A stretch of 64,000 bases of DNA from Cristatella mucedo (Eukaryota > Bryozoa > Phylactolaemata > Cristatellidae), in the NCBI GenBank assembly GCA_009760855.2, contig WPIO01000148.1, positions 62,001-126,000 of the forward strand, written 5' to 3'. Positions 1 to 64,000 of this stretch are shown piece by piece. A model generated the notes under the pieces. The model made no database searches and was not told the origin of the DNA. It worked only from the letters and a program-made list of their open reading frames with translations. The first letter of the stretch is position 1. Each line of letters begins with the position of its first letter. Made by a program: the position numbers and the translations under genes.

Positions 1-1000
1 CACATGGATGGCAGCAAACTTTCTAAAACTTAACGATGATAAACTAACTTACTAGTTATGGGCAAAACCAGTGTGATCCAGAGATTGGAAAGGCTGACTC
101 TCAAAATTGGCTCTACCAGCATATCTCCAGTTGAATCAGCTCGAAATCTAGGTGTCATATTCCAAAGCGACCTCTCGTTAGACGACCATATCAGCTCCAC
201 AGTCAAATCCGCCTATTTTCAGCTTCATAACATTGCTAAAATTAGGGCTTGTTTAGATAAAGATACCACGTCCAAGTTGGTCCATGCATTCGTGACATCC
301 CGTCTCGACTTCTGCAACTCACTGCTTACTGGCCTACCAGCATGTGCGATCAGGCGATTGCAGCTGGTGCAAAACTCTGCAGCTAGGCTTGTCTGTCGTG
401 AGCGCCCCAGTTGCCACATTACTCCACTTCTCGCCGACCTGCACTGGCTACCAGTAAAGCAACGGAATGACTTCAAGGTTTTGTCGCTTATTTTTAGGTC
501 CCTTCATTCTATGGCTCCAGCCTATCTCTCCGACATACTCCCCCCATCAGGCCAAGCATCGTACCACCCGCTTTTCGGAATCTAACAGTCTAGAAATACC
601 TCATACAAACCTTAAATCCTTTGGAGACCGTGCATTTAGTTCATATGCTCCCAAAGCCTGGAACTCCCTCCCGACCTGCGTCAGAACATCCCCTGACCTG
701 ACCACATTTAAAAGGAACCTAAAAACACACCTATTTAGGACAGCATTTAGTGGGTCCCTGTGATTCGTCCTTGATGTGCTTATGCGTGCTGACACTGTGC
801 ATGCTGCCACTAACCACATTTGCATGCTGACCCTGTGCATGTCACCCCTAACCATATTATTCATTTTGTTTGTTTTTCAAGCATGATTTTAATTACCATT
901 CAATTGCATTTCACTTTACACCAAATGTAAAGCATCTAGAGAGAGATTAAGTTCTCTGAGGGCACTTTATCAAGTGAATTATTATTATTATATTATGATT
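1..1000 (+). mobile_element. L2-A LINE, 3' part (RT C-terminus and 3' UTR), cut by window start
   Basis: The first base already lies in the reverse transcriptase frame just after the active site. Two overlapping frames (58-585 and 467-763) give the C-terminal part of the L2-A protein, with landmarks LDFCNSLLTGLPA, HWLPVKQR and KAWNSLPTCVRTSP. A frame break near 545-590 makes the copy defective. The 3' UTR runs to a hairpin at about 928-975 (inner stem AGAGA/TCTCT) and an ATT repeat at about 979-992. It is about 90% like the copy at 33572-35630 by eye. Family assignment rests on the L2/CR1-type protein and tail. Confidence 0.9.
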
Positions 1001-1246
1001 ACCTTACAAGTACAGAAGCTAGCTGTAACGGGGTAGACGTTATACAACAGCCATAATGGCCATCAGTGGTTTGGCCCTAGGAAGGAAATAGAAGGACTTC
1101 GAATTCCAGCTCCACTCCCACAGCAGCACATCCGGTTCTAGCAGCCACACTTCCGATGCTAGGAGCTCTGGCCAGCACCAGCCCAAGACAATGCAACAAG
1201 TATCAGCAGGGAGCTGCAATCATGGGCAATCCAAAAAAAAACTTAC
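1001..1246. other. Presumed REXO2 intron 1 start
   Basis: No coding frame or repeat recognised. If the REXO2 exon call is right, this is the 5' part of its first intron on the minus strand; the L2-A copy at 1-1000 would then lie in the same intron, in antisense orientation. Confidence 0.4.
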
Positions 1247-1435
1247 TTCGGCAACAATGTTCAAATCCCCATCTGTTATTATGCAGGCCACCTCCAGAAT
1301 GTGGTCGACGTTTACATCGAGTCCTGTCATTTCCATGTCGACCCAGACAAGTCTACCAGCCGGATCAGCGTCTTGAGCGCCTCCTGCTCCTCCTGCTCCT
1401 GCTGCTGCACTGCCACTAGCAGCGGCGGCAGCCAT
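1247..1435 (-). CDS. REXO2: Oligoribonuclease (REXO2), first coding exon
   Basis: Sixty-three codons read from ATG at 1435 to GCC GAA, followed directly by a perfect donor GTAAGT (1246-1241). Residues 29-40 ([12 protein letters not shown]) are the first exonuclease motif of the DEDDh family, with D33 and E35 as the metal-binding pair. Residues 41-63 ([19 protein letters not shown] at the end) match the same stretch of animal REXO2, which degrades 2-5 nt RNAs in mitochondria and cytosol. The first 28 residues are Ala/Gly-rich and low complexity. The frame stays open upstream to a TAA near 1573 with no other ATG. Later exons, which would lie at lower coordinates, are not in the window; positions 1-1000 hold an L2-A copy. 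The gene identity is seen from the motif and spacing; the full structure is inferred. Confidence 0.87.
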
Positions 1436-2056
1436 GGACGAGGAACTCCGAGTCTGGCCGAGCCGCTGTAGGTTCGAGACGAACGTTCGAGCTGCGACAA
1501 GAATCAAACAAAAACATTGGCAGCCACCTGCACCGGATGAGCTAAGAAGAGCACGAGTCGGGCAGCACGCGTTAGGTAGGCGTTAGGATGCACTAAAGGC
1601 AGAGGTAAAGCAGAGAGGCTTGAGTGAGGCACTGCTGAGAGTGAAACCACTAAACCTGTTCTTTTTCCGAATCGGATGAGATAAGGAAGTGTGCGGAGTG
1701 CTTGCAGTAATGAGATTTGCAAAAAAAATCGGTCGCCCTTCTACTCTGCAACAACTTCACCTTCGACAGGGGGGGCTCCACTCTGAGAGAATAGCAAACT
1801 ATGTCTACCAGTCACAACAATGCATCGGCTGTTGCCGAAAGCCTCAGAATAGTCACGGTTTTCGCCTAGAAGCCGGAGAAAGTAGCAGCAGTGCGCATCC
1901 ATAAGGTAAAAACTACTAACAATTAAACTATATAATCATGGAACTGAACCTGCTCGATACAACCACCTCTTTCATTTAAAGAAAGTGCAATTTCTCTTCG
2001 ATGGTGTTTAACCACCCGATATCATGCACCCGTGCTGATCTGGCTCTAAAAGCTGG
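1436..2056. other. REXO2 upstream region, unique DNA
   Basis: The 5' flank of REXO2 (transcribed leftward) with moderate GC near 1436-1500. No TATA box or clear initiator is seen. In-frame codons 1436-1570 could encode an N-terminal extension starting at a non-AUG codon. The remainder, to 2056, shows no gene or repeat that I recognise. Confidence 0.4.
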
Positions 2057-2058
2057 GT

Positions 2059-2239
2059 GGAATCAGCAGTGGAGCGAGTGGGGGAACAGCTACTCAACCA
2101 GAGTGAAAACCTGAACGCAGGAATTGTACGTCCGGAGTGCACATCGGTCGATGACATTCTCCGAGAGCTGCCACGCCTCAAGGCTTCAGCTAGTGTCGGC
2201 AGTCTCACAGTCTACTTGTCTCCACTTGCTTGGCTCTGA
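2059..2239 (+). CDS. Possible exon, unknown protein
   Basis: A frame with coding-like composition runs from about 2060 to TGA at 2239. It encodes a helical, acidic-basic segment containing VGEQLLNQSENL and VDDILRELPRLKAS. There is no ATG, so if real it is an internal or last exon; an acceptor could be the CAG at 2064-2066 (aatcag). No family is recognised. It lies upstream of REXO2 and on the opposite strand. Codon choice is the only support, so this may be chance. Confidence 0.28.
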
Positions 2240-3023
2240 GGCACTCACTCGCTCTCTAGGGGACACGCCGAGCTGTTCTCAGCCGCACGACACTTGCATG
2301 CTTTCCTTGCCGAGCGCCAAGGGTGGCAGCCGAGCTAAGAGGCCATCAAGAACGCCCCACCACCGTAGCATCACGTGACAACTGCAGACCCTACCATGAG
2401 ATGCTGGCTTTTCTTTAGCACTCGCTGACTTTCGGCACTCAAGCTCAGTCAATCCCTAAACCCATTTCTCGAAGCTAACACCGAATACTTTACATTAAAC
2501 CTATGCTACCCCTTCGGATAGATGCTCGCTTGTAGATAACCTCTAGAAGATTCGTCACTCCTAAGTCCTACTTAGCAGGTCCTCTGTAAGGCCTGCACCC
2601 AATTGTGCAGGCCTATAAGGACTGCATAGCCACGTGGCTTGCCGAATGGTGACCACCTCCTATCGCATCTGCAGAACTAAGGCGGTCGGCTTTGCTAACC
2701 AACGCTCGCCACGAATGGTCATGCTTTAGCTAAAGGGCGTGCATTCACGAAGCTAAAATGTCACTAAAATGTACACGTGACACTTGACAAACTGCTCATC
2801 AGAAAGCCCCTACTACAAAAACACAACAAAGCTACAACAAAGCCTGAAAAGCGCTGGTGTATAAAAGAAAATCGCGCATTCGTGCTTCGGTCAAACCACG
2901 ATGAGCTACCAACTAGATAACTCTTAACTTCGATAAGTTGCTTCGCAGAGCTCGATGTGAGCGCCTGATATAGGTCAGCCCAGCTCACAGTGCGAGGAGC
3001 TGAGAGGGTCTTAACTACCAATC
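2240..3023. other. No gene seen
   Basis: Unique-looking DNA of average composition. The short open frames here (for example 2764-3021 on the minus strand) have no recognisable motif. Contains one CACGTG at about 2372. Confidence 0.4.
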
Positions 3024-4919
3024 ATTTTTTTAGCTTCAATCATCCACTCCTTCTTTACTGAAAAAATTGTGCACATTCGTGCCTCCATTAAGCCCCCTCC
3101 GACCAAAGCAATCACCGTTTCTCAACTTGTGACCTTTCTTAAAAGATTCTCTGATGTTTCTGCCTGTGATGTGGCTGCCTTAATAAGGTCTAGCAAAAAG
3201 AGCTCGTCTCCTGAAGACCCGATACTTCATCTCTGTGGTCTTCACTTGCAGACCAACTTAGCCCTGCCATAACCAAGATTTGTAATGCTTCTTTGGGAAA
3301 AGGGATCGTCCCCAAGTCCTTCAAATCGGCAATCGTTAGACCTATTCTTAAAAAGCCTGGATTAGACACAGAGGTCCTAGCAAACTATCGGACAGTTTCC
3401 CTTCTTCCATTCTTATCAAAGATTCTTGAAAAAATTGTTGCTAAGCAGCTAGTTGAACATATTGAAAATAAGGGAATGTCAGAAACATTTCAATCAGGTT
3501 TCAAGAGGCAGCACTCTACCGAAACTGCTCTCCTCCGTGTTAACAATGACATTCTACGTGGCAACGACGACGGGAATGTCACTGCCCTAGCTCTGCTAGA
3601 TCTGTCTGCTGCCTTTGACACCACTGATCACGAAGTTCTGCTTGAACGACTGAGAACAACGATCGGTCTGGCAGACGAAGCACTGGCGTGGTTTAAATCA
3701 TACTTGTCTGATCGTGTTCAATCCGTGTCGTGTGGGGGCCAGATCTCAGACTTGAGAAGGGTCACCTGTGGAGTCCCTCAAGGGTCTGTACTTGGTCCCT
3801 TGCTGTTCTCCATTTATATGCAACCTCTGGGAAAAGTGATTAAGGCCCATGGAATAGGATATCACTTCTATGCTGACGATACTCAGTTGTATTTGTCATT
3901 TAAACCGTCGGAATCTGCTGCAGCAACTGAGAAACTGAATGCTTGCCTTGCCGATATTCGATCCTGGATGTCGGAAAACTTCCTGAAATTAAATGATGAT
4001 AAAACCGAACTGCTTCTCATAGGACACCCTAAGCATGAGGCTGGATTAAACGGCTTTGCTGTTCTAATAGGCGATGCTATTGTGCGACCTTAACCACGTG
4101 CTCGTAATGTAGGTGTCGTGTTCGACAGCTGCCTCAATTTCAAAAGCTTCATTCAGAAGACTGCCTCTACAGCTAGCCATCACATCCGATCCCTATCCAA
4201 GATTAGAAGCTGTCTCCCAGTGGCTTGTAAAAAATTTAACTAGCTCTTTAGTTCCGTCTCGGCTTGATTATTGTAATTCCCTTTTGGCTGGGCTACCAAA
4301 GAAAGCTATTATGCCACTACAGCGGACTATGAATATGGCTGCAAGGCTGGTCTTTAAGTCCCAGCGGTGTGAGCACGTGTCACCTTTGCTGGAAGAGCTA
4401 GGATGGTTGCCGGTTGAGCAAAGGATACAGAGCAAAGTTCTTACGCTGACCCACAAGGCCCGCCACGGCTTGGCTCCTTCAGACCTAGCTGAACTGCTGC
4501 ATCAGTTTCAGCCTGTTCGCGCCCTCAGGTCCTGTGTGGACAATAAATTAGCTGTCCCATTCCTCCGCTTAAAGACAGTTGGTGACAGAAGCTTTAGCTC
4601 TGCAGGTCCTAGACTGTGGAACTCGCTTCCACAATTCTTACGCAACGACATCTACTCTCCAACTGCCGACTATGGCACATCTTTTTCAGCGGTCCTGAAC
4701 TGCTACTTCTATGCTACTCACTACCTCAACTGCTCTCCTAACTCTGCTATGCTTCCCACTTTCTCTTTGTTGCGTGAGACGAAGTCTGTTGGCTACCGAA
4801 TGCGTACCAAAAGCCGCTTGGGCTGTAAGTGCGCTATACAAAACTCTCCTGCGTAACGCCCACATGGTCTTTATGACTTTGTGGAGTTACTGACGGAGAT
4901 ACATTACATTACATTACAA
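3024..4919 (+). mobile_element. L2-B LINE, 5'-truncated, RT domain nearly complete
   Basis: Starts in the linker before the RT (FFTEKI and [11 protein letters not shown], 3040-3250) and continues through RT motifs at 3293-4093: [22 protein letters not shown] (first catalytic Asp), [13 protein letters not shown] and [10 protein letters not shown] (catalytic YADD pair). A second frame, 4113-4856, holds the C-terminus ending QNSPA. Breaks: a frame change near 3245-3293, a stop at 4091-4093, and a small loss near 4218 relative to the copy at 32701. The 3' end is GGAGATACATTACATTACATT (tail about 4898-4919). This is the most complete RT of family B outside the composite at 30241. It cannot be active because the endonuclease part is missing and the frame is broken. 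Confidence 0.93.
3293..4093 (+). pseudogene. L2-B reverse transcriptase ORF segment
   Basis: The longest uninterrupted RT frame of this copy, 266 codons. It includes the fingers/palm of an L2-type RT: motif 1 around VRPILKK, motif A at SAAFDTTDH (consensus in other copies is DTIDH), motif [11 protein letters not shown] and motif C YADD. It ends at a TAA where other copies continue with [14 protein letters not shown]. In an intact element the enzyme nicks target DNA and reverse transcribes its own RNA from its 3' end; here it is a fragment of a dead copy. Confidence 0.85.
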
Positions 4920-5847
4920 GCGGCTATAGACTGATGCAATATACTGAGCCTGTACGTTTTCCCCACGACTAGCACAGGTACAGAGCCACAATGCAATGCT
5001 TGGTACAACTTCCGGCAGACAATGGAAGCATCCCAGTGTGCACTAACAGCAATATACTGCATCAGCAACAATGCAAAAGTAAACCCCCCTTTTAATGCTG
5101 AATTACCAATAATTACAAAATGCTAAGCAAGTACATGAAAGAACAAGGACTGGCGTCTGAGAGCAGTTCATCCATTATGTCCTGGTGGCTGCTAGTGCAC
5201 CGCGTGCAGCTGGCTAGTGAATTATAAAGAACTACAGAAAAGACTACTGTGTCGATCGAGTAAACTGCACCAGATGATGATAAGGCAAGTGATGTCTTAC
5301 CTGATATAACGTGGCAGAAAGAAACAAAGCACAACAACGTCAACTCAACTCTCTTCACGGGGGAGGCAGGCAAGCAAGCATGGGGGAGGGGGCAAACACA
5401 CCAGTAGCCACTATAGCTACCACACGCAGGTGACCCTGGTGCCCGATAAAGATTGTGGCTGCTGTGGCATGCACACTGATAGCAACATAACCATGCAAGC
5501 TACGCTTCTGTTGAACTGAAATGCTCTCTTAAGCAATAGCAGTAGGAAGACAGCAACATCACCATGCAAGCTACGCTTCTGTTGAACTGAAATGCTCTCG
5601 TTAGCAATAGCCGTAGGAAGTTGCACATTCAATAAGGGCCAGCTTGTCTTATTATATATATTATCTGCACTAACTGTCATAGCCTCACTGGCAGCACAGC
5701 AGCCAGGGGCAAGGCAGCATCAAGGATCACGGGTCACAGAGGCTGTCATTTCTGTCATTTAGAATATAGGATACAGATGATCCATGTCGGTTTCCAGAAA
5801 AATAGTGATCACTTAGACAAGCACCGACCAAACACTAACAATTTACA
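4920..5847. other. No gene seen; contains a 71-bp duplication
   Basis: No coding frame with recognisable motif. Frames at 5113-5373 and 5417-5680 (minus) look like chance; the second overlaps the tandem duplication described separately. Confidence 0.4.
5481..5620. repeat. 71-bp tandem duplication (two units)
   Basis: Units start at 5481 and 5552 with AGCAACAT and share a long common stretch including CATGCAAGCTACGCTTCTG and TTGAACTGAAATGCTCTC. The two differ at only a few positions, so the duplication is recent. No known family. Confidence 0.8.
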
Positions 5848-5945
5848 TTATTAATATTAATAATAACAATAATAATAGGTCGCTAGCATAGCAACCGAAG
5901 AGAAACAATCTCCACCCAGGCGCTTTACAAGTCACTGTAAGAGAA
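5848..5945 (-). mobile_element. Diverged L2-type 3' tail
   Basis: An AAT-rich start followed by AGGTCGCTAGCATAGC, then CAATCTCCACCCAGGCGCTTTACA. This has the order of an L2-A 3' hairpin read on the minus strand, with many mismatches. It could equally be the tail of a SINE-1 copy. Confidence 0.45.
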
Positions 5946-6227
5946 TCAATAAGAAATTGCACACACATTATGAAGTATGCAAAGCAAACAAATATCGTGG
6001 ATAGGCCAGCATGATAAAGCAAAAATAAAGGTGCTCGTGGCTCGTAGCTCTGCGGCTAGCAGCATGCACTGGCTCATGTACAAATATGCATGCAAGGCAC
6101 ATCAGAGCCAAAAAAAAGACATGTCGGAACAGAGACTCCGTAGCTGAGACTTTAAGGATGCAAGGTCATTGTAAGTAGTAGCCGGATGCGAGCTTCCGAC
6201 TTTTAGTGCATACGAGCTCAAAGCTCG

Positions 6228-6345
6228 ATTAACAGCAACAACAATAAAAATAAAGCACTTTATATAGCGCCCTCAAAGAACTCAATCTCTTTCTAGGCAC
6301 TTTACAGTTGCTGCAAAGGAAGCAGTTTAGTTTGAGGAACTGTTT
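6228..6345 (-). mobile_element. L2-A-like 3' tail
   Basis: Begins with an A-rich AACAATAAA stretch and continues ATAGCGCCCTCAAAGAACT then CAATCTCTTTCTAGGCAC, the minus-strand image of the L2-A hairpin, followed by TTTGCAGC-type 3' UTR sequence. About 100 bp are recognisable. Confidence 0.75.
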
Positions 6346-6479
6346 GAAAGGTCGACATGCTGAGGAGTAGGTAGTAAGAGCAAGGAGGTCGGATAGGTAG
6401 GCCAGTGCAGGCGAGTGAACTGACCTTTATTATGACATATGAGATCATAATCTAATTCATTTCGCACGCATGCGTTTCA

Positions 6480-6560
6480 ATTATCATAATGCGTTTTGCA
6501 TAGCGCCCTATGAGAACCGAATCTTTATCCAGGTGCCTTACAACTCGAAGCAAGAGAGGA
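6480..6560 (-). mobile_element. Old L2-type 3' tail
   Basis: TAGCGCCCTATGAGAACCGAAT and TCCAGGTGCCTTACAACTC keep the spacing of the L2 hairpin but with weak pairing. Probably an old relic. Confidence 0.45.
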
Positions 6561-7340
6561 AATAACCAAGAGTTAATAGCGAGCAAGGAGTCATGTTTAG
6601 ACAAATACCAAAACACGAACAAGTAAAGTGGTTTGACAGGCATGCAAAACCACACTAAAACCACAACTGCTGGTCAGTACGACCCCCGTTTAGTAACATG
6701 CACTGAATAGCGCACGGGTAAGCACTAAAAGCACATCAGAAGAGTTTACTGGGCGCTATACGAAACCAGATAGCCCTTAGTCAGAACGTGCTCAGCTTCA
6801 GAACACAAGCACACAAAGAACAATTCACTCGAACGGAGCGAAGGCTGTGAGGAACACGATCTGGCGACGGTCGGTAGTGAGAGGCAGGATTTGTGAGCAT
6901 ACTAACTAAAGGCAAAAACTCCAAGAGATTTGAAGCTGCTTTGTGGCACAACCAAACGACCCGAATCAGAAGATACGGCGGAGTGACAGGGTGAGGCCGG
7001 ATGAGATGGTAATTCCGATACAGTGTTAGGCTGTATGCAGGGAATGTAAGGACTTCGAGGTGAGGGGTCGAATCCCGCTTAAAGGATAAATGCCCACAAA
7101 AGTTCACTACACCATCATGTGCGTCAAAAGAGAGAGCAGCAGCAGGCAAAGAACTCGGAACAGTGCATACCTAGACCGCCTAGCATCACAACCCGCGGGC
7201 TGTACGAAAACTGCCACGCCGCCCTTGACCTTAGCTTGCTAATAATTGGGCGGAAAAGAGAGCTCCCGATTGGCTAACTGAAACCTGGTGAGAATGTCGA
7301 GTAGACTGCAACTGGTCGCGGATAGCATTGTAATCTCGCT
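6561..7340. other. Mostly unexplained; possible SINE-2 head at 7000-7110
   Basis: A minus frame at 6781-7149 (122 codons) has no recognisable motif and is probably chance. At 7040-7090 the string GGGTCGAATCCCGCTT resembles a tRNA B box and is followed by AAAGGATAA, as in other SINE-2 copies, so a degraded SINE-2 may be present. Confidence 0.3.

Positions 7341-7410
<70 letters not shown>
7341..7410. repeat. GA dinucleotide microsatellite
   Basis: About 33 uninterrupted GA units ending exactly where the perfect stem-loop at 7411 begins. The long CT/Leu-Ser frames on the other strand are artefacts of the repeat. Confidence 0.98.
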
Positions 7411-7414
<4 letters not shown>

Positions 7415-7487
7415 AATAGTCGTCAAATGATGCTGAAATTCCGAGGCACAAGTTCGGAATTTCAGCATCATTTGACGACTATTCGAC
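7411..7487. repeat. Perfect 34-bp inverted repeat with 9-nt loop
   Basis: The left arm 7411-7444 (GTCGAATAGTCG...AATTCCGA) is the exact reverse complement of the right arm 7454-7487; the loop is GGCACAAGT. No mismatch is seen in 34 pairs. It sits directly beside the GA repeat. It is not a simple foldback of the neighbour, because the right side does not continue into CT repeats. It could be a small inverted duplication, a hairpin RNA source, or a replication or assembly artefact. Confidence 0.93.
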
Positions 7488-8185
7488 GACAACTCCTACA
7501 TCATTGAATCGAAGTAGACTTGCTAGATTTCCAGTATCTTATAGATTTAGCAAAGTTCTTGACGGGACGACAGACGGATCTTTGAGACTGCAAAAGAGGC
7601 TAATGACATCCTTGCTCAATTTGCCCTTCTTATTAGAGACAGGCAACTTTAGCAAATAAACGATTTTTATGATTTTTAAATGAACGAAATTTACGAAATA
7701 AAGTTCTCATTCGTACTTTCTTTAGGACCCAAGTTTTCCCATACTTTAATGACGAGTTGCGTGGCCTGATTGATCTTTTCTGACTTGGCGGTACGGCAAT
7801 TAAAATTCGTTTGAGGATAACTTCCCCTTAGCTGAACCGCTGCTTATGCTACCACTACCACCCGCCGCTCCTGTCGCTAGTCTTCTCCCGGCTTCAACGT
7901 CGTTACAGACATAGACCAATGTACTAGTTGTGCAAAGGAGATAAAGTCTTATCTGAAAAGTGCTTTTAGTGTGAAAAATAAAGAAACCCAAGGTCAACGC
8001 AACATGACACTGTCGTCACAAAGAACAACAGGTGGATGATAGCAGGATCCAGTGGCTGGCAGCAAGTCGTGTTTTTGGCTTTATTTACGGTTTATGGACG
8101 GAAAAAACTCCTCAGCCATCTTATAATGCTTCTTCTATTCGATGTTCCTGGCTCCTCTCGATTCTCCTTTTCCTTGTCGATACAC
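7488..8185. other. No gene seen
   Basis: AT-rich unique sequence. Small frames such as 7800-7997 (minus) and 8032-8238 (plus) show no motif. Confidence 0.4.
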
Positions 8186-8269
8186 ACCTTTACCCTCTCA
8201 GTTCACTTTACCCTCTTGATTCACCTTTGCCCTTGTGATTCACCTTTGCCCCTCTGTTCATCTTCATCT

Positions 8270-8311
<42 letters not shown>
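8186..8311. repeat. Short TTCACCTTTGCCC repeats leading into a CT microsatellite
   Basis: Four imperfect pyrimidine-rich units (CACTTTACCCTCTTGATT, CACCTTTGCCC) at 8186-8260 precede about 18 CT units at 8272-8310. This looks like a microsatellite with a degraded flank. Confidence 0.8.
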
Positions 8312-8315
<4 letters not shown>

Positions 8316-8685
8316 GTTCGTAGTGGTCTGAGGTTAAAGCTCTTCACTACCTCACACTCTCTGACAGCTGCTTGGTTTTTTAGTGCCTATTAAAAATCTT
8401 CTGACAACATCTATTCAGTTGACGTGCTTCGTGTTGAGTTACCGACAGACCGCACAAACACCCACGCACCTATGGCTAGAATTTAGCGATTCTCAATGTC
8501 CTTAGCTGATATAATTTATTGTTTTATTTCTTAAAGCAGCTACTTTCTATCAAAAGTTGCTTGTGAATTCGTCGCGTCTACTTATTTCTTCCAAGTTATT
8601 TTTTTGGTTAGGTATTTCATTACTATTGACTCCTCAAAGCTTAAATGATTCAGTAAGAATACCGCTGCAACAGCTACCCGTCGTT
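8312..8685. other. No gene seen
   Basis: Unique AT-rich DNA without recognisable repeat or coding signal. Confidence 0.4.
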
Positions 8686-9283
8686 ACGTGCGATCGCTGA
8701 CTGCAGACGACGGTGGCTCGTTAACAAACTTGACTAGCTCCCTGGTTCTGTCTAGGTTGGACTATTACAATTCCGTTGTGGCTGGGCTATCAAAAAAGGG
8801 GATTAAGCTTCTGCAGCTGGTGACGAATGAGGCTGCAATACTAGTCGACAAATTCCAGAGGTTTAGCCACGCGGCTCCTTCGTTGAATGAGCTTCCATTA
8901 GGATGCTAAAAGACCATTGGCGACAGAACCCTTTGCTCTGCAGGTTCTAGACTTCGGAACTTCTAGACTTCCACGACTCTTAAGTAAACACTTCGTCGCT
9001 CCTACTGCAGACTATGGCAACTCCTTCTAGCCGTCTTTAGCTGCTACTTATGTGCTACTTACTCACTTTGTCGTCTGCCCTGCTGACTCAGCGATGCTTC
9101 ACACACTATCTCTTTGTTGCGCGACATGACGTTTGTTTGCTACCGCATGTGCACCGTGTCCGCTTATAAGCTTTAAGCGGACTTGAGGAAATACTCCTGC
9201 GTAAGAATACCTCCTTTGGTCCTCGAGGCTTCGTGGAGTGACCGACGAAGACGCATTGCATTGCATTGCATTGCATTGGTCTT
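8686..9283 (+). mobile_element. Diverged L2-B LINE 3' part with ATTGC tail
   Basis: The frame 8688-8909 contains LTSSLVLSRLDYYNS and AGLSKKGIKLLQL, equivalent to the L2-B C-terminal half. Further pieces (GDRTLCSAGSR, LLRDMTFVCYRM type) follow in other frames. The 3' end CGACGAAGACGCATTGCATTG carries five ATTGC units instead of the ATTAC units of other copies. It is strongly diverged and internally deleted, so it is an old or separate subfamily. Confidence 0.8.
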
Positions 9284-9512
9284 AGTTCGTCGGCGTTAGG
9301 TCCAGACGGAAATGCTTTCTTTTCGCAGCCTTTTCGGTCGCGCGGAGTCCGGATCGCCTGCATCCGGGCGCTCTTTACTTCCCACTGCGAGCGGTGGCGA
9401 TAGCCAGTCCCGGCTCTTGTCCCGCTATGTTTATGGGGGCTGCTGAATCAGCCTCCACCTTTTTAGTCGGTGCCACTGATGAGCGCCAAACGTTGGCTGG
9501 GGCTCAGATGCG
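9284..9512. other. Gap between L2 copies
   Basis: No feature recognised. Short frames on both strands without motifs. Confidence 0.3.
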
Positions 9513-10085
9513 TAGATGCTGGAAAATTATAAGAAATCTAACGGCTATAAAACTGAACTGCTGCTCACAGGACACTCTAGGCGTGTGGCTGGACTGGAAA
9601 GCTTTGCTCTTATAATAAGTGATACTGTTGTGCGACCATCACTGTGTGCTCAGAATTTAGGTTTGGCCTTCGACATCTGCCTAAATGTTGAAAGCTTTGT
9701 CAAGAAGACTGCTTCCACAGTTAAATATCACGCCCGATCCTTATCTAAGATAAGGAAGTGTATTATAGGGTGGCACTCACAAAATTTAACTAGCTCCTTA
9801 GTTCTGTCTCCGCTAGATGTTGTGCATGTCACCCATAACCATGTTATTCAGTTTTTGTTTATCAAACATGATATTACTCACCATTCAATTGCATTTCCCT
9901 TTACAGCAAATGTAAAGCGCCTAGAGAGAGATTGAATTCTCTGAGGGCGCTTTATCAAGTGCAGCATTATCATTGTTGTTATTAGATGCTTGAAATTCCT
10001 ATTGGCTGGGCTATAGAAAGAAACCACTGGGCCACTACAGTTGGCTATGGATTTGGCTGTAAGGCTAGTTTGTAAATCGGACTTT
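9513..10085 (+). mobile_element. L2-B fragment split by an L2-A insertion
   Basis: 9513-9819 encodes the post-RT part (NGYKTELLLTGHSRRVAGL, ARSLSKIRKC, LTSSLVLSPLD). The same protein resumes at 9983 with CCTATTGGCTGGGCTATAG and continues to about 10085 (the stretch equivalent to [15 protein letters not shown]). The gap is filled by an L2-A tail. Neither end is complete. Confidence 0.85.
9820..9982 (+). mobile_element. L2-A 3' tail inserted in L2-B, TSD TAGATG
   Basis: 163 bp of L2-A 3' UTR, from TTGTGCATGTCACCC through the hairpin (GTAAAGCGCC ... GGGCGCTTTATC) to a short ATT-like end. It is flanked by the direct repeat TAGATG at 9814-9819 and 9983-9988. Removing the insert and one repeat restores the L2-B frame region, so this is a clean 5'-truncated insertion. 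Confidence 0.88.
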
Positions 10086-10087
10086 AC

Positions 10088-10850
10088 TATCAAATCTGCC
10101 TCCTTTTAGGAACGTCGTATTGCATGCATTTTGGCCTGCTTATACAGGGATTCCACATCAAAGTTGGCCCGTGCAATCGTGACATCCGATCTCGTCTTTA
10201 GTAACTACCTACTCGCAAACATTTCTGCCTGTGCAATTTACGCACTTACCTTTGGTAGAAAGCTCTGCTGCTAGACTTGTCTGTCGTTGGCCAGGCAGTC
10301 GCTACATTAGACCAGTTCTCAGTTACCTGCATTGGCTCCCATTCATGCATTGACTTCAGGGTTTTGGCATTCACTTTAAGGTCCCTTCATTCTCTGGTTC
10401 CAGCCTACCTATCAGAACTACTCCCCATGCCAGACGCGGCATAATACCATCCGCTCTTACAACTTAAATCGTACAGCCATGCCTTCAACCAACCTCAAAT
10501 CTGTCCGAGACCATGCCTTTGGTTCGTATGCTCCCATAGCCTGGAACTCACTCCTAGCTGGCTTTCTGAAATCTCCTTCTTTTACATCATTTAAAAAGTA
10601 ACTAAAACCGCACCTATTTTTCACCGAATTGTGTTGAGTCCTTGTGACTTATCCTTTGTGTGCTTATGCGGGCTAACTCTGAGCAAGCTACCATTATCAT
10701 ATTTGCTTGTTGGCACTTAGCATGTTACCACTAAACAAACATATTATGCACTTTGACATTGTGCATGTTACCAGTAAGATCTTGCTTCCTTTCCATCAAA
10801 GTGTCTAGAGAAAGATTAGGCTCTCAGAGGGTGCTACACAGATTTATTTT
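10088..10850 (+). mobile_element. Old L2-A copy, C-terminal part and 3' UTR
   Basis: Aligns by eye with the L2-A C-terminus (CTCTGCTGCTAGACTTGTCTG, TGCATTGGCTCCCATTC, CCTGGAACTCACTCC) and the 3' UTR up to GTGTCTAGAGAAAGATTAG / TCTCAGAGGGTGCTAC. Many substitutions and indels leave no open frame. Its L2-B neighbours on both sides are unrelated insertions. Confidence 0.75.
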
Positions 10851-10914
10851 CGCTACATTAGTTTTTAAGCTTTCTGTACATGCATAACAATCTGCCAGTT
10901 GAGTTCGTTAAGTC

Positions 10915-12285
10915 CACTTGTTGATCTGTCTGCTGCCCTCGACACCAATGATCACGAAGTTCTGCTTGAACGATTGAGAACAAGGATCGGTCTGGCAGAC
11001 GAAGCACTGGCGTGGTTTAAATCCTACTTGTCTGATCGTGTTCACTCCGTGTCGTGTGGGCGTCAGGTCTCACACACGAGAAGGGTCACCTGTGGAGTCC
11101 CTTAAGGGTCTGTACTCGGTCTCTTGCTGTTCTCCATTTATACACAACCTCTGGGTAAAGTGATTAAGGCCCATAGAATAGGATATTACTTCTATGCTGA
11201 CGATACTCAGTTGTATTTGTCATTCAAACCGTCAGAATCTGCTGCGGCAACTGAGAAACGGAATGCTTGCCTTGCCGACATTCAATCCTGGATGTCGGAA
11301 AACTTCCTTAAATTAAATGATGATAAAACCGAACTGCTGCTCTATGGACATCCTAAGCGTGTGGTTGGATTAAAAGGCTTTGCTCTTCTAATAGGTGATG
11401 CTATTGTGCCACCATCACCACGCGCTCGAAATTTAGGTGTCGTTTTCGACAGCTGCCTTAATTTCAAAAGCTTCATTCAGAAGTCTGCCTCTACAGCTAG
11501 CCATCACATCCGATCCCTATCCAAGATTAGGAGGTGTCTCCCACAGTGGCTTGTAAAAGATTTAACTAGCTCTTTAGCTCTGTCTCGGCTTGATTATTGT
11601 AATTCCCTTTTGGCTGGGCTACCAAAGAAAGCTATTATGCCACTACAGCGGACTATGAATATGGCTGCAAGGCTGGTCTTTAAGTCCCAGCGGTTTAAGC
11701 ACGTGTCTCCTTTGCTAAATGAGCTAGGATGGTTGCCGGTTGAGCAACGGATACAGAGCTAAGTTCTTACGCTGACCCACAAGGCCCGCCACGGCTTGGC
11801 TCCTTCATACCTAGCTGAACTGCTGCATCAGTTTCAGCCTGTTCGCGCCCTCAGGTCCGGTGTGGACAATAAATTAGCTGTCTCATTCCTCCGCTTAAAG
11901 ACAGTTGGCGACAGAAACTTTAGCTCTGCAGGTCCTAGACTGTGGAACTCGCTTCCACAATTCTTACGCATCTACAACTACTCTCCTGCTGCCCACTATG
12001 GCACATCTTTTTCAGCGGTCCTGAGCTGCTACTTCTATGCTACTCCTACCTCAACTGCTCTCCTGACTCTGCTATGCTTCCCACTTTCTCTTTGTTGCGT
12101 GAGACGAAGTCTGTTGGCTACCGAATGCGTACCGAAAGCCGCTTAGGCTGTGAGTACGCTATACAAAACTCTCCTGCTTAACACCCACGTGGTCTTTATG
12201 ACTCTGTGTGGAGTTACAGACGGAGATACAGTGATACATTACATTACATTACAGAGATACATTACATTACATTACATTACATACA
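10915..12285 (+). mobile_element. L2-B LINE, 5'-truncated within the RT
   Basis: Starts at motif A (DLSAALDTNDH, 10899-11105 frame), then a stop at 11103-11105 inside motif B (GVP then TAA). The frame 11124-11762 carries [11 protein letters not shown] and the region to LPVEQRIQS, and 11796-12146 the C-terminus. The 3' tail has two blocks of ATTAC units at about 12230-12285. Three stops or frame breaks make it dead. Close in sequence to the 3024 copy. Confidence 0.92.
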
Positions 12286-12291
12286 TTGCAG

Positions 12292-12417
12292 AAGAGGAGC
12301 TTAGGCTTCGCTATGACCCTGGCAGCGGCAAGCCACGAACTCATCGTAGCATCACCTTTAAGAGATCACGTGCTCGATTTCTCTTTCGTCGCTGCAAGAC
12401 AGGCTGGGTGGATCAAT
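12292..12417 (+). CDS. Candidate exon, weakly like the C-terminus of methionyl-tRNA formyltransferase
   Basis: Immediately after the L2-B tail an acceptor ACATTGCAG (ending 12291) is followed by a coding-like frame beginning EEELRLRYDPGSG and containing SITFKRSRARFLFRRC and KTGWVDQ. A possible donor GTATAA follows at 12418; without it the frame ends at 12455. The pattern of a basic strand, then C-K-x-GW-V, resembles the C-terminal RNA-binding domain of mitochondrial methionyl-tRNA formyltransferase (V/L-x-C-K-D-G-W-I/V), but this is a short match from memory and the gene should be treated as unknown. The frame has clear codon bias. The exon lies less than 10 bp from a LINE tail. Confidence 0.35.
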
Positions 12418-12439
12418 GTATAACAATTCAGCAGAATTC

Positions 12440-12740
12440 TGCGTCTGTAATATGAGCTGCCGGTGGCACTTGCACCTGGCCACCTGTGGGCGAGCGTAAC
12501 TTCGGCGAGCGTCACGTCGCGAGGAGGCGAGTCGAGAGAGAGAGAGCAGAGGTCGGTGACTCGGCGGCGGCTGTAGCTGCTGTAGCCGTCGCCGACACGG
12601 CGCTAATACGGGCGGCGGCGCTCTCTGTGCTCGCGGTGCCCGTCAGCCACTCGCTGCAGAGCTCCAGTCATCAGCTCGCGTAGCAGCTGCAAATAATAAA
12701 TGGCGGCCTTCTCTAAGCCGCCATTTTGAGCCTACGCGAG
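12440..12740 (+). other. GC-rich, CpG-containing segment with Ala/Arg-rich frame
   Basis: 12480-12680 is much richer in CG dinucleotides than its surroundings. A 65-codon frame at 12486-12683 (GERNFGERHVARRR at its start, then Ala/Val-rich) may be chance in GC-rich DNA. It may be a CpG-type promoter. Ends in the hairpin at 12698-12726. Confidence 0.35.
12698..12726. repeat. 10-bp inverted repeat AAATGGCGGC / GCCGCCATTT
   Basis: Perfect 10-bp arms around the 9-nt loop CTTCTCTAA, followed by T residues. Both arms contain the ATGGCGGC core recognised by YY1-like factors, so this may be a symmetric binding site rather than an RNA structure. Confidence 0.8.
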
Positions 12741-13352
12741 TGCAAACCACAGCGAGGCAAGAGAGGAAATGAAGTCACTGAGCACGAGAGCGAATGGAGA
12801 CTCACGACTTAAAGAACCAGGACCATCTGTGTGCGTGCATCGACTGGTTTACGTAGCGCTGTAAATTTTTGTCGCATGCCATTAAAATGATGCAGAAATG
12901 AAAACTTCGTATAATCGCATCTGGCTTGCAAGTAAATTTACAAGCTAATGGCATTTCTTTGGTGAGCTGAGGCAACTTGGCTAAAACTACTCCCGGCATC
13001 CTTCATTCACAAACTGCTTAAATATATACTCGTGAAACGATCATGAAAAATGAGGATTCTTAAATTAATTTATGCTCGGGCACAAATGCGCCTAAAAAGA
13101 GTAACTCTCAGCGTACAAATGCTTATACGCAACTGAATAACATCTCAATCCATATGTGCATATATTAAATATACAATAATTGCACTCGTAGGTTTACGTA
13201 TGTACACTAAGCATACTATCTACGTCCACTTTACGCCTATGTTAGTATGTATCTTAGTATATACTATATCACTGTCTTAGTATGTATCTCCAACTTAGTA
13301 TGCATGTGTATAAATGCACATTGAAGTACGTATATAAGAGAGTATTTGCGTG

Positions 13353-13383
<31 letters not shown>

Positions 13384-14237
13384 ACTCTTGCACTGCGATT
13401 GGATTCACGTGTGTTGAGTCACTGAGCAGTTTACAACAAAGAACATAAAACTCCGCCACGCCAAAGTTTCTACATGCTTTCGCTGGGACGACTATGCTCA
13501 TTTTAGCAGAGTCTAAACGTATGCGGCATTAGACTCGGCCAACGAGTTGTAGCCCAGTGATCCTTAAATTTTTGTCGGATTCCGTCGCAGTAATAAATGC
13601 GATTCTCAAGTCATTAGTCACAGTGGAGAACTCTCACTGCGTCGACTACGTGGCCGATGGAAAAAGCAGCCTGAGCAGAGAGCATTGCTGATGCATGATG
13701 CATGATGCTGAGCATTGGGCATCCTTCAGGGTGCGGTCATTGACCTACAAATCATCTTACGGTTACAATTAGATAAAAGTTTCAAGTTTTTTACAGTGGT
13801 AACATGCCCTCGAGGGGGAGCGGCAAGCCGTAACAATTTTCTATCACTAATTTTGCCTCACAGTTATTGTTAAGATTGAAGCCTAGCACAATGTGACGAG
13901 CAATATACTCATCAAACCTTCTGTCGCTACGACGTTCGCCTAGGAACATGAGCTGGTGTTTCCCTGGCAACTGCTTTGGGCCATCAAACCAAAACTGTAG
14001 CTACGGCACAGCTGCCTACTAGACTAAGACTACAAATACTGTAAAACTCGCACATCCTCCCTGTATACATTCTATCACAGTTTCCAGGCTCAGACTTTCA
14101 ACTCAATAAGGATCCCAGGACATTTGTCCCGCAGTTAATTTTGGTTGCGAAAGCCCATCGAAATGAAATATTTCTTCAGTAAAATATTTCACATGTGCGC
14201 ATGAAGAAAAGGCTAGACGCATGGCTATCGTACTTAC
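12741..14237. other. Unique AT-rich DNA with a TA microsatellite
   Basis: No gene is recognised. A TATA repeat (about 13 units) lies at 13357-13383, preceded by a stretch rich in TAGTATGTATC-like words at 13220-13290. Other short frames have no motif. Confidence 0.4.
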
Positions 14238-14313
14238 CCTTGGCTTGCAATATTCTTCAAGCCAGTAGAATACGCATGCGGAGAGCTCAGCAAAGTTGGA
14301 GACGCACACTGTG
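14238..14313 (-). CDS. Small internal exon with strong splice sites, unknown gene
   Basis: The minus strand reads a pyrimidine tract TTTGCTTCTTTCAACAG, then 76 nt, then AGG followed by the perfect donor GTAAGT (14237-14232). After one leading base the exon encodes TVCVSNFAELSACVFYWLEE and then YCKPR without a stop. Acceptor, donor, length and open frame all fit a real internal exon. I do not recognise the family; the W-L-E-E-Y-C string suggests a helical, partly hydrophobic segment. Neighbouring exons are not identified, and an old L2-B copy lies upstream (14600-15050). Confidence 0.52.
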
Positions 14314-14599
14314 CTGTTGAAAGAAGCAAATAGCCTGTCAATAAGTTCTCGGTACTAAAATAAAACGAACAAAGACGTTTTAGAAATGCAAATTGACACT
14401 AGAGACGGCTTGGCTGTCCATTACCTCTACTAAAATAGAAGGTTAGCTGCTATTATAATCCCGATAATCCCATAGCACCGGAAAATGTAGACTCGAGTGT
14501 CGATTTCAATGACGTAAGTCGCAAGTGTATGTTTTCTTATGTACCTGTATTCACGCATATATGCACGTTTGGACGCATCTCCATCTTGGTATTGAGCTG

Positions 14600-15050
14600 G
14601 AGATTTTTTCTCTGTGCTCTCAAAGCCAGAGCTAACTTTTGTGTCCACAAAATAGCCTGCAGACTCAATTGTGAACAGCAAAGAGAAAGTGAGAACCATA
14701 GCTGAGTCACACGGGCAGTTGAGGATGTGAGCAGCATAAAAGTGGCAGCCAGGACGAGTGGGAAAAAAAATATACCAGAGTCTGCAGCAGGACCAAATAT
14801 ATCACTGCACAAGTTTTATTAGAAGTGATTTCCACAATGTAGGACCTGCAGAGCAAGAGCTTCTTTCGCCAACGGTGCTAAAGCGTAAGAATTTAGCAGC
14901 TGATGTATTGTCCTTGGAGAACTTGAGGGCACGAAGATACTGGTGCACCAGTTCACCAGTTTAGCTAGGCATGAAGGAGTCTAGCCAATGTGGACCTTGA
15001 AGGTTGGAGTCAAAGAGTCAAAGCTCTATCAGCGTTGATCTACGGGAGCA
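14600..15050 (-). mobile_element. Old L2-B fragment
   Basis: On the plus strand GTAGGACCTGCAGAGCAAGAG and GAATTTAGCAGCTGATGTATT match the reverse complement of the L2-B C-terminal coding region (Ser-Ala-Gly-Pro-Arg ... Asn-Lys-Leu-Ala). The minus frame 14537-14812 keeps pieces such as SLSLCCSQLSLQ. No tail is seen and the copy is about 25-30% diverged by eye. Confidence 0.65.
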
Positions 15051-16223
15051 ATCGCAGCTCCTTCCCCATAGGTAGCACTATGCAGAGTTTCTTGGATTTC
15101 TTAACCACACCTTGTCGTCATATTCATCAACAGCTGAAGAGCTTTAAAATTAAAAGCGCAAAAAGACTGCGTCTGTCCACAAACAGGCCGTGAAGTATAA
15201 CTTTCGAGCCTTCGAAACAGATAGCCTTTTTTAATATAAGGTCTAAGCCCTGTGTTCTACTGTATATGGTCCAAAATTATTTTAACTTGAGAACCACTAA
15301 TAATCTCTAGCAACTTGATGGATTGTCTGGTTGAGCACGCTAACAAGTCAGAGCACTCACTGGTGTTACGAGCGTACTGCAGCGCGGCTCCTCAACCTTG
15401 GCCCTTGGCCCTTGGCCACAAACGCAGCATCCATAGCGGGTCCTAATCTTTTCAGACACCAGACGAATGTTGGTGGCGCCATCGCCTCGAAGGAAACCTA
15501 GTGAGTCACATCACCTAGAGGTGAACGTATGCCACGATAGCCGAGCAGGTTCGAGCCTCGCAGGGCAGCAATAACGAACGCCCTCAAGAATATTGCAAGT
15601 AAGTGCCTTTCATGCAAAGCGCTCTATTCGGCGGCAACAGAGGGTCACAATTTTACAGCGCCGCCCGTTGCTCGAAAATCATTTTGAAGCCCAACATATG
15701 ACTGACTATTTCATTCTGACGTCATGTCCTATTTGCTAAACTATAAATTATTACGCATCCTGTTCCTAAAGTTCGCAATTAATTATTTGCTAATAATCTC
15801 AAGATTTCTATAGCCTGGCTTATGTAGCATGCCAACAATTCACAAGCATGTCTCCTTTTTTTGGTGACCACTGTATTTTTTACATATAATTATATACATT
15901 CGAAAGCAGGAACAATATAACGACTAAACGTACATAACCGTGCACGAGCGTACGCCCACGCCCTCATTCCCCTCACCTTTTTTCCGCTGCAGACCATCGC
16001 CGCCGTGCAATTATTGATTGCACAGACAAACCTTCGTAAAAGAGGGCTTGAGTCTCTGATCTTTCGACAGCGTATGCAAAAATCTCGTCATATTGGAGAT
16101 CGGGTAACTGGATCGCATCGAAGAAATATTCCCTATCTATTCCTCTGGTGTTGGTATCGGAACCAATGACGGCTCAGTTGCTCGATGTGATTATCGAAAG
16201 ACGACGGTCGCCACAGCAGGATC
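15051..16223. other. No clear gene; possible SINE-2 relic at 15535-15600
   Basis: At 15537-15575 GCCACGATAGCCGAGC and GGTTCGAGCCTCGCAGGGC resemble A and B boxes of a tRNA placed too close together, perhaps a deleted SINE head. The rest is unique DNA. Confidence 0.3.
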
Positions 16224-16508
16224 TTGCCTGTGGCCGCTTGCTGCCATTACATAGTGATCGAACCTTTAACCCCAAACGATGAGGAAAGTATATCGGGTCT
16301 CCCCAAGCTTGGTGGTAAAATGGCCTCTACCGTCTTCGTGCGGCTATCTCTCTATATAAAGTTTTGCGAGAAAATCTTTCATCAGATCGTCGAGCAGCTT
16401 CGCGTAAAACTGTGTACTTATTTCGCTGTGCTTAATCAGTTCGCCCTGCGATCAGCTAACGATTCTCGGAAAGTTACAGCGGGTGCGCTTGCTTTGAGGG
16501 AAGCGTGA
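16224..16508 (+). CDS. Possible exon or short ORF, unknown
   Basis: An open frame of 94 codons ends at TGA 16506-16508. It starts after a possible acceptor CCACAGCAG (16220), and the first ATG within it is at about 16320 (MASTVFVRLSLYIKF). The segment from there contains CEKIFHQIVEQLRVKLC, an amphipathic pattern, and codon use looks coding. No family is recognised and no donor or poly(A) signal confirms it. Confidence 0.25.
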   Translation: MPVAACCHYIVIEPLTPNDEESISGLPKLGGKMASTVFVRLSLYIKFCEKIFHQIVEQLRVKLCTYFAVLNQFALRSANDSRKVTAGALALREA

Positions 16509-17340
16509 CTTTGCTCAAAGACACGTGCTCGGCGTACCTGTCGGTTAGATAATTGGACCTGGCTATAAATGAAAGACATATATTACAAAAAATGTAGGAG
16601 ATGCTCCACGTTAAGAGTCTTTATGCTTACTAAAGGAGAATTGATACTTATTACATACTTACAACTATGTGGAAACAATTTTTAAGTCTCTCCTTAATTG
16701 CTATCAACGTTAAAGCAGCAAAAGAAAGTCATCAGACATGTTGACCTTTTCGTGGTTCTAGAATCAAAAATGGCATCGTCACCTCAAGTCAGGTCTCCGC
16801 TGACAAATGCAGAGTCCTGATGGCTACCTGTAATATCTGCACTCACTTCAGGGTGCTGCGTTGCAGCCTGCTTTAGAAACCTCGCCGCCACTATAATTCA
16901 TGCAGGTTGTCTACTACATACCAGTGCCATTTTAGCATCCTCGGGCAATGTTGAGCTGCTGAAAAATGCTGGAGTGCTATGATGATGACTCTTAACCATG
17001 TCCTCATAGTTTCTGCAATATAAAAAACAGTGCTTTAGTTTGTTATTATAAGCACAAGAGTGCTTTATGTGGTACTTTTTAATAAATAACTATTTAAAAG
17101 ATAAGTGCCTCTTAGAGGCTAGTCGCGAGTCGATATAGGCATGTATTTTCAGGGTATTTCTGCAGACGGAGGCGGCCGCCTTTTGGCGATGGAGCTAGAA
17201 TGAAATGATGATAGACGAATGCGCCTTGTAGGCATCGTTTAATTTCGGTGTCGGTTTCCAGAGTAGGCTTTCTTATCATTACAGTAGCATAGGCTATCAT
17301 GCCTAAGTCAGCTGCTATAGTGGGCTATCAGTACGTAAAG
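16509..17340. other. No gene seen
   Basis: Unique AT-rich sequence. The minus frame 17112-17300 has no motif. Confidence 0.4.
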
Positions 17341-17890
17341 GATTTCTCGCCGACCTGCACTGGATACCAGTCAAGCAACGGATCGAATTCAAGGTTTTGT
17401 CGCTCACTTTTAGGTCACTTCATTCTTTGGCTCCAGCCTATCTCTCAGGTCTACTCCCCCACCAGGCCAAGCATCGTACCACCTGCTTTTCAGAATCCAA
17501 CAGTCTACCAATACCTCGTACAAACCTCAAATCCTTTGGAGACCGTGCATTTAGTTCGTATGCTCCCAAAGCGTGGAACTCCCTCCCGATTTGCGTCAGA
17601 ACATCCCCTGACTTGACCACATTTAAAAAGAACTTGAAACACACCTATTTAGGACAGCATTTAGTGGGTCCATGTGATTCGTCCTTCATGTGCTTATGCG
17701 TGCTGACACTGTGCATGCTGCCACTAACCACATTTGCATGCTGACCCTGTGCATGTCACCCCTAACCAAGTTATTCATGTTGTTTATCAGGCAAGATATT
17801 ACTCACCATTCAATCGCGTTTCCCTTTGCAGCAAATGTAAAGCGCCTAGAAAGAGATTGTTCTCTGAGGGCGCTTTATCAAGTGCATTAT
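17341..17890 (+). mobile_element. L2-A LINE 3' part
   Basis: Begins abruptly at TTCTCGCCGACCTGCACTGG (protein LADLHW) and continues through frame 17397-17744 (FRSLHSLAPAYLSGLLPHQ, APKAWNSLPICVRTS) into the 3' UTR and hairpin (GTAAAGCGCCTAGAAAGAG ... GGGCGCTTTATC). The copy is young: the C-terminal frame differs from the 33572 copy at few positions, with one indel near AAACACACC. Confidence 0.92.
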
Positions 17891-17921
17891 TATTATATTA
17901 TATATATATATATGTGTGTGT

Positions 17922-17960
<39 letters not shown>

Positions 17961-18025
17961 CTGATATCTATATATAGATACACAGATGGATAGATAGATG
18001 TACAGATATATATAATATATATATA
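17886..18025. repeat. ATT to TA to TG compound microsatellite
   Basis: The L2-A ATT tail runs into TA units, then about 15 TG units (17915-17956), then TAGA/GATA and TA units. Typical of microsatellite growth seeded by a LINE tail. Confidence 0.95.
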
Positions 18026-18472
18026 CATTTTTAGAGCTGCAAAGTTTATTGTTCTTTTGTGGAAAGGTCTAAAGAGACTTTGCCGAGCAAGGAGAAGGTT
18101 TCATGTGTCCAATTAACAAGTGTGGTAGGAAATTTTTTTTTAATGTGTTAAATGAGGTTTCCGGTGGTGCTGCTTACTCAGCACACTTTCAATGCGTAGC
18201 TATAGGCTTTCAATGGGAAATCTCAGAGTTAATTTAATATTAGGGTGAAGATTTACAATTGCAATCAGAGTTAAAATAACTGACCACTGGCGAGGCAGCG
18301 GACTGGAGCAGATCTCGGCTGCCCGGCAAAAGTGCACCAGCTAATGGCCACCTGAGTCTCTACGCAAAAGGAAAACTTGTCACTGATGGACAACTTGGTA
18401 GGCTGTACCTCTAACAAAAGGCAACAAGGCAGATGCCTTGTCCCCTGGGAACGTACTCTCCCTTTTGCTGCT
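18026..18472. other. No gene seen
   Basis: Unique DNA of about 450 bp. The frame 18271-18489 (minus) overlaps the start of the next L2-A copy and has no motif. Confidence 0.35.
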
Positions 18473-19490
18473 GTGACCGCCAAGCACAATCTAGGCTTTC
18501 ACTTCTATGCAGATGTTACTCAGTTGTACCTTCGCTTTGATTCCTCCCAGCCCTCCAGCACGTCGAATTCTCACAACTCCCTTGCTGCATGCATTGATGA
18601 CATCCGCACATGGACGGCGGCAAACTTTCTCAAATTACATGACAATAAAACTAACTTCCAAGTCATGGGCATACCAAGTGTGACTCAGAAACTGGAAAAC
18701 TATCGTTTAAAATCGGCCCTACCAGCATATCTCCTGTTGCATCTGCACGAAATGTAGGCGTCTTGTTCCAATGTGGCATTTCACTGGATGATTTAATCAG
18801 CTTCACAGTCAAGTCTGCCTACTTGGCTATGGCTTGCCTATCGTGAACATCGCAGTTGCTTCATCGCACCACGTTTTTGCCCGTCTGTACTGGCTTCAAA
18901 TCAAGCAGCCTATCGTCTTCAAGGTTCTGCCACTTACTTTTAGGTCTCTTCGTTCACTGGCTGCGGCTTACCTATCAGAACAACTCCCTCATCAGGCCAA
19001 GCATCGTACCACCCTCTGTTCTCATCGCATCCCCCCCCCCCGCTGTTCTCATTGTACCGCCCACTGTTCGGACTCAAGCCGCTTAGCTATACTCGAACAC
19101 AGATCCTTCAGATCAGATCCTGTTGAGGCCTTGCCTTTAGTTCCGATGCATTTAAAGCCTGGAACTCACTCCCGACTGACGCCATGACATCCCCTGACAT
19201 GGCGACATTTAAAACAAAGCTTAACGCACAGTTTTTTATTCCAGCATTCTATGGGTCCTAGCGATTCGTCTTTTATGCGCTTATGCGAGTTGACACTGCG
19301 CCTGCTGCTCTTAACTGTATCTAAACGCTGACTCTGCGCATGTCTCTTCTAACAATGCTCTGCGAGATGCTTTTGCAAACCTTTTTATTAATCATTTGGC
19401 CATGCTTTCTATACTGCATCTGTAGAATTCCTAGAAAAAATATTCAGTTCCCTGACGGCACTATAGGAATGTATTATTATTATTTATTAT
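18473..19490 (+). mobile_element. Older L2-A LINE, from YADD to tail
   Basis: The frame 18377-18757 includes NLGFHFYADVTQLYL (YADD changed to YADV, so the catalytic second Asp is lost) and ACIDDIRTWTAANFLKLH. The C-terminal part follows in broken frames (18834-19187) with an internal deletion near 18820. The tail hairpin is diverged (TAGAATTCCTAGAAA ... CTGACGGCACTATAG) and ends in ATT units at 19470-19490. Contains a poly-C run near 19030. Confidence 0.85.
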
Positions 19491-19554
19491 TGTTAACGTA
19501 GGATTTTTCTACTTGCAGTGGAGTTTTCTCCTATTTCTCCTAAGCCTGCTACTC

Positions 19555-19665
19555 TATTGACCTTCGCACCGCACACACACCCATACACACAAAACACATG
19601 CACACAACACACACGCTCAAAGACATACAAATGCATGCACGCACACACAAAAGCACATGCCCTCG
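19555..19665. repeat. CA-rich imperfect microsatellite
   Basis: Repeated CACACA and ACACATGCACACA words; imperfect and probably decaying. Confidence 0.8.
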
Positions 19666-20078
19666 CAGGTGCGCCTGCACTTACACCTTGGCTTTGCCAG
19701 TCATTATGACATCCATCATTGTTTCAAACACCCTCGTTTCCCGACAATTATGCGCGTGCCCACTGTAGTGCTACCCTGCTATAGAGTCTGGCTGTTCTGT
19801 GAAAATTAAAATCTCACTCCCTGAAGCCCTGATTTAAATTCAATAAACATACACACTGCAACAAAAATCGAGGAATCGAACAAAAAACTTCTCGTACGTC
19901 TTCATGATTCTCAGCGCCAGTACTTCTTTTCGTAGTGACTCCAATTCATCAGACAGTCTCCGTCGATGCTGTACATGGTGCTGTATATAGTCGATGGCTA
20001 CAAAATAGAGAAAAGCAGCCTGGCAGCAGGGAGCGTAGGAGCAGCTTCACCTTTTTTTAGTGCGATACGATGCTTTGG
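19666..20078. other. No gene seen
   Basis: Unique sequence upstream of the duplicated flank at 20079. No coding or repeat signal. Confidence 0.35.
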
Positions 20079-20173
20079 ATCACCGACTTATTAATAAGAT
20101 ATCTACTGACGGTATATGAAAAGCTTGGACCGCTGAAAAGTAAAACATGCTCAGGTCGGTCAACCTGCAGCAG
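20079..20173. repeat. Left copy of a 95-bp direct repeat flanking an L2-B insertion
   Basis: Starts ATCACCGACTTATTAATAAG and ends CAACCTGCAGCAG. It recurs 598 bp downstream at 20677-20771 with about three or four substitutions. The two copies bracket the L2-B fragment exactly. Confidence 0.93.
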
Positions 20174-20676
20174 AGGATACAGCAAAGGATACAGAGCAAA
20201 GTTCTTACGCTGACCCACAAGGCCCGCCACGGCTTGGCTCCTTCGTACCTAGCTGAACTGCTGCATCAGTTTCAGCCTGTTCGCGCCCTCAGGTCCTGTG
20301 TGGACAATGCATTAGCTGTTTCATTCCTCCGCTTAAAGACAGTTGGCGACAGAAGCTTTAGCTCTGCAGGTCCTAGACTGTGGAACTCGCTTCCACAATT
20401 CTTAGGTAACGACATCTACTCTCCAACTGCCGACTATGGCACATCTTTTTCAGCGGTCCTGAACTGCTACTTCTATGCTACTCACTACCTCAACTGCTCT
20501 CCTGACTCTGCTATGCTTCCCATTTTCTCTTTGTTGCGTGAGACGAAGTCTGTTGGCTACCAAATGCGTACCGAAAGCCGCTTAGGTTGTGAGTGTGCTA
20601 TTCAAAACTCTCCTGCGTAACACCCACATGGTCTTTATGACTTTGTGGAGTTACTGATGGAGATACGTTACATTAC
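20174..20676 (+). mobile_element. L2-B 3' fragment inside a 95-bp duplication
   Basis: 503 bp beginning AGGATACAGCAAAGGATACA (protein QRIQSKVLTLTHKARHG) and running through the C-terminus (frame to 20620, ending AIQNSPA) to a very short tail GATACGTTACATTAC. The C-terminal frame is intact. The flanks are the 95-bp repeats, so the insertion made an unusually long target-site duplication or was followed by a local duplication. Confidence 0.93.
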
Positions 20677-20771
20677 ATCACCAACTTATTAATAAGATAT
20701 CTACTGACGGCATATGAAAAGCTTGGACCGCTGAAAAGTAAGACATGCTCAGGTCGGTCAACCTGCAGCAG
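20677..20771. repeat. Right copy of the 95-bp direct repeat
   Basis: ATCACCAACTTATTAATAAG to CAACCTGCAGCAG; differs from the left copy at a G/A, a T/C and an A/G position among others. Continues into unique DNA (GCAGGAGGCG). Confidence 0.93.
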
Positions 20772-20984
20772 CAGGAGGCGAAAAAGGAATTGATTTGTCT
20801 GGCTATCACAGAGCCATCATCGCTCTATTTGCCACTTTATTCGTTCCTAGAGTCACTTCATTGCAGAAATTTTCAGTAATCTTAACTTGAGGAATTTTAA
20901 AAGATCAGTCCAATAACGGCAAGCTTTTTTATAATTCTCACACGTCCGTTAAGATTTGAAAATAAAGGACTGACACAGGATGCA

Positions 20985-21310
20985 CTGTGCAGTGGGATTG
21001 AGAGAAAGTGTTGTTTGCTGGGGGGGGCTGAGAGCGAAAAGGTTATCACGTGCTGTAGGACGGAGAGTAATTTCGTCATGTGCCGTGGGACTGAGAAAAA
21101 TTGTTGTAGTACGTCGTCGCGGGACTGGGAGTAAAGGTCTTCGTGTTGCTTTTGGCCAGAGAGCAAAGGTCGTCTTGTCTGGCCGGGGGCACGGAGAGCA
21201 AAGGTCGTCTTGTCTGGCCGGGGCACGGAAAGCAAAGGTCGACGTGTGGCATGCATCAGAGAGCAGAGGTCGTAGTGTGTCGGTGGACTGAGAGCAGAAA
21301 CCGGGACTGA
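20985..21310. repeat. Degenerate 31-35-bp minisatellite
   Basis: About nine or ten units built on GAGAGCAAAGGTCGTCTTG with a G-rich spacer. The two best units (21169 and 21204 region) are nearly identical and 34-35 bp apart; outer units are degraded. The array keeps long frames open on both strands (up to 185 codons on the minus), but these reflect the repeat, with the peptide TTFALRAPGQTRRPLLS recurring. Confidence 0.82.
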
Positions 21311-21899
21311 GAGAATAAAATGGCAGACCGTTGCATCCCTCTCGTATTTGCATGTGTTTATGCACATATGTATGCACCTACATCCTCTAACTTTAAAAAA
21401 CCACAGCGACCAAACAAACGGGATTTTCGCTGTATTTTCATAGAAGGTGCTCAAAGCCTAAGCAGCTTTCAGTGTGCACTGGGCAGCACTAGCTGATCAG
21501 CAACATGCGCTCAACCGTGCACAGGTAAATATGCAAAGCACGTTGGAAAAACCTTCGCTAAAAGTAGGCTAATTTACTAGCGAAAGTAATGTACTCATCC
21601 AAAAACAAGTCGTTTTGTAAGAGCACGTCCAGATTATGGGCAGGCGTCGTTGAGGGACGCAATATGAATCAATCATGAGGGTGAGGTATTCTCAATTTAG
21701 GGTGACTCTAGGCTTTCCCATCACAATTTTTTGGCGCTATCGTCGGTAACCTTGGGTAAGTAAGTGGCCATTGGTGAATGCCGTTGAACTAAGCTGCAAG
21801 GAAGTTAACCGTGCACCGATAGCATCAGAGAAAGCATCATCCAAGCTTTGCGTTGCGTGCAGTACTTGCAGAGGAGGCAGCATGCATAAATTTCCCTAT
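21311..21899. other. No gene seen
   Basis: Unique DNA between the minisatellite and an old L2-B copy. The frame 21771-22076 extends into the L2-B copy and is not supported. Confidence 0.35.
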
Positions 21900-22150
21900 A
21901 TAATGTCATGTATCTCAGTCTGTAACTCCTTAAAGCCACAAAAATTTCTTTTGCTCATTCAAATGCCTAAGCGGCTTTCGGTATGCGGTAGCCGACAGAT
22001 GTCATCTCACGCAAAAAAAAAGGAAGTGAGAAGTACGGATGAGTCAGGACAGCAGTTGAGGTATTTAGTGGCATGAAAATAGGAGCTCGGGACGGCTGGA
22101 AAGGATGCACCCTAGTCGGCGGCAGAAGAGTAGATATCGTTGCGTAAGAA
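21900..22150 (-). mobile_element. Old L2-B 3' fragment
   Basis: On the plus strand the order TATCTCAGTCTGTAACTCC, CCTAAGCGGCTTTCGGTATG, ACAGATGTCATCTCACGC and GAGTCAGGACAGCAGTTGAG matches the L2-B C-terminus and 3' UTR in reverse. Diverged, and the TTACA tail is not preserved. Confidence 0.75.
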
Positions 22151-22199
22151 TTATATATAAACACACAGGGCGAGATGAAGCCGCGTGCATGCTGCTCTG

Positions 22200-22390
22200 C
22201 AGTATAATAAAAAAGCACTTGTGAAGCAGCCTCCGAGAACTGTATCTCTAACTAGACAGTTGCATGTGCTTCAAAAGAAGAATTACCGTATGATTAGGGG
22301 TAACATGAAAAAGTCAAAGTGCATAGTAGAGCTAGCGGTAACATCACAGTGGCGTTAGCACACGAAGCCACACAAAGGACAAAGCACAAG
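22200..22390 (-). mobile_element. Diverged L2-A 3' UTR
   Basis: AGCACTTGTGAAGCAGCC, CCGAGAACTGTATCTC and GATTAGGGGTAACATG follow the order of the reversed L2-A hairpin and 3' UTR, ending with ACACAAAGGACAAA. Low identity. If the MLX gene reads through here the element is in its intron. Confidence 0.55.
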
Positions 22391-22413
22391 ACGTGCATGC
22401 ATTGCTCTAGGTG

Positions 22414-22419
22414 CACGTG
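22414..22419. promoter_or_regulatory. Single E-box CACGTG just downstream of the MLX exon
   Basis: GTGCACGTGGGAG. A third canonical E-box within 370 bp of the MLX exon. Single E-boxes are common by chance; listed because of the neighbours. Confidence 0.3.
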
Positions 22420-22460
22420 GGAGCAGAGAGGGGGCAGCATTTATGCTCAGCTCTACGTAC

Positions 22461-22745
22461 ATCGCTGAAGAATGACAGCTTTGCTTAGTTTGGTCCGACT
22501 CGCCGAGCCTGCGCTGGAGCTAGACGAGTACTCCGGACATGTCGTCTGCTCGTGAGGCTGGGGACGATGCTCTACAGGCTCCGAATGGTGGCAAGTTGGA
22601 ACGATTCGCTGCAGCTCGTCATAGCCTCGCTTTATCGAGTCCCTGCGCTTCTGCTCAGCGATCGTGTGGGCCTCTCTTCGTCTGTCCTTGTTGCTGATAG
22701 CTGAGAGCGAATCGTCGTCAATACAGAGAGCGTCGTCGTCATCGT
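22461..22745 (-). CDS. MLX: MLX (Max-like protein X), bHLH exon
   Basis: A 285-nt exon: acceptor ATCATTGCAG (AG at 22747-22746), donor GTACGT (22460-22455), phase 1 on both sides. It encodes an acidic lead-in (DDDDALCIDDDSLS), then the basic region and helix 1 (RRREAHTIAEQKRRDSIKR, GYDELQRIVPTC), a long loop, and the start of helix 2 (KLSKAVILQR). The H, E and R that read the E-box (RRxxHTxAEQKRR) are present. These strings fit animal MLX better than ChREBP/MondoA or Max. MLX pairs with MondoA/ChREBP or MXD proteins in the nucleus and binds CACGTG sites to drive glucose-responsive transcription. The loop is about 23 residues longer than in human MLX, Ser-rich and His/Pro-rich. The rest of the leucine zipper and the C-terminal region must lie in later exons to the left, not identified; upstream exons lie to the right. 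Confidence 0.9.
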
Positions 22746-22763
22746 CTGCAATGATTATCACAT

Positions 22764-22780
22764 CACGTGGCAGTCACGTG
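22764..22780. promoter_or_regulatory. Perfect double E-box CACGTG-N5-CACGTG (ChoRE-like)
   Basis: CACGTG at 22764-22769 and 22775-22780 are separated by GCAGT, exactly five bases. This is the architecture of the carbohydrate response element bound by Mondo/ChREBP-MLX heterotetramers. It lies 17 bp upstream of the MLX bHLH exon acceptor. Seen directly: the sequence. Established: the element's architecture. Inferred: autoregulation. Confidence 0.75.
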
Positions 22781-22878
22781 GAGGAGCCGAAGCTCCGGAC
22801 GCCTACAGCAGCCCCACTTCCCAAATTGTGATAGAATTTTGGAGTACCAACCACGAGACGTCTATATTTGCTCTTCAG

Positions 22879-23025
22879 CTCTCGCTGCATGCTCTGCAAG
22901 AGCAAACTACATCTCACGGAGCCCATCTACTGGCCGTGATTCAAGCAAGATGTCAGCTGTTGGAAATCATTCAGCGACCTCTAAATTCATATAGGCCACT
23001 GGCTGTTGGCAGTGCTCGATCCTAG
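22879..23025 (+). CDS. Possible exon on the strand opposite MLX
   Basis: After a good acceptor (ATATTTGCTCTTCAG, AG at 22877-22878) the frame reads LSLHALQEQTTSHGAHLLAV and IQARCQLLEIIQRPLN and ends at TAG 23023-23025. The segment is predicted as amphipathic helix with regular leucines and has good codon use. No donor is obvious, so it could be a last exon. No family is recognised. It overlaps the span where MLX upstream exons should lie, on the opposite strand. Confidence 0.33.
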   Translation, partial: LSLHALQEQTTSHGAHLLAVIQARCQLLEIIQRPLNSYRPLAVGSARS

Positions 23026-23770
23026 TCACAAACTTCCTGAACACCTTAAAAAGCTCATTCTGTAGAGTGGTACTGCTTTCGTGCTAGCGCAAGCATAGGT
23101 CTATTCAGCATTATTATGTATATACGTGTACGCCTAAGCACGAAAAAGTCTCTACATGCATCTATATATGCATATATTGATTTATATATTGAGTGAGATA
23201 CAGAGGTAGGTATGTATAAATAATTGATTTACGTCTTGACCTTTAACTTTTCACAAGTTTCACTTTCTAAAGCTTAGCACAGTTCCTACAACTACGGCCA
23301 GAAGGGTGGTAATTGCATGCCTAAACTTACGGCCGAACGACCATCTACTTTCACCAAACCAAAAACGCAAAGTATGGTCTCTACAGGTCATGATAGGGCC
23401 ACAACAAACTACCTAGTGAATTGGAGAAGCCATGCATGTAACAACATGAATAACAAATGTATTTAGCGCCACAAGAGAATAAAACCTCTTTCCAGAGATT
23501 TTTTAAATGGTGGAAACTAGTCACGAAACGTCCTGTACTATCCTTGAATCCATGGCGATTAGGATTATTTTGACTTACTTTCAAACAACCGGACGTCATC
23601 TGTTCGATGGTGCTTCTTTTATCGATTAGGCTACATGGAGCTTTTCACTAATCGCTCCTTCTGACACCCAAGAGGAAACAATCAAGCAGTAAACGTCATT
23701 CTGCCTAGTGCCTGCAAGCTGCAGCTATGTGGCGTTGGGCCTAAAAGCTCCTGCGGCTGCTGAATCTCAG
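23026..23770. other. No gene seen
   Basis: AT-rich unique DNA with TATATG words at 23110-23220; the minus frame 23381-23599 shows no motif. Confidence 0.4.
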
Positions 23771-24209
23771 CTATAAAAATTCCGTCTGCTCAGGCATGGA
23801 GGCAGTCAGCCGTCACGCAGAATCAGAGCCTTTTGTCCCAGCAACGAGACGCACTGGAGTAGGCTATGTACGCTATGCGCTTTTATTCGCCCTGCAAGCA
23901 GAACGCCCGCACAGAACCAACGCCAACAATTTATTCTACTACTCACAGCGCAGAGGGAGCTCGACTTCACTCGCCTCTCTCTTCCACTCTAGTCTCCCCC
24001 TCTCCTCGACTCCGGCTGTGCCTTGGCCGACCCCGATGGTGAATCCACCATCTGTTCACCAGCGGGTTATCGGCCTGTGTCAACGGCTCGTTAGAAGCGG
24101 ACCACAGCTGCGCACAGGCCCCCCTCGAGGATGCTCCCACCAGCTGTTTAGGAGAGGAGCGGTACCGGCATGCTTAAACTCAGACCACAGACTAGGCCCA
24201 ATCAGTTAA
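23771..24209 (+). CDS. TATA-box followed by a 137-codon ORF, unknown
   Basis: GCTATAAAAATTCC (TATA-like, 23770-23782) lies about 25 bp before ATGGAGGCAGTC at 23796. The frame runs to 24209 and is rich in Ser, Pro and Arg (SLPLSSTPAVPWPTP). The spacing is too short for a normal 5' UTR, so promoter and start codon are unlikely to belong together. Could be a promoter of a noncoding transcript, or chance. No repeat family is recognised. Confidence 0.25.
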
Positions 24210-24532
24210 TGTAGTACTTAACGTGGCACATCGTGAGAAGCTCGCAGGCTTTAGCACAGTCATATGTATTCAGCCTCACGAGAATGGCTAGAGACTTAGT
24301 TTCAAAAGCACGCCTGCATGTGAGTTCCTGAAGCCTACTTCGTCAGGTTTCCTACGAGAACCTGCTCTTATTTTTGACAAGCCCTTTGATTAGAAATGCG
24401 ACGTTTTCTCACTGTGCGTTGACGCTTTCGCCATGAGAATGAACAAAAATGCTGCCCTCTCCTTTAAGATTAAGCGACATTACGACTCGTTAGTGATTAG
24501 CTAACGTGGAGAATATAATAGCTGAATTAACA
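24210..24532. other. No gene seen
   Basis: Unique DNA without coding signal. Confidence 0.35.
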
Positions 24533-24730
24533 GCCTCTTTTTTGCATAGCGACAGAAAAACCTTAGAGGCTATCACCACCGCTTGCAGCGGCAATAAAGG
24601 ATCGTCTACTGAATGATTCGAACCCACGACTTCGAGACAAACCGCCACAAGCCATATCCTCTGTCTAGGCTATATATGCGTAAAGTAAATGTGATGAAAA
24701 TTCGTTGGCTAACCACTCCGTCCAGCCCTC
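24533..24730 (-). mobile_element. SINE-2 (tRNA-headed), nearly complete
   Basis: Minus strand: A-box-like GGACGGAGTGGTTAGCC, a B box GTGGGTTCGAATC, then GATCCTTTATTGC, GCTGCAAGCGGTGGTGA and TTTTTCTGTCGCTATGCAAA. The pol III boxes show a tRNA origin; the anticodon region is expanded by about 50 nt. The body core is shared with copies at 37240 and 41421. Confidence 0.72.
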
Positions 24731-24935
24731 TGGTCACTGATTGATTTGGCACGAAGAGTGATTTGGCTTCCCACACAGTGTCGTAAGAAGTCGGCAAAAG
24801 AACGCAAGACTTGCCCAACCATCGTAAAAGGGGCTCGGCTAGTGTATATCTTAAAGCCTCTTTATAAACACGAGCGTTACACTGCCTGTGTACTCGCTTC
24901 GCTGAGTCATAGTAGTTCCGTCACGAAAGACAACG

Positions 24936-25012
24936 GCAAGCCATCTTGCCGCTCGATCGAAGTTCGCCAGCTTGCCACGTGACGCAAGTACGCCATCTTG
25001 CTGCGTCACGGA
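24936..25012. promoter_or_regulatory. Cluster of two YY1-type sites, an E-box and CRE-like sites
   Basis: GCCATCTTG at 24940-24948 and 24992-25000, CACGTG at 24976-24981 (CCACGTGACGC), and TGCGTCACG at 25002-25010, with a further CCGTCACG near 24918. These are typical motifs of housekeeping, CpG-type or bidirectional promoters. No coding start is seen nearby, so the target gene is unknown. Confidence 0.4.
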
Positions 25013-25044
25013 CTTACTCACTTCGATTAGTAGAGATGAATATA

Positions 25045-25200
25045 ATTTACTCTCATAGCACCCTAAGAGAACTTAATTTTTTATTCAAGCACTTTGCATA
25101 TACCATGAGGCTTGATTGAGCCCACGACCTCAGTCGTCAAAATTGTTCACCTTGACCTTAGTATAGGCTAGTATCTTAACCATTAGGCCAAATCAGCGTG
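25045..25200 (-). mobile_element. SINE-1 (tRNA head plus L2-type hairpin tail)
   Basis: Minus strand: A box TGGCCTAATGGTTAAG, a B-box region GGTCGTGGGCTCAATC, then a tail GCAAAGTGCTTGAATA ... AATTAAGTTCTCTTAGGGTGC that matches the L2-A hairpin. The same organisation is seen at 43465-43590 and 60401-60536. The 3' tail suggests mobilisation by the L2-A RT. Confidence 0.75.
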
Positions 25201-25839
25201 TCTTGTGTAATCTGGCTATTTCCTGATATGCCATGAGAATGTTACATTTGGTACAAAACTGTGCATGTAAACGTGTGTCTGTTGGCAGTGTCAAAAAAGT
25301 GCCACACTGTACTCCAATTTATATGTACATTATACTGACAATTTCGCTCTGGATCTCTCTGATCTGAAGCAGCGTGTCGACTTAAACATTCTTTCGTTCA
25401 CGCTTAGGTCTCCAAGCTTTTGCCCCTGCCTCTCCTAGCTGAAATATGTTACGTACAGCGTGCAGCTAGCGGGTGATAGCCATGAAGGCTCTTCTGCCAC
25501 TATATACATGAAGCTGTCGAGTTAGCTAGCCTTTACTTTTTATTAAGTTTGCAGCACACTGAATTTAATCATTTGCTTAACAATTTTTGTTTCCCAGCGA
25601 TCTGTAAATGCATAGACTATTAATTGAATTTTCACTTTTAGAATTTCATTATTTCATCTCTGCACCACGTGATGCCGTACCACATGGTACCACGTTGTTG
25701 AGGCGGCTCGGGGGCGCTAGCCGTTCGTCTGGATTTCTTCAAACCTTATCGCGTTCGCAGCTGAATTCGCCTTCTCCCGCAGATCAATCTGGCCATTGTC
25801 TCTCCGCTGTACCTGCGCCTCTTGTCTGCGACTGTTCTC
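25201..25839. other. No gene seen
   Basis: Unique DNA. 25440-25510 contains GGTGATAGCCATGAAGGCTCTTCTGCCAC, cut from a SINE-2-like body, but no head. Confidence 0.35.
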
Positions 25840-26005
<166 letters not shown>

Positions 26006-26023
26006 GTCAGCACAGTCACGTAC

Positions 26024-26255
26024 CTGAAGTATTCGCCGAAGACGATGCCGGTCTTCTGGCGGCTTCGGGCTGTGGCCGTGCAGACATGGCGGCGGGAGTC
26101 CATCCACCGTATGAATGAGTTGAATTCAGCCAAGGTATACCACCGAGCCCGACGGTCGTATTAGATCTTCGCACATCCATCATCGCACAGCTGGCCATCC
26201 GCTCACCAAGTTCCAGCTGCCCGAAGGTACTCAGTCGCTGCCAATTTTCCGCCAT
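26024..26255 (-). CDS. Candidate exon beside the CT repeat, unknown gene, frame uncertain
   Basis: ATGGCGG at 26255 opens a frame (MAENWQRLSTFGQLELG) that runs to a donor CAG/GTACGT at 26024-26023. An overlapping frame, open only from 26160, reads TLAEFNSFIRWMDSRRHVC and QKTGIVFGEYFR up to the same donor. It has strikingly coding-like codons with C or G in third position, but no acceptor lies between its upstream TAA and the first codons. Either the ATG frame is the real first exon, or a frame shift separates the two. The plus strand also has an acceptor-like site (CAGTCAGCACAG, 26014) after the CT tract and a donor near 26135. No family is recognised. Confidence 0.35.
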
Positions 26256-26817
26256 TGAAGTCTTGACTCCGTCTCAGACGTCGGAGACGGATCGCGTAGC
26301 GAATTATAAATGACCGACTGCTCCTTTGCAGTAGCTTGACACTTCGCTGCTATCGCTGTTTAGCCTCTCTTTTGAGCAGCACCAGAAGAATATCCGGTCG
26401 GCTCCTGCAATTTTTTTATTCAGAACGCATGTTGTAAGGCATTCAATTTCAAATAGATGTGGCAATCTAGCCATGAGAGGTATGCAATGCATTATAAGTG
26501 GGTCTAAACTTGCTTTCGTACGACAAAGCACGATTGATATCCAGAATTTCTTGTTAATCTGAGCCTTTGGAAAACAGAGCGGCGATATCGCATCCTTATA
26601 TTTTCCATTGGTCATGGCATATGCTTTCATTCTAAATACGTGTGACAGCTTAGAGAAACAACCATTACTAAGAGGTTGTAAGGCTGGCTATAAGGACCCG
26701 TGTCGATCGGTAACTAGCACCTCGTAATAATCTAGAGCTTCCAACAATTTGATAGCTATCGCTTCTCGATCACAAGATGCCCATACTGTGTAAGATAACA
26801 TTTTAGTATCATAGCTA
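26256..26817. other. No firm gene; possible C-terminal exon at 26306-26430 (minus)
   Basis: On the minus strand an acceptor AAAATTGCAG is followed by GADRIFFWCCSKERLNSD and a stop at 26306, 50 bp before the ATG at 26255. A 108-codon frame covers the region. Support is weak. CCGTCTC/GAGACGG forms a small inverted repeat at about 26267-26290. Confidence 0.25.
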
Positions 26818-26905
26818 TAATGATAATAATAACAATATGGCATTTTATATCGCCTTAAGAGATCCTAACCTCTTTCCACGTACTTCAGATATGCTGAAAA
26901 TAAGC
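26818..26905 (-). mobile_element. Diverged L2-type 3' tail
   Basis: AATAATAACAATATGGC and TATCGCCTTAAGAGATCC then TAACCTCTTTCCACGTAC keep the L2 hairpin layout on the minus strand. Confidence 0.5.
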
Positions 26906-27407
26906 AAGTCAATGGTTAGTTAGCTATCTGTGCTAAACGTGAGCTTGAACATGGATTGCTTATTTGTATGCCCATTGCTATGCACTCTGTATGCGTCATG
27001 ACGAACATTAAGCAGTACTAATCCCATCACAGATTCATCATTTACGCTAATGCTCCCTACAGCTGCGATTGAAACGTTCTTCTCAGTGAACCTCGAGGCT
27101 ATTTAACACCAAACATAGCTCGTTGAATAGAGATATCGCCGATACCAACTCCCCACTTATTTCGAAATAGCAATATAACCGCTGATATGAATTTTGATTC
27201 ATGACCTTGTGTTGACCAGGTTTTCTTTATAGTTTCTGCTTCATAGGCACGGAGCTCTTCAAGACTTCAAACTCCGTCTCGGCTCACATGCAATTCACAG
27301 AATACTAAATATACATAAATCTAAAGCAAGTACCTATAACCAGTCATTCAAATTATTGTTCTGCCTGTCACGTTCCATGCACCAATATCAGAATTAGTAT
27401 TGAATAG
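26906..27407. other. No gene seen
   Basis: Unique DNA with no coding or repeat signal. Confidence 0.35.
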
Positions 27408-27828
27408 CAATAATAACAATAATATACGTGTGATATAGCGCCCTCAGAGAACTCAATCTCTTTCTAGGCACTTAACATTTGCTGCAAAGGAAGCACGATT
27501 GAATGGTTAATGGTAGCATGCCCAACGACAACAAGCATACCATGGTTAGGAGTGACATGCACTGGGTCAGCATGCAAATATGGTTAGTGGCAGTATGCAA
27601 AGTGTCAGCACGCATAAGCACGTAAAGGACGAATCCCGTAGACTTACCAAATGCTGCGATAAACAGATGCTTTTTTAGTTTCTTTTTAAATGTGGTAAAG
27701 TCAGGAGATATCATGACGCAAGTCAGAAGTGAGTTCCATACTTGGGGAGCATGCAAGGCACGAGCTACTGCGGAGGCTTGAGTTCCATACTTGGGGAGCA
27801 TGCGAGGCACGAGCTACTGCGGATGCTT
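27408..27828 (-). mobile_element. L2-A 3' part with a 49-bp tandem duplication
   Basis: Plus-strand order: AATAATAACAATAAT, ATAGCGCCCTCAGAGAAC, 3' UTR, then reversed C-terminal coding sequence (the region of KKLKKHLF and WNSLLTCV). The inner end, 27731-27828, is two 49-bp units (GAGTTCCATACTTGGGGAG ... CTACTGCGGA) differing at two positions. Confidence 0.88.
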
Positions 27829-28010
27829 AATAATAATAATAATTCACTTGATAAAGCGCCCTCAGAGAACTTAATCTCTCTCTCTAGGCGCTTTACATTT
27901 GCTGTAAAGTGAAATGCAATTGAATGGTAAGTAAAATCATGCTTGAAAAACAAACGAAATGAATAACACGGTTAGGGGTGACATGCACAGGGTCAGCATG
28001 CTTGAGTATT
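27829..28010 (-). mobile_element. L2-A 3' UTR fragment
   Basis: AATAATAATAATAATTCAC followed by the reversed hairpin and 3' UTR to GGGTCAGCATGC; 5'-truncated to about 180 bp. Lies directly against the previous copy in the same orientation. Confidence 0.9.
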
Positions 28011-28257
28011 AAATATCCATCATGACTCTGTGTGCTACGATGACGTCTGGCGATGCTTGGAGCTACAGGCATGGGCCGAACCGCCACTGCTAGGCTTGTC
28101 GGATTGCTATATTTACATCCGCGCTTTCCTCCAGCATGGTTAGCTGCTTGCAAAACAAATTTTAAGTGTGGCGAAGTAGAGGCGGAGACAACTATGCATA
28201 GAGATACGGGAACGAAAGAGTTCTACGGATGTAGTAGCTACCGTGGATCGGACTAGT

Positions 28258-28535
28258 AATGTAACATATCTCCTTCTACAAGTTCGCGAATCCACAGAGT
28301 CTTATTGCATGTTAAGCAGGAGAGTTTCTGGAGTGAACTCGAAGCCTAAGCGGCTTTCGGTATAGATTCGGTAGCCAACAGACTTCATCTCATGCAGCAA
28401 AGAGAAAGTGAGAAGCATTGTTGAGTCAGGAGGGCAGTTGAGTTGTGAGTATCATGGAAGTAGCACTCCGGGACGGCTGGAAACGATGGGCCACAGCCGG
28501 CATTAGGAAAGTAGATATCGAGCAAGAATTGTCTA
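28258..28535 (-). mobile_element. L2-B 3' fragment, diverged
   Basis: TAAGCGGCTTTCGGTATAG, CCAACAGACTTCATCTC and GAGTCAGGAGGGCAGTTGAG in reversed L2-B order; the TTACA tail is reduced to TAACATATCTCC at 28261. Confidence 0.82.
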
Positions 28536-28683
28536 GAATCCCCTAACCATGTTATTTTTGTTGTTTATTGAGCATGCTACCACTAACCATTCGATCGCGC
28601 TTCGTTTGTAGCAATTGTAAAGCGACTAGAAAGAGATTGAGTTCTCTGAGGGGGTTTTATCAAATAAAATATTATTATTATTA
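28536..28683 (+). mobile_element. L2-A 3' UTR fragment
   Basis: From CCCTAACCATGTTATTTTTG through TGTAAAGCGACTAGAAAG to an ATT tail at 28670-28683. The stem is partly decayed (GGGGGTTTTATC). It starts where the previous L2-B copy ends. Confidence 0.85.
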
Positions 28684-28879
28684 ACTGTGGAAGTGATTAA
28701 CAAAGTCTATGACCTGCACAGAAAATGCTTCTGTCGCTTACGGTCTTTAAGCAAAATAACGGAGCCGCTAATTAATTCTCTATAGATGGCCTACGGACGT
28801 GAGTACGCTAAAACTGGTACCGCAGTTCAGCTATATATGAAAGAGAAAGCCGTAGAAACAGTTTCAGCCGAAAGAGTTT

Positions 28880-29720
28880 ACCTATGGAGCCGGAAGGAGC
28901 GTCACGTGTCTTTTGGGGATTTGAATTGAGGCTTGGTGCGGCTTATGCCAGATATTCGGTGGGACGAAGACAGCCAGACTTGTACCCAGGCTCGGTTCGG
29001 TTGGCAAGGACCGGACGGCTATAGTGAGGGTCAGGGTCACCGGCTAGGTCGGGGTCGGACCCTACGGCACGGCCGGATGTGTGCGGTGACGTGATGTCAC
29101 CAGGGCTCTTGGGTACGGGAAGTTGGCCAAGTAAGTCGCGGTGTTGGAGGCTCCCGGTCTCGCCGAGTTATGCACCTGGATTCGTGCAGGCGTGCTCCGG
29201 CGATGCTGCCACGCACGCAAGGGAACGAGTACCCAAGGCCCGAGTGGAGCTGGATAGCTCACTCGTTGTTGACTTGTTTATACCGCGTTCCCCGTGTAGC
29301 GTGTTCGTGACCCCCCCCCCCCGAGTGTTGGCGTCTTTCGGTGGAAGCTTACGACTGTGGTAGTTGTCGACTCGGACTAGCCAGCAGTTACTCAGCCAGC
29401 CGGGTTTTGGACGGCGTACGCTCGTTCTGTTGGACTTGGAGTCGGTACAACGACAGGACTGCGGAAGCCGACTGACCCCAACTAACACGTTTGTTCGCGC
29501 TTGCTGCGTCATCTTGCGCTCCCATAGTGTATAATGTATAGGATCCTCCCTGTAGACTTGTTTAGTTCCCCTGTTGTTGTAGGCGCATGCGTTATTATAA
29601 AGATGTTTAACCTGACGGCTGCTCATCTTACCCTAGCTCGGCGGCATGGCGAGCGGCAGCGTGGCCGGAGTATGGCGGGGTTTGGCGGGAATTAGCCTCT
29701 GACCCCTGGAACCCGGTTAC
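28880..29720 (+). other. GC-rich island with promoter-like words, possible LTR
   Basis: GC and CG dinucleotides are clearly above the surroundings from about 28880 to 29720. It contains CACGTG (28909), TGACGTGATGTCACC (29088), a 14-C run (29310-29323), TATAATGTATAGG (29532) and TTATTATAAAGATG (29593). No confident ORF is present; MASGSVAGVWRG (29646) is a short frame. A promoter or a solo LTR are both possible. Confidence 0.35.
29310..29323. repeat. Poly-C run
   Basis: Fourteen consecutive C within the GC-rich island; can form an i-motif or quadruplex on the other strand, or be an assembly weak point. Confidence 0.9.
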
Positions 29721-29744
29721 AGACTTTTAGAAAAGTGTCAGAAG

Positions 29745-29786
29745 CTATCATCTAGTGTGACCTATTCAGGTCCCAATAGATGATAG
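29745..29786. repeat. 10-bp inverted repeat CTATCATCTA / TAGATGATAG
   Basis: Perfect arms with a 22-nt spacer. Just downstream the words GAAAACCAGATAGTCT and GAAAACCAGAGTACC are a short direct repeat. Function unknown. Confidence 0.7.
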
Positions 29787-29984
29787 TTGAAAACCAGATA
29801 GTCTGAAAACCAGAGTACCTCGCTCTCGTAGGCAAGAGTGTAGATGCAGGCTTTGATGAGGCCACCAACGGTTCTCTGGAATTCAGCGGTTCTCTGGCAT
29901 TGATGGCATAGCTAATACTAATATGATAAGTTTGAAGATGTACTACCGGAGAGCAATAGTGGCAAACTAAGAAAACCTTCAAAT

Positions 29985-30240
29985 AATAATAATAGACTTG
30001 ATAAAGCGCCCTCAGAGAACTCAATCTCTTTCTAGGCGCTTCACGTTTGCTGCAAAAGGAAGCGCTATTGAATGGTGACTAATATCATGCTTGATAAGCA
30101 TGAATAACATGGTTAGGGGTGACAAGCATAAGGTCGGCATGAAAATGTGGTTCGTGGCAGCATGCACGGTGTCAGCACGCATAAGCACATGAAGGACGAA
30201 TGTCAGGGACTAACTAAATGCTGTCCTAAATAGGTGTGTC
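29985..30240 (-). mobile_element. L2-A copy, 3' half of the host interrupted at 30241-35630
   Basis: Starts with AATAATAATAATAGAC and the reversed hairpin, runs through the 3' UTR and stops at CTAAATAGGTGTGTC. The reverse-complemented coding region continues at 35631 with TGTCTTTAAGTTCC. Joining the two at the shared TGTC gives the uninterrupted L2-A consensus length. The host was therefore split by the composite insertion. Confidence 0.9.
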
Positions 30241-30608
30241 TCGCCTCCTGACATAGAGCGCTCTAACGTGCGTTCGTGTTCGTTGCAGAATTCTTCCGAA
30301 AACCGAAGTTCTTGCGAACATCGTATAAGGAAACGATACAGCTAAGACCTGTTTAAAGTTATTCTGATTGTTATTTGACCGTAGCGAGTAAGAAATTACG
30401 TGCTTAAGGACACCTAAACGCTTATCGTCTCCTGACATAGAGCGCTCTAACGTGCGTTCTTGTTCGTTGCAGAATTCTTCCGAAAACCGAAGTTCTTGCG
30501 AACATCGTATACGGAAACGATACAGCTAAGACCTGTTTAAAGTTATTCTGATTGTTATTTGACCGTAGCGCGGAATAATTTACGTGCCTATGGACATCTA
30601 AACGCTTA
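30241..30608 (+). promoter_or_regulatory. L2-B 5' UTR: two tandem 184-bp monomers
   Basis: The units start at 30241 and 30425, both TCGYCTCCTGACATAGAGCG, and end ACGCTTA. They are about 95% identical. Monomeric 5' UTR arrays in other LINEs (for example mouse L1) act as internal promoters; by analogy this is the likely L2-B promoter. The insertion starts exactly at a monomer boundary. Confidence 0.8.
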
Positions 30609-30699
30609 TCGCTTCGGGCTGCTTGGTCTCCCACGCCAGCGGCTGCCTTAGCTACGCCTGCCTTAGCTACGCCGGCGGCTAGTAACCTGCTTGTTAGTA

Positions 30700-31872
30700 A
30701 TGATCGTCAAGCTGTTATCGCTTCGTCATCGCATATCAAATGCATTCCTAGATATTAATGTTGTTGCTAAGATTCATGAACTATGCATTAACAAAAGAAA
30801 AGCACCCAGTAGCCGCCGCGGTGGCCGGAACCGCCAGCTCAGACGCCGCTCGTTGGGCAGAACCTGCAAGCTGAGTACCAGCTCGTTCGGTATTCCTAGC
30901 ATTGTCTCGAACCGCTCAGCACGCTCCCCCACATGCGTCACTGTAAATTCCTCAAACTTAGTGGTCATGAAGCCTGTTGTAACCCCATCGGCCAGACTTA
31001 ACGCTTGCCTTTGGAATCCTCGCTCGATGTGCAATAAACCTTTAGTAATAAGCGACCTTATTTCTGAAAATGGTATCGACCTGCTCGCCCTAACTGAAAC
31101 TTGGCTGAAATCGATAAACTGTCCGACAATTAAAGACACAACTCCATCTGGTTTCTCGTACTTTCACACCCCTAGATCAATCAAAACTGGAGGTGGAGTT
31201 GCTATTGTCGTGCGCTTGAAATTCAACTTCAAGCCATTTGCGGTACCCTCGAAGCAGTCTTTTGAATCAATTGTCTTGGTCTCACCCGAAAACAAGCTAC
31301 CGATAGTGGCAGTAGTCTATCGCCCACCAGGTACCAAATCCTCCTTTATCTCAGATTTCTCCGATCTCATTTCGATTCTGTGTGCAAGAAATCGATCCTT
31401 CCTCGTAATGGGTGATTTCAACGTTCACTTTGATAACTTATCTGACGCTTTCAGCACCGAATTTCGTGCATTGACTGACTCATTGTCTTTTGTGGCTCAT
31501 GTGCATGGCCCTACCCACATCAAGGGTCACACACTCGACCAGATTTTCTCATATAACTGCACTTTGTCATCACCAATTATTACCAAATCATGCTTATCTG
31601 ACCACATGCAGATCTCGTTCAATCTACAGTGTGTGCTCACATCCTCCTCTAAAATAACCTGTGAATCGCGAAACCTCAAGACCCTTGACATCGATGCTGT
31701 CCGTGCGAGAATATCTGCTTCGACTCTGCTGCTCAGTCCTCCCTCCGAGCTGTCATCATTGGTAGATAGCTACAACAAGACACTAGCTGACACGCTCGAC
31801 GAGTTTGCACCTCTGAACAAAGCGCACTGTGCGCCCCCGCCCAGACGGCCTATGGTTTACCACAGACATTAA
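30700..31872 (+). pseudogene. L2-B ORF, endonuclease domain
   Basis: Starts at ATG 30700 (an upstream in-frame TTG is not needed). Residues up to about 100 are basic (KRKAPSSRRGGRNRQLRRR), possibly nucleic-acid binding. From about residue 105 an AP-endonuclease fold follows with all its signatures: LWNPRSM (Asn), LTETWL (metal-binding Glu), VVYRPP, MGDFNVH (Asp/Asn) and SDH near the end. The domain would nick target DNA to prime reverse transcription. The frame is closed at 31870 by a shift; the reading continues in another frame from 31829 (ARSTKRKLEKAYKRSG). Catalytically complete in sequence but no longer linked to an RT. Confidence 0.88.
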
Positions 31873-32012
31873 ACTAGCCAGGTCTACTAAACGAAAGCTT
31901 GAAAAAGCATACAAAAGATCCGGACTAACTGTCCATCGACAGGCTTATGAAGACTACTGTAAGTCGTATCATTCGATCCTAGCAAAGGCCAAGTCTAGCT
32001 TCTCTAGAAACA

Positions 32013-32618
32013 TTGTTGAATCAGCACTCTACCGAAACTGCTCTCCTCCGTGTTAACAATGACATTCTACGTGGCAACGACGACGGGAATGTCACTGCCC
32101 TAGCTCTGCTAGATCTGTCTGCTGCCTTCGACACCATTGATCACGAAGTTCTGCTTGAACGACTGAGAACAACGATCGGTCTGGCAGACGAAGCACTGGC
32201 GTGGTTTAAATCATACTTGTCTGATCGTGTTCAATCCGTGTCGTGTGGGGGTCAGATCTCAGACATGAGAAGGGTCACCTGTGGAGTCCCCCAAGGGTCT
32301 GTACTTGGTCCCTTGCTGTTCTCCATTTATACGCAACCTCTGGGAAAAGTGATAAAGGCCCATGGAATAGGATATCACTTCTATGCTGACGATACTCAGT
32401 TGTATTTGTCATTTAAACCGTCGGAATCTGCTGCAGCAACTGAGAAACTGAATGCTTGCCTTGCCGACATTCGATCCTGGATGTCGGAAAACTTCCTGAA
32501 GTTAAATGATGATAAAACCGAACTGCTTCTCGTAGGACACCCTAAGCGTGTGGCTGGATTAAAAGGCTTTGCTGTTCTAATGATATTGCACTTGATAAAG
32601 CGCCCTCAGAGAACTTAA
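32013..32618 (+). pseudogene. L2-B RT segment, N-terminally deleted
   Basis: The frame begins at [15 protein letters not shown], joined directly to the post-endonuclease segment SFSRNIVE. The roughly 200 codons between (linker and RT motifs 0-2; compare 3040-3520 of the other copy) are missing. Motif A ([11 protein letters not shown]), motif B ([13 protein letters not shown]) and motif C ([10 protein letters not shown]) are intact. It ends where the minus-strand L2-A fragment starts. Confidence 0.9.
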
Positions 32619-32724
32619 TCTCTTTCTAGGCGCTTTACATTTGCTGTAAAGTGATATGCAATAGAATAGTAAGTAAAATCATGCTTGAAAAACAAACAAA
32701 ATGAATAATATGGTTAGGGGTTAC
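32582..32724 (-). mobile_element. L2-A 3' fragment nested in L2-B
   Basis: About 143 bp: ATTGCACTTGATAAAGCGCC, the reversed hairpin and 3' UTR to GGTTAGGGG. The L2-B sequence is CTAAT before and CGATGCTATTG after; compared with other copies AGG was lost and no duplication is visible. The ATT tail is nearly absent. Confidence 0.92.
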
Positions 32725-33571
32725 GATGCTATTGTGCGACCTTCACCACGTGCTCGTAATCTAGGTGTCGTGTTCGACAGCTGCCTCAATTTCAAAAGCT
32801 TCACTCAGAAGACTGCCTCTACAGCTAGCCATCACAACCGATCCAAATCCAAGATTAGAAGCTGTCTCCCACAGTGGCTTGTAAAAAATTTAACTAGCTC
32901 TTTAGTTCTGTCTCGGCTTGATTATTGTAATTCCCTTTTGGCTGGGCTACCAAAGAAAGCTATTATGCCACTACAGCGGACTATGAATATGGCTGCAAGG
33001 CTGGTCTTCAAGTCCCAGCGGTTTGAGCACGTGTCACCTTTGCTGGAAGAGCTAGGATGGCTGCCGGTTGAGCAAAGGATACGGAGCAAAGTTCTTACGC
33101 TGACCCACAAGGCCCGCCACGGCTTGGCTCCTTCATACCTAGCTGAACTGCTACATCAGTTTCAGCCTGTTCGCGCCCTCAGGTCCTGTGTGGACAATAA
33201 ATTAGCTGTCCCATTCCTCCGCTTAAAGACAGTTGGCGACAGAAGCTTTAGCTCTGCAGGTCCTAGACTGTGGAACTCGCTTCCACAATTCTTACGCTAC
33301 GACATCTACTCTCCTACTGCCGACTATGGCACATCTTTTTCAGCGGTCCTGAACTGCTACTTCTATGCTACTCACTACCTCAACTGCTCTCCTGACTCTG
33401 CTATGCTTCTCACTTTCTCTTTGTTGCGTGAGACGAAGTCTGTTGGCTCCCGAATGCGTACCGAAAGCCGCTTAGGTTGTGAGTGCGCTATACAAAACTC
33501 TCCTGCGCAACGCCCACATGGTCTTCATGACTTTGTGGAATTACTGACGGAGATACATTACATTACATTAC

Positions 33572-35379
33572 AGATGCACAATCCAAAAATGCTGACGTCG
33601 ACAATAAACCATCTCCTCAACCGTTCCCAGATTAGCTCCTTACCTGATGATCCCTGTTATGATCTAGCCGATCGCTTCTCTCGATTCTTTGTGCAGAAGA
33701 TAGACATGATCAGGAAATCCATCCCTGCGATGACAACCCTCCCCCCACTAGAATGCTGTTCCTCGGTTCCTGGCTGCGCCTCAATGTCTGCATTTAATCA
33801 GGTTACTAGTGATATAGTCCTAAAGTTCGTATCGCAATCAAAGAAGACAACAAGTCCTCTGGACCCTATTCCCACTGTCCTGCTCCTACGTTGCACTGAT
33901 CTGCTGCTGCCATGCATAACTAACATCATTAATATGTCATTCGCCTCAGGTCATGTCCCAGCACCTTTCAAAAAAGCTGTAGTCAGGCCTCTCCTCAAGA
34001 AAGCAACACTAGACCAAGAGAACTTGAGCAACTACCGCCCAGTCTCCCTTCTACCATTTCGATCAAAGAAACTGGAACGGGTCGTAGCAGACGAGCGAAA
34101 CTCATATATCGAAACCTCACACCTTGCAAGTAAGTTCCAGTCCGGCTTTAGAGCTAATTACTCCACAGAGTCAGCATTGCTTCGGGTGTACAACGACCTA
34201 CTTAGGAATGCAGACATGGGTAGAGTGTCTCTGCTTGTTTTGCTCGATCTTTCGGCAGCTTTTGACGCCATCGATCACAAAGTTCTTCTAGAGCGCCTCT
34301 CATCTCGCCTGGGCATCACTGGCACTGCTCTGCAGTGGTTCAGGTCCTATCTCAGTGGGAGACTCGCGAGTATTGACGTGAATAGACAAAGATCATCTGA
34401 AGTACCTCTGAAATATGGAGTACCTCAGGGCTCCGTGCTAGGTCCGGTTCTTTTCACGGTTTATACTCTCCCTCTTGCTGATGTGATTGGTAAGCACAAT
34501 CTAGGCTTTCACTTCTATGCGGATGACACTCAGTTGTACCTTTGCTTTGATCCCTCCCAGCCTTCGACCACCTCAAATTCTCTCAACTCACTTACTGCAT
34601 GCATTGGTGACATCCGCACATGGATGGCAGCAAATTTTCTAAAACTAAACGATGACAAAACTAACTTACTAGTTATGGGCAAACCCAGTGTGATCCAGAG
34701 ATTGGAAAGGCTGACGCTCAAAATTGGCTCTGCCAGCATATCTCCTGTCGAATCAGCTCGAAATCTAGGTGTCATATTCCAAAGCGACCTCTCGTTAGAC
34801 GACCATATCAGCTCCACGGTCAAATATGCCTATTTGGAGCTTCACAATATTGCTAAAATTCGGGCTTGTTTAGATAAGGATACCACATCTAAGTTGGTCC
34901 ATGCATTGGTGACATCTCGTCTCGACTTCTGCAACTCACTGCTTACTGGCCTATCAGCATGTGCGATCAGGCGATTGCAGCTGGTGCAAAACTCCGCAGC
35001 TAGGCTTGTCTGTCGTGAGCGTCGCAGTTGCCACGTTACTCCACTTCTCACCGACCTGCACTGGCTACCAGTCAAGCAACGGATTGACTTCAAAGTTTTG
35101 TCGCTCACTTTTTTGTCCCTTCACTCTATGGCTCCAGCCTATCTCTCCGACATACTCTTCCATCAGGCCAAGCATCGTACCACCTGCTTTTCAGAATCCA
35201 ACAGTCCACAAATGCCTTGTACAAACCTCAAATCCTTTCGAGACCGTGCATTTAGTTCGTATGCTCCTAAAGCCTGGAACTCCCTCCCGACCTGCGTCAG
35301 AACATCCCCTGACCTGACCACATTTAAAAGGAACTTAAAAACACACCTATTTGGGACAGCATTTAGTGGGTCCCTGTGA
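33572..35379 (+). pseudogene. L2-A reverse transcriptase ORF (5'-truncated but open)
   Basis: Roughly 600 codons of L2-A protein without a stop: the pre-RT linker (ADRFSRFFVQKIDMIRKS), the palm motifs listed for the element, and the C-terminal region of unknown role (RLDFCNSLLTGLSACAIRR, LHWLPVKQRIDFK). A frame change near the 5' junction separates DAQSKN from PKMLTST. It has no start codon of its own. It serves as the reference for all L2-A calls here. Compared with the 17341 and 46043 copies it differs by scattered substitutions. Confidence 0.88.
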
Positions 35380-35592
35380 TTCGTCCTTGATGTGCTTATG
35401 CGTGCTGACCCTGTGCATACTGCCACTAACCACATTTGCATGCTGACCCTGTGCATGTCACCCCTAACCATGTTATTCATTTTTATTGTTTTTCAAGTAT
35501 GATTTTACTTACCATTTAATTGCATTTCCCTTTGCAGCAAATGTAAAGCGCCTAGAAAGAGATTAAGTTCTCTGAGGGCGCTTTATCAAGTA

Positions 35593-35630
<38 letters not shown>
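33572..35630 (+). mobile_element. L2-A LINE, complete RT domain, 3' part of the composite
   Basis: Follows the L2-B tail directly, starting GATGCACAATCC in the endonuclease-RT linker. RT motifs: [47 protein letters not shown] and [10 protein letters not shown]; the C-terminus and 3' UTR follow with the hairpin (35548-35590) and about 12 ATT units. The RT frame is uninterrupted to 35379. It is in frame with the preceding L2-B C-terminus, so an 892-codon frame (32701-35379) spans both elements. The endonuclease is missing, so this copy alone could not insert. Confidence 0.94.
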
Positions 35631-35631
<1 letters not shown>

Positions 35632-36438
35632 GTCTTTAAGTTCCTTTTAAATTTGGTCAAGTCAGGGGATGTTCTGACTCAAGTATGGAGGGAGTTCCAG
35701 GCTTTGCGAGCATACGAACTAAATGCACGGTCTCCAAAGGATTTGAGGTTTGTACGAGGTATTGGTAAACTGTTGGATTCCGAAAAGCGGGTGGTACGAT
35801 GCTTGGCCTGATGGGGGAGTACACCTGAGAGATAGGCTGGAGCCAAAAAAGAAAGTTACCTAAAAGTGAGTGACGAAACCTTGAATTCGATCCGTTGCTT
35901 GACTGGTACCTAGTGCAGGTCTGCGAGAAGCGGTGTGATGTGGCAACTGCGACGCTCACGACAGGCAAGCCTAGCTGCGGAGTTTTGCACCAGCTGCAAT
36001 CGCCTGATCGCACATGCCGGTAGGCCAGTAAGCAGTGAGTTGCAGAAGTCGAGACGTGATGTCACAAATGCATGGACCAACTTAGACGTGGTATCCTTTT
36101 CTAAACAAGCCCGAATTTTAGCAATATTATTTAGCTGAAAGTAGGCAGACTTGACTGTGGAGCTAATATGGTCGTCTAACGAGAGGTCACTTTGGAACAT
36201 GACACCTAGAATTCGAGCTGATTCAACGGGAGATATGGTGGCAGAGCCACTTTTGAGCGTCAGCCTTTTTAATGTGTGAATCACACTGGGTTTGCCCATA
36301 ACTAGTAAGTTAGTTTTTTCATAGTTTAGTTTTAGAAAATTTGGTGCCATCCATGTGGGGATGTCATCGATACATGCAGCATGTGAGTTGAGAGAACTCG
36401 AGGTGCCCGAAGGCTGGGAGGGATCAAAGCACAGGTCA
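35631..36438 (-). mobile_element. L2-A copy, coding half of the interrupted host
   Basis: Frames 35910-36350 and 35657-36013 (minus) read LKSGSATISPVESAR, RLDFCNSLLTGLPACAIRR and ending near LADLH and the C-terminus. It continues the 3' UTR at 29985-30240. The inner end (36438) reaches the FDPSQPSGTSS region after YADD. TGTC at 35631-35634 is the right target-site repeat. Confidence 0.92.
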
Positions 36439-37239
36439 AAGGAATGCTAGACGCTGTGCTGAGAACGTTTCTCCTCTGACCTTATCCTGCGATGATGAGG
36501 CTGCCCCTTGCTGATGAACCTTCGAGGTGTTACAATACTGAGCTACTAAAAATTAAAGTTATCTATATCGTATGTAGCTTGCCGCAAGCGAAGCGAATGT
36601 TGTTGCATCGAGATGTATGCTTGAAGCTAGTTTGGACTTTCAAGCTACTTTCCCTAGAGATTGAGTAAGTACCTATGATATTATATGGCTGACATAATAC
36701 TCCACCGATCAACTTGTAATTTGGTATTCGAGTAGAGGCTACATTCAAACTTTACTAGCTTGTTATGTGCTCTGCCTTAGTTACCATTATTTATTGTAAG
36801 AGCTTAGAAACTCGCCGTAGAAGTCACGAAGTCAGCTCGTGCATAATCGCTATCCACGATGATCGGGCCTAGGGCTGCTAAAGGTAATGAGGAACATGAA
36901 TAATTTACGTTTTCTATGAGGAACATTTGACAAAATGTTGCAGACATAACAGTAAATAGCTCGCTATGCAAGCCACAATGATCAACTTAACTCTTTACCC
37001 GATTTAATCTTTATCAACAATAGTTGCCTCCTTTACCGGAGGCTCACTAAACTAGAGGCTCTTTGAATAGCAAGCAATACAGGGACGCTACGCGTCAAAA
37101 CTAATTAGCACCGATAGAGAATGTATGAGCCATCATCATTATCAGACACTTTCGGCAGGCTTAGAGGACTTTCGTGGTGGTGCCAAGCTTTTTGTATATG
37201 AGCCACGATGACATCTAAAGGTTCAATGCTTAAGGTTGG
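36439..37239. other. No gene seen
   Basis: Unique DNA. No convincing ORF or repeat. Confidence 0.4.
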
Positions 37240-37420
37240 GTAGTCAGTATGCCATCGACTTGGGTCTTAGCCCGAGGTTAAGGTGCTCGCACTCGACGAC
37301 CTAGGTCACAAGTTCAAGTGCTAAAGGATAATCCTTTGTTGTCACCTGCAAACGGGTTAGGGATTGCTGCTAGTGTTCTTCTGTCGCTATACAGACTACG
37401 CTGCGTCTGATCATCTAGCC
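37240..37420 (+). mobile_element. SINE-2 copy, diverged
   Basis: GAGGTTAAGGTGCTCGCACTC (A-box region), GGTCACAAGTTCAAGTGCTAA (B-box region), then AAAGGATAATCC, GTTGTCACCTGC and GTTCTTCTGTCGCTATACAG, the body words of SINE-2. Confidence 0.6.
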
Positions 37421-38056
37421 TGCACTTAAAATTTTCACACACATTCCCTGCGCACAAAATTTTTGTAATTTTTTGTTATGCTAATTTCGTTAGGTGCAGA
37501 CATCAAGGTCGCGAGTGAATCTTCGAAACACGTCGATAATTGAAGACCAACTTGAAAGTAGCTAGTGTATTTTTTAGGTCGCAGAGAAGCTCTTTGTCCT
37601 TCCGATCATTTGAGGATGTAGCTAGTATGATGGCCCAAAAGTTATAGATCACGTGAAAGCGACATTGACATCAATAGCGACGAACCGTTGGTTCGGACTT
37701 TGACCGAGCCTATCTAGGATACTTTAGCTACCAGTTACGCTAGCCAGTGTTTCAGCAAGGCTAATCTTGATCGCGATCGTGATCGTGATAGCAAGGCTTA
37801 TCTTGATCGTGATTAGTGCTTGAAAAATACCCGACGACTTCGACCACATTTCGAGCTCGCTCATTTAAAATTCCAATCTCGTAACTCGGTCAGGAAGTCC
37901 GTCGTCGTCGATTTGGACCAAGCAGATGTGCAGAGAAGAAGCGCAAATTTAATATTTTCAGGAATGAAGCTTATTGTTCTCAATCGCGACCTACTGAGAG
38001 CATACTGAGGACGTACAACTATCAATTATATTCCACCATAGCGGCACCGAGGCAAC
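37421..38056. other. No gene seen; short GATCGTGAT repeats
   Basis: 37760-37815 carries GCAAGGCTAATCTTGATCGC and GCAAGGCTTATCTTGATCG with GATCGTGATCGTGAT between, a small local duplication. Otherwise unique. Confidence 0.4.
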
Positions 38057-38425
38057 ATGAATGCACACGTGGGCGCACGTGGGCGAAAGGACGCCTCCTG
38101 CGAGGCGCCTCACTTGCCCACGCTGCGTTGGCTTAAGCGGCTCCTGCAGGCTGAAGCCTGCTCATATTTAACCACAGGAGTCGACGACCGCCTTGAACTC
38201 CTCCGGATAGCTAGCTGTGAGCAGTACAGTGGAGCCAATTACGTCGGCAACCGTTCACTCAGCCTGTCCGCCGGTCAGCACGGGCGCTATCTCGCTCTCT
38301 TTGTTCTCACACGGCAAAGCTGTCGACTTGACCACGAGCTTGCACACATCCTCCAAAGTGCAACCAGGCTGCGATTTCAAAATCTAGAACATTCGAAGCC
38401 CGTCTGCCGCGGGAATGAGCGCTGA
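38057..38425 (+). CDS. 122-codon ORF, unknown; opposite strand also coding-like
   Basis: ATG at 38057 opens a frame to TGA at 38423, rich in Arg, Leu and Cys (QHGRYLALFVLTRQSCRLDH). Two E-boxes lie just inside it (38066-38071 and 38076-38081, spaced by four bases). The minus strand reads LKSQPGCTLEDVCKLVVKS and TALPCENKESEIAPVLTGGQ up to a TGA, then VADVIGSTVLLTASYPEEF; this also looks coding, after an acceptor-like TTTTTCAG at about 38424. Only one strand can be real. No family is recognised in either. Confidence 0.25.
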   Translation: MNAHVGARGRKDASCEAPHLPTLRWLKRLLQAEACSYLTTGVDDRLELLRIASCEQYSGANYVGNRSLSLSAGQHGRYLALFVLTRQSCRLDHELAHILQSATRLRFQNLEHSKPVCRGNER

Positions 38426-40210
38426 AAAATAATAATTTCGTCTCGAGAGGGATTAATCTCTCATTCACTGGGATACCGGGCCGAAGTAACATCCGTCTGA
38501 GCTGTTGAGGCTGGCTGCCGCTGACTGCAGCGACACTATTAAAGCGGTTCCCGCAGCAGAAGTGAAATCAGAGCGTCCAGGGGGTCCAGTTACTGTACCC
38601 AAGCTATGACACACGACCCTCATAAAATCAGGAGTCAGTTACATCAAAGGATATGCCACAAGCAGTCATACAAAACTGTAGCAGTGGCTCGGCCAACAGC
38701 GATCTTTTAAAGACTGTGGCCCAAATTGTAGGGCACTAAACCATAATGAGCACGAATAGCTAAGTACGAACAATAAGGCTATAAATGTCAACAGGCCATA
38801 AACTAGCCTATTCTTCGGCATTCAAAAGCGCCTAGAATATGTCGGCTTCGAATTTCCAGCCGTGCACTTCGGCCGAATATTGGCATTCTGCTTTAATGAT
38901 TGTGAGTGTGTGCGTATAATTCCGCATACTGCTGTTTCGTCGAATATCGCCGCCGCTGTGGCCGCCGCCGACCAAGAGAGAGCATGCTCTTTACGACTCA
39001 CGCGGGTCCAGGCGAAATCGGAAACCCATCGATCCAGCTGTCCGACACCTAAGCGGCTGTTGAACGCCAAATGACGAGTAGTCTCGATAGTTCAATTGGT
39101 ACAAGAACTAGACCAGCAACCCAGAGGGATCTTTACCCGTTTGAGGTGAAACGTTTTCTCGACGTTTAGACCGCCTCTGTTCACTCTTTATTTTGGAAAT
39201 TATTGACTATCGACGGCTCTTCATGCCTGCCCCCGTAATTGTGATTCCTAGGTCCTTCAGTCCGTGATATTGAACTTGGGAACACTTCAGCATTCGTGGA
39301 GGTCTAATCCTGCATCAGTCTTAGTCACCTTCTCTCAATTTGTGCGAAATGTAGTTGAACCGATCCCATTTCAAAGGTGGAACTTCAAGAAATGGGGCAG
39401 AAGCAGGGCTAGCTCCTCCAAACTCTGCGTACCGTACACTATGTCACTGGCCTGAGGAGTCTCAGTGTCCCTGGTATCGTGGCCTATAGCAGATCGTCTC
39501 TGCCTGGCATCTCAGCCCTGTGAGCATTTTGAGGTAAGTGCACCTTTCTCGTCCGCGGGCAAAGCCATAAACGTACTCAACCACTACTCGAACCGTTGGC
39601 GTTTCATTGGCTGTGCCTCTCAAGGCTTCAAGGCAGCACGGGTAACTGCAGGAAAGGAATTCAAATAAAGCTATCCAGCAGCAAATTGATAGGCCTTGTC
39701 CTGACATGGCGGCCGCCCTGCGGCCGCCGATATACCGATAGCTGCTATCAGAAGTCGTGTGCGTTAGGCAGCCGTGTGCAGCTAAAAATAAACGGCACTC
39801 GACAGCGATCCGGCCATCTCGGCTAGGTCTTCTCGATGAAAAAGCATCGTGTCATCATTGTTGGCTGCCTGAGGGCCCTTGAGGCAAGATAGGGGTACTA
39901 CGCGAGCAGCGAGTAGCGGAAAGCGACTGAGACGGGGAAAAGCGGGGCTCGAGCGAGTCAGAATCCGAAGTCACCTGCAGACATGCCATGGGGCCATTAC
40001 CGACCAGAGCGGCCAGAGCTCACACTGTGCCTCAGGCTTTCGTGCCCGGCCGGAACTAGAATGTCCGTAAGCGGCGCCTTCCGCGAGCCTCGGGCTCAGC
40101 CAGACACGAGGTGCTCTCCGAGGCTCCGCTCCGCGTCGGAGCTCCTATCTTAGGCGCTACCAAGTCCATCCGGTAGCTCAAGTTTGCATACAACTGCTTA
40201 AGCTTTCCCG
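38426..40210. other. Unique, GC-rising region with no firm gene
   Basis: A perfect donor GAG/GTAAGT is at 39532-39538 on the plus strand, preceded by an open stretch (ADRLCLASQPCEHFE), but no good acceptor and no recognised protein. 38940-38970 is a GCC/GCG-rich word cluster. 39705-39727 carries ATGGCGGCCGCCC and GCGGCCGCCGAT. From 39870 GC content rises. Possible gene territory, not resolved. Confidence 0.3.
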
Positions 40211-40404
40211 ATGCTCACGACCTCTTCTAGCAGTCTCACGGTGTGCCCAATGGGAGCTGGGCTGCGCGGTTCGCGGGCCACCGCCCATGCCCCACCCCGT
40301 CCGCCGTTACAAGTTCTCACAGCTGCGGCAGCTATAAAAGACACACTGCAGAGTGACTTGAAAGCTCACCTTAAGCTCTCAGTTCCAGGTTCGGCTCATC
40401 AAGC
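40211..40404 (+). CDS. Candidate first exon with TATA box and strong donor
   Basis: TATAAAAGAC at 40331-40340 and a strong donor AGC/GTAAGT at 40404-40405. If the TATA box is used, transcription would start near 40360 and the exon would be a short 5' UTR. Alternatively the 65-codon frame from ATG 40211 (ending KDTLQSDLKAHLKLSVPG) is translated and the TATA word is chance. I cannot choose. No family is recognised with confidence. GC-rich context. Confidence 0.3.
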
Positions 40405-40600
40405 GTAAGTTTACCGCTTCGAAGCCGAGCGCTGACGTGCGGATAGGTGCGACGCCGGCGCCTAATGTCCAGTAACCTAATCTCGCCTCGAATGTCAACA
40501 TTCCGCATCCTCGGCATGGACCGCCCACTTCACTCCTGCCCCCTCCCCGCCCCTCAGGGCACCGCCCACGGCGCTATGGACCGGCGCCGGACCGAGGCTT

Positions 40601-40735
40601 CGTGCAGAGAAGTAGGGGTGCGAGCGATGCCCGAGCCCAGCTCTCAAAGCAGAGAAGTAGGGGTGCGAGCGATGCCAAGCCTCCCACTCGAAGCAGAGAA
40701 GTAGGGATGCAAGCGATGCCCAAGGCCCGCTCTCG
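40601..40735. repeat. Three-unit 44-46-bp minisatellite
   Basis: Units at 40603, 40649 and 40693, each GCAGAGAAGTAGGGRTGCRAGCGATGCC followed by a variable GC-rich end. The purine-rich half is well kept. In one frame it encodes REVGVRAMP repeated. Confidence 0.9.
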
Positions 40736-40854
40736 GCGACCCCTGCCCCACTCTGACAGCGGTGTTCTTCGAGCGCCAGTACACCTAACGATCTCCTAAA
40801 TGTCCTCATTGCGTTGAAACGACACCGAAGCAGTAATGTAATGTACTGTGGAAG

Positions 40855-40923
40855 TATATATATATATAAATATATATATATATGTTTGTTTAATATATAT
40901 ATATATATATATGTGTTTATTTA

Positions 40924-40961
<38 letters not shown>

Positions 40962-41035
40962 TTATTTAATATATATATTTATTTATTTAATATATATATG
41001 TAATATATATATATATATATATATAATTACATATA
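40855..41035. repeat. TA / GT compound microsatellite
   Basis: Alternating TATATA runs, TTTATTTAATATA spacers and about nine GT units near 40945. It ends at the start of an L2-type tail (TAGAGCCCTGAGGGAAC, 41049). Confidence 0.95.
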
Positions 41036-41079
41036 TAATTCATTTGTATAGAGCCCTGAGGGAACTAACCGCACGTACG
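41036..41079 (-). mobile_element. Short L2-type tail stub
   Basis: ATTCATTTGTATAGAGCCC and TGAGGGAACTAACCGC resemble the reversed first half of an L2 hairpin. Very short. Confidence 0.3.
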
Positions 41080-41420
41080 TTCGTTCTTTAAATGGGACCC
41101 TTGTGGCGATCTAGCCGATAGCTCCTCTGGCTCCCTTGTCAGCAAGATAGACAAGGTCAAAGTCCATCACTAAGGTAGTATCGTCCCTAATGGACTCCTG
41201 CCCGTCAATGTAAACCCCGCAGCACTCCCCATCCCTCAATTCCCAGCTTCACCTCAATGTCTACATTCAAGGAGGCCACAGGTGACATTCTGAAATCCAT
41301 CTCCTTAGCAAAGAAGACTACCGGTCCTCTGGACCCGATACCCACGGTCCTACTTCTACTATCCATAGATCTGCTGCTGCAATGCATGACTGACATTATA
41401 AATATGCCCTTAGCCTCAGG

Positions 41421-41600
41421 ACATATACTTGGTGAGCCTTGGTGGCGCACTAGGCAAGGTGGCTGCTTTTCGCGACCTCGGGACCGAGGTCGTGGTTTCT
41501 AATCCTGCGGTGAACGATCCTTTATCGACACTGCAAGCAGTGGTGACAGCAGTAAAAGCTCTTCTGACACCATACAAAAGAGGCCGCTAGGTCACTTAGT
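41421..41600 (+). mobile_element. SINE-2 inserted in L2-A
   Basis: TTGGTGGCGCACTAGGC (A-box region), GGTCGTGGTTTCTAATCC (B-box region), then GATCCTTTATCGACAC, TGCAAGCAGTGGTGAC, CTCTTCTGACACCATAC and AAAAGAGGC. Splits L2-A between SGH and the VVRP region. The most complete plus-strand SINE-2. Confidence 0.78.
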
Positions 41601-43231
41601 ATTTTCTTTGTCCCTTTCAACATGATTGTAGCTAGGTCGCTAATTAAGAAAGCAGCGCTAGACCAGCAAAACTTGAGCACCTTCCGCCCAGTCTCTCATC
41701 TATCGTTGGTATAAAAGACACTGGAAAGAGTTGTGGCAGACCATCGTAACTCTTACATAGAAACTTCAAACCTGGCAAGCAAGTTGCAGTCTGGTTTTAG
41801 AGCTAGTCACTCCACAGAGTCAGCATTGGTTAGGGTTTACAACGACCTTATCAGAAATGCAGGCTTGGGTAAAGTCTCTCTGCTTTATTTTCTCGATCTT
41901 TAGGCAGCGCTAGATGTTGTTGATCAATAAATCCTTCTTGGGCACCTCTCATCGAGCCAAGGCATCACTGGCACTGCACTACAATAGTTCAAGATCTAAC
42001 TCACTGAGAGGCTTCGGAGTATTCCGAGTACTGATGTAAGCAGGAAAAGATCATCCAAGGAGCCACTGAAGTCTGGTGTACTACTGTACTAGAGGGCGCT
42101 GCGCTCGGTCCGCTTCTCTTCACAGTTTACACTCCCCCACCTTGCTGCCGATGTGATCGCCAAGCGACAATCAAGGCTCTCACTTCTATGCAGATGACAC
42201 TCTTTTGTATTGCTATTTTGTATCTTTATTTGTTTGTATCTTTATTTTATTTTATTACTTATCTTTATTTGCTTTGATCCCTCTCAGCCCTCCAGTATGT
42301 CAAATTCTCAACACACCCTGAATGTGTTTATGACATTCGCACATGGAACGCATCGAACTTTCTCAAATTGAATAACAGCAAAAATAACTTACTAGTTATA
42401 GGCAAACCGAGTGTAAATCAGAAATTGGAAAGCTTATCACTCAAAATCGGCTCTGCCTGCACATATTCTTTTGCATCTACACAATGTCTAGGTGTCCTGT
42501 TCAAAAAATGAGCTTTCACTAGATAATCACATGAACTCCACAGTCAAGTTTGCCTACTTTCAGCTACACAACATTACTAAAATTAGGGCTTGGTTAGACA
42601 GGGATGCTGCACTCGAATTGTTCTACGCACTTGTGACATCCCATCTATATTTCTGCAGCTTACTGCTTGCTGATCTAACGGCAGTCTGGCGATTACAGCT
42701 GATGCAAGACTTTGCAGATAGGCTTGGCGGTCGTGAGCGTCGAAGTTGCCACATCACACCACTTCTCGCCGACCTGCACAGGCTCCTAGTATAGCAGCGA
42801 ATCGATTTCAGGGCTCTGTCACTCACTTTTAGCTCTCTTCATTCTCTGGTCCTAGCTTACCTATCAGATCTACTCACCAGAATCAGCGTCGTACCACCCG
42901 CTTTTCGGAATCCAACAGTTTACCAATACCTCGTAAAACCCTCAAATCCTTTGGAGACCATGCTTTTAGTTCGTATGCTTCCAAAGCCTGGAACTCACTT
43001 CCGACTTGCATCACGACATCCCCTGACTTAACGACATTTAAAAAAGCTAAAAAGAAAAGCCCATATTTGTTATAGCATTGAGTGGGTCCTTATGGTTTTT
43101 CCTTTGTATGCTTAGGCGTGCGGACACGGTACATGCTGTCAATAATCATCTTTGCTTGCTGACCTTGTGCTTGTCACCTCTAACCATGTTTTGCTTGTTG
43201 TTATTGAGCTTGCTATTACTGACCATATGAC

Positions 43232-43378
43232 CATAATAATAACAATAGTAATGGTAATAATACATTTTATATAGCATCCTCAAAGAGCTCGATCTCTTTC
43301 TAGGCATTTTACATTTGCTGCAAAGGCAGCACGATCAAATGGTTAGTATTAGCATCTCAATGACAAAAAGCTTAACAC
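43232..43378 (-). mobile_element. L2-A 3' fragment nested in the L2-A 3' UTR
   Basis: ATAATAATAACAATAGTAATGG, TAGCATCCTCAAAGAGCTC and TTCTAGGCATTTTACAT in reversed order, ending AAAAGCTTAACACGG. The host 3' UTR resumes with CTGCTTCCTTTACAGC. Confidence 0.85.
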
Positions 43379-43464
43379 GGCTGCTTCCTTTACAGCATAT
43401 GCAAAGTGCCTAGAAAGAGATCAAGTTATTTGAGGATTTTACGCAAATTTATTATTATTATTAC

Positions 43465-43590
43465 GATCATTCTCGTTTCAGGCGTTTCACGGATGTAATG
43501 GAGCTGAGTCAATTCGCTCGGTCATCAAATACGTCAACCTTGACCTTTTCCAAGGCGAGCACCTTAACCACTGCGCTTAACCAACGAGGC
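43465..43590 (-). mobile_element. SINE-1 copy
   Basis: Minus strand: CTCGTTGGTTAAGCGCAG (A box), GGTTAAGGTGCTCGCCTTGG, AAAAGGTCAAGGTTGACG, then GAAACGCCTGAAACGAG. The head matches the 25045 copy over about 80 nt. Inserted right after the ATT tail of the L2-A copy. Confidence 0.68.
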
Positions 43591-44110
43591 AGTTCAGGAT
43601 GGCTGAAAAGATGTGCTGCAGCCGGCAGTGGGAGAATAGATGCCTTTTCGTAAGAATTTTTGAATCATGTTCCACAATCTTGTTCCAGTCGATCAACAGC
43701 TTTTGTCGAAAAAACGCCTTTGAGCTTGGGGACGGAACAGCTAATTTATTGTCAATAGAGGACCTGACGGCACATGGAAGCTCTAAGAGTTGTGTAGCAG
43801 TTCAGCAAGATACGGAGGAGCCAAGCTATGGAAGGCCTCGTGAGTCAGGTTAAGAACTTTGCTCCGTATCGGTTGATCAGCCGGAAGCTATGGCAGCTTC
43901 TTCAAAGGAGGCACATTGCACCGGATCTCGGGGATTTTTTGAAAATCCTTGCGGTCATATTTACAGCGAGCTGCATATTTCATATTTAGAGCGAGCTGCA
44001 GAGGCTGCCTGATGGCTTAATTGTCAGTAGCCCGGCCAAGATGAATAGCAGTAGTCTAGCCTGCACAGAGCCGGATAGCTAATTAAGCGTTTCTAGCAAG
44101 CCGCCGTATT
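43591..44110 (-). mobile_element. L2-B C-terminal fragment
   Basis: Plus-strand words AGATGTGCTGCAGCCGGC, TCGTAAGAATTTTTG, GGACGGAACAGCTAATT, AGGAGCCAAGCTATGG and CTTTGCTCCGTATCGGTTG follow reversed L2-B. Diverged; no tail. Confidence 0.78.
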
Positions 44111-44467
44111 AGACAGTCCCTGGACGTTATGGCTAGCTGTTGTGGCAGACTTCTAATTGAAACTTTCAAAATTTAAGAATTTATCAAAGAGGAGACTACA
44201 ATTCTGAGCATTTGGTGACGGTCACAAAACCTAATCAACAATTAACAGAGCGAATTATATTAATCCAGCCGCACGCTAGGCGGCTCCCACGAGTAGGATG
44301 TTGGTTTATCAATGGCTGGCTTAAGCCCACTGTAAGCAGTGATGATAGTCGTATAGGCTCTTCAACCTCTATACAAATGAGGGTGTTGAGTCATATAACT
44401 TTCAAAAGTTTTAGCTCCTAAAAAGTGACTGAAATCCGAGATCTAATTTCAACAAATCAAGCATTAG
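44111..44467 (+). mobile_element. Unique DNA with a partial SINE-2 (about 44290-44400)
   Basis: CACTGTAAGCAGTGATGATAG and GTATAGGCTCTTCAACC ... TACAAATGAGG match the SINE-2 body; GGATGTTGGTTTATCAATGG may be the worn head. Confidence 0.45.
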
Positions 44468-45425
44468 CAACAATAATACTAATATTAATACATTTGTAGA
44501 AGCACCCTTAGATAACTCAAACTATTCTTTCTAGGCACTTTAAATTCGTTGCAAAGGAAGCGTGCTCGAATGGTTAGTGGTAGCATGCTCAATAACAACA
44601 AGCATAACATTGTTAAAGGTGACATACACAGGGTCATCATGCAAATATGGTTAGTGGCAGCAAGCACACTGTCGGCAAGCATAAGCACGTAGAGAAAAAT
44701 CACGCAACTGACTGAATGCTGTAATAAATGCATTCGCTTTAGTTTCTTTTTAGGTGTAGTCAAGTCAGGGTATGTCATGGCGTCAGTCGGGAGTGAGTTC
44801 CAGGTTTTGGGAGCATACGAACTGAAGGCGCCGCCTCCAAAGGATTTGAGGTTTGTACGAGGTAAAGGTAAACAGTCAGATTCCGAAAAGCGGGCGCTAC
44901 GATGCTTAGCCTGGTGAGGGAGCAGATTTGATAGGCCAGAGCCAAAGAATGAACGGACCTAAAATTGAGTGACAGAACCTTGAAGTCAATGTCGTGCTTG
45001 ACTGAGCACCACTGCAGGTCAACGAGAATTTGGTGGGAAGAGGCAACTGCAACGCTCACGACAGACAAGAGCCTAGCTGGAGAGTTTTGCACTAACTGTA
45101 AGCGCCTGATTGCACAGGCCAAGAGACCAGCAAGCAGTGAGTTACAGAAGTCGAGACGGGATGTGACAAATGCATCGACCCATTAGACCTGGTATCCCTA
45201 TCTAAAGGAGCCCGAATTTTAGCAATGTTATGCAGCTGAAAGCAAACTGGCTTTATTGTGGAGCTGATATGGTCGTCTAATGAGAGGTCACTTTAGAACA
45301 TGATACCTAGATTTTGTGCAGATTCAACGGGAGATGGACTTGCAGAGCCGATCGTGAGCGTAAACCTTTACAGTTTCCGAGTCACACTTGGTTGTGCCCA
45401 TAGCTAGTAAGTTCATTCAATTTAA
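44468..45425 (-). mobile_element. L2-A LINE, 3' UTR and C-terminal coding
   Basis: Starts AATAATACTAATATTAATAC, hairpin partly decayed (AGCACCCTTAGATAACTC), 3' UTR, then reversed coding (frame 44775-45122 with LQLVQNSPARLLSVVSV, VYLYLVQTSNPLEA). It ends near the RLTL/SPVESAR region at 45425. Several frame breaks. Confidence 0.9.
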
Positions 45426-46042
45426 GAAAGCATGAGAGCTTCGGTATTTGGGGGTCGGCTTCAGGGATTAATATCAGAAAATTGCAAAATTGAACGGCTT
45501 TAGCAGGTAAGAGGGGTTTAGTACCCTTAGCTTACCTTGTCAGTGCAACTAACGGTTGAAACCATCTGTGGCGCAGCCCAGCTCCTGCATCCATCGCTGT
45601 CTAAGGCCACTTACTGGGCAGCGCATAGTACAGTCAACATTATGACGGTACTTACTCTCTTGACAATCAAATGCAGCCGTCTCTCATAAGTGAGTGATTT
45701 CCTTTCCACTTGCCGAACAACTTATGGTCATCACTGCCTTATTGCTTGAATTACCTGGCAATTTAAAATATTTGCTAGGATTACCGATCAAAATGCATGC
45801 AGATCTTGCTCAAGATGACTTGCTATAGCTGAGAAAGAATGCCATTGTTGGTGCGTTAGCTAGGGATTAAAACAAATTAAAATTAGACGACTCCAGAAAA
45901 ATCTGCAAGACTAAACAGGAGTAAAAATTTTGGCTTTATTTGTCCATTGTAAGAGCCGTCGTCGATTCTTCGTTGTCATCTTGTTTGGATATAATTTTAA
46001 ATATAAGAGCCGCTTTGCGAAAATGTCATTGATCATAACACT
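45426..46042. other. No gene seen
   Basis: Unique AT-rich DNA, no coding signal. Confidence 0.4.
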
Positions 46043-46985
46043 TAATAATAATAATAATGCACTTAATAAAGCGCCCTCAGAGAACTCAATCTCTCTCTAG
46101 GCGCTTTAAATTTGCTGCAAAGGGAAATGCAATTGAACGGTGAGTAATACCATGCTTGATAAACGAACAAAATGAATAACATGGTTAGGGGTGACATGCA
46201 CAGGGTCAGAATGCAAATGTGGTTAGTGGCAGCATGCACAGTGTCCGCACACATAAGCACATCAAGGACGAAAAATAGGACCCACTAAATGCTGTCCCAA
46301 ATAGGTGTGTTTTCAAGTTGTTTTTAAATGTGGTCAGGTCAGGGATGTTCTGACGCAGGTCGGGAGGGAGTACCAGGCTTTGGGAGCTTACGAACTAAAT
46401 GCACGGTCTCCATAGGGTTTTAAGGTTTCTACGAGGTATTTGTAAACTGTTGGATTCCGAAAAGCGGGTGGTACGATGCTTGGCCTGATGGGGGAGTATA
46501 TCTGAGAGATAGGCTGGAGCCAAAGAATGAAGTGACCTAAAAGTGAGCGACAGAACCTTGAAGTCGATCCGTTGCTTGACTGGTAGCCAGTGCAGGTCGG
46601 TGAGAAGTGGAGTAACGTGGTAACTGCGACGCTCACGACAGACAAGCCTAGCTGCGGAGTTTTGCACCAGCTGCAATCGCCTGATCGCACATGCTGGTCG
46701 GCCAGTAAGCAGTGAGTTGCAGAAGTCGAGACGAGATGTCACCAATGCATGGACCAACCTAGATGTGGTATCCTTATCTAAACAAGCCCGAATTTTAGCA
46801 ATGTTATGAAGCTGAAAATAGGCATATTTGACTGTGGAGCTGATATGGTCGTCTAACGAGAGGTCGCATTGGAATATGACACCTAGATTTCGAGCTAATT
46901 TAACAGGAGATATGCTGGCAGAGCCAATTTTGAGCGTCAGCCTTTTAAATTTGTGAATCACACTGGGTTTGCCCATAACTAGGCT
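46043..46985 (-). mobile_element. L2-A LINE, young copy
   Basis: AATAATAATAATAATGCAC, an intact hairpin, 3' UTR, then a 193-codon open C-terminal frame (46395-46976) from MGKPSVIHKFKRLTLKIGS to a break near LKTLWRP. Close to the 33572 copy. The 5' end is at the LLVMGKPS position, the same place other truncated copies start. Confidence 0.93.
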
Positions 46986-47329
46986 ATAATAGCTAGATTA
47001 GGCTAGAATATAAAAAAGTAGTGCTGCATGATCTGTCACTACTTATCGCTTTTATGTTCATGGCTAAAAGCGGCTGTTGTGAGGGCCGCGAGTATGCCCG
47101 CTCAGGTTTCAGCAACCCGCTCAGGCCAGTAGTGCAGATGGTGCGAGGCAGCATGGCGACTGGACACACTGGGCCCGAGCGGCATTTAGCAGGTACGTAA
47201 TTGCTCATTCGGTATCGCCAAGCAGCAAATTTGGTTGTCAATTAAAGCCTCAATTTGATAGTCCGCTTTACAATGCAAGTATCACACTACATTCATTTCA
47301 CACTAAACATTAAATTACAAACCATACGA
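46986..47329. other. No gene seen
   Basis: Unique DNA; a small minus frame 46993-47241 lacks motifs. Confidence 0.35.
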
Positions 47330-47392
47330 TCATGTTTCCTTTACAGAATATTCTTTGAGGGCGCTATACAAATGTGTTATTATTATTATTAT
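47330..47392 (+). mobile_element. L2-type 3' tail
   Basis: GTTTCCTTTACAGAATATTC and TTTGAGGGCGCTATACAAAT then ATT units at 47379-47391. Only the 3' half of the hairpin remains. Confidence 0.7.
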
Positions 47393-47585
47393 CGGTGGCT
47401 GCAGCTGATGCTGCTGCTCCGAATGGCAGCTACAGCTGAATATTGTCAGTATATAATTGACAGCCGATCCCTTCGAACTTAACCACGTTTCCCAGTGGTT
47501 CGGTATTAATGGAGAGCACGAAAGCGCCAATGAAAACGGATCCACGTTGTTATGTTTGTGCGGGCAGTCGCACACAGTGATCAAG

Positions 47586-47698
47586 ATGGCTCGAGCAGAC
47601 GCCGTTTATTACGGAAACGCGGAACCGGGCCGCTCGGCCCGCACACTGGCTTGGAAGCAGCTGCTGCCAGTGGGTCCGCTGTCTCGACCGGAGGAGTT
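47586..47698 (+). CDS. Candidate first coding exon, unknown
   Basis: CAAGATGGCTCG puts an ATG inside a YY1-like CAAGATGGC word, common at the starts of housekeeping genes. The frame reads MARADAVYYGNAEPGRSAR, TLAWKQLLPVGPLSRPEEF up to a donor TTCG/GTGGGT at 47698-47699; unspliced it ends at TAA about 47730. GC-rich. No family is recognised. Confidence 0.3.
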
Positions 47699-47752
47699 CG
47701 GTGGGTGGATAAGCCAGGCAGGTGGATAAGCCAGGCAGGTGGATAAGCCAAC
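47699..47752. repeat. 17-bp tandem repeat, three units
   Basis: GTGGATAAGCCAGGCAG repeated, last unit partial. On the minus strand it reads as a Pro/Leu-rich frame; not coding. Confidence 0.92.
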
Positions 47753-47839
47753 ACATATGAAACTAGATATGAGTGACTGGTCTTCTGGATGAAACGTGAC
47801 CACCTCGGACAGGACACGGATTGTGACACGAGTGGGGTC

Positions 47840-48180
47840 GTGCTACTTAAGGTTGCTATACTCGCTAGCACCAGCCCAACTATCCGGCCTTGACCTTTTC
47901 CCTTCTGTCTTCCGCAACCACTGGCTCGTCAGAATCTGGTCATCGAAAGTCGCCTCTCAATCAATGCATCGAAATCTTTTGGCAGTCGACTCTTCAGCTC
48001 ATATGCATCGGAAGTCTCCGACTCTCTTCCGGCTAAGGCTACTACCTACCTTAAATCTCCGTCAAGTCTCAGCTAAAGACACTTGCGTCTTCCGTAAGCT
48101 TTTCCTTCGTCCCTCTAAAGCTTTTCGCCTTTCGCTCGTGTGTGTGCGTGCGTGGGAGCGTTCGTGCGCACCTGTGCTAA
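47840..48180 (+). mobile_element. Very old L2-like C-terminal fragment
   Basis: CTCGCTAGCACCAGCCCAAC and ATCTTTTGGCAGTCGACTC, TTCAGCTCATATGCATC, then ACTCTCTTCCGGC correspond in order to LAPAYL, SFGDRAFSSYAPKAW, SLP of L2-A. Low identity; could be another L2 family. Confidence 0.45.
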
Positions 48181-48663
48181 GCTAGTGTACCTGTTCCCGA
48201 TTCAGTGAATCTTACTAGATATGAGGTCTTGCTAACTGGAGGTCATTGGTGTATTTTGCTTGCTTTAGCATGCAGGCCTAGGAATGCTGCATGCTTGCTT
48301 TTTGTAAGCTCGATGCTGAAACAGCAGCGTGCTAGATTAGCCAGATTATGCCTGCTGAGAAATTAATTAATCGTGGTTCCTGAATTATAACTCGAATGTG
48401 TGATGATATATGATTAGACGGCCTAAAAGCCGAGTTCATTTAATAGTCAGACAGTTGTTAGCTCGAGGCTCTACGTATGTCGTATGTCATGCGTACTGTA
48501 TGTCTACGTAGTTGTATGTCATAGCTGCTGTTGAAGGCCTGTTACTCTAGGCTGCAGTCGAATAGATTTGTCAACATTACATATGTGTCCTTGTTATGTT
48601 AAGGTGTGTGCGTTCATCGTCGCTGCCGAGCTCGGCTACTATCGGCATACCTGGGTGCGCTAC
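48181..48663. other. No gene seen
   Basis: Unique DNA; repeated ACGTATGTCGTATGTCATGCG words at 48470-48530. Confidence 0.35.
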
Positions 48664-48792
48664 CTGGGTGCGTGCGCTAGCCGCAGTTATGACCGAAAAA
48701 AAGCCGCTAGTTCGGATAGCGGCACAACTCGTGCAGTCTGCAAAGATCCGCAGTTTGTTTTTTGCCGAGGATGACAGCACAGCGCTCACCAT
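48664..48792 (-). CDS. Candidate first coding exon with upstream ETS and E-box sites
   Basis: ATG at 48792 (GGAATGGTG context) starts MVSAVLSSSAKNKLRIFAD, CTSCAAIRTSGFF, SVITAASARTQ, followed by a donor CCCAG/GTAGCG at 48664-48663. The N-terminus is rich in Ser, Ala, Arg and Lys with few acids, as in a mitochondrial targeting peptide. Upstream on this strand are CCGGAAGT (ETS, 48888-48881) and CACGTG (48930-48935). No family is recognised; the next exon is not found. Confidence 0.33.
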
Positions 48793-48960
48793 TCCGAACA
48801 CCGCATAGGAAAAACCACAACAGCGGCCCCAGTATATCACGTCAGGTGACTTTACTGGTATATTAAGATTGACACATGTGACTTCCGGCCAGCTCGTCAA
48901 CAGGCTTACAGCAGCACGCGCTCAAAGGTCACGTGCTCACCGACCGGCAGACCATTGCTC
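48793..48960 (-). promoter_or_regulatory. Possible promoter: CRE-like, ETS and E-box words
   Basis: ATCACGTCAGGTGAC (48836-48850), ACTTCCGG (48881-48888), GGTCACGTGCTCACC (48927-48941). The combination is typical of TATA-less promoters. Position fits the candidate exon at 48664-48792. Confidence 0.33.
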
Positions 48961-50223
48961 CGAGAGAGCGACCGCGGTCAGGACCACGACTGATACACAC
49001 GGGTCAGGTCGCAAGTAGCTCCAATACATTGCGCTGCTCATAAGCCGTGGCTAATCGAGACTATATCATAAACAGCTAATTCAGCTCTAATTCAGCGGCA
49101 AAGCTTATAGTTGTAATCGAGGCTCAGCTCTCCAGCGCTTAGTCCGTAATCGAGAGGCGTTACGTCGGTAAACAAGCTTCACGGATTTGCTTATTTTTCG
49201 CACCTAAGAAGTTGGTACTCGTCTTAAGCCTTGGTTTAATTGCTCGCGACCATACTTACGGGCCCATTTAAGGCACTACCGGCCGCCACCGCCGCGGCGC
49301 GTATTGCGAGGCTGCAACCTATGGAGCTGCCTGCTCTGCTGCTCTTCGGTATTCATAAAAATTCGCCGCTAAACTTCTGTGAATTTCTGACCTGTACATT
49401 GCCGTAGTTCGAGGAATGGGCTTAGCTGCTTTTGACAACATTCAGCGAATTCGAAAAATCGGGGCCCCGCGCCCGATTCACCAGATTCATCCAGAATAAT
49501 TTCAAAGAAATTAGTGGCAGCCGAGCAACAGATCTGTCGGCAAATCGGTCGGCGGGTGTGGTGAGAGTTTGACGACCGTGGAGGAATGTCCAAAATTGCC
49601 AGTCACCAGTCATTCTAAAGTAATTGTCGCGGCTAACCAACTGCCGATTGTGTTTTGGTTTGTGTTTCTCTGTACGCACGATTCAGAACGCCGGCACACT
49701 GCCAGTGCAGGCAGACCGGTAGTGCCCTAAACCATCCCAGGGCCTAGCAGCTGGCGGCTGTGGCGTAGGGACCTGTGCCAGTGCCCAGCTGCGGTCTGGC
49801 GGCTGTGGTTTATCCACAGGCCGCCGGCTTTGTCCTCCCTCTAACCACTGGTACGAGCTGTGGCTGGGAGGGAGCGAGAGCAGAAGGAACGCGAGCCTAA
49901 GATAGAGACGTGTTTGGGGGAGCGCTGCAGGCGGCGCTAGCGAAAGCACCTGCGAGCTCCTGCGAGCCAGCTGCTGTGTTCTGCTTGCTTCCGATTATGT
50001 ACTCACTTGGAAGAGCATTGCTTAACCTACATGTGTAATACAGCGCTTCACGTCTATTGCGTCTTAAGAGAACTTAATCTTTCTACTGGCGCCGAACCTA
50101 GGCCACAGGGCGCTAACCCACGACAACCGTCATTAAAAGCAAGCACAGTACCCAGGGCCAAACGTGGTCGGCGAAATGCTGAGATCGCCACGAAGCTGGA
50201 TTGCAGCAGGATTGCCACTTGCC
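48961..50223. other. Mostly unique; Pro-rich minus frame at 49683-49949
   Basis: The minus frame 49683-49949 lacks an ATG but starts with a hydrophobic stretch (LRLAFLLLSLPPSHSS) and continues Pro-rich; GCGGCTGTGG words repeat at 49745-49815. Real coding is doubtful. The rest shows nothing. Confidence 0.3.
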
Positions 50224-50345
50224 ACTGTCATAATAATCATGAAACACTTGATAAAGCGCCCTCAGAGAACTCAATCTCTTTCTAGGTACTTTGCATTTAC
50301 TGCAAAGGAAACACGATCGCATGGTGAGCTGTATAATGTTTAATA
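50224..50345 (-). mobile_element. L2-A 3' tail fragment
   Basis: CATAATAATCATGAAACAC, TTGATAAAGCGCCCTCAGAG, CTTTCTAGGTACTTTGCAT, then CACGATCGCATGGTGAG. Confidence 0.85.
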
Positions 50346-50473
50346 GGCAATTCCAAGTGTTGAAATCGGCAACCCGATGTACAGCTTCAGAAGCCCGATT
50401 ATTACAATTGCACGCGAGAGCATTGCAAAGGCTGCCAATAACGTGCAGTTTAGCTTTGACTAACGATGCTCGA

Positions 50474-50608
50474 ATGTTGGCTACCAAATGCGTACCGAAA
50501 GCCGCTTAGGCTGTGAGTGCGCTATACAAAACTCTCCTGCGTAACACCCACATGGTCTTTATGACTTTGTGGAGTTACTGACGGAGATACACATTACATA
50601 AGAACGAA
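50474..50608 (+). mobile_element. L2-B 3' end fragment
   Basis: ATGTTGGCTACCAAATGCG, CTATACAAAACTCTCCTGCG, GGTCTTTATGACTTTGTGG, and tail GATACACATTACATAAG. About 135 bp, well preserved. Confidence 0.9.
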
Positions 50609-50872
50609 GTTATCTTTCTTCCTGCGCCGCTGTGTCTGACTAGCTGTCTAAGCCTGCGATGTTTGCTACTTGCTTCGAGACTGACACTTCGCAAACGGCA
50701 AAGGGTTGTGGACTGCTGCTCTGACGCGGCAAGAGCTTCTTTCCTGGTGTACGAGCTCTCATTCAGATCCCGATCCTGATCCTAATCCTACAAGCTCTCC
50801 AATCCTGACGGTGTCTGCACTGCGAGTCGTGCGACAGCTGCCAAATCCCTTTGCTCGCCCTCAATACTTCGA
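50609..50872. other. No gene seen
   Basis: Short frames only (50706-50891) without motif. Confidence 0.3.
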
Positions 50873-51065
50873 TCACTTGCGTCGCAGATAGCCGTAGCGA
50901 TAGCCGTGCATCGAAAGCCGCTGCGGGCGACGATTAGGGCGAGGACGACTCGCCCGCGACTCGAGACGAACTCTACTGCTCCACCACGACTCCTCTTCGT
51001 ATCTCGATCCACTCCGGGACGCACCGTAGCGTATCAGCGTATCAGCGGCGTCTTCGTGGCTCCGT
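50873..51065 (-). CDS. Candidate terminal exon, Arg-rich protein
   Basis: A good acceptor (GGAATCTTTACAG, AG at 51067-51066) precedes a frame beginning RRSHEDAADTLIRYGASRSG, then EEESWWSSRVRLESRASR and ending YRYGYLRRK with TGA at 50873-50875. The RS, RY and WW dipeptides recall RNA-binding or SR-type proteins, but no family motif is certain. Two other frames are also open here, so coding is not proven. Confidence 0.35.
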
Positions 51066-51374
51066 CTGTAAAGATTCCGGCGGCGATGGCTGCTGTGCAG
51101 CTTTGGTGAACTGAGTGCGGCGATCTTCGTGCACATGTCAACTAACTTCATTGGCAATGACTAAGCTATGCGTGCTGAATAGGCGTAACGTAAAAGCAAA
51201 GTGATTGGACTTTTTGGTCCGATCCACGGTAACTCAACTATTCACTATGTTTTGAAAGTCAGCCAGTGAGGGTACGCCTCAAAGAGGCGTTGGATACTAG
51301 ACCGTGACTCTAAAACCCTACAGACCGTCTAAGTGAGCAAATGAGCGACAAGACTAAATTGCCGAGACTGAACT
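51066..51374. other. No gene seen
   Basis: Unique sequence; nothing recognised. Confidence 0.3.
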
Positions 51375-51440
51375 AATAATAATAATAATAATAATATATT
51401 TTGTTATAGCGCCCTCTGAAAATTCAATCTCGTTCTGGGA
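51375..51440 (-). mobile_element. L2-type 3' tail stub
   Basis: AATAATAATAATAATAATA, TTGTTATAGCGCCCTCTG, AAAATTCAATCTCGTTCTGG. Only the tail. Confidence 0.7.
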
Positions 51441-51742
51441 CTGAGACTGAACTGCCAGTACTGAACCTGATAAGTCGCAGTCCCAATCGCTCTTGCATCA
51501 ATCAAGGTATTCTGCTACTTTTTCTTCCATGTGTACTAATCGCGTAGTAGTTAAAGATCGTTTCAACAATCGATTTAAATTATGCTTAAGCTTTGATAAT
51601 AGGTACTTTCTCAAATTAATTTTGACAATACCAACTTGATGGTTATGGGAAATCGCTAGTTTTACTCAGAAATTGAAAAAATGTGCTAGTCCAGGGTATA
51701 TCCGGTAGCGTCTGTGTAGCAGCTGTTCCTCAACGTCTCTTA
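51441..51742. other. No clear feature; possible very old L2 piece
   Basis: 51600-51720 holds TTTCTCAAATTAATTTTGAC, GGTTATGGGAAATC and CAGAAATTGAAAAAATG, reminiscent of L2-A NFLKLN ... VMGKPS ... QKLE in sense orientation. Confidence 0.35.
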
Positions 51743-52485
51743 ATCATAATAATAATATTAATGCACTTGATAAATCGCCCTCAGAGAACTCAAGCTATTT
51801 GTAGGCGCTTTACATTTGCTGCAAAGGGAAGCGCGATTGAATGGTGAGCAATATCATGCTTGATAAACAACATGAATATTATAATTAGGGGTGATGTGCA
51901 CAGGGTCAGCAGGCAAGTGTGGTTAGTGGCAGCATGCACAGTGTCAGCACGCATAAACACTTGAAGGACGAATCACAGGGACCCACTAAATGCTGTCCTA
52001 AATATGTGCGCTTTTAAGTTCTTTTTAAATGTGGTCAAGTCAGGGGATGTTCTGACGCAAGTCGGGAGGGAGTTCCAGGCTTTGGGAGCATTCGAACTAA
52101 ATGCACGGTCTCCGAAGGATTTGAGGTTTGTACGAGGTATTGGTAAACTGTTGGATTCCGAAAGCGGGTGGTATGATTCTTGGACTGGTGGGGGAGTAGA
52201 TCTGAGAGATAGGCTGAAGCCGAAGAATGAAGTGACCTAAAAGTGAGCGACAGAACCTTGAAGTCGATCCGTTGCTTGACTGGTAGCCAGTGCAGGTCGG
52301 CGAGAAGTGGTGTGATGTGGCCATTGCGACGCTCACGACAGACAAGCCTAGCTGCGGAGTTGTGCACCAGCTGTAATCGCCCGATTGCACACGCCAGTAG
52401 GCCAGCAAGCAGTGAGTTACAGAAGTCGAGACGGGATGCCTCAAATGCACGGACCAACGTAGACGTGGTAACGAGCCTTCGTACG
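51743..52485 (-). mobile_element. L2-A LINE joined to a minisatellite
   Basis: AATAATAATATTAATGCAC, hairpin (slightly decayed), 3' UTR, then the reversed C-terminus up to [19 protein letters not shown] and STLVRAFEASR at about 52470. Beyond this comes a short spacer with two ACGTAGAACGAGCCTTCGT-type words and the 13-bp array. Minus frames 52035-52850 and 52097-52936 run through both. Confidence 0.92.
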
Positions 52486-52526
52486 TAGAACGAGCCTTCG
52501 TACGAGCAGCCGACCGATCCGACGCA

Positions 52527-52822
52527 TCCTCTGATCGCATCCTCTGATCGTATCCTCTGCTCGCATCCTCCGATCGCATCCTCCGATCGCATCCTCCGAT
52601 CGCATCCTCCGATCGCATCCTCCGATCGCATCCTCCGATCGCATCCTCCGATCGCATCCTCCGATCGCATCCTCCGATCGCATCCTCCAATCGCATCCTC
52701 TGATCGCATCCTCCGATCGCATCCTCCGATCGCATCCTCCGATCGCATCCTCCGATCGCATCCTCTGATCGCATCCTCCGATCGCATCCTCCGATCGCAT
52801 CCTCTGATCGCATCCTCTGATA
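52527..52822. repeat. 13-bp minisatellite, about 22 units
   Basis: Unit GCATCCTCCGATC, with CTCTGATC variants mostly at the ends and one CCAATC. Because 13 is not a multiple of three and no unit makes a stop, all three minus frames are open and encode the same circular 13-residue peptide (RRMRSEDAIGGCD). Confidence 0.97.
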
Positions 52823-53281
52823 CGAGACTTTTTTTAAACAAGCTAAACACCCGCAGCTGCTGCTGCTGCTCACAGCTTTAGCTCCCTCCGTCCGCGTCAG
52901 TTGCCCCTTCGCTTTCCGTTCGTGCTGAAATTTCACACATCGCGCCTCAACAATTGACTTCAGCTTCCTTTTCGGTATCTTTTTACTAATTGGCTATAGC
53001 AACATCTGAACTAAAGCCTTTAGGCACCTTGCACTGAGCACATTATGGGTGCTAGTCCTTACAGACTAAATAATACTGGAGGAGCTGGCGCCGCAAAGCA
53101 CGGCAACAAGGCGTACATTCAGCCACGCTGAATTGTGGCATGCCGAAGGTAGCGGTGCTGTGCAGCAAAACGAGCCCCCGCAGCTCAATTCAAAGATACT
53201 TCACGTCTTTTTGTAAAGCTTTTGATTCAGCAGCCGCGGGGATCTACATTTCCACAGCACCAGCCTTAGCGTACAACTCAC
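52823..53281. other. No gene seen
   Basis: A short CTGCTG run at 52855-52870 and otherwise unique DNA. The 5' part of the plus frame 53140-53442 lies here. Confidence 0.3.
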
Positions 53282-53388
53282 TTAAAGTCTTCAGTGCAAC
53301 CGACGAGCAAGTAGCCATCTCTTGGATTATGCTCAGTATACCGTCTAGATTATCACCTACACGGCTCCCACAGAACCGCTTAAAATCT
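53282..53388 (-). CDS. Candidate internal exon, unknown gene
   Basis: Acceptor AATGGTTCCAG (AG 53390-53389) and donor GTGAGT (53281-53276) bound a 107-nt exon. It reads RDFKRFCGSRVGDNLDGIL, SIIQEMATCSSVALKTL, an amphipathic helix-like segment. If unspliced the frame continues SELYAKAGAVEM to a TAG. A plus frame (53140-53442) overlaps it and could compete. No family is recognised. It may belong with the candidate exon at 53962-54118, though simple joining would not keep the phase. Confidence 0.37.
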
Positions 53389-53961
53389 CTGGAACCATTG
53401 CACAAACCAATCACTTTGACATGCGAATGCTTCAAAGAGTAGAGTGATGAGGAAGTGATTGTTTTCTCATAGAGCGCTATATAAGTTGCTATAACTGGCA
53501 GTATTGGTAGTGGTGGTGACAATTATGGCGGTAGCGGCAGCGATGGTGGTAGCTGCGGTAGTGGCTGTGGTAGAGACTGAAGTAGTTGTCGGTAGTAGTC
53601 GTAGCGCAGCCTCGGCTTAATTTTAGGCCGAGCCGAGAACAACTGCTGCTCGGCGGAGAACAACTCGCTCGTCCCAGTTAGAGCAGTTAGCTAGAGAGCA
53701 GCACCAGCCACCAGGCGAGAGAGCGAGAGAGCGAAAGCCCGGAAGCACTGGGACCAACTGTGGCTAATTTTAGACATTCGTGGTTTGTGGATCAGTAGCA
53801 TTTATTACGCTGTCATTCCGCCGCGGCCAGTTTATGGCTTAGAGCGAGCGTGGCAGTGCGTCGAGGACGCCGGGCAGTACGGCGGTGAAATGGCCCGCTG
53901 CAGCGTACGTATGAGTGAACATCTTTGAGCCCACTTCGGCGTTCTGCTTGCTGCCGCGTAC
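53389..53961. other. Intron-like DNA with a GGT/GGC-rich stretch
   Basis: 53496-53605 is built of GGTAGTGGTGGT-type triplets, an imperfect trinucleotide repeat. 53690-53740 carries GAGAGAGCGAGAGAGCG. No gene is seen on the plus strand. Confidence 0.4.
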
Positions 53962-54118
53962 CTGCAGTTTGGAGAATGTCAAAGTACGCCGGTTGTGGCG
54001 ATTCGGCCTTTAGAATTGATCTGCTTTGCAGAATCAGCTGTTCAATGTTGGCTGGCCTGTCAACCTTGGCCATAACTCTGCCCAAAAATGAACCGTCTGG
54101 AACCTTCTCCGCACTCAA
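53962..54118 (-). CDS. Candidate exon, unknown gene
   Basis: A coding-like frame reads VPDGSFLGRVMAKVDRPAN, IEQLILQSRSILKAESPQP, AYFDILQTA up to a consensus donor CAG/GTACGC (53962-53961). The 5' border is unclear; AG sites near 54105-54110 are possible acceptors. Codon choice and the regular hydrophobic pattern support it. No family is recognised. Another candidate exon lies 570 bp downstream on the same strand. Confidence 0.37.
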
Positions 54119-54149
54119 GCTGGACGGGGTTGCTCATCCGGTGATCGAG

Positions 54150-54600
54150 TGATAGTAGTAATTTCTTACCGTTCGGCCCATGTATTCCTGCCTTTTTGCG
54201 AAGGTAGAGGCATTCCTGCCTTTAAGGTGGAAGCTGAGCCCTAGTTCTCCAGTCAGGAGTTAGGTTCTGATGTACTTCTGCCTTTTGCGAAAGGTGGAGG
54301 TGAAATCCTAGTTCCCCGGTCAGGGTCTAGGTTCCGGTTGTTCGGGCCTCTTCGTCTATTTGGATAGTTTCCCACGTTATAGACGTAGGTAGCCTCCGTT
54401 CGGCGACCTATTTCCCCCGCAAGAGTGCTTGTGCTGTTGAGAGCCTGCGAGAAGTGTGAGGATAAAACTTAACTAGACGCGAAGCGATATTTTGCAAATA
54501 AAGTTTAGTCAAATCTCCTATTCGTGTTTGTATCTCTTTCCAATTCCCGTCACGAACTCACGACCCCTTATTGACAGTGTGTAGGTTGGCGCCGGAAACG
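54150..54600 (+). mobile_element. LTR-like segment with a possible primer binding site
   Basis: A polyadenylation signal AATAAAG at 54500, about 70 bp before an end TTATTGACA, then TTGGCGCCGGAAACGC (54587-54602), which resembles a tRNA primer binding site. Inside, an approximately 90-bp imperfect duplication (ATTCCTGCCTTTTTGCGAA, TTCTGCCTTTTGCGAAAGG; CTAGTTCTCCAGTCAGG, CTAGTTCCCCGGTCAGG). No gag-pol is seen. Could be a solo LTR; the left border TG is uncertain. Confidence 0.35.
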
Positions 54601-54621
54601 CTCTTTCGCGCGGCCACGTAG

Positions 54622-55298
54622 ATGTAATGTAATGTATCTCCGTCAGTAACTCCACAAAGTCATAAAGACCATGTGGGCGTTACGCAGGAGAGTTTTGTAT
54701 AGCGCACTCACAGCCTAAGCGGCTTTCGGTACGCATTCGGGAGCCAACAGACTTCGTCTCACGCAACAAAGAGAAAGTGGGAAGCATAGCAGAGTTAAGA
54801 GAGCAGTTGAGGTAGTGAGTAGCATAGAAGTAGCAGTTCAGGACCGCTGAAAAAGATGTGCCATAGTCGGCAGTTGGAGAGTAGATGTCGTTGCGTAAGA
54901 ATTGTGGAAGCGAGTTCCACAGTCTAGGACCTGCAGAGCTAAAGCTTCTGTCGCCAACTGTCTTTAAGCGGAGGAATGAAACAGCTAATGTATTGTCCAC
55001 ACAGGACCTGAGGGCGCGAACAGGCTGAAACTGATGCAGCAGTTCAGCTAGGTATGAAGGAGCCAAGCCGTGGCGGGCCTTGTGGGTCAGCGTAAGAACT
55101 TTGCTCTGTATCCTTTGATCAACCGGCAACCATTCTAGCTCTTTCAGCAAAGGAGACACGTGCTCAAACCACTGGGACTTGAAGACCAGCCTTGCAGCCA
55201 TATTCATAGTCCGCTGTAGTGGCATAATAGCTTTCTTTGGTAGCCCAGCCAAAAGGGAATTACAATAATCAAGCCGAGACAGAACTAAATAGCTAGTT
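54622..55298 (-). mobile_element. L2-B LINE C-terminal part
   Basis: GATGTAATGTAATGTATCTCC is the reversed tail; the minus frame 54680-55513 then reads the L2-B C-terminus backwards from QNSPA to [19 protein letters not shown] at about 55260. The copy ends near 55298. The frame is open, so it is young. Confidence 0.93.
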
Positions 55299-55505
55299 AA
55301 ATGCGCACCGAATCGCATTTGGCAGTTCGCAGTTCGCAGCATTCGCATTCGGCCAAGCCGCTTGCTAAGCGGCAGGTTGCGCCTCCTAATCCGAGCCTTC
55401 GGCGTTACAATAGTAGTTATAGTATTAATAGTGGTAATAACGGAAGTAGCACGGAAACATTTGAATGCATGTTTTGCGACCCAAATACTAAGAAGCTTAC
55501 GATTT
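55299..55505. other. No firm feature; short CGCAGTTCGCA repeats
   Basis: 55320-55350 has GCAGTTCGCAGTTCGCAGC and GCATTCGCATTCGGC, small local repeats. The L2-B frame continues through by chance. Confidence 0.35.
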
Positions 55506-55955
55506 TTTGACACACTCCACTGCCAGGCCTATCTGTCAGCGAAGTAGCTGCCACGTTACACCACTTCTCACATCTCCACAGGCTCCCCATCAAGCAGCGT
55601 ATTGACAACAAGGTTTCATCACTGACTTCATTTAGCTGTGCCTCGAACAAACATCAAATTCTCTAGAGACCATGCCTTTAGTTCGTATGCTCTCAAAGCC
55701 TGGAACTCACTACCGACGCACGTCACAACGTCCCCTGACAAGACGACCTTTAAAAAGAAGCATAAAACGCACTGGTATATTGCAGTATTTGGTTAATTTT
55801 TGTGAATCGTCTTTCGCGTGCATGTACCTGCTTACACTATACCTGCTGCTTGCGGATGTAACCACGAAACATTCGGTAACACTTCCTATATAGCATCTGT
55901 ACAGTGCCTAGAGATAGATTTAGTTCTCTGAGTTCGCTATACAAATTAATCACTT
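55506..55955 (+). mobile_element. Old L2-A C-terminal fragment
   Basis: GCTGCCACGTTACACCACTTC, CACAGGCTCCCCATCAAGC, GTTCGTATGCTCTCAAAGCC, CTGGAACTCACTACC, then a worn hairpin (GTGCCTAGAGATAGATTTAG, CTGAGTTCGCTATAC). Frames broken by an internal deletion. Confidence 0.75.
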
Positions 55956-56004
55956 TTCATTACCGAACTCACTCCTTAACAACTTTAAATAGAAGCTAAC
56001 ACGT

Positions 56005-57000
56005 AGATGTTCCTCGCATCACAGAGCTCGTCTCCTGAAGACCCTACACCATCATCTCTGTGGTCTTCACTGGCAGACCAACTTTGCCCTGCCATAACCG
56101 AGATTTTTAAAGCTTCTTTGGGGAAAGGGGTCGTCCCCAAGTCCTTCAAATCGGCAGTACTTAAAAAGCCTGGATTAGATACGGAGGTCCTTGCAAACTA
56201 TCTCCCAATTAACCTTTCTTGTTAAAGATTCTTGAAAAATGGTCGCTAAGCAGCTGGCTGAGCATATATAAAAGAATGAAATATCAGAAACATTTCAATC
56301 ACGGTTCAAGAGGCCGCACTCCACTGAAACTGCTCTCCTCAGTATTACCGATAAAATTCTACGTGGCAGCGATGACGGGAATGTCACTGCCATAGCTCTG
56401 CTAGATCTATCAGCTGCGTTCGACACCATCGACCACGATGCTCTACTTGAACGATTGAGAACAACGATCGTTCTGGCAGACGAGGCACTGGCGTGGTTTA
56501 AATCGTACTTGTCTGATTGTGTTCAATCTGTGTCGTGTGGGGATCATTTCTCACACACGAGACGGATCACACGTGGAGTCCCTCAAGAGTCCGTCCTCGG
56601 TTCCTTGCTGTTCACCGTTTATACTCAACCTCTGGGGCAAGTGATTAAGGCCCATGGAAAAGGATATCACTTTTAATCTGGCGATACTCAGCTGTATTTG
56701 TCATTCAAATCGTCAGAATTTGCTGCTGCAACTGAGAAACTGAATGCTTGCCTTGCCGAGATTCGATCCTGGATGTCAGAAACTTCTTGAAACTAAATTA
56801 CGATTAAACCGAACTGCTGCTCGTAGGACGCCCTAAGCGTTTGGCCGGACTAGAAGGTTTTGCTCTTCTAATAGGTGATACTGTTGTTCGACAATCACCA
56901 CGTGCTCGAAATTTAGGTGTCGTTTTCGACAGCTGCCTCAATTTTAAAAGCTTCATTCAGAAGACTGCATATACAGCTCGCCATCATGTCTGATCCCTAT
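56005..57000 (+). mobile_element. L2-B LINE, RT part, interrupted at its 3' end
   Basis: [19 protein letters not shown] (56007-56225), broken RT frames, [18 protein letters not shown], then [16 protein letters not shown] (56455-56676) and GVPQESVLGSLLF. YADD is altered (TTTTAATCTGGCGATACTC shows a stop in place of the first residues). Ends at CATGTCTGATCCCTAT, where an L2-A tail begins. Old copy. Confidence 0.88.
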
Positions 57001-57120
57001 AATAATAATAATAACAATAATAATAATAATGCACTTGATAAAGCGCCCTCAGAGAACTTAATCTCTTTCTAGGCGCTTTACATTTGCTGCAAAGTGAAAT
57101 GCAATTGAATGGCAATAGTG
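57001..57120 (-). mobile_element. L2-A 3' tail at the end of an L2-B copy
   Basis: AATAATAATAATAACAATAA, GCACTTGATAAAGCGCCC, a well-kept hairpin, then CAATTGAATGGCAATAG. The L2-B sequence does not resume on its other side. Confidence 0.9.
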
Positions 57121-57129
57121 CTAACCAAC

Positions 57130-57440
57130 CCAGACTTGAAAAATTGTGTCACCTTCTTTGGGTCCTTTCAGTTATCTAGCCTCGGCATACCTATCAGCCT
57201 TCATTCGTTTCCCATCAGGTCTCTCAGCACGCAAGCCGTTCTTCTGACCCGAGTGGTTTGTTTTCGCCCCTAACTTCAAATCCATTGGAGATCATGTCTT
57301 CAGTTACTTTTCTCCGTAAGCATTTCATGCCGACTGCCATTCCATCGCATCATCTCGTAATTGAACAAAATTCAAAGATAAGTTTACACTATTCGTTTCT
57401 CATTATCTTTGCTCTGTCCACGTGAGTTGTCCTTGGCGAA
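57130..57440 (+). mobile_element. Very old L2-A-like C-terminal relic
   Basis: ACCTTCTTTGGGTCCTTTC, TATCTAGCCTCGGCATACC, CTTCAAATCCATTGGAGATC and TTTCTCCGTAAGCATTTC correspond in order to L2-A TFRSLHSLAPAYL, NLKSFGDHAFSSYAPKAW. No tail. Confidence 0.5.
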
Positions 57441-57784
57441 ATTGCATATCGCGGCTTATGTGCTCGATTAAACGTGCGACACAAGCGAGCCCCCGGTGAG
57501 CTTGTTTTTTTCGTGGGTGCTTCGAGTGCTTATCTGTTAATGACGCAGTGCACAGCACTGGCAGGGGTTTCACTAACTAGCGGCTGCAAGCGTATTTCGT
57601 CGGGTAGCATGCTAGTCTGAGCATGTTATTAGCGTGCTTTCGTAAGCCTCATTCTGTCAGAGTCATTAATTCTTTCTTGCTGCTTTGCTTTTGCAATTCG
57701 GCAGCCTTGACAATAAAAAGCAAATGTACTCTGGTCTGCAGAGAAGTACAAGTAACCGAAGATGTTTATTCAACAGTCTAATTT
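57441..57784. other. No gene seen
   Basis: Unique DNA without recognisable features. Confidence 0.35.
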
Positions 57785-57885
57785 AAATAATATTGATAAT
57801 GACAATAGGTCACTTGTATAGCAGCGTAAGATAACTTAATCTCTTTTCAGTCACTTTATAACTCTCTGCATGGGAATATGCACTC
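57785..57885 (-). mobile_element. Diverged L2-type 3' tail
   Basis: AATAATATTGATAATGAC, TATAGCAGCGTAAGATAAC, TTAATCTCTTTTCAGTCAC; the L2 hairpin with several mismatches. Confidence 0.55.
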
Positions 57886-58364
57886 AAGAGTTGATGAGAT
57901 TGCTTCGGTATCAAGCAGGCAAAAGCAAGCAAGTATTATGCTTAGGCCATACTGCACGAGAAGACAGTGCAACCGGATAGGAAGATCGATGGCTAGTAGC
58001 GAGTGCTGAATCACGCACCGGAAAGTTGGCATATCGCACTGGTAGAGCATGAGGACTTATAGCTGCTACCTCACGCCTATTTGTCTGTATTACCTTACTT
58101 ATTATTATTATTATTATTAATGAGATCAAAGTAGATTTTTGTAGAACTAACCATTTTTGGTTTAGTTTTTTAAATCAACACATATTTGTGATTTACAATA
58201 CCAAGGGAGTGAAAGAAGTCTCCACATATATTCTGATACTTCTGCAGGAGATTCTCCACAAAAGAGCAGCGGTTAGCGGTTACTATATTCACCAAACAGT
58301 GCTAACATGCCTATTTCGGATGCAAACTGAGAGATCGGGATAAGACATGGACACAATATAAGTC
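57886..58364. other. No gene seen
   Basis: Unique DNA with an ATT run at 58100-58120. Confidence 0.35.
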
Positions 58365-58990
58365 ATGCTTGCTGGCCTACCAGCCTGTGCAATCAGGCGC
58401 TCACAGCTGGTGCAAAACTCTGCATCTAGGCTTGTCCGTCGTGAGCCTCACCGTTGCCACATCAACCACTTCTAGCCGACCTGCATTGGCTCCCAGTCAA
58501 GCAATGCATCGACTGCAAGGTTTTGTCACTCACTTTCAGGTCCCTTCCATATTTAGCTCCAGCCTACCTACCAGATTAACTCCCCCACCAGGCTACCTGT
58601 CATACCACCCGCTTTTCGGAATCAAACTGTTTCACTATACCTCGTGCAAACCTCAACCTCCTTTGGAGACTGAGCCTTTAGTTTGTATGCTCGCGAAGCC
58701 TGGAACTCACTCCCGACCTGCGTCCTGACATCTCCTTACTAGTCCACATTTAAAAAGAAACTAAAACGCATTTATTTATGACAGCATTGAATCGGTCCCT
58801 TTGATTCGTCCTTTATGTGCTTATGCATGCTGACACTGCGTGCTGCCACACACCAGTTTTACATGTTGACAGTGTGCATGCCACCATTACCTTGTTATTC
58901 TTGTTGTTTATTGAACATGCTACCACTAACCGTTCGATCGTGCTTCTTTTGCAGCACAAGTCAAGTGCCTAGAAAGAGGAATTAAAGTCT
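58365..58990 (+). mobile_element. L2-A LINE 3' part
   Basis: GCTTGCTGGCCTACCAGCC to the C-terminal CCTGGAACTCACTCCCGACC and 3' UTR, ending at a damaged hairpin (GTCAAGTGCCTAGAAAGAGG). Two frame breaks. The tail is replaced by an L2-B-containing block. Confidence 0.85.
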
Positions 58991-59074
58991 GCGGTAGAGA
59001 ACTTTATTGGCAATCGCATCCACTGACTAGGCAGCACCGTTAACGCGATTCGCCGCTGTGCCGTCACTTGTATC

Positions 59075-59500
59075 CCCTTATGTAACTCCACAAAGCTACA
59101 ACAACTATGCAGGTGTTACGCTGGAATTTCATATAGTGCACCCGCTGCCAAGGCGGCTTTTGGTACGAATTTGGTAGCCAACAGACTTCATATAACGCAA
59201 CAAAGAGAAAGTGAGAAGCATAGCTGAGACAGGGGAGCAGCTTCGAGAGTGAGTAACATGGAACTAGCAGCTAAGGAAAGCTGGATAGGATGTGCCATAG
59301 TCGGCAGCAGGAGAGTAGTTGTCGTTGCATAAAAATTGGGGAAGCTCCACGGTCTGGGACCTGCAGAGCAAAAGCTTCTGTTGCCAACGGTCTTCAAGAG
59401 GATGAATGGAAAAGTTAATTTATTATCCAAACAGGTACTGGGGGCACGAGGTGGCTGAAAGAAATGGCTGGAACTGGTGCAGCAGTTAAAGTAGGTATGA
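59075..59500 (-). mobile_element. L2-B copy, 3' half of an interrupted host
   Basis: TATGTAACTCCACAAAGC, CCAACAGACTTCATATAACG, GGACCTGCAGAGCAAAAG and GCAGTTAAAGTAGGTATGAAGG in reversed L2-B order. It stops at GAAGGAGCAAAT; the host resumes at 60537. Confidence 0.85.
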
Positions 59501-59504
59501 AGGA

Positions 59505-59975
59505 GCAAATAATACATTTGATATAGGGCCCTCAAAGAACTCAATCGCTTTCAAGGCGCTTTGCATTTCATGCAAAGGAAGACGGTCGAATGGTTAGTGG
59601 TAGCATGCTCAATGACAACATGCATAACACGATTTGGGGCGGCATGCACAAAGTCAGCATGCAAAACTGGTTAGTCTCAGCACGAACAGCGTCAGCATGC
59701 ATAAGCAAAGGACGAATCACGCGTACCTACTAAATGCTGTCATAAATAGACGCGTTTTAGTTTCTTTTTAAATGTGGTCAAGTCAGGGCAATTCGGAAGC
59801 GAATTCCAGGCTTTGGGAACATAAAGAAACTGGCTCCAAATGATTTGAGGTTCGCACGAGATATACATGAACGATAAGACTCCGAAAAGCTGGCGGAACG
59901 ATGCTTAGCCCGGTTGGAGAGTAGGTCAGATAGGTAGACTGAAGTTAAAGAATGAAGATACCTAAAAGTGAGTGA
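59505..59975 (-). mobile_element. L2-A LINE inserted in the L2-B host
   Basis: AATAATACATTTGATATAGGG, CCTCAAAGAACTCAATCGC, 3' UTR, then the reversed C-terminus (GAATTCCAGGCTTTGGGAAC, GATTTGAGGTTCGCACGAG) to about 59975. Old. Confidence 0.85.
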
Positions 59976-60037
59976 AAATAATATATACGTATACACACGC
60001 ACACACATATATTTAATATATATATATATATATATCC
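59976..60037. repeat. ACAC / TATA microsatellite
   Basis: TATACACACGCACACACATA followed by TA units between an inverted pair of L2-A copies. Confidence 0.85.
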
Positions 60038-60400
60038 TTTGGAGACCGTGCATTTAGTTCGTATGCTCCCAAAGCCTGGAACTCCCTCCCGACCTGCGTT
60101 AGAACATCCCCTGACCTGACCACTTTAAAAGGAACTTAAAAACACACCTATTTAGGACAGCCTTTAGTGGGTCCCTGTGATTCCGTCCTTGATGTGCTTA
60201 TGCGTGCTGACATTGTGCATGCTGTCACTAACCACATTTGCATGCTGACCCTATGCATGTCACCCCTAACCATATTATTCATTTTGTTTGTTTTTCAAGC
60301 ATGATTTTACTTACCATTCAATTGCATTTCACTTTGCAGCAAATGTAAAGCGCCTAGAAAGAGATTAAGTTCTGTGAGGGCGCTTTATCAAGTGCATTAT
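60038..60400 (+). mobile_element. L2-A LINE 3' end, young
   Basis: Starts CCTTTGGAGACCGTGCATTT and runs through the C-terminus and 3' UTR to a perfect hairpin (GTAAAGCGCCTAGAAAGAG ... GTGAGGGCGCTTTATC) and ATT units. One base lost near CCACTTTAAAAGG. Confidence 0.92.
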
Positions 60401-60536
60401 TATTATTATATAGTATTCATATGTATAGTGCTTTAAGAGAACTTAATCTCTATTCAGGCGCTTCACATACATATGCCACGGGCTCGAGCTCACGACCTCA
60501 GCACCTAAACCACTTGGTCAAACCAGTGCAGCTTTG
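60401..60536 (-). mobile_element. SINE-1 copy, well preserved
   Basis: Minus strand: A box TTTGACCAAGTGGTTTAGG, B-box region GGTCGTGAGCTCGAGCCC, then GTGAAGCGCCTGAATAGAG, ATTAAGTTCTCTTAAAGCAC. It abuts the ATT tail of the L2-A copy in opposite orientation, so the two tails face each other. Confidence 0.78.
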
Positions 60537-60755
60537 CCGAGTCAAGCCGTGGGTCTGTATAAGAACTTTACTCTGTATCAGTTGATCAACTGGCAGCCAT
60601 TCGAGCTCTCCGTAAAGGAGACACACTGTCAAACCTCTGGGATTCGTAAACTAGCCTAGCAGCCATATTCATCGCCAGCTGCAGTGGCCCAGTGGCTTTT
60701 CCGGCAGCCCAGCCGAAAGGAAATTACAATAATCTAGCTGAGATAAAATTAACGA
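60537..60755 (-). mobile_element. L2-B copy, inner half of the interrupted host
   Basis: GTCAAGCCGTGGGTCTG, ACTTTACTCTGTATCAGTTG, GCAGCCCAGCCGAAAGGAAA and AATAATCTAGCTGAGATAAA continue the L2-B copy that ended at 59500. About 1.03 kb of other elements lies between. Confidence 0.85.
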
Positions 60756-61394
60756 CAAAGTTGAATTCTTTGCAAGCCACCGTAGAAGCCTTGGCAGCAG
60801 AATGAATGTTAAGATACATTTTCTAAACTCTCACCTTGATTATTTGCCATCGAATTTAGGAGTAGCCAGCAAGTAACTGGGTGAGAGGTTCCATCGGGAC
60901 ATGCATGAAATGAAGTGTAAATATCAAGGCGGCTGGAATGCTGGCCGATTACTTTCGAAGCCAGAAGCACCACAATCCAGCTGCTGAGCATAGCAACAAG
61001 TCCAGAAAGAGGCAGTTAAAAAGCATTCGACTAAATGAAGGAAGAATTACGTTTGAATTGTACATAAACAATAGGATATTTTTTTTATTAAAAACTATGT
61101 AAAAACCATGTATTACATGTGAAGATTTTGGAGAATAATAATGGAAATTGTTCAAATTCTGACGTGCTGGATTAAAACGAGTTACTGATTCTGAAAGAGC
61201 ATCTCAAAATTTACTTGAATCGCTCACTAAATTGAAAACTTTTTTAATTGCAGGCAAGCATAGCTCATTAATTAATGCATGCACTAATTTAAAAAACGGC
61301 CAAGTAGAATATCCCTACAAAAAGACTTCAAAACCTGGTGAAAACTTTAACCTTTAAACAGGGATCGGCATAACTTAAAAATTTAACTGCAAAC
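60756..61394. other. No gene seen
   Basis: AT-rich unique DNA. Intron-like. Confidence 0.35.
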
Positions 61395-61553
61395 CTGATT
61401 TTGAGGTCAGATTGAAGTAAGAAGCTGACATAAGAGGGGTGCCAGATAGTCTTGCTAGAATGAGAGGCTTGTCTGTGGGCATTACATTTAAACCCGCCGA
61501 CGTCAGTAAGACTAAGGTCTGAGCATCTGAGTCTGGCACGAGCAGAGCAGCCT
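61395..61553 (-). CDS. Candidate internal exon (159 nt, phase 1-1), unknown gene
   Basis: Acceptor CTGGATTTGCAG (AG 61555-61554) and a donor TCAG/GTTTGC (61395-61394) bound a 159-nt open stretch, a multiple of three. It reads AALLVPDSDAQTLVLLTSAG, LNVMPTDKPLILARLSG, TPLMSASYFNLTSKS. Beta-strand-like hydrophobic runs and PxxKPL, SxTPL turns look like folded protein. The donor is not consensus. No family is recognised. Downstream and upstream exons are not identified. Confidence 0.37.
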
Positions 61554-62398
<845 letters not shown>

Positions 62399-62463
62399 AG
62401 AGGAGAGAGGGAGGGAGAGAGGGGTTGAATGCAATGCTAATGCATGCCTGTGCACCTAAACTT

Positions 62464-62467
<4 letters not shown>

Positions 62468-62560
<93 letters not shown>
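62468..62560. repeat. GT microsatellite
   Basis: About 46 uninterrupted GT units, only 70 bp from the GA repeat. Confidence 0.98.
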
Positions 62561-63174
62561 CCTTTTCGAGCCCGTGTGCTCACACCAATAGGGGGAGAGG
62601 AGGCAGGGAGACTCACGAGACTCCTGCCTCTCTATATCTCTACCCACATACATCGACCAAGCAGCAGTCAGAGCCTGCACAGCAGACCTCCAATGGCAGT
62701 CAAGGACCACTGCAGTGCTTGTGCAAGACATGCCTCCGAAGTCTACCAGCTGCCGAACCAAATATGTCGCCACGCCACTCGTACACGGGCAGCAGGGTAC
62801 AGCAGCTATGACACGGTCAGCAACAGCTAGGGTCACAGCCCCAGACGTGCCGAGCGGCCCCATCACCCACCCACCTAGCTGAGCAGATGCTGGGCACCAA
62901 AGGCCGCACAGCGGCAGGTCAGGCCCAACGCCTAACATATATAAGGGAGCCTGGAGGACACAGCCTGACCTGTGTAGCACCGCACGTCGCCGAAACCACC
63001 TGGCAGCATGCACTGTGAGCAGTAACCATGACTTCCGTCTTCGGCGACTTTCGTATTCTAAAGGCTGCCGTGAGTGGGGGGGTCACCAAAAGTCCGGTTT
63101 GATCACACCGCCCAGTTAGGGCTTAATTTGGACAGCAGCAGAGGTGAGGCCTGCACGCTTTTAAACAGCATGCA
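62561..63174. other. No firm gene
   Basis: A minus frame of 183 codons (62462-63013) gains much of its length from the GT repeat; its start (MHAARWFRRRAVLHRSG) has no motif. Confidence 0.3.
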
Positions 63175-63417
63175 GTGCCTCCATTTCAAGCAAAAGTCGG
63201 CTGCAAACGACGGGTCTCTGAGCAGCAGCTGCTGCCACTGCTGCTGCTCGAAGACCTGCCGATTCAAAATAACATGGAAGTGTCAGCCGACAGCACAAAA
63301 GACAATCAGCAGATGTCAGCTGCCACTTATTGGCATGGCATAATTGCCAGAATCTGCAAGCCACCGGATGAGGTGGCAGTATCACAGCCTTGCAATGCTG
63401 AAGCAGCATCAATATGA
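63175..63417 (+). CDS. Possible short ORF or last exon, unknown
   Basis: Eighty codons from ATG 63175 to TGA 63415. The second half (MEVSADSTKDNQQMSAATY, WHGIIARICKPPDEVAV) looks coding; the first includes a CTG-rich run (QQLLPLLLLEDLP). An acceptor CTGAGCAG at 63222 could start an exon. No family is recognised. Confidence 0.25.
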   Translation: MPPFQAKVGCKRRVSEQQLLPLLLLEDLPIQNNMEVSADSTKDNQQMSAATYWHGIIARICKPPDEVAVSQPCNAEAASI

Positions 63418-64000
63418 TGCTAGCACTTCCATTGCTCTAGCCACAACACAGTATTAGCCATGGAACTAGGAAGCAGCCAAAGATCAACTGCTGAAGCTTA
63501 CAGTGAGACGAAAGGCCTCCTCTGTCACTTGTATACTGAGTGAGCTTGGCCACAGGCTTTCGACAGACCCATCATGAATCAGTCGGCAGTCTACTTCAAC
63601 AAGGCTGCATCCTTAACAAACAACGGTATCCTTAATCACTAGCCGAGCCACATCCTTGATGATAGACCTTAACGAAAACTATGCATGCTCCATCGTGGAC
63701 GACCAGCCAGGCTGCATCCTTAACGACTAGCTTATTTCTGTATCCTTAATAATTAGCTGGCATCCACGTCGTCATCGCCAGGTCAGTGTATGTACGGCCA
63801 AGTCACGTGCTGCCACGCAGCAACGCAGCGTTCAAACTCCGAAGGTAGGCCTCATGCACAGCTCTGACGAACGACTCGTCGTTCTGCAAGTCAGACTGAC
63901 ATGACTCAATGAGCTAGCTCTAATGAGGTACATACCACACCCGCAAGCGCGCACACAGGAAGAAGGATACTGCAGCATAACCACAGACAATGTAGAAAGT
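63418..64000. other. No gene seen; ATCCTTAA words
   Basis: GCATCCTTAAC, TATCCTTAATCACTAG, CACATCCTTGATGATAG and TATCCTTAATAATTAG recur at 63605-63760, a loose repeat. One CACGTG at 63805. Confidence 0.4.

Follow-up and report, generated by a model that had tools for sequence, protein, structure and literature searches.

A ChoRE-grade paired E-box beside the predicted bHLH exon of an MLX-like gene in Cristatella mucedo, probably a product of micro-duplication

The window analyzed here (the whole stretch of 64,000 nucleotides, positions 62,001 to 126,000 of contig WPIO01000148.1 of the bryozoan Cristatella mucedo) was found to contain an MLX-like gene on the minus strand. The gene model was built by tblastn against the window, using a human MLX sequence as bait. 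The exon at 22461–22745 encodes an acidic stretch, the basic region, helix 1, a long loop and the start of helix 2. It showed a Pfam HLH match (E 7.6e-12) and similarity to the human MLX bait (E 1.8e-13), in agreement with the original prediction that the exon next to the element studied here encodes the bHLH domain of MLX. On the same strand, an exon at 19898–19997 encodes the end of helix 2 and the leucine zipper (E 4e-4 with the bait), an exon at 16922–17012 encodes an NYEDMVKSHH segment, which is a weak match when taken alone (E 8.4), and an exon at 14238–14354 encodes the C-terminal domain YRELIDRLFASFN...CKPR (E 5e-12 with the bait); the ORF containing this C-terminal exon showed no Pfam match. 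The four exons lie in order on one strand and give one open frame when joined at GT-AG sites. Judged against the human bait, bHLH, zipper and C-terminal domain are thus arranged as in an MLX gene, with GT-AG introns between them. The N-terminal and last MLX exons were not found, either by tblastn with the bait or by a minus-strand pattern search of the window. The one pattern hit, at 52882, falls within a minisatellite-bearing ORF and was discarded as off target. The bHLH exon matched two solved structures, both BMAL1 chains (best E 0.0011). This result and the missing Pfam match of the C-terminal ORF speak against the name MLX, which is based on the bait together with the exon order. A search for relatives of this exon in viral and prokaryotic contig collections gave no match.

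The loop between helices 1 and 2 of the MLX-like bHLH is rich in Ser and 23 residues longer than that of the human bait; as far as is known, such a loop is unusual for the family. Elsewhere in the window, an ORF at 1220–1582 on the minus strand resembles the oligoribonuclease REXO2; its Pfam match (E 7.9e-8) is to the beginning of an RNase_T exonuclease domain. ORFs of non-LTR retrotransposon type occupy 30667–35379, with an endonuclease at 30667–31872 and a reverse transcriptase at 32689–35379 (Pfam), and similar ORFs recur in the window. A minisatellite with a 13-base unit (23.5 copies, 95% matches) is located at 52518–52821 and is open in several frames.

A scan of the window sequence placed CACGTGGCAGTCACGTG, i.e., two CACGTG words separated by GCAGT, as an exact match at 22764–22780 when read on the plus strand (the feature itself was assigned no strand). 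A third E-box, likewise unstranded, was located at 22414–22419 in the intron following the bHLH exon; both positions had been predicted correctly. With its two E-box-like hexamers exactly five bases apart, the paired element has the make-up of a ChoRE and fits the consensus CAYGNG-N5-CNCRTG, as quoted in PMC3141076. It was the only match to this consensus in the 64-kb window and also the sole zero-mismatch pair of CACGTG words with a five-base gap. Dinucleotide shuffles gave a mean of 0.16 consensus matches, with at least one match in 13 of 100 shuffles. The refined ChIP-seq motif ChBM1 (CABGTG-nnCnG-nGnSTG) had no match in the window, the paired E-box departing from it in the second box and in the spacer. 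According to PMC3141076, ChBM1 is present in 78.9% of ChREBP peaks in HepG2 cells and is thus not strictly required. Dimers of USF, Mondo-MLX and other bHLH-ZIP factors would probably bind the paired E-box in vitro. CACGTG is a common site of the USF, MAX-network and MITF/TFE families, which is in line with a reading of the pair as an ordinary intronic enhancer of such factors, in which the link to MLX would not be special. The similar occupancy of MLX, MAX and MNT in E-box-enriched regions of 3T3 cells points in the same direction (PMC8528285), yet we consider this explanation quite unlikely.

The paired E-box lies in a predicted intron, at −19 to −35 from the acceptor of the bHLH exon. The predicted 3′ splice site TTGCAG is located at 22746–22751 on the minus strand and its AG ends at 22746, so that 18 bases (22746–22763) separate the element from the exon, one more than the 17 bp given originally. 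Pyrimidines make up 9 of the 18 bases at −3 to −20 of this acceptor, the fewest of the four, compared to 15, 13, and 15 of 18 for the other three predicted acceptors. An acceptor-like CTCTCAG was seen 45 bases inside the exon (22701–22745); it is in frame and preceded by 11 of 18 pyrimidines, and its use would remove the acidic stretch DDDDALCIDDD. A splicing role of the paired E-box is possible, judging only by its position in the usual branch-point zone. More specifically, the two copies of CCACGTGA read on the minus strand may supply GUGAY branch-point-like words to the weak predicted acceptor, in which case the element, if it is kept at all, would be kept because of splicing rather than DNA binding. 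The position of the element at −19 to −35, the low pyrimidine count of the acceptor and the second acceptor-like CAG are consistent with this explanation. However, the usual branch-point consensus is yUnAy, from which GUGAY departs at the first base, and the acceptor is itself a prediction; we regard this explanation as very unlikely.

An internal promoter at the element had also been proposed. An in-frame TGA is located upstream of the bHLH exon at 22774–22776 on the minus strand; two of its bases are the final two of an E-box, and one further base completes it. From this TGA (22776–22774) to the end of the bHLH there is no Met, and the first Met of the joined frame is that of LRIMK in the next exon. 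A transcript begun at the element would therefore encode no AUG-started DNA-binding MLX, and an internal start yielding an AUG-started bHLH protein was ruled out. Thus, the element has no downstream in-frame AUG that would give a DNA-binding isoform in the manner of ChREBP-beta. The internal-promoter idea could still hold for a hypothetical alternative first exon located farther upstream.

CACGTG was present 28 times in the window, i.e., 2.3 times more often than in dinucleotide shuffles (mean 11.94, largest 22; none of 100 shuffles reached 28), rather than the 15 or so of the original prediction. Nineteen of the 28 E-boxes, including the pair and the one at 22414, are found outside all sequence of at least 80 bases that recurs within the window. 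As only the other nine are inside such recurring sequence, which covers 39% of the window, repeats alone were ruled out as the cause of the excess. For the pair itself, 28 words were placed uniformly at random in 100,000 trials and neighboring pairs were measured start to start. A neighboring pair exactly 11 bases apart occurred in 1.2% of these placements, under a uniform model that ignores short local repeats, which in this window exceed simulation. The chance figure of 0.004 given earlier was thus about three times too small, since 28 words lead to approximately 0.012 even before local duplication is considered. Any neighboring pair 6–20 bases apart was obtained in 16% of the placements, and three CACGTG words within 361 bases in 24%. 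The third E-box therefore adds little, and its use as extra support was abandoned.

The paired E-box is part of an imperfect 11-bp tandem repeat, TCACGTGGCAG TCACGTGGAGG, at 22763–22784 (plus strand), whose two units are identical at 9 of 11 positions and together hold both E-boxes. Eight contiguous bases are identical at offset 11, so that the identity extends past the E-box. Including this one, the window contained eight period-11 loci in which the identity spanned at least 8 bases, compared to a mean of 1.0 and a maximum of 5 in 30 simulations, and 37 loci in which it spanned at least 6, compared to a mean of 11.3 and a maximum of 23. Arrays called by Tandem Repeats Finder were masked for these counts, except for three long-period arrays. 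Among offsets 6–30, offset 11 was the richest in loci, and offsets 8 (30 loci), 9 (25), and 12 (27) were also high. At least 6 of the 37 loci share the word TGCTACT or its reverse complement, as does one of the eight longer loci, at 9042, and other words recur as well; the number of independent events is therefore lower than the raw count, and the excess smaller. The repeat at 22763–22784 was not called by Tandem Repeats Finder or by a second repeat search at the thresholds used. At 38066–38081, CACGTGGGCGCACGTG likewise contains two E-boxes close together, here separated by four bases. It is the only other CACGTG pair within 6–20 bases in the window and is contained in an exact 10-bp tandem copy of CACGTGGGCG.

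We conclude that the paired E-box is probably an intronic micro-duplication, in which case its location in the MLX gene would be a coincidence. A short segment with one CACGTG would have been copied in tandem at an 11-base period, and from this period the five-base spacing would follow automatically. Since the window is rich in both CACGTG and short-range repeats, no selection would be needed for the pair. Local duplication in E-box-rich DNA would likewise make both close pairs explicable without the spacing preference of Mondo-MLX. As an undoubled copy was not seen, we infer the duplication, and the pair would then have no function of its own; the choice among the readings was made on parsimony. 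A 21-base stretch containing the element had no copy in the viral contig collection. Several observations speak against micro-duplication, among them the words shared by period-11 loci, the three unmasked arrays, the lack of a call by either repeat search at its thresholds and the lack of an undoubled copy. In addition, a perfect five-base spacing next to the MLX exon is still unlikely by uniform chance, the value of 0.012 referring to a pair anywhere in the window. Of six blocks of 500 bases, the one containing the element also has both the highest GC content (0.536) and the highest CpG ratio (1.0, compared to 0.82 for the whole window), although this block takes in most of the bHLH exon.

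The main competing explanation is a functional intronic ChoRE, in which Mondo-MLX would bind the pair and tune MLX from the upstream promoter, as an autoregulatory enhancer similar to that of ChREBP. The fit of the pair to CAYGNG-N5-CNCRTG is consistent with this. Work by Shih from 1995 is also in its favor, in which two properly spaced CACGTG words reportedly dictate carbohydrate regulation in mammals. Intronic binding would not be unusual, as about 26% of the ChREBP peaks in HepG2 cells are intronic (PMC3141076). Besides, regulation of ChREBP-beta via a ChoRE on its own exon 1b (PMC4725739) and feedback of MNT on its own promoter via E-boxes (PMC8870482) have been described. The mismatch to ChBM1 argues against a functional ChoRE, as does the lack of a CCAAT word within 22461–23200; GGGCGG (GC-box) and TATAAA were likewise absent from both strands of this region, the one exception being a TATAAA in reverse orientation at 23181. 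A CCAAT partner is said to take part in TXNIP control, according to work by Yu and Luo from 2009. Control of MLX over its own gene is not reported in the literature listings examined, drawn from open-licence papers, or in passages of PMC4725739, PMC8528285, PMC3141076, PMC8530363, PMC3974684, PMC7515633, and PMC8870482. On balance, we consider a functional intronic ChoRE unlikely. In a still more elaborate version, Mondo-MLX would occupy the intronic ChoRE at high sugar and so set the dose of MLX; through overlap of the site with the branch-point zone it would also affect whether the bHLH exon is included or its internal in-frame acceptor (45 bases in) is chosen, and would couple sugar sensing to isoform choice. 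This version is extremely improbable. The original prediction was supported in part: it was right about the gene, with its bHLH exon of MLX type, and about an architecture like that of a ChoRE, and 22764–22780 is a genuine ChoRE-grade sequence, but it carries no evidence of autoregulation by MLX. If the element were functional, the obligate partner of a sugar sensor would feed back on its own gene, as is known for ChREBP-beta. As it stands, the micro-duplication favored here calls for caution, since a perfect motif with perfect spacing can arise in this way in E-box-rich DNA.

Compared to known systems, the pair resembles the ChoRE of ChREBP/MondoA-MLX targets in having two E-boxes five bases apart, the consensus being that given in PMC3141076. 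It differs from these in being located between coding exons, in an intron according to the gene model. ChBM1 combines a perfect with an imperfect box, whereas the window pair consists of two perfect palindromes and its spacer does not fit nnCnG (PMC3141076). Unlike the window pair, the boxes of MNT lie at most 800 bp from the start site and were tested. Exon 1b of MLXIPL is an alternative first exon of an active ChREBP variant. The window pair is similar to the ChREBP-beta case in that a ChoRE is located inside a gene encoding part of the Mondo-MLX complex (PMC4725739), and different in that the window exon has no in-frame Met before the bHLH. For ChREBP, a minor effect was seen when the ChoRE on exon 1b was deleted; the E-box at −98 to −93, which belongs to a second putative ChoRE, mattered more (PMC4725739).
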